NCBI GenBank assembly: GCA_001797315.1
Contig: MGPC01000016.1
Coordinates: 1 to 36,303, forward strand
From: Curvibacter sp. GWA2_64_110
Lineage (GTDB): Bacteria > Pseudomonadota > Gammaproteobacteria > Burkholderiales > Burkholderiaceae_C
Reading direction: 5' to 3'
DNA: 36,303 nucleotides
The position numbers and the translations under genes were made by a program. Shown here piece by piece: positions 1 through 36,303 of this stretch (position 1 is its first letter; the number at the start of each line of letters is the position of its first letter). Under the pieces are notes generated by a model that worked only from the letters and a program-made list of their open reading frames with translations, was not told where the DNA came from and ran no database searches.

Positions 1-145
1 ATTCTCATGAGCGTTTAAAGTCTTGCGACTTAGTTCCGAAGAACTTGGCAATCACCTTCAAACGCCCACGCTTATCGGCTGTATATTTTTAAGGAACCAC
101 CGTAAAACTTACCGCTTTACGTCTGCTTTGCTGCGATCAGCGAAG
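1..145 (-). promoter_or_regulatory. rRNA operon leader (5' part, gene lies outside the window)
   Basis: On the minus strand this stretch follows a strong promoter and contains a boxA-like element and an ACAGCCGATAAG block, then sequence ending in AAACGCTCATGAG. I recognise this arrangement from leaders upstream of 16S rRNA genes in Comamonadaceae and related Burkholderiales. No open reading frame with a start codon fits the stretch. The rRNA gene itself would lie to the left of base 1 and is not seen, so the assignment is by pattern memory, not by alignment. Confidence 0.6.
86..98 (-). promoter_or_regulatory. boxA-like antitermination element of the rRNA leader
   Basis: The minus strand reads GGTTCCTTAAAAA, close to the boxA pattern (TGCTCTTTAACAA in E. 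coli) where NusB/NusE load to keep polymerase processive through rRNA. It lies about 50 bases downstream of the promoter-proximal -10 box, a normal distance for an rRNA leader. Confidence 0.5.
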
Positions 146-151
146 CCTTGA

Positions 152-181
152 ATTATAGCACCATTTTTTCCTCCGCGTCAA
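152..181 (-). promoter_or_regulatory. Strong sigma70 promoter, proximal rRNA promoter
   Basis: On the minus strand TTGACG (176-181) and a perfect TATAAT (152-157) are separated by 18 bases, with a TGC just before the -10 box giving an extended -10. Transcription would run leftward out of the window. The second promoter at 298-325 shares the downstream pattern (GTGCTATA, then GGCTTCGCTG), as expected for tandem rRNA promoters. Confidence 0.75.
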
Positions 182-297
182 CACTGCGATTTATTTTTGT
201 TTTGAGCATCTCGCTCTCAACATCGCCCGTCAACCCGGCTTTGGCACCGTCTTGCCGCGTCGTTCATTTCGAATGAATTTCAGCAGCGAAGCCCGCA

Positions 298-325
298 ACT
301 ATAGCACGATTTTTTGCCATCGCAA
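298..325 (-). promoter_or_regulatory. Second tandem sigma70 promoter, distal rRNA promoter
   Basis: On the minus strand TTGCGA (320-325) and TATAGT (298-303) are separated by 16 bases. The AAAAAAT..GTGCTATA core and the GGCTTCGCTG that follows are repeated at the proximal promoter, so the two are duplicated units about 145 bases apart. A short palindrome, TTCATT-TCG-AATGAA, lies between them at about 264-278. Confidence 0.6.
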
Positions 326-597
326 ACAAGTTCATCCGAACCTCGACAAAACAGACGCTCACCAATGCGCACGACGCCTCCAGGAAGCGGACAAACAGCA
401 CCAGCCGCCTAACCTACTAACTACTGACGGGGCGGCGCCGTAGCGCATGCGCACCCAACCCAGCATGCCGCGCAAATGGGATGGGAAATAGGACGACAGC
501 CCCGTCCCACTGTCAGCCCCAAGCGATCCATATCCGAAGCGGCACGAGCAGGCGCAGTTCTGCACTGCTTTCGCAGACAAGGATAATCCTCGCTCTT
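326..597. other. Intergenic stretch between rRNA promoters and uup, nothing else recognised
   Basis: I see no convincing gene, RNA or repeat here. Short open frames on both strands lack ribosome binding sites and protein-like composition. The uup promoter must lie here, but I could not pick out a good -35/-10 pair. Confidence 0.4.
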
Positions 598-2490
598 ATG
601 GCACTCCTCACGCTTCTCAATGCACAGCTGGCCTTCGGCCATGTCCCACTACTCGATCACGCCGACTTCTCCCTCGAAACCGGCGAACGGGTTGGCCTGA
701 TCGGCCGCAACGGCGCCGGGAAATCATCTCTGCTCAAGATCCTGGGCGGCCTGGAAAAACCTGACGACGGCACCCTTCAGCTGCAGCAAAACCTGCGCCT
801 GGCTTACGTGGCCCAGGAACCAATCCTGGATCCAGCCACCACTGTGTTCACGGCAGTCAGCGCCGGCTTGGCAAAGATCGTCCAGCTGATCGATCAGTAC
901 GCACGCGGCGAAGGCGACCTTGACGCCTTACAAGACGAGATCGAGGCCCAGGACGGCTGGAACTGGCAGCGGCGAGTGGAAGAAACTCTGCAGCGCCTGC
1001 ACTTGGACAAAGATGCCGTGCTCGGGACGCTCTCCGGCGGCACGCGCAAGCGCGTGGCACTGGCGCAGGCACTGGTGTCTCAACCCGACGTACTTTTGCT
1101 GGACGAGCCGACTAACCACCTTGATCTCGACTCGATCGAATGGCTGGAAAACCTGCTGCTGGAATTCAAGGGCAGCGTGGTCACCATCACGCATGACCGC
1201 ACCTTTCTCGACCACGTAGCGACCCGCATCGTGGAGTTGGACCGCGGCCGCCTGAACTCTTACCCCGGCAATTTTGCCCAGTACTTGCTGCAAAAAGAGG
1301 CGCAGCTGGCACAGGAAGCCGTCATCAACGCCAAGGCTGACAAGCTGCTGGCACAGGAGGAAGTCTGGGTGCGCAAAGGCGTGGAGGCACGCCGTACACG
1401 CAGCCAGAGCCGCATCGTCCGGCTGGAACAGTTGCGTGCGCGACGCGCAGCGCGGCATGAGGCAGTGGGCAGCGTCAAGCTGGATGTGGCAACCGGCACC
1501 TCCAGCGGCAAGCTGGTGGCCGAGTTGAACGATGTCAGCAAGACCTTTGGCGACAAGGTCATTGTGCGCAACTTCAGCGCCACCATTCTGCGCGGCGACA
1601 AGGTGGGGCTGATCGGCCCCAACGGAGCCGGCAAGACCACCCTGCTCAAGCTGATCCTGGGTGAATTGCAACCCGACAGCGGACAGGTACGCCAGGGCGC
1701 CAATCTGCAAGTGGCCTACTTTGACCAGATGCGCAATGCGCTGGACCTTGACGCCACGCTGGAAGACTTCATCAGTCCCGGCAGCGAGTGGATCGAGATC
1801 GGCGCCAAGCGCCAACACGTCAAGAGCTACCTGGGTGACTTCCTCTTTTCGCCGGCACGCGCCAACTCGCCCGTCCGCTCGCTATCGGGCGGCGAGCGCA
1901 ACCGCTTGCTGCTGGCGCGGCTGTTCGCCCGCCCGGCCAATGTGCTGGTACTGGACGAACCCACCAACGATCTGGATATCGACACGCTGGAACTGCTGGA
2001 GGAGCTGCTGCAGAACTACGAGGGCACGGTGTTTCTGGTCAGCCACGACCGAACCTTTCTCGACAACGTCGTCACCAGCACCATCGCTTTCGAGGGTAAC
2101 GGCAACTGGCGTGAGTACGAAGGCGGAGTGCAAGACTGGCTGACGCAGTCACGGCGACGGCAAGCCTGGCTGGACGCTACAAATTCAGAAGCACCCAGCG
2201 CAGTATTGGCAAGCCTGGAAGCCGGAAAAGACCTGAAAAAATCAGCCCCACAACGCTCACCTGGCAGCGCCAAACTCAGCTACAAGGAACAACGGGAGTT
2301 GGAAACACTGCCCGATCACATCGAAGCGCTGGAACTGGAGCAGGCACAATTGCGCGATGCGCTGGCTGATGGCGGCCTCTACAGCCGCGACCCGCAACGC
2401 GCCGTCGAATTGCACGCCCGGGATGCCGCCATAGAAGACGAGTTGATGACAGCATTGACACGCTGGGAGGCGCTGTCAGCCAGGCAATAA
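598..2490 (+). CDS. uup: ABC-F family ATPase Uup
   Basis: A 630-residue soluble protein with two ABC ATPase cassettes and no membrane domain. The first cassette has Walker A GRNGAGKS near residue 36, signature LSGGTRKR and Walker B/H-loop region LLLDEPTNHLD. The second has GPNGAGKTT, LSGGERNR and VLVLDEPTNDLD. A charged linker separates them, and the C-terminus (about 555-630) is the coiled-coil tail of Uup that in E. coli binds DNA. Length matches E. coli Uup (635). ABC-F proteins act on ribosomes; Uup is also linked to precise transposon excision and branched DNA intermediates. The ATG at 598 is preferred over an upstream in-frame start at 481 because homology begins there and an AAGGA lies upstream. 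The gene is monocistronic and divergent from the rRNA promoters. Confidence 0.9.
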   Translation: MALLTLLNAQLAFGHVPLLDHADFSLETGERVGLIGRNGAGKSSLLKILGGLEKPDDGTLQLQQNLRLAYVAQEPILDPATTVFTAVSAGLAKIVQLIDQYARGEGDLDALQDEIEAQDGWNWQRRVEETLQRLHLDKDAVLGTLSGGTRKRVALAQALVSQPDVLLLDEPTNHLDLDSIEWLENLLLEFKGSVVTITHDRTFLDHVATRIVELDRGRLNSYPGNFAQYLLQKEAQLAQEAVINAKADKLLAQEEVWVRKGVEARRTRSQSRIVRLEQLRARRAARHEAVGSVKLDVATGTSSGKLVAELNDVSKTFGDKVIVRNFSATILRGDKVGLIGPNGAGKTTLLKLILGELQPDSGQVRQGANLQVAYFDQMRNALDLDATLEDFISPGSEWIEIGAKRQHVKSYLGDFLFSPARANSPVRSLSGGERNRLLLARLFARPANVLVLDEPTNDLDIDTLELLEELLQNYEGTVFLVSHDRTFLDNVVTSTIAFEGNGNWREYEGGVQDWLTQSRRRQAWLDATNSEAPSAVLASLEAGKDLKKSAPQRSPGSAKLSYKEQRELETLPDHIEALELEQAQLRDALADGGLYSRDPQRAVELHARDAAIEDELMTALTRWEALSARQ

Positions 2491-2519
2491 CGGACTGCGG
2501 CAGCTACCCAAGCCCACCC

Positions 2520-3605
2520 TCAGACGCGGTAGCGGTCGGTGGTATTGCTCAAGCGGGACAGCAGCGCCGGGGCAATGGCTGTCAGCGGCAGCACTTCGTC
2601 TGCGGCGCCATGCGCAATGGCCTCGCGTGGCATGCCGAACACCACGCAGCTGGCCTCGTCCTGCACGTAGTTGTAGCTGCCGGCATCCTTCATCTCGCGC
2701 ATGGCCTTGGCACCATCGTTGCCCATGCCGGTGAGCATGATGCCGAAGGCGTTGCGCCCCACCACCTGAGCACAGGACTTGAACAGCACCTCCACCGAGG
2801 GCTTGTGCCGGTTCACCGGCTCGCCGTCTTCCACTACGGCCACATAGTTGGCGCCACTGCGGTCGATGCGGAACTGCTTGCCACCAGGTGCGATGTAGGC
2901 ATGGCCAGGCAGAATCCGCTCGCCATTGGCAGCTTCCTGCACCGTGATCTGACACAGGCTGTTAAGACGCGCCGCAAAGCTGGTGGTGAAACCGGGCGGC
3001 ATGTGCTGCGTAATGACGATGCCCGGCGAATCAGCTGGCATGCGAGTCAGAATTTCTTTGATCGCCTCGGTGCCTCCGGTGGAGGAGCCGATACAGATCA
3101 GTTTTTCGGTCGACAGCCGTCCCAACGGCTTGATCTCGGGACGCACGGCGGTAGACCCTTCAGCCGCCGCCCCGCCAGGCGCAGGCGTCGACAACCGTCG
3201 GATGTGCGCTGCCGCGGCCACCCGGATCTTCTCAACAATCTGGTCCGACAACTCCTTGATGCCTTCAGCCAGGCCAATGCGCGGCTTGGCGACGAAGTCG
3301 ACTGCCCCCAGTTCCAGCGCCCGCATGGTCACTTCAGCCCCGCGCTCAGTCAGTGTGGAGATCATGACGACCGGCATGGGCCGTAAGCGCATCAGGCGAC
3401 CCAGAAAATCAATGCCGTCCATGCGGGGCATCTCGACATCCAGCGTCAGCACGTCTGGATTGAGCTCACGGATCATTTCGCGCGCGATCAGCGGATCGTT
3501 CGCCGTGCCGATGCACTCCATATCTTTCTGGCGGTTGATGATTTCGGCCAGCAGGCTGCGCACCAGTGCTGAATCGTCGACCACCACAACCCGAATCTTC
3601 TTCAA
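2520..3605 (-). CDS. cheB: Chemotaxis response regulator protein-glutamate methylesterase CheB
   Basis: 361 residues. The N-terminal receiver domain has the acidic pair D10/D11, phosphoacceptor D56 (TLDVEMP) and a KP motif near K108. The C-terminal methylesterase domain has the catalytic triad in IGSSTGG (S175), TQHMPPG (H201) and LTGMGNDG (D297). CheB removes methyl groups from, or deamidates, chemoreceptor glutamates and is activated by CheA phosphorylation. I set the start at TTG 3605: AGGAG (3613-3617) lies 7 bases upstream and the product begins [11 protein letters not shown]. An upstream in-frame start at 3686 would add 27 unrelated residues. The ribosome site overlaps the cheD stop codon, implying translational coupling. 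This is the last gene of the che operon. Confidence 0.94.
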
Positions 3606-3615
3606 ACAAATTCTC

Positions 3616-4293
3616 CTAGAACAGATCCACAGAGCCGCCCGCCGTGGACTTGGCAACCAGCGCGGCATTGCCCCGGCGTTCCTCAACGGCCAGCGACTCG
3701 GGGTGCGAGTGGGCCAGCCGTTTGACCAGCGCCTTGCCCGTCACCGGAAAAAAGCACACTTTGCGCGGATGAATATCCAGCACGTCCTGCGACACCACCG
3801 GAATGCGCTCAGTCGCCAGATAGTCAAGCACAAATTTGGTATTGCGTTCACCCACGTTCATGGTGGTAAAACCGGCCATCACCGCGCCACCGCCAAACAC
3901 TTTGGCCTGCATGGTCTCGCGCCGTGCACCGAGCTTGATCATTTCGTTGAGCAGCAATTCCATGGCGTAGGAGCCATAGCGTCCCGAGCCGTCCGCGCCA
4001 TCGCCGTCCGGCAGCATGAAATGGTTCATGCCGCCGATGCGCATCTTGTTGTCCCAGATGCAGGCGGCGATGCAGGAGCCGAGCACCGTCATGATCACCA
4101 GGTCATCGCTGGAGACGAAATATTCACCCGGCAACACCTTGACGGCGTCGTACTGGAAATGATGGTCCGCATAAAAAAACGAGGCCTCACCCGGCTTGCG
4201 TGACTGCGCCTTGAGTTGATCGACTCTCGACACGCGCCCGCTGGCCAGGACCTTGGCCGCGGCACTCGCGCCTGACGTGCTAACGGCGCTCAT
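3616..4293 (-). CDS. cheD: Chemoreceptor glutamine deamidase CheD
   Basis: 225 residues. The CheD core starts near residue 55 and shows [11 protein letters not shown] (catalytic Cys, about C74) and GGMNHFMLP (catalytic His, about H91), followed by VFGGGAVM. CheD deamidates glutamines of methyl-accepting receptors and in some species binds CheC. The roughly 45-residue N-terminal extension makes it longer than the shortest CheD proteins. ATG 4293 lies inside the last codons of cheR (14-base overlap), so translation is probably coupled; an ORF start at 4359 would extend further into cheR and is unlikely. The protein ends GGSVDLF, very like the end of the CheZ-like protein of the same operon (AGSIELF). 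Confidence 0.93.
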
Positions 4294-5176
4294 AAACAGT
4301 TTTCCCGCGCAGGACGAACAAATCGCGCGACTCGTTGAAGTTTTCGGAATGACCCACAAACAGCAAGCCGCCAGGCTTCATCACGCGATGAATGCGCTCC
4401 AGCACGCTGCGCTGCGTCGCGGCATCAAAGTAAATCATCACATTGCGACAAAACACAATGTCGAATGGCTCGCGAAACGGCCAGTCATCGCGAATCAGGT
4501 TGACGCTGAGGAACTCGATCATGCGCTGCAACTCGGGCTTGACGCGGACCATGCCCTCGTTGTTGCCCTTGCCGCGCATGAAGAAACGCTGCAGGCGGGC
4601 GGTGTCGATACCCTTGAGGCCGTCAAGCCGGTACACTCCCCGCGCGGCCGTGGCCAGCACCTTGGAATCGATATCGCTGGCCCACAACTTGAAGTTGGCC
4701 TGACTCCCCAAGGCGTCCATGGCCGTCATCACAATGGAGTAGGGCTCTTCGCCGGTGGACGCCGCATTGCACCAGACCCGCCAAGCCGTGCTGGCAGGCT
4801 TGGATTTCAGGTGCTCGGCCAGGATATCGAAATGATGCTGCTCGCGGAAAAAGGACGTGAGATTGGTGGTCAGCGCGTTGACAAATTCTTGCCACTCCGG
4901 ACCGTCATGCGACTCCAGCCATCCCAGGTAGTCGCGAAAGCTCTGGTGTCCGGTCTCGCGCAGCCGCCGTGAAAGCCGGCTGTACACCATGGCGTGCTTG
5001 CCATCATGCAAGCTGATGCCGGCACGCTGGTAGATGAGCGACTGCACACGAGAGAAATCGGCTTGCGTCCAGGCGAACTCCCGCCCTTGTGCATCGGAGC
5101 CGCCCGTTTCTGGCGCAACTGCGGCATTTCCTTTGACAGCCGCCATGAGCCGGGACATGCCGGGCATTTTCAACAT
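4280..5176 (-). CDS. cheR: Chemotaxis protein methyltransferase CheR
   Basis: 298 residues, against 286 for E. coli CheR. An N-terminal helical domain (about 35-100, with TNLTSFFRE) precedes the S-adenosylmethionine-binding domain, which shows [24 protein letters not shown] and a [10 protein letters not shown] loop. The protein methylates glutamates of chemoreceptors as CheB's counterpart. No C-terminal TPR and no obvious receptor-tether domain is present. The start at ATG 5176 has a poor ribosome site; in-frame ATGs at codons 4, 7 and 11 are alternatives, and homology begins only near residue 33. It follows cheW by 25 bases and overlaps cheD. Confidence 0.94.
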
Positions 5177-5201
5177 GAGAAAAACCGCACGAAATCTGCT
5201 G

Positions 5202-5690
5202 TCATTCTTCCCCTGAGACCAGACCCATGTCGAGACCCGACATGAGTTTTTCGATGTCCAGCAGAATCAGCATGCGCTCACCCACCGAACCCAACCCCAT
5301 CACGGCCGAACTATCGATGACGCTGTCGATTTCCGGGGCGGCCTTGATATTGTCGGCAGGCAGTTCCATCACATCACTGACCGAGTCAACCACGATGCCG
5401 ACAATGCGGCTGCGCAAGTTCAGAATGATGACCACCGTGAAGTCGTTGTACTCCGCCTTGACGCATTTGAACTTCAGACGCATGTCGACGATCGGCACAA
5501 TCGTGCCGCGCAGGTTGACAACACCCTTGATGAATTCCGGCGCATTGGCGAGACGGGTCGGTCTTTCGTAGCCCCGGATCTCCTGGACTTTAAGAATATC
5601 AATGCCGTACTCTTCCTGGTCCAGCCGGAAAGTCAGGTACTCGCGGGCGCCGACCGATGCCACTTCATCCGTTTTTTCCATTACATCCAT
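5202..5690 (-). CDS. cheW: Chemotaxis coupling protein CheW
   Basis: 162 residues made almost entirely of one CheW (SH3-like) domain, with [16 protein letters not shown] at the start, [16 protein letters not shown] in the middle and [10 protein letters not shown] at the end. It links receptors to CheA in signalling arrays. ATG 5690 is chosen because AAGGAG precedes it by about 7 bases; a longer in-frame start at 5708 adds MPRRAR and runs into the ribosome site. It lies 21 bases downstream of cheA. Confidence 0.95.
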
Positions 5691-5711
5691 TCTTGCTCTC
5701 CTTGGCAAAGC

Positions 5712-7841
5712 TCAGTGGCGCGAACGACGCACCAGAGCACTGGTATCGAGAATCAGCGCCACCTTGCCGTCTCCCAGAATCGTAGCGCCCGACACATTCG
5801 GAACCTTGCGGTAATTGGTTTCGAGGTTTTTCACCACCACTTGCTGCTGGCCGAGCAGTTCATCCACCAGCAAAGCCACACGGCTGCCTTCGGCCTCCAC
5901 CACGACCATGATGTCGCTGGATTTTTCGGAGTCGAAGCGCGGCACCTGGAACACCTTTTCTAACTCGATGACCGGCATGTATTCGTCGCGCACCTTCACC
6001 AGTTGCGACCCCTGCCCCACGGTGCTGACGGCATCAGGTTTGACCTGAAAGGACTCGACCACCGAAGACAACGGGAGGATGTAGACCTCGTCGCCGACCC
6101 CGACCGACATGCCGTCCATGATGGCCAGCGTCAACGGCAGACGCACCGAAACTCGCATGCCGTAGCCTTCGGCCGAGTCGATCTCAACCGTACCATTGAG
6201 CGCTGCGATGTTCTTTTTGACCACATCCATGCCAACGCCACGCCCGGACACATCGGTCACGACATCCGCCGTCGAGAAGCCCGGTGCAAAAATGAGTTGC
6301 CAGACATCAGCGTCCGACATCTGATCGGATACATCCAGGCCGCGCTCGCGCGCCTTGCTGAGGATCTTTTCGCGGTTCAGGCCACGGCCGTCGTCACGCA
6401 CCTCGATGACGATGGAGCCGCCCTGGTGAGCAGCCGATAACGTGATGGTGCCCGTCTCCGGCTTGCCTTTCGCCAGACGATCTTCAGGCATCTCGATGCC
6501 ATGGTCACAGCTGTTGCGCACCAGATGGGTCAGCGGATCAGTAATCTTCTCGACCAGCCCTTTGTCGAGCTCGGTCGCCTCCCCCTGCGTCACGAAATCG
6601 ACCTTTTTGCCCAGCTTGCTGGCCAGATCTCGCAGCATGCGCGGGAAGCGGCTGAACACGATGGACATCGGGATCATGCGAATCGACATCACCGATTCCT
6701 GCAAATCGCGCGTGTTGCGATCCAGGTCTGCCAGGCCTGCCAGCAGTTGCTGGTTCATCGCCGGATCCAGCGCGCGGCTGTTCTGCGCCAGCATGGCCTG
6801 CGTGATCACCAGCTCGCCGACCAGGTTGATCAGTTGGTCCACCTTGTTGATGGCAACCCGGATGGTAGCCGCTTCAGGCTGGGCCAGCGGGGCCGCCGCG
6901 GCCTTGCCACCAGCTTTGGCCGTACCCCTGGGCTCCGCTGCTGCAGCACTGGCCACGGTTTTGGCAGCACCCGGCGCACCCGGCGCACCGTCGAAAAAGC
7001 CGAATCCCGGCGCCGGCGCAAGAGGAGCGTCCGGCGGAGGATCATCGGCCCAAGTCACGCTGGCCGGAGTTGAATCAGCCTCTTCGCCGAGATCGCGAAT
7101 CACCACATGCTCACGCGCCACATGAAAGGCGAACAAGTCGAGCAGATCCTCATTGGAGGAAGACGTACCAACCTTGAAAACTCGAAAATTCGGCTGATCG
7201 CTGGGCAAATCAACGATTTCGCCCAAGCCCGCAATATCGCGGAACAAGTCTTTCACCGGGTCAACCTGATCCAAGCGCTCCAGCGGTCCCATCCGGATTT
7301 CGAGCTGGCGCTCGCCCTTCACCGTCGGGGTCTCCGCCGCCGCGACAACAACGGCAGGTGCCGGTGCAGCCACGGGCGCAGAGGCGGGGGCTGGAACAGG
7401 TGTCGACACCGCGGGGGTTGCCCCAGAAGCCAGTTCACTGATACGTCGCACCAAGTCGGCGGAGGAAGGCGGCTCGCCAGCCTCCCCCGCCTGATGGCGC
7501 GCCAACAGGCTGCGCGAGATGTCCGCGGATTCAAGCAGCACATCCACCATCATGGCGTTGGGCTGCAACTCATGCCGACGCAGCTTGTCGAGCAAAGACT
7601 CCATCTGGTGGGTCAGCTCCGCCACATCGGTGAACCCGAAGGTTGCCGCCCCCCCCTTGACCGAGTGAGCACAACGGAAGATCCCGTTCAACTCCTCATC
7701 ATCAGCCGTTTCCAGATCCATGTTGAGCAGCATCTGCTCCATCAAATCCAGGTTTTCCCCTGCTTCCTCGAAGAAGATCTGATAGAACTGACTCAGATCG
7801 AAATCGCCGGATCCACTGCTTTCCTGATGCGCCTCAGCCAT
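5712..7841 (-). CDS. cheA: Chemotaxis histidine kinase CheA
   Basis: 709 residues with class CheA order. P1/HPt domain with phosphorylated histidine H59 in FRCAHSVKGG; an Ala/Pro-rich linker (about 140-175); a regulator-binding P2-like domain (about 176-260); a second Ala/Gly/Pro linker; dimerisation P3 (about 325-385, with INLVGELVITQ); ATPase P4 with N box LVRNSCDHGIE, DDGRGL and GRGVGMD; and the CheW-like P5 to the end. It autophosphorylates under receptor control and passes phosphate to CheY and CheB. ATG 7841 has AGGAG 8 bases upstream. The P1-P2 and P2-P3 linkers are long and low in complexity, usual for this family. It lies 47 bases after cheY. Confidence 0.96.
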   Translation of the reverse strand: MAEAHQESSGSGDFDLSQFYQIFFEEAGENLDLMEQMLLNMDLETADDEELNGIFRCAHSVKGGAATFGFTDVAELTHQMESLLDKLRRHELQPNAMMVDVLLESADISRSLLARHQAGEAGEPPSSADLVRRISELASGATPAVSTPVPAPASAPVAAPAPAVVVAAAETPTVKGERQLEIRMGPLERLDQVDPVKDLFRDIAGLGEIVDLPSDQPNFRVFKVGTSSSNEDLLDLFAFHVAREHVVIRDLGEEADSTPASVTWADDPPPDAPLAPAPGFGFFDGAPGAPGAAKTVASAAAAEPRGTAKAGGKAAAAPLAQPEAATIRVAINKVDQLINLVGELVITQAMLAQNSRALDPAMNQQLLAGLADLDRNTRDLQESVMSIRMIPMSIVFSRFPRMLRDLASKLGKKVDFVTQGEATELDKGLVEKITDPLTHLVRNSCDHGIEMPEDRLAKGKPETGTITLSAAHQGGSIVIEVRDDGRGLNREKILSKARERGLDVSDQMSDADVWQLIFAPGFSTADVVTDVSGRGVGMDVVKKNIAALNGTVEIDSAEGYGMRVSVRLPLTLAIMDGMSVGVGDEVYILPLSSVVESFQVKPDAVSTVGQGSQLVKVRDEYMPVIELEKVFQVPRFDSEKSSDIMVVVEAEGSRVALLVDELLGQQQVVVKNLETNYRKVPNVSGATILGDGKVALILDTSALVRRSRH

Positions 7842-7888
7842 GACTAGAGCTCCTGTGTTTCGTACTCGCCGCAGGTATCAAACCTGCA

Positions 7889-8251
7889 TCACTTGATTAC
7901 TTTTTGGATGACATCCAGCAGCCGGGCCGGATCAAAAGGCTTGACCAGCCAGCCGGTAGCACCCGCAGCACGCCCGGCCTGCTTCATCAGATCGCTGGAC
8001 TCGGTCGTCAGCATCAGGATTGGCTTGGTTTTGTACTGGGGGTGCTCCCGCAACTTGCGGGTCAGCCCGAGACCATCAAGCCGGGGCATGTTCTGATCCG
8101 TCAGAACCAAATCAAAAAGCTGGGCCTGCGCCTTCTCAAAGGCATCCTGACCGTCCACCGCCTCCACAACCTGGTAACCGGCGCCCGTCAGGGTAAATGA
8201 CACCATCTTGCGCATGGAAGGCGAATCGTCAACGGCAAGTATCAAAGGCAT
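7889..8251 (-). CDS. cheY: Chemotaxis response regulator CheY
   Basis: A stand-alone receiver domain of 120 residues. Metal-binding D8/D9, phosphoacceptor D52 (LTDQNMP), T82/T83 and K104 (VKPFD) are all present. In place of the aromatic switch residue of E. coli CheY (Y106), the sequence at the end of strand 5 reads WLVKPF, with Trp 101 just before it. CheY-P is expected to bind the FliM N-terminus and switch rotation. It is encoded between the CheZ-like gene and cheA. Confidence 0.92.
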   Translation of the reverse strand: MPLILAVDDSPSMRKMVSFTLTGAGYQVVEAVDGQDAFEKAQAQLFDLVLTDQNMPRLDGLGLTRKLREHPQYKTKPILMLTTESSDLMKQAGRAAGATGWLVKPFDPARLLDVIQKVIK

Positions 8252-8299
8252 GTAAGGGCTCCGAGTGATTTGATTAGCTTGATGGATAGAAATTGTTTT

Positions 8300-8743
8300 T
8301 CAGAACAGTTCAATAGAACCGGCATCCATTTCGTCCTGAGTCACCGGATTCGGCCGTTCAGGGACCTCTTCAACGAAGGGTACGGCTTCGCCGTCCTCCT
8401 GCCCCATGGATTCTGCGGCCAAACGATAGGCGCAGCCCTGAAGAATCTTGGACGTGTGGTTGATCAACTGGGATGCCATGTCCTGGAACTGCAATTCGGT
8501 CACCGCCGAACACAATGCAGCACGCACAGCGTCAAGCGCTTCGGCGTCGACTTGCGCTGGATCGCCCAGTGTGGCACTGGCGCGGGTAAAGCGCTCCATC
8601 AGGTTTTCCATGGTGTGGGCCAGCAGACCATCCAGCCGGGCCAGATCGTGCACCACGACCAGTAGCGCATCCTGTACCTCAGCGACCAGCATGACAGGCA
8701 GTTGCACGGCGGGAACGGTTGGCGTCGTCATCGTGGGTTGCAT
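8300..8743 (-). CDS. cheZ: Diverged, short CheZ-like CheY-P phosphatase
   Basis: About 147 residues from ATG 8743. The core is a long helical region ending in TELQFQDMASQLI, which aligns with the CheZ motif FQDLTGQ: the active-site Asp (E. coli D143) and Gln (Q147) are both kept with three residues between them. E. coli CheZ is 214 residues, so the hairpin is shorter. An acidic, Pro-containing linker leads to a C-terminal tail MDAGSIELF, in the place where CheZ has its CheY-docking peptide. First gene of the che operon. The start is uncertain: a TTG at 8830 and an ATG at 8749 are in frame, and 8743 has the best spaced GGA. Family placement rests on the motif and context. Confidence 0.72.
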   Translation of the reverse strand: MQPTMTTPTVPAVQLPVMLVAEVQDALLVVVHDLARLDGLLAHTMENLMERFTRASATLGDPAQVDAEALDAVRAALCSAVTELQFQDMASQLINHTSKILQGCAYRLAAESMGQEDGEAVPFVEEVPERPNPVTQDEMDAGSIELF

Positions 8744-8942
8744 TGTCATTCCATTCTGTTGCCCGGTTGTTGCTTGATTCACAGCTCCATTCGTTCCAGC
8801 ATTAGAATTTTGCCAGAAGTAGGGTATCAAGATACAGTCAAATCACGGCGATTTCTCGCCCATTTCGGACGGTTCAACAAGCCGGCATGACCCCGACGCC
8901 ATGGACGTTCCACAGGGCTTCGGCCATCATAGCGCCTAATTT

Positions 8943-10055
8943 ATGCATCCAGCACCCCCCACCCGCCCGATCCGCATCCTGCACCTGGAAGACTCGGCTC
9001 TTGACCACGACCTGGTCGCACGCACACTCCGAAGGTCCGGCATGACATGCGACATGGTGCGCGTAGAAAAGCTCGATGACTTCCTGAATGCACTCAGCAC
9101 CGCCCAGTTCGACGCCATCCTGGCCGACTACCGCCTGCCCGGCTTCACCGCGCTCGACGCTTGGAGCGCCCTTCAGGCCACCCCCCGACGACCGCCCTTT
9201 ATCTTGTTATCGGGTGCTATCGGCGAATCTGCAGCGGTAGAAGCCATCAAGCTCGGCATCAGCGACTACCTTCTGAAAGACGATATGGGGAAACTGGCCC
9301 ATGTCATCCAGCGCGCTATCGAAGTACAGGAAGCCCATCTCGCCAAGGAGCACGCAGATGCCGAACTCGCGGCCTCCGAACGCCGCCTGGCCCATTTCGC
9401 GGACCACCTGCAAATGACGATTGAACAGGAGCGCGCCGCCATTGCTCGTGAAATTCATGACGATATCGGCGGGTCACTGGCGGCCATCAAGTTCGACCTG
9501 TCCTGGCTTGGCCGACACTACGGCGACCCCGACGCACTGGAACACATCGAATCCGCCCTGGGCATGCTGCAGCATGCGCTTGGCGCCAGCCAGCGCATCA
9601 TGCTCAATCTGCGCCCCGCGATTCTCGACCAGGGCCTGGAAGCCGCCGTGGACTGGCTGGCCCGGGAATTCGAACGCCGCACCGGGACACGGACCACCTT
9701 CCGCTCCACCCTCAAGGAGGCCGGCATCAGCAAACCCGTGCAGTTGGCCGCCTACCGAACCGCGCAGGAAGCACTCACCAACATCTCCAAGCACGCCCAA
9801 TGCAGCGAAGTCCGGATCGAACTCTCGGATGCCGAAGGTGTTCTGACATTGGAAATCGCAGACAATGGCCGAGGCATTCAGCCAGCCGAGCGCGAGAAAC
9901 CGAAGGCTTTTGGCCTTAAGGGGCTGCAGGAGCGGGCACGTAGCGTGGCTGGCTGGCTGGATGTGAGCAGCCGCAGTGGCGAAGGGACATCCATTACCCT
10001 CTCCATTCCGCTCTCACCCCAACCCGCTGGAAACTTACAGGATGTGACCCAATGA
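8943..10055 (+). CDS. Cytoplasmic receiver-histidine kinase (REC-HisKA_3-HATPase)
   Basis: 370 residues with an N-terminal receiver domain (about 10-125; LHLEDSALD, phosphoacceptor D62 in LADYRLPG, S90, K112 in LLKDD), a short coiled coil, a NarX-type dimerisation/phosphoacceptor helix (AREIHDDIGG, H172) and an ATPase domain (N box TAQEALTNISKHA, DNGRGI, GLKGLQER). No membrane segment or signal peptide is present. The receiver comes before the kinase, the reverse of common hybrid kinases, so the input is probably phosphoryl transfer from another kinase. Its stop overlaps the regulator gene (ATGA), marking them as a pair. The start lacks a clear ribosome site. The physiological signal is unknown. 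Confidence 0.88.
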   Translation: MHPAPPTRPIRILHLEDSALDHDLVARTLRRSGMTCDMVRVEKLDDFLNALSTAQFDAILADYRLPGFTALDAWSALQATPRRPPFILLSGAIGESAAVEAIKLGISDYLLKDDMGKLAHVIQRAIEVQEAHLAKEHADAELAASERRLAHFADHLQMTIEQERAAIAREIHDDIGGSLAAIKFDLSWLGRHYGDPDALEHIESALGMLQHALGASQRIMLNLRPAILDQGLEAAVDWLAREFERRTGTRTTFRSTLKEAGISKPVQLAAYRTAQEALTNISKHAQCSEVRIELSDAEGVLTLEIADNGRGIQPAEREKPKAFGLKGLQERARSVAGWLDVSSRSGEGTSITLSIPLSPQPAGNLQDVTQ

Positions 10056-10681
10056 TCCGTGTCATTCTTTGCGACGACCATGCCGTCGTGCGGCGTGGCA
10101 TCCGCGAAATGCTGTCCGAGGCCGTCGACATCCAAGTGGTGGCTGAAGCCGGCAGCTATGCCGAGGTCCGCGAAGCTTTGCGTTCCTCCGCCTGTGATGT
10201 GCTCGTTCTCGATCTGAATCTTCCCGGTCGCGGCGGCCTGGAAGTCCTGGCTTCGCTGCGCGAATCTTCCTCGCCCATCAAGGTGCTGGTGGTGTCCATG
10301 TTTCCTGAAGACCAGTACGCCATTCGTTGCCTGCGCGCCGGCGCGCAAGGTTACCTCAACAAAGCTGGCGAGCCAGGTGAACTTGTCACGGCCGTGCGCA
10401 CCGTGGCCCAAGGCCGCAAATATGTCACACCGGACGTGGCCCAGATGCTGGTAGAAAACCTGTCCACCCCTTCGGATGAGGCGCTGCACGCCGCACTGTC
10501 TGAGCGTGAACTCCAGACCCTGCTGAAAATCGCCTCCGGCAAGCGCCTGTCGGACATTGCCGAAGAACTCATGCTCAGCCCCAAGACTGTCAGCGTCTAT
10601 CGGGCTCGCGTACTGGAAAAACTCAAGCTCTCGAATAACGCCGAGTTGACGGTCTACGCAATCCGCAACGGACTGGTCTAG
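10052..10681 (+). CDS. NarL/FixJ-family response regulator with LuxR-type HTH
   Basis: 209 residues. The receiver domain has D8/D9, phosphoacceptor D54 (VLDLNLPG) and a KAGE motif near residue 109. The C-terminal LuxR-type helix-turn-helix (about 148-205) shows LSERELQTLLKIASG, then LSPKTVSVYRARVLEKL. It is the expected DNA-binding partner of the preceding kinase. An AGGA lies about 10 bases before ATG 10052 inside the kinase gene. The end is only 11 bases from the end of fliR on the opposite strand, with no room for a conventional terminator. Confidence 0.92.
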   Translation: MIRVILCDDHAVVRRGIREMLSEAVDIQVVAEAGSYAEVREALRSSACDVLVLDLNLPGRGGLEVLASLRESSSPIKVLVVSMFPEDQYAIRCLRAGAQGYLNKAGEPGELVTAVRTVAQGRKYVTPDVAQMLVENLSTPSDEALHAALSERELQTLLKIASGKRLSDIAEELMLSPKTVSVYRARVLEKLKLSNNAELTVYAIRNGLV

Positions 10682-10692
10682 CAAACGCCCCG

Positions 10693-11460
10693 CTAACGCC
10701 CGGTGAAGATGTCAATGGCGCGTTCCATCAGCGCCGTGAACGGACGATCCAGCATGGGCAGCGTAACCGCCATCCCCACCAAGCCGACGGCGAGCGTGAT
10801 GGGAAAGCCGATGGCAAAAATATTCATCTGGGGTGCAACCCGAGACACAATGCCGAGCGCCAGATTGGCGAACATCAGCATGCCGAGCATGGGCAATGCG
10901 ATCCAGAAACCGCTGGCAAACAGCTCGCCGCCCAGGCCATAGAGCTTCATCAGGCTCAACGCCTCCAGAAAATTCTGGTTCACCGGAAACACCTCGAAGC
11001 TGCGCACCACCGCCATCAGAACCATCAGGTGGCCATTGAGAACGACGAACAGCAAGGAGGCCATATAGCCGAAGAAACGGGCTGTCGCGCTGGACTGGGT
11101 GTTGAGTGAGGGATCGAAAAAGGATGCGAAATTCAAGCCCATCTGGAAACCCACCACATCACCGGCCAGTTCGAAAGCGGCAAACACCAAGCGCACGACA
11201 AAACCGATGGCCAGCCCGATCCCGACCTGCTGCACCACCGCCCCCCAGGCCTCGGCGCCATTGAGACTGATCACCGGCTGCGGCGGCAAGCTGGCCTGGG
11301 CCGCCAGCGCAACCACAAAAGCCAGAGCGATCCGCGCCCGCACGGGAAACGCACGGGATGAAATGACGGGGGCGGCCGTGAAGACGGCCAATACCCGCAG
11401 GAAAGGCCACAGGATGGGCGTGAGCCACGCCATCAATTGCGCCTCTGTCAGCGAGATCAT
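10693..11460 (-). CDS. fliR: Flagellar export apparatus protein FliR
   Basis: 255 residues, about six hydrophobic segments, matching the FliR/SctT family (E. coli 261). FliR joins FliP and FliQ in the export gate inside the MS ring. Recognisable stretches are AFPVRARIALA, GFQMGLNFASFFDPS, the basic-to-membrane region MKLYGLGGELFASGFWIALP and VSRVAPQMNIFAIGFP. It starts 12 bases after fliQ, preceded by a GGGGCGG stretch, and is the last gene of the fli export group. Confidence 0.95.
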   Translation of the reverse strand: MISLTEAQLMAWLTPILWPFLRVLAVFTAAPVISSRAFPVRARIALAFVVALAAQASLPPQPVISLNGAEAWGAVVQQVGIGLAIGFVVRLVFAAFELAGDVVGFQMGLNFASFFDPSLNTQSSATARFFGYMASLLFVVLNGHLMVLMAVVRSFEVFPVNQNFLEALSLMKLYGLGGELFASGFWIALPMLGMLMFANLALGIVSRVAPQMNIFAIGFPITLAVGLVGMAVTLPMLDRPFTALMERAIDIFTGR

Positions 11461-11472
11461 CGCCGCCCCGAC

Positions 11473-11742
11473 TCAGGCCACAATACCGGGAATGGACTCG
11501 ATCATGCGCCGGATGTATTCCACCAGCATGTTCAGCATCCAAGGACCGGCCCAGGCAAAAACGGCCATGGCCGCCACCAGCTTGGGCACAAATGCGAGCG
11601 TGGCCTCATGGATCTGGGTGATCGCTTGGAACAGGCTGACCAGCAGCCCCACCACCAGCACCACACCCAGCACGGGCGCCGACACCATCAGGAGCATCAG
11701 CAAGGCCTCCTGCCCGATGGTCAGAACCATTTGCGCGTTCAT
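11473..11742 (-). CDS. fliQ: Flagellar export apparatus protein FliQ
   Basis: 89 residues, the family's exact usual length, with two membrane helices (about 15-40 and 52-75) and the typical QAITQIHEATLAFVPK loop between them. It packs around the FliP5-FliR core as part of the export gate. AGGAG sits 7 bases upstream of ATG 11742. It lies 11 bases from fliP. Confidence 0.95.
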   Translation of the reverse strand: MNAQMVLTIGQEALLMLLMVSAPVLGVVLVVGLLVSLFQAITQIHEATLAFVPKLVAAMAVFAWAGPWMLNMLVEYIRRMIESIPGIVA

Positions 11743-11753
11743 GCCATCGCTCC

Positions 11754-12533
11754 TCAGGTCACAAAACTGGCGGCCAGAGAGCCGATCAGCAGATTCCAGC
11801 CGTCGGCCAGGACAAACAGCATCAGCTTGAACGGCAGGGCAACCAGCACCGGCGAAAGCATCATCATCCCCAGCGACATCAGCACGCTGGCGACAACGAT
11901 GTCAATCACCAGAAAGGGGATAAAGATCATGAAACCGATCTGGAAGGCCGACTTGAGTTCACTGGTCACGAAAGCCGGCACCAGCACCCGCAGCGGTGCC
12001 GTCTGCGCCTTGACATCCGGCTCCAGCTTGGCCAGCTTGGCAAAGAGCGCAAAGTCGGACTGCCGCGTCTGCTTGATCATGAACTGGCGGATCGGCGCCT
12101 CGGCCTTGTCCAGTGCCTCGTCGAACGTGATCGCATTCTGGGTATAGGGTACATAGGCATCCTGATACATCCGGTCCAGTGTCGGCCCCATGACAAAAAA
12201 AGTCAGAAACAGCGACAGACCGACGATGATCTGGTTGGGTGGCGCCGACTGTGTGCCCAAAGCCTGCCGCAGCAAAGACAGCACAATCACGATGCGGGTA
12301 AAGCCCGTCATCATCAGCAAGATCGCCGGCAGGAAGGACAGGGCGGTGAAGAAAATCAGGGTCTGAATCGGCACCGAGAAGCTCGTTCCCGATTCGCCGC
12401 TACCCACCAACAATGGCAGCTGCGCATTGCTTTGCGCCCAGACGAGGGAAGGCAGCAGGCACACCAGCCCCACAGCCACCCAACCGATGGCGCCGCGCTT
12501 TGCTGACACAGCGTGTTGTTGTGGCTGGCTCAC
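11754..12533 (-). CDS. fliP: Flagellar export apparatus protein FliP
   Basis: About 259 residues from GTG 12533. A cleavable signal peptide (hydrophobic segment ending LVWAQ) precedes the family core with [29 protein letters not shown], abbreviated here as FLPAILLMM and [14 protein letters not shown]. Several membrane helices follow, with [13 protein letters not shown] and [12 protein letters not shown]. FliP forms the pentameric core of the export pore. The GTG start has GAGGG just upstream; a GTG eight codons later is an alternative, and the longer open frame to 12620 runs into fliO. Spacing to fliO is 13 bases. Confidence 0.93.
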
Positions 12534-12546
12534 AACGCCCTCTGCA

Positions 12547-12858
12547 TCACGATTGCGCCGGCGCAGAGGCCGCTGCGACCTGGACGACCTGGCTTGCAAC
12601 CGGGGCCGTCGCCGCGACATGCAAACAGGTAATGTTCTGCGCAGTCACCCCGAGCACCAGCCAAGTACGCGCCTCTTCCGGACCGACCTCAACGGTCACG
12701 ACCCGTTGGTGCGGGCCTACGGCAATGGCGGAGATGACTCTTGCCGCACCGGTAGTTGCGGATCCGCCGGGTGCACGGCGCTGCAGCCACCGGATCCCCA
12801 GTGGCAACAAGGCCAGAAGCACCAGAAAAACGGCAACAGAAACAATGGTCTGCGTCAT
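12547..12858 (-). CDS. fliO: Flagellar biosynthesis protein FliO
   Basis: 103 residues, short and poorly conserved like the family. One N-terminal membrane helix (about 5-25) is followed by a small cytoplasmic beta-rich domain containing [19 protein letters not shown] and WLVLGVT, the FliO pattern. The Ala/Val-rich tail is not conserved. FliO helps FliP assemble. Position between fliN and fliP supports the call; it starts 9 bases after fliN. Confidence 0.87.
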
Positions 12859-12867
12859 GCGCGCAGT

Positions 12868-13305
12868 TTACCCCTTGCTGAGACGCTTCAAGCGCTCCGA
12901 TGGCGTCACGACGTCGGTCAGCCGGATGCCAAACTTGTCATTGACCACCACCACTTCGCCCTGGGCGATCAGATAGCCGTTGACCAGCACGTCCATGGGC
13001 TCGCCCGCCAGCGCATCCAACTCCACGACCGAGCCTTGGCCCAGCTGGAGAATATGCTTGATCGGCACCTTGGTCCGCCCCAGTTCGACCGACAACTGGA
13101 CTGGAATATCCAGCACCATGTTGATGTCACTACTCGATCCATCGGCGGCCGCAGTCCCCGCGGAAAAGGGCCGGGGCGCTTCGCCACCGGACAGTACGCC
13201 GCCAGGCTCCACTTCGCCAGCTTGACCCTCTGAGGTCTTCTGCTCTTGCAGCGCCTCGGCCCAGTCGGCCATGCCGTCATCTTCCGGTTTCTCGTCAACC
13301 GCCAT
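12868..13305 (-). CDS. fliN: Flagellar motor switch protein FliN
   Basis: 145 residues. The conserved SpoA domain occupies the last 80 or so residues (LDIPVQLSVELGRTKVPI, then LGQGSVVELDALAGEP and NDKFGIRLTDVVTP). The first 60 residues are acidic, Gly- and Ser-rich and probably disordered. FliN forms the bottom of the C ring and receives export cargo through FliH. ATG 13305 overlaps the end of fliM by 11 bases. Confidence 0.95.
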   Translation of the reverse strand: MAVDEKPEDDGMADWAEALQEQKTSEGQAGEVEPGGVLSGGEAPRPFSAGTAAADGSSSDINMVLDIPVQLSVELGRTKVPIKHILQLGQGSVVELDALAGEPMDVLVNGYLIAQGEVVVVNDKFGIRLTDVVTPSERLKRLSKG

Positions 13306-14299
13306 GTCGTTCCCCTAACCAGTTGATATCGTTGCCTCTCAGGCTCTTGTCGATACGGATAGCGTATTTCGAATTGTGCGTCCCGTACTGGCATTCGAAC
13401 ACCGGTACGCCATCAACGCAAGCCTGGATCCTGGGCTGGCGCTCCAACTCGATAAAGTCACCGGGCTTCATGGCCAGCAGCTGTTCCACCGTTGCGTCCG
13501 TACGCGCCAACTCTGCCACCAGGGTCACTTCGGCCGCCTGGATTTCCCGCGTCAGCACATTGACCCAGCGGCGGTCGACCTCGATCGAATCGCCCTGTGT
13601 CGACGAATAGAGCACATCACGGATCGGCTCCATCGTCGCATAAGGCATGCAGAAGTGGACGGAACCTGTGATTTCACCAATCTCCAACTGGAAAGAGGTG
13701 GAAATCACAATTTCACTGGGTGTGGCGATGTTGGCGAACTGCGGCTGCATCTCGCTTCGCTGGTAATCCAGTTCCAGTGGATAGATCCCCTTCCAGGCTT
13801 TTTTGTATTCCTGCGTGATCACGTCCACCAGGCGGTTGATCACCCGCTGCTCGGTGGCAGAAAAATCCCGCCCTTCGATCCGTGTCTGAAATTTGCCGAT
13901 GCCGCCATACAGCGTATCAATCACGCCAAATACCAGCGCCGGCTCACAGACGATCAGGCCGCTACCACGCAGTGGCCGAATGGCCACGATATTGAAGTTG
14001 GTCGGCACCGCCAGTTCGCGCAAAAAGGCGCTGTAGCGCTGAACTTGAACCGGCCCCACGGAAATCTCCGGGCTGCGACGAATGAAGTTGAACAAACCGA
14101 TCCGCAGGTTGCGCGCAAACCGCTCATTGACGATTTCCATCGTCGGCATGCGTCCGCGAACAATCCTCTCCTGGCTGGAGATGTTGTAGGAACGAACCGA
14201 CCCGGCCTCAGGCGTTTCTTCGACAGTCTTCTGACTCTCGCCCGTGACCCCCTCCAAGAGGGCATCAACTTCTTCCTGGGACAGAAAGGATTCACTCAT
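13295..14299 (-). CDS. fliM: Flagellar motor switch protein FliM
   Basis: 334 residues, the same length as E. coli FliM. The N-terminal peptide FLSQEEVDALLEGV is the CheY-P docking motif. The middle domain binds FliG (region around LRELAVPTNFNIV, GGIGKF), and the C-terminal SpoA domain (about 255-330) packs with FliN (LARTDATVEQLLAMKPGDFIE). It controls rotation direction in the C ring. It lies 21 bases after fliL and overlaps fliN. Confidence 0.96.
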   Translation of the reverse strand: MSESFLSQEEVDALLEGVTGESQKTVEETPEAGSVRSYNISSQERIVRGRMPTMEIVNERFARNLRIGLFNFIRRSPEISVGPVQVQRYSAFLRELAVPTNFNIVAIRPLRGSGLIVCEPALVFGVIDTLYGGIGKFQTRIEGRDFSATEQRVINRLVDVITQEYKKAWKGIYPLELDYQRSEMQPQFANIATPSEIVISTSFQLEIGEITGSVHFCMPYATMEPIRDVLYSSTQGDSIEVDRRWVNVLTREIQAAEVTLVAELARTDATVEQLLAMKPGDFIELERQPRIQACVDGVPVFECQYGTHNSKYAIRIDKSLRGNDINWLGERHGG

Positions 14300-14320
14300 G
14301 TCACATGTCCAGTTTCACCA

Positions 14321-14875
14321 TCACTGCACGATGAAGCTCGAAAACAGCACACCACGCACCGGGTTGACCACCTCTTCCGACTTGTCCGTCTTCGCCTTGG
14401 CGCCGTTCTTTTTCCCCTTGGCGGCGTCACTCTCACCTTCAAAATGACGTGAGGCTTCGGCCAGGATGTCGGCCGCCAGCTTCTCCTTGCCTTCGCGCTG
14501 CAACAGTTCTTCAGCCGTGCGCTGAGACACCAGCATCAGAATGCTGCTGCGAATGGCCGGCAAGTAGGCTTTGACCTGCTCGGGCGCCTTGGCATCGGAG
14601 AGCTCCAGCGTCACGCCGACTTGGGCGACCTTTTCCCCGCCCGGATCGGCCAGGTTGACCACCATGTGGTCTATCGGCAGGTAAGTCGGCGGCCCCTTGG
14701 GAGCCAAATGGGCCACTTCTTCCTCGCCCTCAAGGTCCGCATTCTTCTTGCTCAGGTAAAACCAACCGCCGCCGCCGGCCAGAACCAGAAGTAGAACAGC
14801 CGCCAAGATGATCAGCAGCATTTTCTTGCTTTTGGGTGGTTTGACCGCTTCTTCGACTTCGGGTTTCGCAGACAC
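14321..14875 (-). CDS. fliL: Flagellar basal body-associated protein FliL
   Basis: 184 residues from GTG 14875. A short basic cytoplasmic N-terminus (PPKSKK) precedes one membrane helix (about 19-40), and a periplasmic domain follows with YLPIDHMVVNLADPGG and a conserved end with RGVLFSSFIVQ. FliL encircles the stator and supports torque. The GTG is chosen because AAGGA lies 7 bases upstream; a TTG seven codons earlier is in frame but has no ribosome site. A 168-base gap from fliK, the largest within the fli genes, may hold a separate promoter. A Lys/Asp/Gly-rich insert lies near residue 150. Confidence 0.92.
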   Translation of the reverse strand: MSAKPEVEEAVKPPKSKKMLLIILAAVLLLVLAGGGGWFYLSKKNADLEGEEEVAHLAPKGPPTYLPIDHMVVNLADPGGEKVAQVGVTLELSDAKAPEQVKAYLPAIRSSILMLVSQRTAEELLQREGKEKLAADILAEASRHFEGESDAAKGKKNGAKAKTDKSEEVVNPVRGVLFSSFIVQ

Positions 14876-15021
14876 AATAGGTTCCTTCAGAGGCAAGACC
14901 AGGGGTTGGCATAAGCGACCTCGATCCTGACGGGACGAGCATCTACTTCATCGGTCAGATTATGGTTCAGCGCCACGCGAACAATAACCCGATTAACGGC
15001 AAAAAACCATTGCATTCGAAC

Positions 15022-15040
15022 CGGATGGCAACACCATCCG
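15022..15040 (-). terminator. Hairpin just downstream of fliK, possible weak terminator
   Basis: CGGATGG and CCATCCG form a perfect 7-base stem around a 5-base loop, starting 4 bases after the fliK stop codon. A run of six T residues follows, but 14 bases further on, so termination would be inefficient. It could separate fliJK expression from fliL-R or act as an mRNA end-stabilising structure. Confidence 0.4.
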
Positions 15041-15043
15041 CTC

Positions 15044-16333
15044 CTAGACAAACAGATCAACCGACCGCCCCGACAGACGGGGAGCCGATCGCGCATTCAT
15101 GTCTGCCGGCTGCGCTTGAGGCACGGCGACCGTCGCCTGCCGGCCGTTCTGCTGGGGTTTCCCTTCCCGGGAAGCCGAACCCTCAGCCCCGGAAGAGCCG
15201 ACCGAGACACCCGACAGCACCAAACCTTCGTTGCCCAGCAGATCCTTCAGATGGGAAACCGCCCCCTCAAGCACCTGCCGCGCTTCGAGCTGGTCAGTAC
15301 GAAATTCCACCCGCGCCTCATTGCCTTGCAGTGAAATACTCACCTCGACCGGGCTGTCGCCCATGCCATCGAGCTTGAGTTCGGCGTTCTGGACATCGTG
15401 CCCAATCCAGTAATTCACCTGTTCGGCCACCATGGCTTCCGGCGACATGACAGCCGTCGGCTCGGTCATGCTGAAGGACTGCTCTGCGGCCGGAGTCGCC
15501 AGCAGGGCCTGATGGCCCCAGGCACCGTCACCGTAGCCGCCCTGCCCGGACGCTGTTTTTTCACCCACGCGCTCGGCCCGCCGGACACCGGACTCGCTGA
15601 GACCCGACGCCACCACTGTCTGGACCAGCCCCGGATTGACCTCTGCCTGGGGCTCGATCTGAGCCAACTTGTGCATGCGCGTCTCGGCAGCGACATTCGC
15701 GTTGACCGTGGCATTGGCCACGCCCGACTGTGCCGCGACCACGTCGGTCACAGCGGCACGCGGCGCACTACGATGCGGCGCCGGGGCCTTGACGGCAACG
15801 TCCTTGATCACCTCGCCCGACTCCGGCCGGACGGCCTCCGCCCCCTTGACGACCGGGGGAGGCAGCGCCCCCTCCGTCAGTGTCCGTGGTGAAGCAGCAT
15901 CGGTCTGTACAGACCCGGTCATCGCCGTCACCCCCACCTCAGGACTCGTCACCGCAGGCTGATCGCCTGGCTGCGGGCCGTGCCGGAATTGCATCGACTG
16001 CGCCAACAGGAGGCTGTGATCGACTGGCTGCGGACTTTGCTGCGTCTGCGTGGATTGCGTCAGCAGGAGAGCCGGATCGACCTGTATGCCCTCGGCGGCG
16101 GGCTTCTCCTCGCCCACCAACAGCTCAGGCGCCCCTCCTTCTGCGGTGGACGCCAGTTCATCTGGTGCGTCTGTGGCGGCATCCGCATCCGTCGCCCCCA
16201 ACTGCATGAGTAACGCAGAAAAACCGCTGGCATCCGTTGTGGCGGCCTCGCCGGCAGCGCGCGGCTTGCCTTTGGCACCATGCCCGCTGGCGGGGGTCTT
16301 GGGGGTGGCTGGCGTACAACTTTCAACGCTCAT
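15044..16333 (-). CDS. fliK: Flagellar hook-length control protein FliK
   Basis: 429 residues. The long N-terminal part is Ala/Pro/Thr/Gln-rich and of low complexity, with a near repeat (PALLLTQSTQ... and DHSLLLAQSMQ...) around residues 85-120, the ruler region. The C-terminal Flg_hook domain (about 310-400) shows LKLDGMGDSPVEVSISLQGNEA, here noted as LKLDGMGDSP and VEVSISLQGNEA, then LKDLLGNEGLVLSGVSV. FliK is exported during hook growth and switches the export apparatus to filament substrates. Its start overlaps the fliJ stop (ATGA). It ends GRSVDLFV. Confidence 0.9.
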   Translation of the reverse strand: MSVESCTPATPKTPASGHGAKGKPRAAGEAATTDASGFSALLMQLGATDADAATDAPDELASTAEGGAPELLVGEEKPAAEGIQVDPALLLTQSTQTQQSPQPVDHSLLLAQSMQFRHGPQPGDQPAVTSPEVGVTAMTGSVQTDAASPRTLTEGALPPPVVKGAEAVRPESGEVIKDVAVKAPAPHRSAPRAAVTDVVAAQSGVANATVNANVAAETRMHKLAQIEPQAEVNPGLVQTVVASGLSESGVRRAERVGEKTASGQGGYGDGAWGHQALLATPAAEQSFSMTEPTAVMSPEAMVAEQVNYWIGHDVQNAELKLDGMGDSPVEVSISLQGNEARVEFRTDQLEARQVLEGAVSHLKDLLGNEGLVLSGVSVGSSGAEGSASREGKPQQNGRQATVAVPQAQPADMNARSAPRLSGRSVDLFV

Positions 16334-16800
16334 GATGATATTTCTCCGCTATGTAATCCCGCCATGCTTCTTGCATGTTGCATGGCTGCAAATTCGTCTG
16401 TCTGTCTCTGTTCTCGTCGCGCCATCACCAAGGCCCGCTCCCTCAGTTTTCTCTCCAACACCTTTTGCAAACCGGCCAGTCGTGCCTCGGCCTCCTGGAC
16501 CAGCTTCTTAGCAGCATCGACCCGCTGCAGCAGGTCTGCGAGCACGCCGTCTTGCAGACCGATGGCACTGCGCAGGCGCTCCATGAACTGGTAGTGATGC
16601 TGCAATATCCCCATGGTCACGGACACCTGCGCCGAACTCATCCACCGGGCTTCGGAGCCGGCCGCATAGCTCTCCAGCTGTTCCTGCTGGTTCTGGGCAA
16701 GCAGATAGGCACGCTGGGCCTGCATCAAATGCCGCCCGGCCTCATCACGCCTCTCGGTCGCCAGCTCAATTGCCAGCGCAAGTGCTCTCAGCGTCGACAT
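16330..16800 (-). CDS. fliJ: Flagellar export chaperone/stalk protein FliJ
   Basis: 156 residues, nearly all predicted amphipathic helix with heptad-like spacing and many Gln, Arg, Glu and Ala residues, as in FliJ (E. coli 147). FliJ is the central coiled coil of the FliI ATPase ring and links it to FlhA. Sequence conservation is low, so the call leans on length, coiled-coil nature and position between fliI and fliK. A GGGGG tract lies about 6 bases before ATG 16800. Confidence 0.88.
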   Translation of the reverse strand: MSTLRALALAIELATERRDEAGRHLMQAQRAYLLAQNQQEQLESYAAGSEARWMSSAQVSVTMGILQHHYQFMERLRSAIGLQDGVLADLLQRVDAAKKLVQEAEARLAGLQKVLERKLRERALVMARREQRQTDEFAAMQHARSMAGLHSGEISS

Positions 16801-16825
16801 GGCTTACCCCCGCGTGCAGCCGCCT

Positions 16826-18256
16826 TCATGGGAAGGCCTCCTCGCGCTCGGTCACGACCGACATCTGCTGCACACTGTCGTCGAACGAGGCCGCCACCTG
16901 CATGTCCTGCCGGAGGAACTCGGCCATCGGCTCATGCAAGCGGATTGCTTCGTCCAGTGCCGGATCGGAACCATGCACATAGGCGCCGATCTGCACCAGG
17001 TCGCGCCCCTTTTCATAGCGGGAACTGATGGCCCGGAAGCGTCGTGCAGCCTCGAAATGCTCACGCGGTACCACGTTGTGCATGACACGGGAGGCCGATT
17101 GGCCGACGTCGATGGCCGGATAGTGCCCGGCTTCCGCCAGCGAGCGCGACAGCACAATGTGTCCGTCCAGAATGGCGCGAGCCGCATCGGCAATCGGGTC
17201 TTGCTGGTCATCGCCCTCGGTCAGCACGGTATAGAACGCCGTGATGGAGCCGACGCCATTGAGTCCGTTGCCGCTACGCTCCACCAGCTGCGGCAGCTTG
17301 GCAAAGCAGGAGGGCGGGTAGCCTTTGGTGGCCGGCGGCTCGCCGATGGCCAGCGCAATCTCCCGCTGCGCCATGGCATAGCGGGTCAGCGAATCCATCA
17401 GCAACAGCACATGTTTGCCCCGGTCCCGGAAATCTTCTGCCACGGCCGTGGCGTAGTTGGCACCCTGCAGCCGCAGCAAGGGCGGCGCATCCGCCGGCGC
17501 AGCCACCACGACCGACCGGGCGCGCCCCTCTGGTCCCAGGATGTCCTCGATGAACTCCTTGACCTCGCGTCCGCGCTCGCCGATCAGCCCGACCACGATC
17601 ACATCAGCCTGGGTGTAGCGGGCCATCATGCCCAGCAGGACGCTCTTGCCGACACCCGACCCCGCGAACAGGCCGATGCGCTGGCCGCGACCGATGGTCA
17701 GCAGGCTGTTGATGGCGCGCACCCCTGTGTCCAGCGGCTCGCGCACCGGCGCCCGGTCCATGGCATTGAGGGGCACGCGGTCGAGCGGTCGAGCGGCCAC
17801 GTTGAGCAAGGGCCCCATACGGTCCAGCGGCTCACCGTGAGCATCCACGACACGCCCGAGCAACCCTTCGCCCAAAGGCAGACGCAACAGCCCCTGAATC
17901 GAACGGATCTCCTTGCGCACCGGTTCATCACCGAGCCGAGGAACGGGCATGTAAGGTGCCAGCGGCATCACACTGGCTCCGCTGGACAGGCCCTGCACAT
18001 CGCCCGCCGGCATGAGAAAGGCACGGTCGTTGGCAAACCCCACCACTTCGGCCAGCACGGGCTCCTGCGCCGCCAGACTCACCAGACATTGGGAACCGAC
18101 CGGCGCACGGATACCCGAAGCTTCCAGCACCAGACCGGTCAGACGCGTCAGGGTGCCACCGGTCTCCAGCGTGCTGCCTCCGGACTGGACACGCTGCCGC
18201 GCCCCGTCCAGGAAAAGCTCCCACCTGGTTGCGGCGGCAGAGGCGTCACTGCTCAT
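16826..18256 (-). CDS. fliI: Flagellum-specific ATPase FliI
   Basis: 476 residues. Walker A is GSGVGKS (about 199-205), Walker [11 protein letters not shown], and the family signature region [23 protein letters not shown] is split here as [10 protein letters not shown] and [10 protein letters not shown]. The protein is related to F1 beta subunits and forms the hexameric ATPase that feeds export substrates to the gate with FliH and FliJ. The start overlaps fliH by 11 bases, so translation is likely coupled. Confidence 0.96.
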
Positions 18257-18935
18257 CGGCAGTCTCCTCCCAAGGCAGGTTCAACCCCAATTGGCCCACA
18301 GCACGCGCCCAGCGCTTCTCCAGCGTGCCATCAATTTGCGTCCCGGCCGATTGAACCAGGCAGCCCCCGCGCGAAATTGAGGCGTCAGCCAGCAGGGTCA
18401 GCGGCAGATTCGGATATTCCGAACGCAGAACATCCTGCAGCATGTCCATGTCCAGCGGATGAAGCTTGAGCACCGTACTCTTGCTGTCGGCAATCAGCGG
18501 TGTCAGCGCCTCGCGGATCACTGGCAGCAGGGCATTCGGGTTGATCGAGATTTCATGCCGAAGTACTTGACGCGCCAGTTCGCAAGCCAGTTCCAGCAAG
18601 CCGCGAGCGGCCACCTGTTCGGCCGCATCCAGCTGCGCATGGGCGGACGCCACCAACGCGGCCAGCTGCTGGGCGGTTTCCTGCCCCTGGTTGTTCAGAA
18701 AGGCGTTGACCTGCTCCTGCGCTTCCAGCATGGCCTGGCCATGCCCCTGGACACTGCCGTCGGCAAATCCCTGGGCATAACCTTCCTGCCGGAAGGCCTC
18801 GGCCTGCTCCTCTTGAACCCGGGCCCGAGCCTGTTCTTCGAGCAGCATGGTGGCCGCGTCCACCGCGCCGAAGCGCCACTGGGCCACGGCGTCGATTTCT
18901 TCGCCCGGGATGAAGCGTGAGTAGTTGCTGGCCAT
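18246..18935 (-). CDS. fliH: Flagellar assembly protein FliH
   Basis: 229 residues. An Ala/Glu/Gln-rich N-terminal half has repeated Gly-x-x-x-Gly spacing ([17 protein letters not shown]), as typical of FliH, and the C-terminal half (about 120-220) is the conserved V-type ATPase E-subunit-like domain ([15 protein letters not shown], ending [15 protein letters not shown]). It binds and restrains FliI and tethers it to FliN in the C ring. It starts 5 bases after the fliG stop without a strong ribosome site of its own, suggesting coupled translation. Confidence 0.93.
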
Positions 18936-18940
18936 ACAAC

Positions 18941-19939
18941 TCAGACCATGGCGTCATCGGCGCCTGTGGCGATGACAATCTGTCCCTCGTCGGCCAGTCG
19001 ACGGACGATCTTGAGCACTTCCTTCTGCTGCGCCTCGACTTCCGACAAGCGCATGGGGCCGCGCGACTCCAGGTCTTCGCGCAGCGTTTCCGCCGCCCGC
19101 GACGACATGTTGGAAAGAAACTTCTCCTTGAGCTCGGGTTGCGCCCCCTTGAGCGCAACGATGAGCGCGTCGGACGCCACTTCCTTGAGCACCATCTGGA
19201 TGGCCTTGTCGTCGAGCTTGATGACGTCGTCGAACACGAACATCTTGTCCATGATCTTCTGGGCCAATTCGGGATCGTGGCTGCGAATGGACTCGAGCAC
19301 CGTGCCCTCGATGACCGTGCCCATCATGTTGATCATCTCCGCCGCCGTCTTGACACCACCCAACGACGCCTTGCGGATCTTGTCACCGCCGGCCAGCACC
19401 TTGAACAGCACTTCGTTCAGATCCTTCAGGGCCGTGGGTTGAATGCCTTCCATGGTCGCGATGCGCAGCATGACCTCATTGCGCTGCCGCTCCGTCAGGT
19501 GCCGGAGCACATCGGCAGCCTGGTCGTAATCCAGGTGCACCATGATGGCAGCAACGATCTGCGGATGCTCGTTGCGCAGCAACTCGGCCACCGACAGCGG
19601 GTCCATCCACTTCAGGCTTTCGATGCCCGAGACATCGCCGCCCTGAAGAATCCGGTCCAGCAGCAACGCGGCCTTGTCGTCGCCCAGCGCCCGCTTGAGC
19701 ACCGAGCGCACATAGTCCCCCGAGTCGGACACCAGCAGGCTGTGCGCCGCGGCAACATTGGTGAACCGCCCGACCACCTCATCAACCCTTTCGCGCGTGA
19801 TGCTCCGGGTTTTGGCAATGGCTTCACCCAGCTTCTGCACCTCTTTCGGTGACAGATGCTTGAACACCTCTGCTGCCTCCTCTTCGCCGAGAGACATCAG
19901 CAGGATCGCGGCATTTTGGAGTCCGTCGTCTTGAGACAT
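18941..19939 (-). CDS. fliG: Flagellar motor switch protein FliG
   Basis: 332 residues (E. coli 331). The N-terminal domain that sits on FliF is followed by the middle domain with the EHPQ motif (LLRNEHPQIVA) and the C-terminal torque domain (KIMDKMFVFDDVIKLDD, with its charged residues facing the stator). ATG 19939 is chosen over an in-frame ATG at 19957: GGGT precedes it and it gives the usual family start MSQDDGLQNAA. It lies 24 bases from fliF. Confidence 0.95.
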   Translation of the reverse strand: MSQDDGLQNAAILLMSLGEEEAAEVFKHLSPKEVQKLGEAIAKTRSITRERVDEVVGRFTNVAAAHSLLVSDSGDYVRSVLKRALGDDKAALLLDRILQGGDVSGIESLKWMDPLSVAELLRNEHPQIVAAIMVHLDYDQAADVLRHLTERQRNEVMLRIATMEGIQPTALKDLNEVLFKVLAGGDKIRKASLGGVKTAAEMINMMGTVIEGTVLESIRSHDPELAQKIMDKMFVFDDVIKLDDKAIQMVLKEVASDALIVALKGAQPELKEKFLSNMSSRAAETLREDLESRGPMRLSEVEAQQKEVLKIVRRLADEGQIVIATGADDAMV

Positions 19940-19963
19940 TGTGTTACCCAGCAGCATGATCGG

Positions 19964-21640
19964 TCAGGCCGCAGCCTCGCCATTGATCCAGTTCTTGACG
20001 ATACTGGCCACTGCCGCTGGATTCTCCCGCGTCAGCTTGCGAGCATCCTCCAGCGCCAACTCGCCGGCAGAGGGCAGGGCCGGTTCATCTTTGACCGGGG
20101 CGGCCAGTTGCGGACGTTCCGGCTCTTCTGCCAGCATGGCATCGACCTGCTTGCGTCCGGCTGGACGGAGTGACGACTTGAGCGCCGGCCGGATCACGCC
20201 GAACAGCACCAAGGAGCCCAGCAGCAGGGTGCCCACCGGCCACGCAAGGTTGCGTGCCAGATCTTGTGTTTCAGGCTGCTTCCAGAAAGGCACCTCAGGC
20301 AAGGTGATCTTTTCCTTGGCAAACGGCGCATTCATGAGGTTCACGGAGTCACCTCGGTCCTGATTGAAACCGATTGTCTCACGGACCAATGCGGTCATTT
20401 TTTCCAGTTGCTGCTCGGTCAGGGGCTGGGTTGTCGTCTTGCCCTTGTCATCGGTCGTGGTCTGGTGATTGATCACCACGGCCGCACTCAGCCGCTTGAC
20501 AACACCCGAACCGGCCTTGACCACCTTGATGGTCTTGTCCACCTCGTAGTTGATGATGGACTCGCGCTTGCTGTTGCCGGCGGCCGTGCTGGCAGCCGCA
20601 CCGCCAGCCGGTGTCGGCGCCAGCGCCTGCGCCGGCCCATTGACGGGTGCCGTCGACGGCCCGGGTGGCTGGTTGGTTGTGGCGCCGGGCACGCCGGAGG
20701 GGGTGCTGCTGGCCCCCCCATTGCTGCTCTCCACCAGTTGCTGGCTGCGGATGGCGCTGGTTTCAGGCGTCTGGTTGGGACGATGTGACTCGGAAGTCTG
20801 CTCGGTCTGGGAGAAATCCACTTCAGCCGTGACCTGCGCTTTGACGTTCTGCCGACCGACAACGGGCTCCAGAATATCCAGCACACGCTGGCGGTACATC
20901 TGCTCAATCTGCTGCACATACTGCAACTGCTGCGCATCCGCGCCGCCGGCCATGCCGTTGAGCCCGTCTACCGGTGTCGAGAGCAGCTTGCCCGTCTCGT
21001 CCAGCACACTGACAGCCTCCGGCTTCATCTCGGGCACACTGGACGCCACCAGGTGAATGATGCCGGACAATTGATTGCGGTCCAGCGACCGGCCGGCATT
21101 CAGACTGACCAGCACCGAGGCGGAGGGTTTTTGCTGCTCGCGGAAAAAACCATTTTGATTGGGCAGCGCCAGATGCACGCGAGCGCTCTGCACCGACGAC
21201 AGGGCCTGGATCGAGCGCGTCAGCTCCCCCTCCAAGCCACGCTGGAACGTCAAACGCTCCTGAAACTGGGTCATGCCGAAGCGGTTGGCTTCCATCATTT
21301 CAAAGCCGGCCACCGAGCCCTTGGGCAAACCCTGGGACGCCAGACGCAAGCGGGTATCGTGCACCTTGTCGGCCGGCACCAGGATGGCATTGCCGCCATC
21401 GGCGTGCTTGTAGGGAATGTTCAGCTGCGACAACTGGGCAATGATGGCGCCGCCGTCTTTGTCAGACAGGTTGGCATACAGCACCCGCCATTCAGCCTGT
21501 CGCCCCATCACCAGACCGATGATCGCGATGGCCACGAACAGGGCTGCGCCCAAGGCCAGGCGCAATTTCTGCCCCTGGTCCAGAGCAGCCAGTCGCTGTG
21601 TCAAGGTCGGATTAACGGGAATTGCAGGAGCGGTAGCCAT
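19964..21640 (-). CDS. fliF: Flagellar MS-ring protein FliF
   Basis: About 558 residues (E. coli 552). One N-terminal membrane helix (about 28-46), periplasmic ring-building domains with SQGLPKG, GFEMME, QFQERLTFQRGLEGEL and ARVHLALPNQ, a Pro/Gly/Ala-rich loop near 300-350, a second membrane helix (about 425-450) and an acidic FliG-binding tail. FliF forms the MS ring that nucleates the basal body. The open frame extends to 21751, but homology starts at the two ATGs at 21643/21640, with GGA 4 to 7 bases upstream. It is the first gene of the fliFGHIJK operon. Confidence 0.93.
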   Translation of the reverse strand: MATAPAIPVNPTLTQRLAALDQGQKLRLALGAALFVAIAIIGLVMGRQAEWRVLYANLSDKDGGAIIAQLSQLNIPYKHADGGNAILVPADKVHDTRLRLASQGLPKGSVAGFEMMEANRFGMTQFQERLTFQRGLEGELTRSIQALSSVQSARVHLALPNQNGFFREQQKPSASVLVSLNAGRSLDRNQLSGIIHLVASSVPEMKPEAVSVLDETGKLLSTPVDGLNGMAGGADAQQLQYVQQIEQMYRQRVLDILEPVVGRQNVKAQVTAEVDFSQTEQTSESHRPNQTPETSAIRSQQLVESSNGGASSTPSGVPGATTNQPPGPSTAPVNGPAQALAPTPAGGAAASTAAGNSKRESIINYEVDKTIKVVKAGSGVVKRLSAAVVINHQTTTDDKGKTTTQPLTEQQLEKMTALVRETIGFNQDRGDSVNLMNAPFAKEKITLPEVPFWKQPETQDLARNLAWPVGTLLLGSLVLFGVIRPALKSSLRPAGRKQVDAMLAEEPERPQLAAPVKDEPALPSAGELALEDARKLTRENPAAVASIVKNWINGEAAA

Positions 21641-21690
21641 CATGTTTTCCGGTGCGGTGAGATGCAGCCTTGCATCGTCAATGGCATCGA

Positions 21691-21717
21691 TTATTCGGCC
21701 TGGCCCCGAAAACATTA
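21691..21717 (-). promoter_or_regulatory. Candidate sigma28-like promoter upstream of fliF
   Basis: On the minus strand TAATGTTT (21710-21717) and GCCGAATAA (21691-21699) resemble the sigma28 boxes TAAAGTTT and GCCGATAA. The spacer is 10 instead of 11 bases and the -10 box has an inserted A. It lies 50 bases before the chosen fliF start. fliF is usually an earlier-class gene, so this could be chance. Confidence 0.3.
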
Positions 21718-21815
21718 GGATGAAAAGCCCCGGATTTCCCCGCCATTTCAAAATAGTGGCAGCCGCAGCCCGGCGCTAGGATCGCTGCAACCCTTTTTTC
21801 CTCCGGGACAGCACC

Positions 21816-22133
21816 ATGGATCTTCGTCTTTCACCCACCACCATGCCCGTCGCGGTGCGGCCCGGCCTCGCCGCAAAAACCGCCTCCGCTCAGGTGGCGG
21901 GAACACCGGACAATGGCTTTTCCGGCGCGCTCAAATCGGCGCTGCAATCCGTCAGCCAGGCCCAGAATCAGGCCTCCACTCTGCAGCGCGAGGTGCAGAT
22001 GGAGAACCCCAAGGTCAGCCTGGAAGAAACCATGGTGGCGATTCAGAAAGCCCAAATCGGTTTCCAGGCCACGCTGCATGTGCGCAACCGGATGGTTCAG
22101 GCCTACACCGACATCATGAACATGCAGGTGTAA
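21816..22133 (+). CDS. fliE: Flagellar hook-basal body protein FliE
   Basis: 105 residues (E. coli 104). The C-terminal half carries the family pattern: EVQMENPKVSLEETMVAIQKAQ followed by RNRMVQAYTDIMNMQV, cited here in short as NPKVSLEETMVAIQKA and VQAYTDIMNMQ. FliE joins the MS ring to the proximal rod and is one of the first exported proteins. It diverges from fliF, so the 175 bases between them hold both promoters. GGGAC lies about 7 bases before ATG 21816. Confidence 0.95.
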   Translation: MDLRLSPTTMPVAVRPGLAAKTASAQVAGTPDNGFSGALKSALQSVSQAQNQASTLQREVQMENPKVSLEETMVAIQKAQIGFQATLHVRNRMVQAYTDIMNMQV

Positions 22134-22157
22134 TTAGCCTCCCGCCATTACCGATAA
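22131..22157 (+). promoter_or_regulatory. Candidate sigma28-like sequence antisense to fliT
   Basis: TAAT (22131-22134) and ACCGATAA (22150-22157) have exactly the 15-base sigma28 spacing and differ from TAAA/GCCGATAA at two of twelve positions. It points rightward, antisense to fliT. A match of this quality is expected a few times by chance in a window of this size. Confidence 0.25.
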
Positions 22158-22184
22158 AGCGCAGGCAGCTATAAATTCAATAGC
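22157..22184 (+). repeat. Short intergenic repeat of Comamonadaceae type
   Basis: The sequence AAGCGCAGGCAGCTAT followed by AAATTCAATAGC fits a small dispersed repeat (GCGCAAGC-AGCTAT...ATAGC) that I recall between genes in Rhodoferax, Polaromonas and relatives. GCTAT/ATAGC can pair. It sits in the 54-base gap between the converging ends of fliE and fliT, where it may act as a weak terminator. A related sequence lies inside a gene at 32879-32906. Confidence 0.5.
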
Positions 22185-22187
22185 AAA

Positions 22188-22484
22188 CTAGTGCAGCAGC
22201 TGCGAGCCGGGAAAACGCTGCTCGAAATGCGTCAGCCACGGCTCGGCCAGGTAGCGGATCTGGGCGTCGTTGAGCAGGATGCGCTGCATGATGCGAGTCT
22301 TCTCGCGTCGCTGCTCGGGTTGCAGCTCCTCGCTACGCGCCTTCAGGCGAAGCTGCTCGATCAATACCGCGCAAGCCCCTTCAAACCGGACCACCTGGTC
22401 CCAGTCCTCGGCCTTGGCCGCGTCCAGCATCTTGCGACTGCTGTCTTCAATGGCGCGGTAATAGTCAATTAGCATTTGCGGCAT
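22188..22484 (-). CDS. fliT: Flagellar chaperone FliT
   Basis: 98 residues, all predicted helical, with IDYYRAIEDSSRKMLDAAKAEDWDQV near the N-terminus and LLNDAQIRYLAEPW toward the C-terminus, the pattern of short beta-proteobacterial FliT proteins. FliT is the chaperone for FliD and in enterics also antagonises FlhDC. ATG 22484 has AGGGG 7 bases upstream; an in-frame start at 22553 would run far into fliS. It lies 37 bases after fliS. Confidence 0.82.
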   Translation of the reverse strand: MPQMLIDYYRAIEDSSRKMLDAAKAEDWDQVVRFEGACAVLIEQLRLKARSEELQPEQRREKTRIMQRILLNDAQIRYLAEPWLTHFEQRFPGSQLLH

Positions 22485-22521
22485 GGCTTGGCCCCTTGCA
22501 ACTGAAGGTGCGAGTGTGGCT

Positions 22522-22923
22522 TTATTTTCCAATTTGTTTCCAGGCGTCGGCAATGGGTTCGATCAACTCGATCACTTCCGTCACTTTGTGGACGTCATTC
22601 TTGAGATTGGCCTCGGTCAGGCAGCGCACGGCGTAACTGTAGACCGTCCGCAGATTGCCGGCGACTTCGCCACCCGCATCATCGAGGGCGCATTTAAGTC
22701 CTTCTTCGATGAAACGAACCGCCTTACCCAGCTGCTGGCCCTTGACAGCCTGGTCACCGCGCTCAAGCGCAGCACGGGCCGAAGCCAGGGACTGAAGCAA
22801 GGCATCAAACAGGAGGTTGACCAGCTGGTGCGGACTGGCTCCGTCCACAGAGGTTTCAACGCTGACTCGCTTGTAGGCAGAAGCTGCCCGGGTGCTGACT
22901 GGTGTAAACATCTTGTCACTCAT
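22522..22923 (-). CDS. fliS: Flagellin export chaperone FliS
   Basis: 133 residues (E. coli 136), helical, with the family core SPHQLVNLLFDALLQSLASAR and FIEEGLKCALD, cited here in parts, then LRTVYSYAVRCLTEANLKND. FliS binds the flagellin C-terminus and prevents premature polymerisation. The start is ATG 22923; the preceding TTG is in frame. The ribosome site is weak. A good sigma28 promoter lies at 22948-22974, consistent with late-class expression. Confidence 0.94.
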   Translation of the reverse strand: MSDKMFTPVSTRAASAYKRVSVETSVDGASPHQLVNLLFDALLQSLASARAALERGDQAVKGQQLGKAVRFIEEGLKCALDDAGGEVAGNLRTVYSYAVRCLTEANLKNDVHKVTEVIELIEPIADAWKQIGK

Positions 22924-22947
22924 CAATCTTGTTGACTTATGTTTGAT

Positions 22948-22974
22948 GTATCGGCACCTGCAGCCTGAAACTTA
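22948..22974 (-). promoter_or_regulatory. Sigma28 promoter of fliS-fliT
   Basis: On the minus strand TAAG (22971-22974) and GCCGATAC (22948-22955) have the exact 15-base spacing of sigma28 promoters and differ from TAAA/GCCGATAA at two positions. The -35 box continues TTT, as in the consensus extension. It lies in the 65-base gap between fliD and fliS in the correct orientation, about 25 bases before the fliS start. Confidence 0.65.
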
Positions 22975-22988
22975 ACCCGGAACTGGGC

Positions 22989-24431
22989 TTATGAACTACT
23001 CTTGTTCCACTGAGTCACCTGCTGGCTGATGTAGCTGTTCAATGCCGTCAGGCCGGCCATCTTCGAATCCAGCGCGCTGTACTGCGCCCGCAGCCGTTTT
23101 TCCACCAGCGCAACCCGTGCGTTGAGCTTGTCCTGGTCTTTCGAATTGCGCGTGAGTGCCGTCTGCAGGGCGTCCGACTTGGCGGTCACCGTACCATCGG
23201 CCGCCAGCAGGCCATCCGCAAACGCCTTGATCTTGAGGCCAAAACCATCATTTGCAGTGCCCGTGTTGTCGGTGGTAAACAGCGCCGCAAGGTTGGTCGG
23301 ATCCTTCAGAGCGGTATCGAGCTTGCTGCTGGAAAGCGTCAGCAAACCACCGCGCTGCATATCCAGCCCAATGTCTGCCAGACGCGAAAGCGTCGAACCG
23401 GTGGTACTTGATGACCCCAGCAGGCTGCGCATGGCATTTTGCAAGCCAGTGATCACGCTATCGCCCTGCATCACCCCCCCGGACTTGCTGGCCGCGTCGT
23501 ACTTGGTGGCCTCGGTCAGGGTCTTGCTCAGACTGTTGTAGGAAGCCATGAAGTCCTGAACATTCTTCTTCATCGTGGCCGTATCGTCGGCCAGGGCCAC
23601 CGTCACCGGCGAAGTGGTGACCGCCGCAAAGTTCAGCGTCAAGCCGGGCACCGCATCGGCCAGCGTGCTGTTGGCCGATTGCACGGCGATGCCGTTGATG
23701 GTGGCCTGGGTATTCAGGCCCTTCTGGTAGGTGTTAGCCGCCATGCCAAACGAGCCGTTGGCCGGGTCAAAGGCCAAGCGCGACAAGCCGGCACTGTCAT
23801 TGTTGATCCCGTCACTGTCACCCGCCACCTGGATACGAAACCCCGTGGCCTCGCCCGTGCTGTTGGAGCGCATCAGCAGGCGCTCGCCCGAAGCGTCCCG
23901 CAAAACAGTGGCCGTGACACCGGCCGATGCGGCGTTGATCTTGGCAGCGATTTTTGTGAGTGTGTCCTCACCGGCGCCAATTGCCACACTGATGGTAGAG
24001 GCCGAGCCTGCTGTGAAGGCGGGTGTCCCGGTGTAGTTCCAGGTCCCGATATCGATATTGAGCGTCCCAGTCCCGATCGCGGAATCCACGGTCACGGCGG
24101 CAGAAGCGGTTGACTGTGCCGCGGCCATCTGCTGGACCTCGACGCTGAAGGAGGTCGCCGAAGCGGCTCCGGTCACGCTGCCGGTGACGGCGCTCTCGTT
24201 GGACGATTTGACAGTCACCCCGGTCCAGGAACTCGCCGTCGCCAGCTTGCTCGCCGCCGAAGACAGTGCCGCCACCTGCGACTTGATCTGGCCGACCAGA
24301 GACACTCGCGCCTGGATGGTCGACGCCTTGGTTTTCAAGGTGGTAAGCGGCTGCTTTTCGAGCGCCGTCATCTGGCTGATGATGCTTTCAACATCAATGC
24401 CGCTGCCAATGCCGATCGATGAAACTGACAT
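22989..24431 (-). CDS. fliD: Flagellar filament cap protein FliD
   Basis: 480 residues (E. coli 468). The N-terminus SSIGIGSGIDVESIISQM is diagnostic, followed by a coiled-coil stretch with TLKTKASTIQARVS. The middle is Ser/Thr/Ala-rich with a flagellin_IN-like segment near residue 270 ([18 protein letters not shown]). The C-terminal FliD domain ends with ALDSKMAGLTALNSYISQQV. FliD caps the filament and folds flagellin subunits. ATG 24431 has AGGAGG 4 bases upstream; the in-frame start at 24503 would run through two leader hairpins and is unlikely. Confidence 0.94.
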   Translation of the reverse strand: MSVSSIGIGSGIDVESIISQMTALEKQPLTTLKTKASTIQARVSLVGQIKSQVAALSSAASKLATASSWTGVTVKSSNESAVTGSVTGAASATSFSVEVQQMAAAQSTASAAVTVDSAIGTGTLNIDIGTWNYTGTPAFTAGSASTISVAIGAGEDTLTKIAAKINAASAGVTATVLRDASGERLLMRSNSTGEATGFRIQVAGDSDGINNDSAGLSRLAFDPANGSFGMAANTYQKGLNTQATINGIAVQSANSTLADAVPGLTLNFAAVTTSPVTVALADDTATMKKNVQDFMASYNSLSKTLTEATKYDAASKSGGVMQGDSVITGLQNAMRSLLGSSSTTGSTLSRLADIGLDMQRGGLLTLSSSKLDTALKDPTNLAALFTTDNTGTANDGFGLKIKAFADGLLAADGTVTAKSDALQTALTRNSKDQDKLNARVALVEKRLRAQYSALDSKMAGLTALNSYISQQVTQWNKSSS

Positions 24432-24445
24432 ATATCCTCCTGGCT

Positions 24446-24504
24446 CTTGGTCGTTCGTGCTCATCCTGGCCGCGGCGGGCTCCATCAGCCCCTGAACGAC
24501 CAAG
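24446..24504 (-). promoter_or_regulatory. Structured fliD leader: 11-bp inverted repeat next to the ribosome site
   Basis: CTTGGTCGTTC (minus strand 24504-24494) pairs perfectly with GAACGACCAAG (24456-24446). The 37-base loop contains a small GGGCT/AGCCC hairpin. The 3' arm ends 4 bases before the AGGAGG of fliD. It abuts a second hairpin at 24505-24532. The structure could tune fliD translation or mark the fliC transcript end. Confidence 0.5.
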
Positions 24505-24532
24505 GGCGGCGACAGTCAAAACCGTCGCCGCC
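24505..24532 (-). terminator. GC-rich hairpin between fliC and fliD, terminator or attenuator-like
   Basis: GGCGGCGAC and GTCGCCGCC form a perfect 9-bp stem around a 10-base loop, 54 bases after the fliC stop. No T run follows on the minus strand, so it is not a textbook intrinsic terminator. It may limit read-through from the strong fliC promoter into fliD or protect the fliC mRNA 3' end. Confidence 0.5.
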
Positions 24533-24585
24533 TTGAAAACCATTCCAGTCTAGCCAGATCTGGACGGTTCAATCGCGAGAAAAGC

Positions 24586-25776
24586 TTACCTCAACAGGGC
24601 CAATACACCCTGCGGCAGCTGGTTGGCCTGCGCCACCATCGCCGTACCAGCCTGTTGCAGGATCTGCGTGCGCGACAGATTGGCGGTTTCGGTCGCGAAG
24701 TCAGCATCCATGATCCGGCCGCGGGAAGCGGAGATGTTCTCCACCATGATGCCGATGTTGGACACAGCGTTCTCGAAACGGCTCTGGACGGCACCCAACT
24801 TGGCACGTGCACCATTGACCTGGTCAATCGCCGAGTCGATTTTCGCCAGGGCTTTCCAGGCATCGCCTTGGGTGCTGACCGACAGCGTGTCGATGCCGGT
24901 GGCGGTCGTGGCTGCCAACGTGCTGGCGGACACACCGGTGGTGGCGACGGTAAAGCCGGCCAGTGTGGCGACGGCGGCCACGCCAGAGGTATCCAGCGTG
25001 GACGAATAGAGCTCCACATCGTAGGTACCACTGGAGTTCTTGGTCAGGTAGGCCGTCACGCCGGTATCGGAAGTCTTGCGGTTGATCGCCTCGACCACCT
25101 GGCCCAGACGCTCGTCGCCCGAAGTGGCGGCATCAACGGCACCGAGGTCGTACGAGGTGCCGCCGGTGATCGAGATGCTCAGCGTGCCGGTGGCGATGGC
25201 CGTCAGCGTGGTGACGGCCGAAGCCGCGATACCGGCATTGGCGGTATTGGAAGCGTAGTCGATGTCAGCCAGGCCGCTGGCCTTGGCATTGGTCAGGGCG
25301 CCCACGGTGATGTTGTCGCCGGAGTTGGCGCCGACCTGGAACACGGCGCCGGCAAAGGTACCGTCCAGAATCTTCTGGTTGTTGAAGGTGGTGGTCTTGC
25401 CCACGCGGTCGATTTCATCGGCCAGCTGCTTCACTTCAGCCTGCAGGGCGGTACGGTCGGCCGAGCTGTTGGTGGAGTTGGCCGACTGCACGGCCAGTTC
25501 ACGCATGCGCTGCAGCATGTCGCCGACCTTGCCCAGGGCGCCTTCAGCCGTCTGCGCCAGCGAGATGCCGTCATTGGCGTTACGGGCGGCGACGTTCAGA
25601 CCTTTGGCCTGGGTGTTCATGCGCTCGGCGATGGCCAGACCGGCCGCGTCGTCCTTGGCGCTGTTGACACGCAGGCCCGAGGACAGGCGCTGCATGGAGG
25701 TAGCCAGCGAGCTGGCCGACGAAGTCAGATTGCGCTGGGCGTTCAACGAAGGGATGTTCGTGTTGATGCTAGACAT
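24586..25776 (-). CDS. fliC: Flagellin, first copy
   Basis: 396 residues. The conserved N-terminal D0/D1 part (about 1-145) shows [31 protein letters not shown] in parts and [15 protein letters not shown]. The variable centre (about 170-290) is Ala/Thr/Gly-rich with a flagellin_IN motif ([17 protein letters not shown]). The C-terminal D1/D0 (about 310-396) ends [20 protein letters not shown]. It is secreted and polymerises into the filament; no cysteine is present. AGGAG lies 8 bases before ATG 25776, and a strong sigma28 promoter sits at 25839-25865. Codons over 25484-25722 are base-for-base identical to the second flagellin. Confidence 0.96.
25484..25722 (-). repeat. Left arm of a 239-bp perfect inverted repeat (flagellin 5' region)
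   Basis: I compared this stretch base by base with 26135-26373 on the opposite strand and found no difference over 239 bases, including all third codon positions. Immediately outside, the two genes diverge at many synonymous positions. The arms are separated by 412 bases. Confidence 0.95.
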
Positions 25777-25838
25777 TTCAATACTCCTAAAAGGTAGATG
25801 TCAATTGACGAACCCTTTTGAGAGGCCCGTTGCAAGTG

Positions 25839-25865
25839 TTTTCGGGCGGTTTTCAGGAAACTTTA
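25839..25865 (-). promoter_or_regulatory. Sigma28 promoter of fliC
   Basis: On the minus strand a perfect TAAAGTTT (25858-25865) is followed after 11 bases by CCCGAAAA (25839-25846), matching GCCGATAA at six of eight positions. This is the canonical flagellin promoter layout for FliA. The predicted start of transcription, about base 25831, gives a leader of about 55 bases. Confidence 0.8.
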
Positions 25866-25884
25866 GGGCTGAATACCCAGGCCG

Positions 25885-25920
25885 CCCCACAAGGTTGTCG
25901 GCCGGCCTACCTGAGTGGGG
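25885..25920. promoter_or_regulatory. 36-bp imperfect palindrome between the two flagellin genes
   Basis: Nested arms CCCCAC/GTGGGG, AGGT/ACCT and a central GGCCGGCC are arranged nearly symmetrically. It lies about 20 bases upstream of the fliC -35 box, in the centre of the region between the two flagellin genes. It could be an operator or a cruciform-forming site; function is unknown. Confidence 0.45.
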
Positions 25921-25923
25921 GGC

Positions 25924-25952
25924 GCCAAATCCCCGGATTTGCCGGCTTTTTT
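25924..25952 (+). terminator. Hairpin followed by six T residues, possible attenuator before flagellin 2
   Basis: AAATCC/GGATTT pairs, and GCC (25924-25926) can pair with GGC (25944-25946) across a 3-base bulge; TTTTTT follows at 25947-25952. In the plus direction this resembles an intrinsic terminator lying 125 bases before the second flagellin. The loop is tight and the stem imperfect. Confidence 0.35.
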
Positions 25953-26077
25953 ACCCTTTTATTGCAGCAACACCCCTTTACATCCGTCCGCACAATTCCT
26001 CAACCGCCAAAACCGTCAGCGCGTCGTGCTGACTTCAAACCGGCACTGGCCACTTTCTTACGTAAAGGAGCTTCGAA

Positions 26078-27277
26078 ATGGCTGCTACGATCAACACGAA
26101 TATTGCGTCGCTGAACGCCCAGCGCAATCTGACCTCGTCGGCCAGCTCGCTGGCTACCTCCATGCAGCGCCTGTCCTCGGGCCTGCGTGTCAACAGCGCC
26201 AAGGACGACGCGGCCGGTCTGGCCATCGCCGAGCGCATGAACACCCAGGCCAAAGGTCTGAACGTCGCCGCCCGTAACGCCAATGACGGCATCTCGCTGG
26301 CGCAGACGGCTGAAGGCGCCCTGGGCAAGGTCGGCGACATGCTGCAGCGCATGCGTGAACTGGCCGTGCAGTCCGGCAATTCCACCAACAGCCCGGCTGA
26401 CCGCATCGCCCTGCAGGCTGAAGTATCCCAATTGCGCGACGAAATCGACCGCGTTGCCAAGCAAACCACCTTCAACAACCAGAAGATTCTGGACGGCACC
26501 TTTGCCGGCGCCGTGTTCCAGATCGGCGCCAACTCGGGTGACACGGTGTCGGTGGGTGCACTGACCAATGCCACCGCGCAAGGCCTGTCCAGGATTGACT
26601 ACGCCTTCGATGCCAGCACCAACACCGGCATTGCCGCCTCGGCCATCACCACCCTGACGGCCATCACCACTGGCACACTGAGCATCTCGATCACCGGTGG
26701 CACCTCGTACGATGTCGGCGCCATCAGTGCCGCCACGACCGGCGACGAGCGGCTGGGCCAGGTGATCGAGGCGATCAACCGCAAGACACCCGACACCGGC
26801 GTCACCGCCTACCTGGCCAAGGCCACCGACGGCAGCTACTCGGTCGAGCTGTATTCTTCTTCCCTCACCACCTCCGGCGTTGCCGCCGTCGCCACACTGG
26901 CCGGCTTCAGCACCGCGACCACGGGCGTGGCCGCGACGACACTGGCGGCAACCAGCGGCACCGGGGTTGACACCCTGTCGGTCAGCACCCAAGGCAGCGC
27001 CTGGCTGGCACTGAAGAAAGTCGACTCGGCCATCGACCAGATCAACACTTCGCGCGCCATGCTGGGCGCCATGCAGAGCCGCTTCGAGAGCGCGATCTCC
27101 AACATCGACATCCAGGTCGAGAACCTGTCCGCCTCGCGCGGCCGCATCGTTGATGCGGACTTCGCCAAGGAAACCGCCAACCTGTCGCGCACGCAAATCC
27201 TGCAGCAAGCCGGCATGGCGATGGTGGCGCAGGCCAACCAGCTGCCGCAAGGCGTCCTGGCGCTGCTGAAGGGCTAA
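26078..27277 (+). CDS. Flagellin, second copy (divergent)
   Basis: 399 residues with the same layout as the first flagellin: D0/D1 N-terminus beginning MAATINTNIASLNAQ, variable centre (about 165-295) with a flagellin_IN motif ([17 protein letters not shown]), and a C-terminus ending [11 protein letters not shown]. It differs from copy 1 mainly in the centre and in many synonymous codons at the 3' end, but not over 26135-26373. AAAGGAG lies 7 bases before ATG 26078. I found no clear sigma28 or sigma70 promoter upstream. A GTCAGC/GCTGAC hairpin lies at about 26014-26032 in the leader. A strong terminator follows. Two-flagellin filaments or alternative expression are both possible. Confidence 0.95.
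   Translation: MAATINTNIASLNAQRNLTSSASSLATSMQRLSSGLRVNSAKDDAAGLAIAERMNTQAKGLNVAARNANDGISLAQTAEGALGKVGDMLQRMRELAVQSGNSTNSPADRIALQAEVSQLRDEIDRVAKQTTFNNQKILDGTFAGAVFQIGANSGDTVSVGALTNATAQGLSRIDYAFDASTNTGIAASAITTLTAITTGTLSISITGGTSYDVGAISAATTGDERLGQVIEAINRKTPDTGVTAYLAKATDGSYSVELYSSSLTTSGVAAVATLAGFSTATTGVAATTLAATSGTGVDTLSVSTQGSAWLALKKVDSAIDQINTSRAMLGAMQSRFESAISNIDIQVENLSASRGRIVDADFAKETANLSRTQILQQAGMAMVAQANQLPQGVLALLKG
26135..26373 (+). repeat. Right arm of a 239-bp perfect inverted repeat (flagellin 5' region)
   Basis: Identical in reverse complement to 25484-25722 by direct base comparison. The spacer 25723-26134 carries the first 18-19 codons of both flagellins, both ribosome sites, the sigma28 promoter and the palindromes. 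Confidence 0.95.
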
Positions 27278-27300
27278 ATCGCTCCAGTCGCATCCCAGGG

Positions 27301-27338
27301 GGACGCATTGGTGATGGGTCATCAATGCGTCCTTTTTT
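27301..27338 (+). terminator. Intrinsic terminator of the second flagellin gene
   Basis: GGACGCATTG (27301-27310) pairs perfectly with CAATGCGTCC (27323-27332), with an inner GATG/TCAT-like pairing in the loop, and TTTTTT follows directly at 27333-27338. It starts 24 bases after the stop codon and is the clearest terminator in the window. Confidence 0.92.
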
Positions 27339-27434
27339 CATCCTGCCCATGGTCGTGCCGGGTCAAGGCCTGCTCACGCCGGCTCTGGCCGCAGCGCTCA
27401 ACTATCATCCAAGCTCAACCTGACCGGAGAGATC

Positions 27435-28283
27435 ATGCGTCAAGGCACCTTGCTCAGCGAAGCCCAGATCGCGGAATTCAGGCGCAACGGCGTCCTGATC
27501 CTGAACGGCTTCTACGATCTGGAGCACGACATTGCCCCGATCCAGCAGGCCATCTACGACCTGATCGGTCTGCTGATCGCGAAATACAAGCTCCCGATCA
27601 GCCGACCGGCTTTTTCCCCGGCCACGTTTGATGCCGGCTACCAGCAACTGATCGCCATCAACCGTGCCTACGGCGCCGAAATCTACGATGCCGTCAAGCA
27701 GATTCCGGCCTTCGCGCGGCTGGTCGCGCATCCGCGGCATGACCAGTTGTTTGCCGAACTGCGGCCCGGCTCATTCCCCGCCGTCGCGGCCGGCGGCTAC
27801 GGCATCCGCATCGACAACCCGAACGAAGACCGTTTCCGGGCCAATTGGCACCAGGAATACCCGGCCCAATTGCGCAGCCTCGATGGCCTGGTGTATTGGA
27901 GCCCGCTGGTTGCCGTGACAGAGGACATGGGACCGGTCGAGTTCTGTCCCGGCTCGCAGGTCGAAGGCCCGGTGCCGGTCCATACCCGCGATCCGCACAA
28001 CCCGGAAAAAACAGGCGCTTATTCTTTAACGCTCAAGGGCGAAGAAGCCCTGTTGCGCAAATATCCGCATGTCAGCCCCCTGACATCGCCCGGCGACCTG
28101 GTCGTGATCGACTTTCTCGTGCTGCATGCATCCGGCCACAACCGCAGCCAGCGCTCGCGCTGGACCATGCAGCTGCGCTACTTCAATTTCCTTGAACCCA
28201 CCGGCCAATCTCATGGCTGGCGCGGCTCGTATGCCGCCGGGGTCGATTTCCGCACCATTCACCCGGAACTCTGTGCCGACTAG
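27435..28283 (+). CDS. Phytanoyl-CoA dioxygenase (PhyH) family oxygenase
   Basis: 282 residues, soluble. The family is Fe(II)/2-oxoglutarate oxygenases. Candidate metal ligands are the His and Glu of NWHQEYPA (about 136-138) and the His of FLVLHASGHN (about 226), with the 2-oxoglutarate-binding Arg in SQRSRW about 10 residues later. The first acidic ligand is Glu, where PhyH itself has Asp. GPVEFCPGSQVEGP is the usual loop before the second half. Substrate unknown; in this setting hydroxylation of an activated sugar or of an acyl group on it is plausible. GGAGA lies just before ATG 27435. It is the first gene of a five-gene plus-strand operon. Confidence 0.8.
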   Translation: MRQGTLLSEAQIAEFRRNGVLILNGFYDLEHDIAPIQQAIYDLIGLLIAKYKLPISRPAFSPATFDAGYQQLIAINRAYGAEIYDAVKQIPAFARLVAHPRHDQLFAELRPGSFPAVAAGGYGIRIDNPNEDRFRANWHQEYPAQLRSLDGLVYWSPLVAVTEDMGPVEFCPGSQVEGPVPVHTRDPHNPEKTGAYSLTLKGEEALLRKYPHVSPLTSPGDLVVIDFLVLHASGHNRSQRSRWTMQLRYFNFLEPTGQSHGWRGSYAAGVDFRTIHPELCAD

Positions 28284-28286
28284 GAG

Positions 28287-29450
28287 ATGAGCACCTTGAA
28301 CTGCAATCTGTGCGGCACCCCGCTGGACGACAAGATCTACGACTCGGGCAACGCCAAATCCCTGACCTCACTGTGCACTGTGCACGCGGGCCGGACGCAG
28401 GTCTATGTCTGTCATGGCTGCGCCCATGTGCAAAGCGTGGCCATGGACGACATTGATGCCTACTACGACGACAGCTACGACATCCTGGTCGACAGCGAGG
28501 AAGAAGACCAGATCTACGAAGTGGTGGCGGGCCAGAAGGTCTACCGCACGGAACACCAGGTCCGCGTCCTGCGCGACAAGATCGCGCTGTCATCGGGCAT
28601 GAAAATCCTTGACTATGGTTGCGCCAAGAGCGCCACCATGCGCACGCTGGCCGGCCTGACGCCCGGACTGGAAGTCCACCTGTTCGATGTCAGCGACCGC
28701 TATCGCCCGTTCTGGGATAAGTTCATTCCCCCAGAGCGCGGTGCGACTTATGAAACACCAGCCGCCTGGACCGGCCGCTTCGACGCCGTCACCTCATTCT
28801 TCTCGCTGGAACATATGGCGCAACCGCAGGACGCCCTGCGCAAGATTGCGGCCCTGCTCAAACCCGGCGGCATCTTCTACGGCATCGTGCCGAACGTCTT
28901 TGCCAACACGGCCGACATGATTGTGGTCGATCATGTCAACCATTTCACCCGGCCCTCACTGGCCTACCTGCTGCGCGCCAACGGCTTCGAGGTCCAGGAC
29001 ATCAGCGACAGCGCCCACCGGGGCGCCCTGGTCTTCGTGGCCCGCAAGCTGGCCCAACCTGTCGGCATTCAGGCCCCGGGGCGTGATGAAGTTCAGGTAA
29101 TTGCCGAAAGCGCCCACGCCATCGCCGATTTCTGGCAGAAGGCCGGCTCGCGGGTGCAGGCCTTCGAGCAGACTCTGGCCGCCGATACCCCGGTTGCGCT
29201 CTATGGCGCCGGTTTCTACGGCACCTTCATCGCCTCCTGGCTGAAAAGCCCGCAGCGAATTCGCTGCGTGATCGACCAGAATCCTTTTCTGCAAGGACAC
29301 CCGCTCCATGGTGCACCGGTGGTCGCCCCGGCCGATTTGCCGGTCGACATCGGCGTCATGCTGGTGGGCCTGAATCCGGCCCACGCACGGCAGGTGATGG
29401 ACGACATCGCCGCCTTTGCCGGCCGGTCGCTGAACTATTTCTATCTGTAA
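28287..29450 (+). CDS. Three-domain SAM methyltransferase (C-methyltransferase type)
   Basis: 387 residues. An N-terminal zinc-type module (CNLCG, later CHGCAHVQ), a Rossmann SAM-binding domain (KILDYGCAKSATMRTL near 108, FSLEHMAQPQDALRKI, LLKPGGIFYGIVP) and a C-terminal Rossmann-like domain (VALYGAGFYGTFIASW near 299). The layout matches sugar C-methyltransferases of the NovU/TylCIII kind, though the SAM motif is unusual (GCAKS). It may act on an NDP-sugar or an acyl side chain. ATG 28287 touches the AGGAG immediately before it; TTG at 28296, three codons in, has better spacing and could be the true start. It lies 3 bases after the oxygenase gene. Confidence 0.82.
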   Translation: MSTLNCNLCGTPLDDKIYDSGNAKSLTSLCTVHAGRTQVYVCHGCAHVQSVAMDDIDAYYDDSYDILVDSEEEDQIYEVVAGQKVYRTEHQVRVLRDKIALSSGMKILDYGCAKSATMRTLAGLTPGLEVHLFDVSDRYRPFWDKFIPPERGATYETPAAWTGRFDAVTSFFSLEHMAQPQDALRKIAALLKPGGIFYGIVPNVFANTADMIVVDHVNHFTRPSLAYLLRANGFEVQDISDSAHRGALVFVARKLAQPVGIQAPGRDEVQVIAESAHAIADFWQKAGSRVQAFEQTLAADTPVALYGAGFYGTFIASWLKSPQRIRCVIDQNPFLQGHPLHGAPVVAPADLPVDIGVMLVGLNPAHARQVMDDIAAFAGRSLNYFYL

Positions 29451-29458
29451 GGCACGGC

Positions 29459-29974
29459 ATGCTGATCGGCAACAAAGTCGTTTTGCGGGCCTGGGCCCAG
29501 GAGGATCTGCCGGCACTGCAGGCACTGCGCAACGATTTTCCGCTGCAGCGCCAGCTGATGGCGCAGCCCAAGGGCAACTCGCTGGAACAGGTCCGCGCCT
29601 GGCTGAATGCACGCACCCAGGCGGCCGACGCCGTGTTTTTCATCATCGCAGACAAGACCAGCAACCAGGCCCTGGGCTACGTCCAGTTGCTGGACCTCAA
29701 CCCGCTGCATGGCACGGGTCGGCTGGGCATCTGCATCGGCCCCCAGGCCCAGGGCCGGGGCTGCGGCGGCGAAACGCTGTCCCTGCTGGCAAGCTACGTG
29801 CAGGACGTGTTCGGGCTGCGCAAGATCCTGCTGGAGGTGTTGGCCAACAACCAGGGCGCCATCCGCCTCTACCTGCGCCACGGCTACCGCGAGGTGGGGC
29901 GCTGGCTGCAGCACTTCCACACCGGCAACGGCTACGCCGATGTCGTCATCATGGAAAAACTGCTGACAGCATGA
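29459..29974 (+). CDS. GNAT-family N-acetyltransferase
   Basis: 171 residues with a complete GNAT fold: N-terminal LRAWAQEDLPALQALRND, the acetyl-CoA-binding region IGPQAQGRGCGGETL (motif Q/R-x-x-G-x-G/A) and the C-terminal NNQGAIRLYLRHGYREVG. It is RimJ/RimL-like, the group that includes sugar N-acetyltransferases such as PseH. In this operon it probably acylates an amino sugar, possibly the product of the aminotransferase at 31456-32571. AAGG lies about 7 bases before ATG 29459; the stop overlaps the next gene (ATGA). Confidence 0.86.
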   Translation: MLIGNKVVLRAWAQEDLPALQALRNDFPLQRQLMAQPKGNSLEQVRAWLNARTQAADAVFFIIADKTSNQALGYVQLLDLNPLHGTGRLGICIGPQAQGRGCGGETLSLLASYVQDVFGLRKILLEVLANNQGAIRLYLRHGYREVGRWLQHFHTGNGYADVVIMEKLLTA

Positions 29975-30690
29975 AAGTGGTCATCTCCCAGCCGATGTTC
30001 TTCCCCTGGGTGGGGATGTTCGAGCAGATCCGGCTAGCGGATGTCTACGTCCACTACGGCGACGTGCAGTTTTCCAAGGGCAGCTTCACCAATCGCGTGC
30101 AGATCAAGACGGCGCAGGGCATCAAATGGCTCACCGTGCCGCTGCAGCAGGTTTCGCTCGGGCAGTCGATCGACGAGGTTCGCCTCGACACCCGAACCGA
30201 CTGGCGGCGGCAACATGTGGACCAGCTGAAACAGGCCTATGCAGCGGCCCCCTATCGCAAGGACATGCTGGCGCTGGTGGATTCGGTCTATGCGCAGTCG
30301 CAGGCCTCCATCGGCCACTTGAGTCGGCATTCGATGGAAGCATGCTGCCGCTATTACGGGCTCGATGGCGGCCGCCGCTTCGTCGAAGTGGAACAGCTGG
30401 GTATCGCCGGCGCCAGCAGCCAGCGGGTGCGGGACATTGTCCTGGCTGTTGGCGGCACCCGCTACATCACCGGCCACGGCGCCCGTAACTACCTGGACCA
30501 TCAGTTGTTCGAGGATGCCGGCATCCGTGTCGAGTACATGGACTACGAGAAACGACCCTATCCGCAACTGCATGGCGAGTTCACGCCCTATGTGTCGCTG
30601 CTGGACTTGATCGCCAACACCGGTCCCGCAGGAATTGATTGCCTCTGTTCAGGAACCAGCTACTGGAAGGAATTTTTGAAAAATGAATGA
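29971..30690 (+). CDS. WbqC-like family protein
   Basis: 239 residues. The N-terminus VVISQPMFFPWVGMFEQI, then DVYVHYGDVQFSKGSFTNRVQIK in parts, are hallmarks of the WbqC family, which is found in O-antigen and other glycan loci and whose biochemical role is not settled. Further conserved parts are RYITGHGARNYLD and YMDYEKRPYPQLHG. No membrane segment is seen. It overlaps the acetyltransferase gene by 4 bases and the next gene by 8 bases. Confidence 0.85.
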   Translation: MKVVISQPMFFPWVGMFEQIRLADVYVHYGDVQFSKGSFTNRVQIKTAQGIKWLTVPLQQVSLGQSIDEVRLDTRTDWRRQHVDQLKQAYAAAPYRKDMLALVDSVYAQSQASIGHLSRHSMEACCRYYGLDGGRRFVEVEQLGIAGASSQRVRDIVLAVGGTRYITGHGARNYLDHQLFEDAGIRVEYMDYEKRPYPQLHGEFTPYVSLLDLIANTGPAGIDCLCSGTSYWKEFLKNE

Positions 30691-31417
30691 AATCGACAAA
30701 TTCAAGGAAGAGGTTCGCGCCAACATCCGCGGCCTGATGGACGACCACGACGTGCAGGCGCTGTCGCGCATCTGGGTGCGGGAAATCGCACGCCACAAGT
30801 ACGCCTACAACTTCTCCTGGATGGGACGTCCCATCATCCAGTTCCCGCAGGACATGCTGGCGATGCAGGAGATCATCTGGGCCACCAAGCCGGACCTGAT
30901 CATCGAAACCGGCATCGCCCATGGTGGCTCGCTGATCTACTACGCTTCGCTGATGGAGATGATGCAGCTCGACGGCTACGTGCTGGGCATCGACATCGAT
31001 ATCCGGGCCCACAACCGGGCCGAGATCGAAGCCCACCCGATGCACAAGCGCATCCAGATGATCCAGGGCTCCTCGATCGCCGCGGATACCGTGGCGCAAG
31101 TGGCCCAGCACGTCAAGGGCAAGAAGAGCGTGCTGGTCATTCTCGACTCCAACCACACGCACGAGCATGTGCAGCAGGAACTCAGACACTACGCTCCCTT
31201 CGTGACGAAGGACAACTACCTGGTGGTGTTTGACACCCTGGTGGAAGACATGCCGGACGACCTGATCCAGGACCGTCCCTGGGGCAAGGGCAACAACCCG
31301 AAAACCGCAGTGCGCGAGTTCCTGAAGTCGAACGATCAGTTCGAGATCGACAAGGCCATCGAAGCCAAGATTCTGATCACCGTCGCACCCGACGGCTATC
31401 TGAAGCGCGTGCGCTGA
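30683..31417 (+). CDS. CmcI / cephalosporin hydroxylase-family protein (probable SAM-dependent methyltransferase)
   Basis: 244 residues. The SAM-binding-like region LIIETGIAHGGSLIYYAS (about 72-90) is followed by VLGIDIDIRAHNR, VLVILDSNHTHEHV and a metal-binding-type Asp/His cluster, as in CmcI and rhamnosyl O-methyltransferases. A likely role is O-methylation of a sugar, but the family also holds proteins named as hydroxylases, so the reaction is uncertain. AAGGAA lies about 10 bases before ATG 30683. Last gene of the plus-strand glycan operon; a hairpin follows. Confidence 0.82.
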   Translation: MNEIDKFKEEVRANIRGLMDDHDVQALSRIWVREIARHKYAYNFSWMGRPIIQFPQDMLAMQEIIWATKPDLIIETGIAHGGSLIYYASLMEMMQLDGYVLGIDIDIRAHNRAEIEAHPMHKRIQMIQGSSIAADTVAQVAQHVKGKKSVLVILDSNHTHEHVQQELRHYAPFVTKDNYLVVFDTLVEDMPDDLIQDRPWGKGNNPKTAVREFLKSNDQFEIDKAIEAKILITVAPDGYLKRVR

Positions 31418-31423
31418 ACACGG

Positions 31424-31445
31424 GCCAGCCCTCTCGCGGGCTGGC
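31424..31445. terminator. Bidirectional hairpin between the two converging glycan operons
   Basis: GCCAGCCC and GGGCTGGC form a perfect 8-bp GC-rich stem around a 6-base loop, in the 38-base gap between two converging genes. No T run lies on either side, so it is probably a factor-aided or weak terminator serving both strands. Confidence 0.55.
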
Positions 31446-31455
31446 GCCTCGCCTC

Positions 31456-32571
31456 TTAACTGGCGCAGGTCGCGAGCTGCCGCACGACCGCTGCCACGCG
31501 CTCGATCTCCGGCGCCGTCATGTCGTGGTAGCTCGGCAGGTTGATGGCACGCCCTGGAATGCCCCAGGCCAATTGATTGGTCGGGCAGTCTTCGAACATC
31601 GGCAGGCTTGACAAGGGGTGGAAGAACACCCGCGCGTCGACGTTCTCCGCCGCGAACGCCTGTTGCAAGGCCTCGCGCGTCACCCCGGTTTCGGCATCGA
31701 ACACCACCGTCGGCATCCAGGCCCCGTTGACCATGCCGGACGGCTCCGGATTGAGGTGCACGCCGGGCAATCCTTGCAGCAGTTGCCGATAGGTCTGGAA
31801 AATCTCGCGCTTGCGCGCGATCAGCGCATCGATGCGCTCGACCTGCGCGCAGCCGATGGCCGCCTGCAGATTCGACATCTTGTACTTGTAGCCCACCACA
31901 TCGGGCCAGAACTGCCTGGTCTGGCCGCGGGCACGACCATGGTTGGACAGGGTCAGCACGCGCTCGTACAGCGCCGGATCCTGCGTCACGAACATGCCAC
32001 CTTCGCCGGTAGTCAGGGTCTTGGTGCCATGGAAGGAAAAACTGCCGAACACGCCCATGCTGCCGGCGTGGCGGCCGCGGTGCTGCGAGCCGATGGCCTC
32101 GGCCGCATCCTCGATCACCGGGATGCCGCGGCGCCGCCCCAAGTCCAGCAGGGCATCCATGTCGCACAGGTTGCCGTACAGGTGCACCGCCAGGATGGCC
32201 TTGGTGCGCGGCGTGATGGCCGCCTCGGCGGCAGCCGGATCGATGCACCAGCTGTCAGGCCGGATATCAACGAACACCGGACGTGCCCCGAGGTGCACGA
32301 TGGGTGCCGCCGAGGCGATCCAGTTGGTGTCGGCCATGATGACCTCGTCGCCCGGGCCGATGCCCAGCGCCGCCATGCCCATATGCAGCGCCCCGGTGCA
32401 GCTGGAGGTGGCGATCGCATGCGCCACGCCCAGATGGGCGGCGAACTGCTGCTCGAAGCGGTTGATGTACTCATAGCAGCGCTCGCCCCAGCCGTTTTGC
32501 GCGGCGTCGGTGGCATAAGCGACTTCGCGCTCGGTGATGGACGGCTTGGTGTACAGAATGCGCGGTTTCAT
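31456..32571 (-). CDS. DegT/DnrJ/EryC1/StrS sugar aminotransferase
   Basis: 371 residues, fold type I PLP enzyme. FSFHGTKTLTTGEGGMFV holds the PLP-binding Lys, so this is a true aminotransferase, not an RfbH-type dehydratase, which has His there. Other family parts are SCTGALHMGMAALGIGPGDEVIM, cited here as SCTGALHMGMAALGIG, and VIEDAAEAIGS. It resembles perosamine/viosamine synthases, which aminate C4 of a nucleotide 4-keto-6-deoxyhexose. With rfbF and rfbG upstream, the expected substrate is a CDP-4-keto-6-deoxy sugar. ATG 32571 overlaps the preceding stop (ATGA) and has no clear ribosome site, so translation is probably coupled. Confidence 0.9.
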   Translation of the reverse strand: MKPRILYTKPSITEREVAYATDAAQNGWGERCYEYINRFEQQFAAHLGVAHAIATSSCTGALHMGMAALGIGPGDEVIMADTNWIASAAPIVHLGARPVFVDIRPDSWCIDPAAAEAAITPRTKAILAVHLYGNLCDMDALLDLGRRRGIPVIEDAAEAIGSQHRGRHAGSMGVFGSFSFHGTKTLTTGEGGMFVTQDPALYERVLTLSNHGRARGQTRQFWPDVVGYKYKMSNLQAAIGCAQVERIDALIARKREIFQTYRQLLQGLPGVHLNPEPSGMVNGAWMPTVVFDAETGVTREALQQAFAAENVDARVFFHPLSSLPMFEDCPTNQLAWGIPGRAINLPSYHDMTAPEIERVAAVVRQLATCAS

Positions 32572-33791
32572 AGCAATTGCAGCGTGGGGACGGCCGTCAC
32601 GAACTGGCCACCCCACTCGCGGATATAGGCCAGCTGGCTGGTGATTTCCTCGCGCAGGTTCCACGGCAGGATCAGCACACGGTTCGGCCGGTCAGCCTTG
32701 AGGTGTGCCTCGTTGACGATCGGGATGCGGCTGCCCGGCATGCAGTGCGCCTGCTTGGCCGGGTTCAAATCCACCACGTAGGGCAGCAGGTCCGGGCGCA
32801 CGCCGGCGAAATTCAGCAGCGTGTTGCCCTTGGCGGCCGCACCGTAAGCCGCGACCTTGAGACCGTCGCGCTGTGCTTGCAATAAAAACAATAGCAGCTC
32901 GCGCTTGATCCGCAAGGCTTCGGACTGGAAATTGGCATAAAAATCGGGGCCATTCATACCGGCCGACTGCTCAATCGCCAGCAGTTCGGCCACGGCGGGT
33001 GCAGGGGTGTGCAGACCACCTTGGCGCTGGGCATAGACGCGCAGGCTGCCGCCGTGGGTCGGCAACTGCTCGACATCGATCACCTGCAGTCCGTTGGCTG
33101 CAAAGATGCGCTGCACGCTGCCCAGCGACAGGTAGGAATAGTGCTCGTGGTAGGCGGTGTCGAACTGGCACTCGCGCACCATGCGCAACAGGTGCGGGAA
33201 CTCGAATGTCGCCACCCCGGTCGACTTGAGCAGGATGGCAAAACCGGCCACGAAGTCGTTGATGTCGGGCACGTGGGCCAGCACGTTGTTGGCCGCCATC
33301 AGGTCGGCCTGCCGCCCCTGCGCCGCCAGCTCGCGCGCCAGCTCGACGCCGAAGAAGCGCTCGACAATCTCGATGCCCTTGGCACGCGCGGCGACTGCCG
33401 TGCTGGTGGTCGGTTCGATGCCGTAGCAAGGCACACCGGCCTGCTGCACATACTGCAAGAGGTAACCATCGTTGGCCGCCACCTCGACCACACAGCTCTG
33501 CGGCCCCAGGCCGAAGCGCTGCTGCATCGCCTGCACATAGGCCCGCACATGGCGCAGCCAGGAACTGGAGAAAGAGCTGAAGTAGGCGTAGTCGGCGCTG
33601 AACAGGGCTTCGCGACCGGCGTGGTCTTCCGTCTGCACCAGCCAGCACTGGTCGCACACCAGCAGACGTAGCGGGTACCAGACCTCGGGCGCATTCAGCG
33701 CCGCCGGCGTCAGGTAGGCATTGGAGGGCGGCGCACTGCCCAGGTCGAGAAACGGCCGGTGCAATTCCGACCCGCAATGGCGGCACTTCAC
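32568..33791 (-). CDS. Three-domain SAM methyltransferase, probable NDP-sugar C-methyltransferase
   Basis: 407 residues. The N-terminal zinc module has CRHCG (C3, C6) and CDQCW about 45 residues on; the SAM domain has VVEVAANDGYLLQYV, NNVLAHVPDINDFV and EFPHLLRMV; the C-terminal module has VAAYGAAAKGNTLLNF. This is the architecture of C3-methyltransferases for nucleotide 4-keto-deoxysugars (TylCIII, NovU). Placed after a dehydratase and an epimerase it should add a methyl branch. GTG 33791 has AAGGAG 7 bases upstream and overlaps the rfbC-like stop (GTGA). A cluster of rare codons around 32879-32906 matches a dispersed repeat. Confidence 0.88.
   Translation of the reverse strand: MKCRHCGSELHRPFLDLGSAPPSNAYLTPAALNAPEVWYPLRLLVCDQCWLVQTEDHAGREALFSADYAYFSSFSSSWLRHVRAYVQAMQQRFGLGPQSCVVEVAANDGYLLQYVQQAGVPCYGIEPTTSTAVAARAKGIEIVERFFGVELARELAAQGRQADLMAANNVLAHVPDINDFVAGFAILLKSTGVATFEFPHLLRMVRECQFDTAYHEHYSYLSLGSVQRIFAANGLQVIDVEQLPTHGGSLRVYAQRQGGLHTPAPAVAELLAIEQSAGMNGPDFYANFQSEALRIKRELLLFLLQAQRDGLKVAAYGAAAKGNTLLNFAGVRPDLLPYVVDLNPAKQAHCMPGSRIPIVNEAHLKADRPNRVLILPWNLREEITSQLAYIREWGGQFVTAVPTLQLL
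32879..32906 (-). repeat. Coding sequence resembling the intergenic repeat at 22157
   Basis: The minus strand reads AAGCGCGAGCTGCTAT then TGTTTTTATTGC, similar to the repeat at 22157-22184. It encodes KRELLLFLLQ in the methyltransferase with codons (CTA, TTG, TTT, TTA) uncommon in this GC-rich window. No insertion is evident in the protein. Confidence 0.35.
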
Positions 33792-34348
33792 AGTCGAACT
33801 CCTTCAAAGTCTGCCGGGATCATGGGGTGGCCTGCATCGCGCGGCGACAGTCCCTGCACCGGCTTCGGCCAGGCAATGCCCAGACGTGCATCCTGCGGGT
33901 TCAGGCCCGCCTCGGCCTGCGGCACATAAGCGCTGGAATGGCAATACAAGAGCTCGGCATCATCGCTCATGGCCTGGAAGCCGTGGGCAAAGCCCTGCGG
34001 AATCAGCAGGGCACGGCCATTGTCAGCCGACAACAGTTCGGCGTGCCAACGCAGAAAAGTCGGCGAGCCAAGACGCAGGTCAACCGCCACGTCCCACACC
34101 ACGCCGCGCAGACAGCTGACCAGTTTGATTTCCGCATGGGGCGGTGTCTGGTAATGCAGTCCGCGCACCGTGCCGGCCTGCCGGGTACAGGTGTGATTGA
34201 TCTGGGCGATGGTGCCGTACCAGCCGGCGGCATGCAGTTCATCGGCACAGAACAGACGACTCAGGAAACCACGTTCGTCCCGCAGCATTTGCCGCTGCAC
34301 CAGCTTGAGGCCGACCAGCGGTGTGTCGGTGATGAGAAAACGGCTCAT
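33788..34348 (-). CDS. rfbC: RmlC-like NDP-4-keto-6-deoxysugar epimerase
   Basis: 186 residues, single cupin domain. The RmlC pattern is intact: RDERGFLSR, VRGLHYQ with catalytic-base His (H65), a Lys (K75) in EIKLVS, VAVDLRLGSPTF, LIPQGFAHGF and the Tyr (Y141) of SSAYVPQAEAG. The family epimerises C3 and/or C5 of dTDP-4-keto-6-deoxyglucose; here the neighbours make CDP sugars, so a CDP-4-keto-6-deoxyglucose 3- or 5-epimerase is more likely than rhamnose synthesis, and rmlA, rmlB and rmlD are absent. ATG 34348 overlaps the rfbG stop (ATGA). Confidence 0.85.
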   Translation of the reverse strand: MSRFLITDTPLVGLKLVQRQMLRDERGFLSRLFCADELHAAGWYGTIAQINHTCTRQAGTVRGLHYQTPPHAEIKLVSCLRGVVWDVAVDLRLGSPTFLRWHAELLSADNGRALLIPQGFAHGFQAMSDDAELLYCHSSAYVPQAEAGLNPQDARLGIAWPKPVQGLSPRDAGHPMIPADFEGVRL

Positions 34349-35427
34349 GCGCTGGCTGCCTCGTAGTCCGCCAACTCGGCCAGGCACAGGGTGCGCGCAT
34401 CGGCACCTGCATGGTGCTGGCGGTACCAGGCCATGGTGCGGGCGACGGATTCGGACAAACCCCAGCGCGACTGCACACCCAACACCTGACGCGCCTTGGC
34501 CACTTCCAGCGCCAGCCAGCCCGCCTCGTGCGGTCCCTCGCTGCCATCGCCCCAGGTGATGTCGCCAGCACCCCAGGTCTGGCGCGCCTGCTCCACCACG
34601 GTACGCACCGTGGCGGCCTCGGCTGTCGCGGGGCCGAAATTGTAGGCTCCCGCATCCTGCGGTTTGTGCCACAGATGCTCGGCCAGGCGCAGGTAGGCGG
34701 CCAGCGGCTCCAGCACGTGCTGCCAGGGACGGATGGCGTCGGGGCGGCGAATCTCCAGTGGCCTCTCGGCCTGCCAGGCACGTACGGCATCCGGCAACAG
34801 CCGGTCGGCCGACCAGTCACCACCGCCAATCACGTTGCCGGCCCGGGCCGTGGCCACCGCCACCTGCCGTTCGTTCAGAAACGAGGCCGCATAACTGGCT
34901 GTCACCAGCTCTGCCGCAGCTTTGCTGGCGCTGTAGGGATCGTGACCACCCAGCGCATCGCCTTCGCGGTAGGGATAAACCCATTCACGGTTCTGGTACA
35001 CCTTGTCGGTCGTCACCACCACGACAGAACGCACACCATCCACCTGGCGCAACGCCTCAAGCAGGTGCACCGTGCCCATGATGTTGGTAGCAAAGGTCTC
35101 GACCGGCGCACGATAACTCTGGCGCACCAGGGCCTGCGCCGCCAGATGCAGAACGATCTCGGGCTTTGCCTGCCGCACGCGCTCTGCCAGCAACACGGCA
35201 TCGCGCAAGTCCACTGTCTGGCTATCGAGCAAACTGCCCACGCTGGCGGCATGGAACAGGCTGGGCTCGGTGGCCGGCGGCAGGGCCAGACCGGTCACCT
35301 GGGCGCCCAACCGTTGCAACCACAGGGCCAGCCAGGCCCCCTTGAAGCCGGTGTGCCCGGTCAGCAGCACGCGCTTGCCGCGCCAGAAGGACGGATCAGG
35401 CAGAAGAGAAGCGGGCGTGAGCGGCAT
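34345..35427 (-). CDS. rfbG: CDP-glucose 4,6-dehydratase
   Basis: 360 residues, extended short-chain dehydrogenase. The NAD-binding motif is TGHTGFKGAWLALWL near residue 21, the catalytic pair is in YSASKAAAE, and TTDKVY holds the catalytic Thr-Asp-Lys. ARAGNVIGGGDWSADRLLPD and RPWQHVLEPL are typical of RfbG. It converts CDP-glucose to CDP-4-keto-6-deoxyglucose. ATG 35427 shares a base with the rfbF stop (TGATG); GTG codons at 35433 and 35430 are in frame but no better placed. Confidence 0.93.
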   Translation of the reverse strand: MPLTPASLLPDPSFWRGKRVLLTGHTGFKGAWLALWLQRLGAQVTGLALPPATEPSLFHAASVGSLLDSQTVDLRDAVLLAERVRQAKPEIVLHLAAQALVRQSYRAPVETFATNIMGTVHLLEALRQVDGVRSVVVVTTDKVYQNREWVYPYREGDALGGHDPYSASKAAAELVTASYAASFLNERQVAVATARAGNVIGGGDWSADRLLPDAVRAWQAERPLEIRRPDAIRPWQHVLEPLAAYLRLAEHLWHKPQDAGAYNFGPATAEAATVRTVVEQARQTWGAGDITWGDGSEGPHEAGWLALEVAKARQVLGVQSRWGLSESVARTMAWYRQHHAGADARTLCLAELADYEAASA

Positions 35428-36197
35428 CACCACATTTTCCAGGGCGCGCGCCCTGATTGCCAGAGGTCTTCCAGCAGGTTCTTTTCGCGCAGCGTGTCCA
35501 TCGGCTGCCAGAACCCCTGGTGCTCGTAGGCCATGAGCTGGCCGTCGGTCGCCAGGCTGGTCAGTGGCTCGCCTTCCCAGCTGGTGGGGTCACCGGCAAT
35601 GCGCTCGATGCAGCGCGGCGACAGCACAAAAAAACCACCGTTGATCAGCCCGCCGTCACCACGTGGCTTTTCGGTGAAGCCGTTCACCTGGGTGCCCGCA
35701 ATCTGCAAGGCGCCATAACGGCCCGGCGGTTGCACCGCCGTGACCGTAGCCAGCTTGCCATGCGACTTGTGGAAGCGAATGGCCTCGCCGATGTTCACGT
35801 CGGCCACACCATCACCATAAGTGAAGCAGAAGGCCTCTTCGTTCACCACGTAATCGGCCACGCGGCGCAGACGGCCGCCGGTCATGGTGTTCTCGCCGGT
35901 GTCCACCACCGTCACGCGCCAGGGCTCGGCATGTTTGCGATGCACTTCCATCTGGTTGTTCGCCATGTCGAAAGTCACGTCCGACATGTGCAGGAAATAG
36001 TTGGCAAAGTATTCCTTGATCACATAACCACGGTAGCCGCAGCAGATCACGAAGTCGTTCACGCCGTGTGCGCTGTACATCTTCATGATGTGCCAGAGAA
36101 TCGGCTTGCCGCCAATTTCGATCATCGGCTTCGGCTTCAAGTGAGTCTCTTCGGAAATCCGGGTACCCAAGCCACCCGCCAGAATCACGGCTTTCAT
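35427..36197 (-). CDS. rfbF: Glucose-1-phosphate cytidylyltransferase
   Basis: 256 residues, nucleotidyltransferase fold. The N-terminal [18 protein letters not shown] and [18 protein letters not shown] (in parts) bind nucleotide and sugar phosphate; [12 protein letters not shown] and NGGFFVLSP follow. The product CDP-glucose is the substrate of the next gene. ATG 36197 has AGGAG about 8 bases upstream; a GTG at 36215 is in frame but lies before that ribosome site. The start overlaps the stop of the preceding partial gene. Confidence 0.94.
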
Positions 36198-36303
36198 TCT
36201 CTGTTCTCCTCCCACTGCTGGAACATGAGCTGGTAGGCCTGCTCGGCCCGGCGGGCAAAGGCCGCCTCATCCATCACCACGCTGGCCTGCATCTGCGGCC
36301 GCA
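36194..36303 (-). CDS. C-terminal end of an upstream gene, possibly a SPINDLY/GT41-type glycosyltransferase
   Basis: The window edge cuts this gene; 35 codons and a stop remain. The peptide ends [20 protein letters not shown], a helix with aromatic and Trp positions like the C-terminus of bacterial TPR-O-GlcNAc transferase-like proteins (family GT41), which often end in EAAYRxMWxxW. The stop TGA overlaps the rfbF start (ATGA), so it belongs to the same operon. With so little sequence the family call is tentative; the existence of the coding end is well supported. Confidence 0.45.

Follow-up and report, generated by a model that had tools for sequence, protein, structure and literature searches.

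The two divergent flagellin genes of this Curvibacter genome, g1 and g2, are joined by a perfect inverted repeat, which is very probably the track of a recent gene conversion (non-crossover homologous recombination) between flagellin paralogs, and the orientation of the spacer between them is fixed in the relatives compared. All positions below are those of the window, by which we mean the whole 36,303-nt stretch analysed, contig C16 of a draft genome of 41 contigs and 3.4 Mb. The closest named relatives by the g2 protein are Curvibacter delicatus NBRC 14919 and Curvibacter sp. PD_MW3 (92% each, among the best 80 of 329 matches), and we take Curvibacter to belong to the family Comamonadaceae.

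The exact inverted repeat

The genes and segments concerned are the following.

22989-24503, minus strand: fliD (Pfam FliD_N, FliD_C), the outside anchor for the orientation test
24586-25776, minus strand: flagellin gene 1 (g1, fliD side), 396 aa, open reading frame with Pfam Flagellin_N and Flagellin_C
26078-27277, plus strand: flagellin gene 2 (g2, far side), 399 aa, open reading frame with Pfam Flagellin_N and Flagellin_C
25484-25722, minus strand: arm 1 of the exact inverted repeat, g1 nt 55-293 (codons 19-98), exact match
26135-26373, plus strand: arm 2 of the exact inverted repeat, g2 nt 58-296, exact match
25723-26134: the 412-bp stretch between the arms, with the first 18 and 19 codons of g1 and g2 and the 301-bp intergenic spacer

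As paralogs, g1 and g2 match in inverted orientation over most of their length, at 80% (651 nt) and 89% (530 nt); what stands out is the exact block. The sequence-only reading had described the two arms as exact reverse complements, and so they are, at 239 nt each with 0 mismatches; mismatches at 25483 and 25723 bound arm 1. In g1 the repeat begins at codon 19 and in g2 at codon 20, in an identical frame, so an inversion would keep both genes in frame, as that reading had also argued from the geometry.

Evidence for gene conversion

The silent differences between g1 and g2, counted per 50 codons, are 4, 1, 9, 15, 9, 20, 10 and 17 in the source genome, 10, 15, 8, 11, 17, 13, 12 and 15 in the close relative G002, and 11, 11, 7, 12, 18, 15, 12 and 14 in G025. 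In the source genome, the two bins with the block thus have 4 and 1 codons that differ silently; in each of the six bins that follow, 9-20 codons differ silently and 4-14 by replacement, and the many silent differences earlier noticed in the 3′ parts are therefore real (9-20 per bin). The two closest relatives have the same pair in the same arrangement without the block, their longest exact g1/g2 matches being 60 and 57 nt. The exact g1/g2 run spans 54 silent-polymorphic codons, a length reached by none of 20,000 permutations (maximum 33) in a run test that treats codons as independent; the other nine pairs were unremarkable, the lowest being G025 g1/g3 (735/20,000). Since the block is longer than the silent divergence of g1 and g2 allows (0/20,000), its origin in a recent gene conversion is well supported by these comparisons.

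Within the block codons, g1 and g2 are 99.6% identical, as against 89.2% (g1) and 87.9% (g2) to their G002 orthologs. Paralogs within the source genome are thus closer here than orthologs between species, as in concerted evolution, and the block has the sharp edges, with ordinary divergence outside, that mark gene conversion. A tree of the block part outside the overlap with the third flagellin gene (g3, below) joined the g1 and g2 of the source genome with a branch length of zero, and the tree of the 3′ part set apart the three g1 genes (support 0.929) and the three g2 genes (1.000). Of the 20 diagnostic sites in the block, 11 were g1-like, 8 g2-like and 1 neither, a mixture that favours neither direction for the g1/g2 exchange. 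Elsewhere, at positions that tell g1 from g2 consistently in both relatives, g1 shows alternating g1-like and g2-like patches (for example, codons ~201-228), a pattern that suggests older exchanges. Recent gene conversion had been proposed beforehand, with silent divergence along the genes as its check; that divergence is strongly non-uniform in the source genome, which upholds the proposal, and the absence of the block from two relatives and the comparison of in-block with 3′ trees support it further.

The block lies in the conserved N-terminal flagellin domain (Pfam), which might favour a different explanation, namely that selection on codons or RNA holds the region identical without any recombination. 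We consider this extremely improbable, and the comparisons with relatives largely refute it: in both close relatives, each block bin has 10-15 codons with silent differences between g1 and g2, and orthologs differ in the block too, at 11-12 per bin between G000 and G002.

A third flagellin gene and tandem pairs

Gene conversion in g1 probably had more than one partner, as seen in the following segment.

25270-25545, minus strand: nt 232-507 of g1, a 276-nt segment that recurs without mismatch in a third flagellin gene (g3, contig C34)

The g1/g3 run comprises 67 silent-polymorphic codons, and again 0/20,000 permutations reach 67. We have compared these blocks with those of other flagellin loci, which were chosen non-randomly (the best 80 of 329 g2 matches, giving 76 distinct loci) and to which 36 stretches were added by hand (20, of which two are from the source genome, plus 16); identical spacers and gene pairs were counted once each. 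Among the adjacent flagellin pairs collected, 55 are divergent and 41 tandem. The median longest exact match is 58 nt in divergent and 54 nt in tandem pairs (Mann-Whitney p=0.75), and exact blocks of at least 150 bp occur in 6/55 and 8/41 (the 8 coming from 5 loci), respectively. Similar blocks are thus found between unlinked and between tandem copies, indicating that the inverted geometry is not needed. By the run test, 11/55 divergent versus 3/41 tandem pairs reached P<0.001, and 17 versus 11 reached P<0.01, so that divergent pairs may have the sharper blocks. Long exact blocks that are not significant by this test also exist in both divergent and tandem pairs (L079, P=0.03; L063, P=0.010), and two L055 pairs with long exact blocks gave P=0.045 and 0.078; some of the long blocks in other genomes may therefore be plain high similarity. 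The L055 locus (genome G003) has four tandem flagellins of 503 aa and a fifth that is divergent; neighbouring tandem genes share exact blocks of 308, 268 and 131 bp.

The occurrence of such blocks elsewhere also bears on the assembly, since in a draft of 41 contigs the arms could be a collapsed or chimeric copy. This is very unlikely: comparable exact blocks are found in other assemblies, including one of 353 bp in a genome that is a single 4.68-Mb contig (L048), the second block joins two contigs of the source genome, and the arms, on a single contig, have different flanking sequences.

Orientation of the spacer among relatives

Exact, inverted, in-frame arms of 239 bp around a short stretch with one sigma28-like promoter are what would be expected if crossover between the arms flips the 412-bp stretch, swapping the promoters and first codons of both flagellins. 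Such a homologous inversion switch had been put forward in the sequence-only reading, with orientation polymorphism among relatives as a check. We have used fliD, which marks the outside in 47 of the 55 divergent pairs with distinct spacers, as the anchor, the other 8 pairs being excluded from the orientation count. Spacers were taken as comparable at a local score of at least 70, and 43/47 anchored pairs have at least one such partner. All 107 comparisons of comparable spacers among anchored pairs gave the same orientation, with 0 inverted. When the best sigma28-like site in each direction is scored, the fliD-side gene has the stronger one in 47/47 pairs. The subset with exact arms of at least 150 bp agrees, the site being stronger toward the fliD side in 6/6 (5/6 have a comparable spacer); if switching were free at 50:50, six alike would arise with a probability of 0.016. 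Because related species are non-independent and most pairs lack long exact arms, the wider count speaks for a fixed arrangement more than it serves as a test of switching. The 412-bp stretch has the same orientation in the two closest relatives, and in each of the three close genomes a g1-type start is followed by a g1-type 3′ part. Eight inverted spacer pairs (score of at least 70) seen before anchoring were set aside, for all of them involve L052 or L109, two of the 8 loci without a fliD anchor, whose orientation was therefore arbitrary.

Two known systems offer a comparison. In Campylobacter fetus sap, inversion between shared gene ends moves a promoter, and in Salmonella Hin, flagellin expression follows the orientation of a promoter segment through short sites and a dedicated recombinase. 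Like sap, the g1/g2 locus has homologous gene ends in inverted orientation on either side of a promoter segment. The two orientations expected of a sap-type system were not seen among relatives with a known anchor (0/107 inverted), and as for a promoter on one gene only, there is one sigma28-like site, yet a different conserved motif lies upstream of g2. An invertase beside the segment, as in Hin, was not found either: the sole PF00239 recombinase match in the genome is on contig C5 and the locus on C16, which bears on Hin-type switching only. Surface protein variation in C. fetus is treated in PMC5634654, parts of which cite work on sap inversion without RecA. The sap system differs in that switching is observed there, while g1 and g2 keep one orientation in the relatives compared and g2 has its own conserved upstream region.

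Taken together, these counts do not support the proposed inversion switch, which we regard as distinctly unlikely. There is a similarly low probability for a milder form of it, in which a rare RecA-type crossover would flip the 412-bp stretch in a minority of cells, swapping an early, FlhDC-like promoter and a late, sigma28-like one, with conversion maintaining arms of sufficient length and selection restoring the usual orientation in every lineage.

Upstream motifs of the two genes

Three features of the spacer distinguish the upstream regions of g1 and g2.

25839-25865, minus strand: sigma28-like promoter of g1, TAAAGTTT-N11-CCCGAAAA, 14/16 to the consensus used
25936-25974, plus strand: palindromic upstream motif of g2, candidate FlhDC box, 29.7 bits, the top place in the window
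25991-25996, plus strand: CACAAT, candidate minus-10 element of g2

The earlier placement of a sigma28 promoter and the first 18-19 codons inside the 412-bp stretch is correct, with the amendment that the sigma28-like promoter serves g1 only. This promoter scores 14/16 in both close relatives too, and a Gibbs search of 27 representatives, run on the sequence preceding the fliD-side gene, returned the same sigma28-like TAAAGTTT-N11-CCCGAAAA at 26.5 bits. A site of at least 13/16 is found at the fliD-side gene in 45/47 pairs and at the far gene in 1/47, the shuffled spacers (1,100 single-base shuffles) giving at most 12. Upstream of g2, no sigma28-like site exceeds this background; the best is 9/16, and a 10/16 match overlaps the start codon.

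For the far gene, the Gibbs search gave a second motif of 22.8 bits versus 11.7-12.1 in five shuffles, an information gain that is not a clean significance value, as the search was restarted 12 times on the data and 6 times on the shuffles, and the 27 representatives are themselves related. It lies at -141 to -168, save in one ill-fitting locus (L067). Scored with a matrix from 24 representatives, the source stretch left out, the second place in the window after the g2 motif is the fliE/fliF region (16.7 and 15.3, one palindromic site read on both strands), with nothing else above 6.3 and at most 10.8 in the reversed stretch. Elsewhere, the matrix scored 28.7 upstream of g3 and 25.6 between flhC and motA; between flgA and flgB it gave 8.0, below two other places of the stretch scored (11.7 and 10.0), which counts for nothing. 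The palindromic motif is thus common to the far flagellin gene, the fliE/fliF spacer, g3, the flhC-motA spacer and most of the 27 representatives. Sites of the motif were recorded at 25936-25974, in the 21711-21760 region (starts at 21722 on the plus and 21749 on the minus strand), at L037 2464 and at L155 2620-2636.

The g2-type motif is perhaps an FlhDC box. FlhC is encoded in the source genome; the E. coli FlhDC motif is low-scoring and degenerate according to passages of PMC4183435. The sequence [ACT]ANAAT occurs at -110 to -75 in 40/47 loci (200 shuffles: mean 2.5, maximum 7), and the g2 upstream region as a whole resembles early flagellar promoters, with FlhDC and sigma70 as candidate regulators. 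Consensus scans for sigma70 promoters and for terminators over 24400-27500 returned 0 and 0 sites. A sigma54 reading of the g2 motif was dropped by eye, the minus-12 GC not being conserved. Since g3 has both the g2-type motif and a sigma28-like TCAAGTT/CCCGATAT, the two promoter classes are not cleanly exclusive.

The presumed g2 leader has an inverted repeat, GTCAGC-N7-GCTGAC (26015-26033), which is the same in three close genomes and has a 6-base loop in L061 and L135. As a special feature of g2 it was rejected, for perfect 6-bp hairpins occur in 11/47 far-gene leaders, within the shuffle range (200 shuffles: mean 4.6, maximum 11), and are commoner in fliD-side leaders, where 19/47 lies above the shuffles (mean 3.5, maximum 9).

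Proposed mechanism and known systems

We propose that paralogous flagellin genes with a common conserved N-terminal domain would recombine without crossover, probably by non-crossover recombination of the RecA type. In this way g1 very probably recombined with g2 over 239 bp and, in a separate exchange, over 276 bp with g3, which lies on another contig. Conversion homogenises the coding sequence; the intergenic spacer and the first 18-19 codons of each gene have stayed distinct, with the result that g1 keeps its sigma28-like promoter and g2 its different upstream region.

The flaA and flaB genes of Campylobacter jejuni, which are tandem, are a close parallel. These paralogs stand under sigma28 and (flaB) sigma54 promoters, and passages of PMC5126078 mention reported within-genome recombination between them; that study itself found no flaA/flaB recombination in its phage-escape mutants. 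The g1 and g2 genes are alike in being two flagellin paralogs with different promoter classes and recombination between paralogs. They differ in that they are divergent, that the second class is FlhDC/sigma70-like, as proposed above, rather than sigma54, and that a third copy is involved. The likely picture is one of flagellins under different regulation, with crossover-free recombination homogenising their coding ends, much as in Campylobacter flaA/flaB. Unlike in Salmonella Hin, there is no PF00239 gene on the g1/g2 contig. A table in PMC6053082 lists flagellin in the Alteromonadales among prokaryotic genes with long-lasting recurrent concerted evolution; this is another order, and that table row names no partial block or divergent pair. 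In the mostly open-access literature searched, the matches listed included no paper on divergent Comamonadaceae flagellin pairs, which does not prove that none exists.

Partial gene conversion among three flagellins is a known kind of event, and g1, g2 and g3 provide a clear natural case of it. They also advise caution, as perfect inverted repeats in divergent paralogs need not mean a switch. The more useful lead is that, within a single spacer, the promoter of g1 is sigma28-like and g2 is preceded by a different conserved region, an arrangement that recurs in the relatives compared. From such a divided spacer one would expect the two flagellins to be produced at different points in assembly, with recombination keeping their polymerising ends compatible.

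Other observations

A DNA search of the source genome with 24700-26200 matched its own locus and the known flagellin-match places. The 239-bp block found only distant flagellins among the best 10 of 74 plasmid records listed, and a tblastn scan of viral contigs found no relative. On contig C18 (L038, 2115-2750), there is an open reading frame with a match to the flagellin N-terminal domain and without the C-terminal domain, perhaps a remnant. Downstream of g2, the region 27435-36215 carries sugar and methyltransferase genes (PhyH, WbqC, CmcI-like, a DegT aminotransferase and sugar-nucleotide enzymes), possibly a cluster for flagellin or surface glycosylation.
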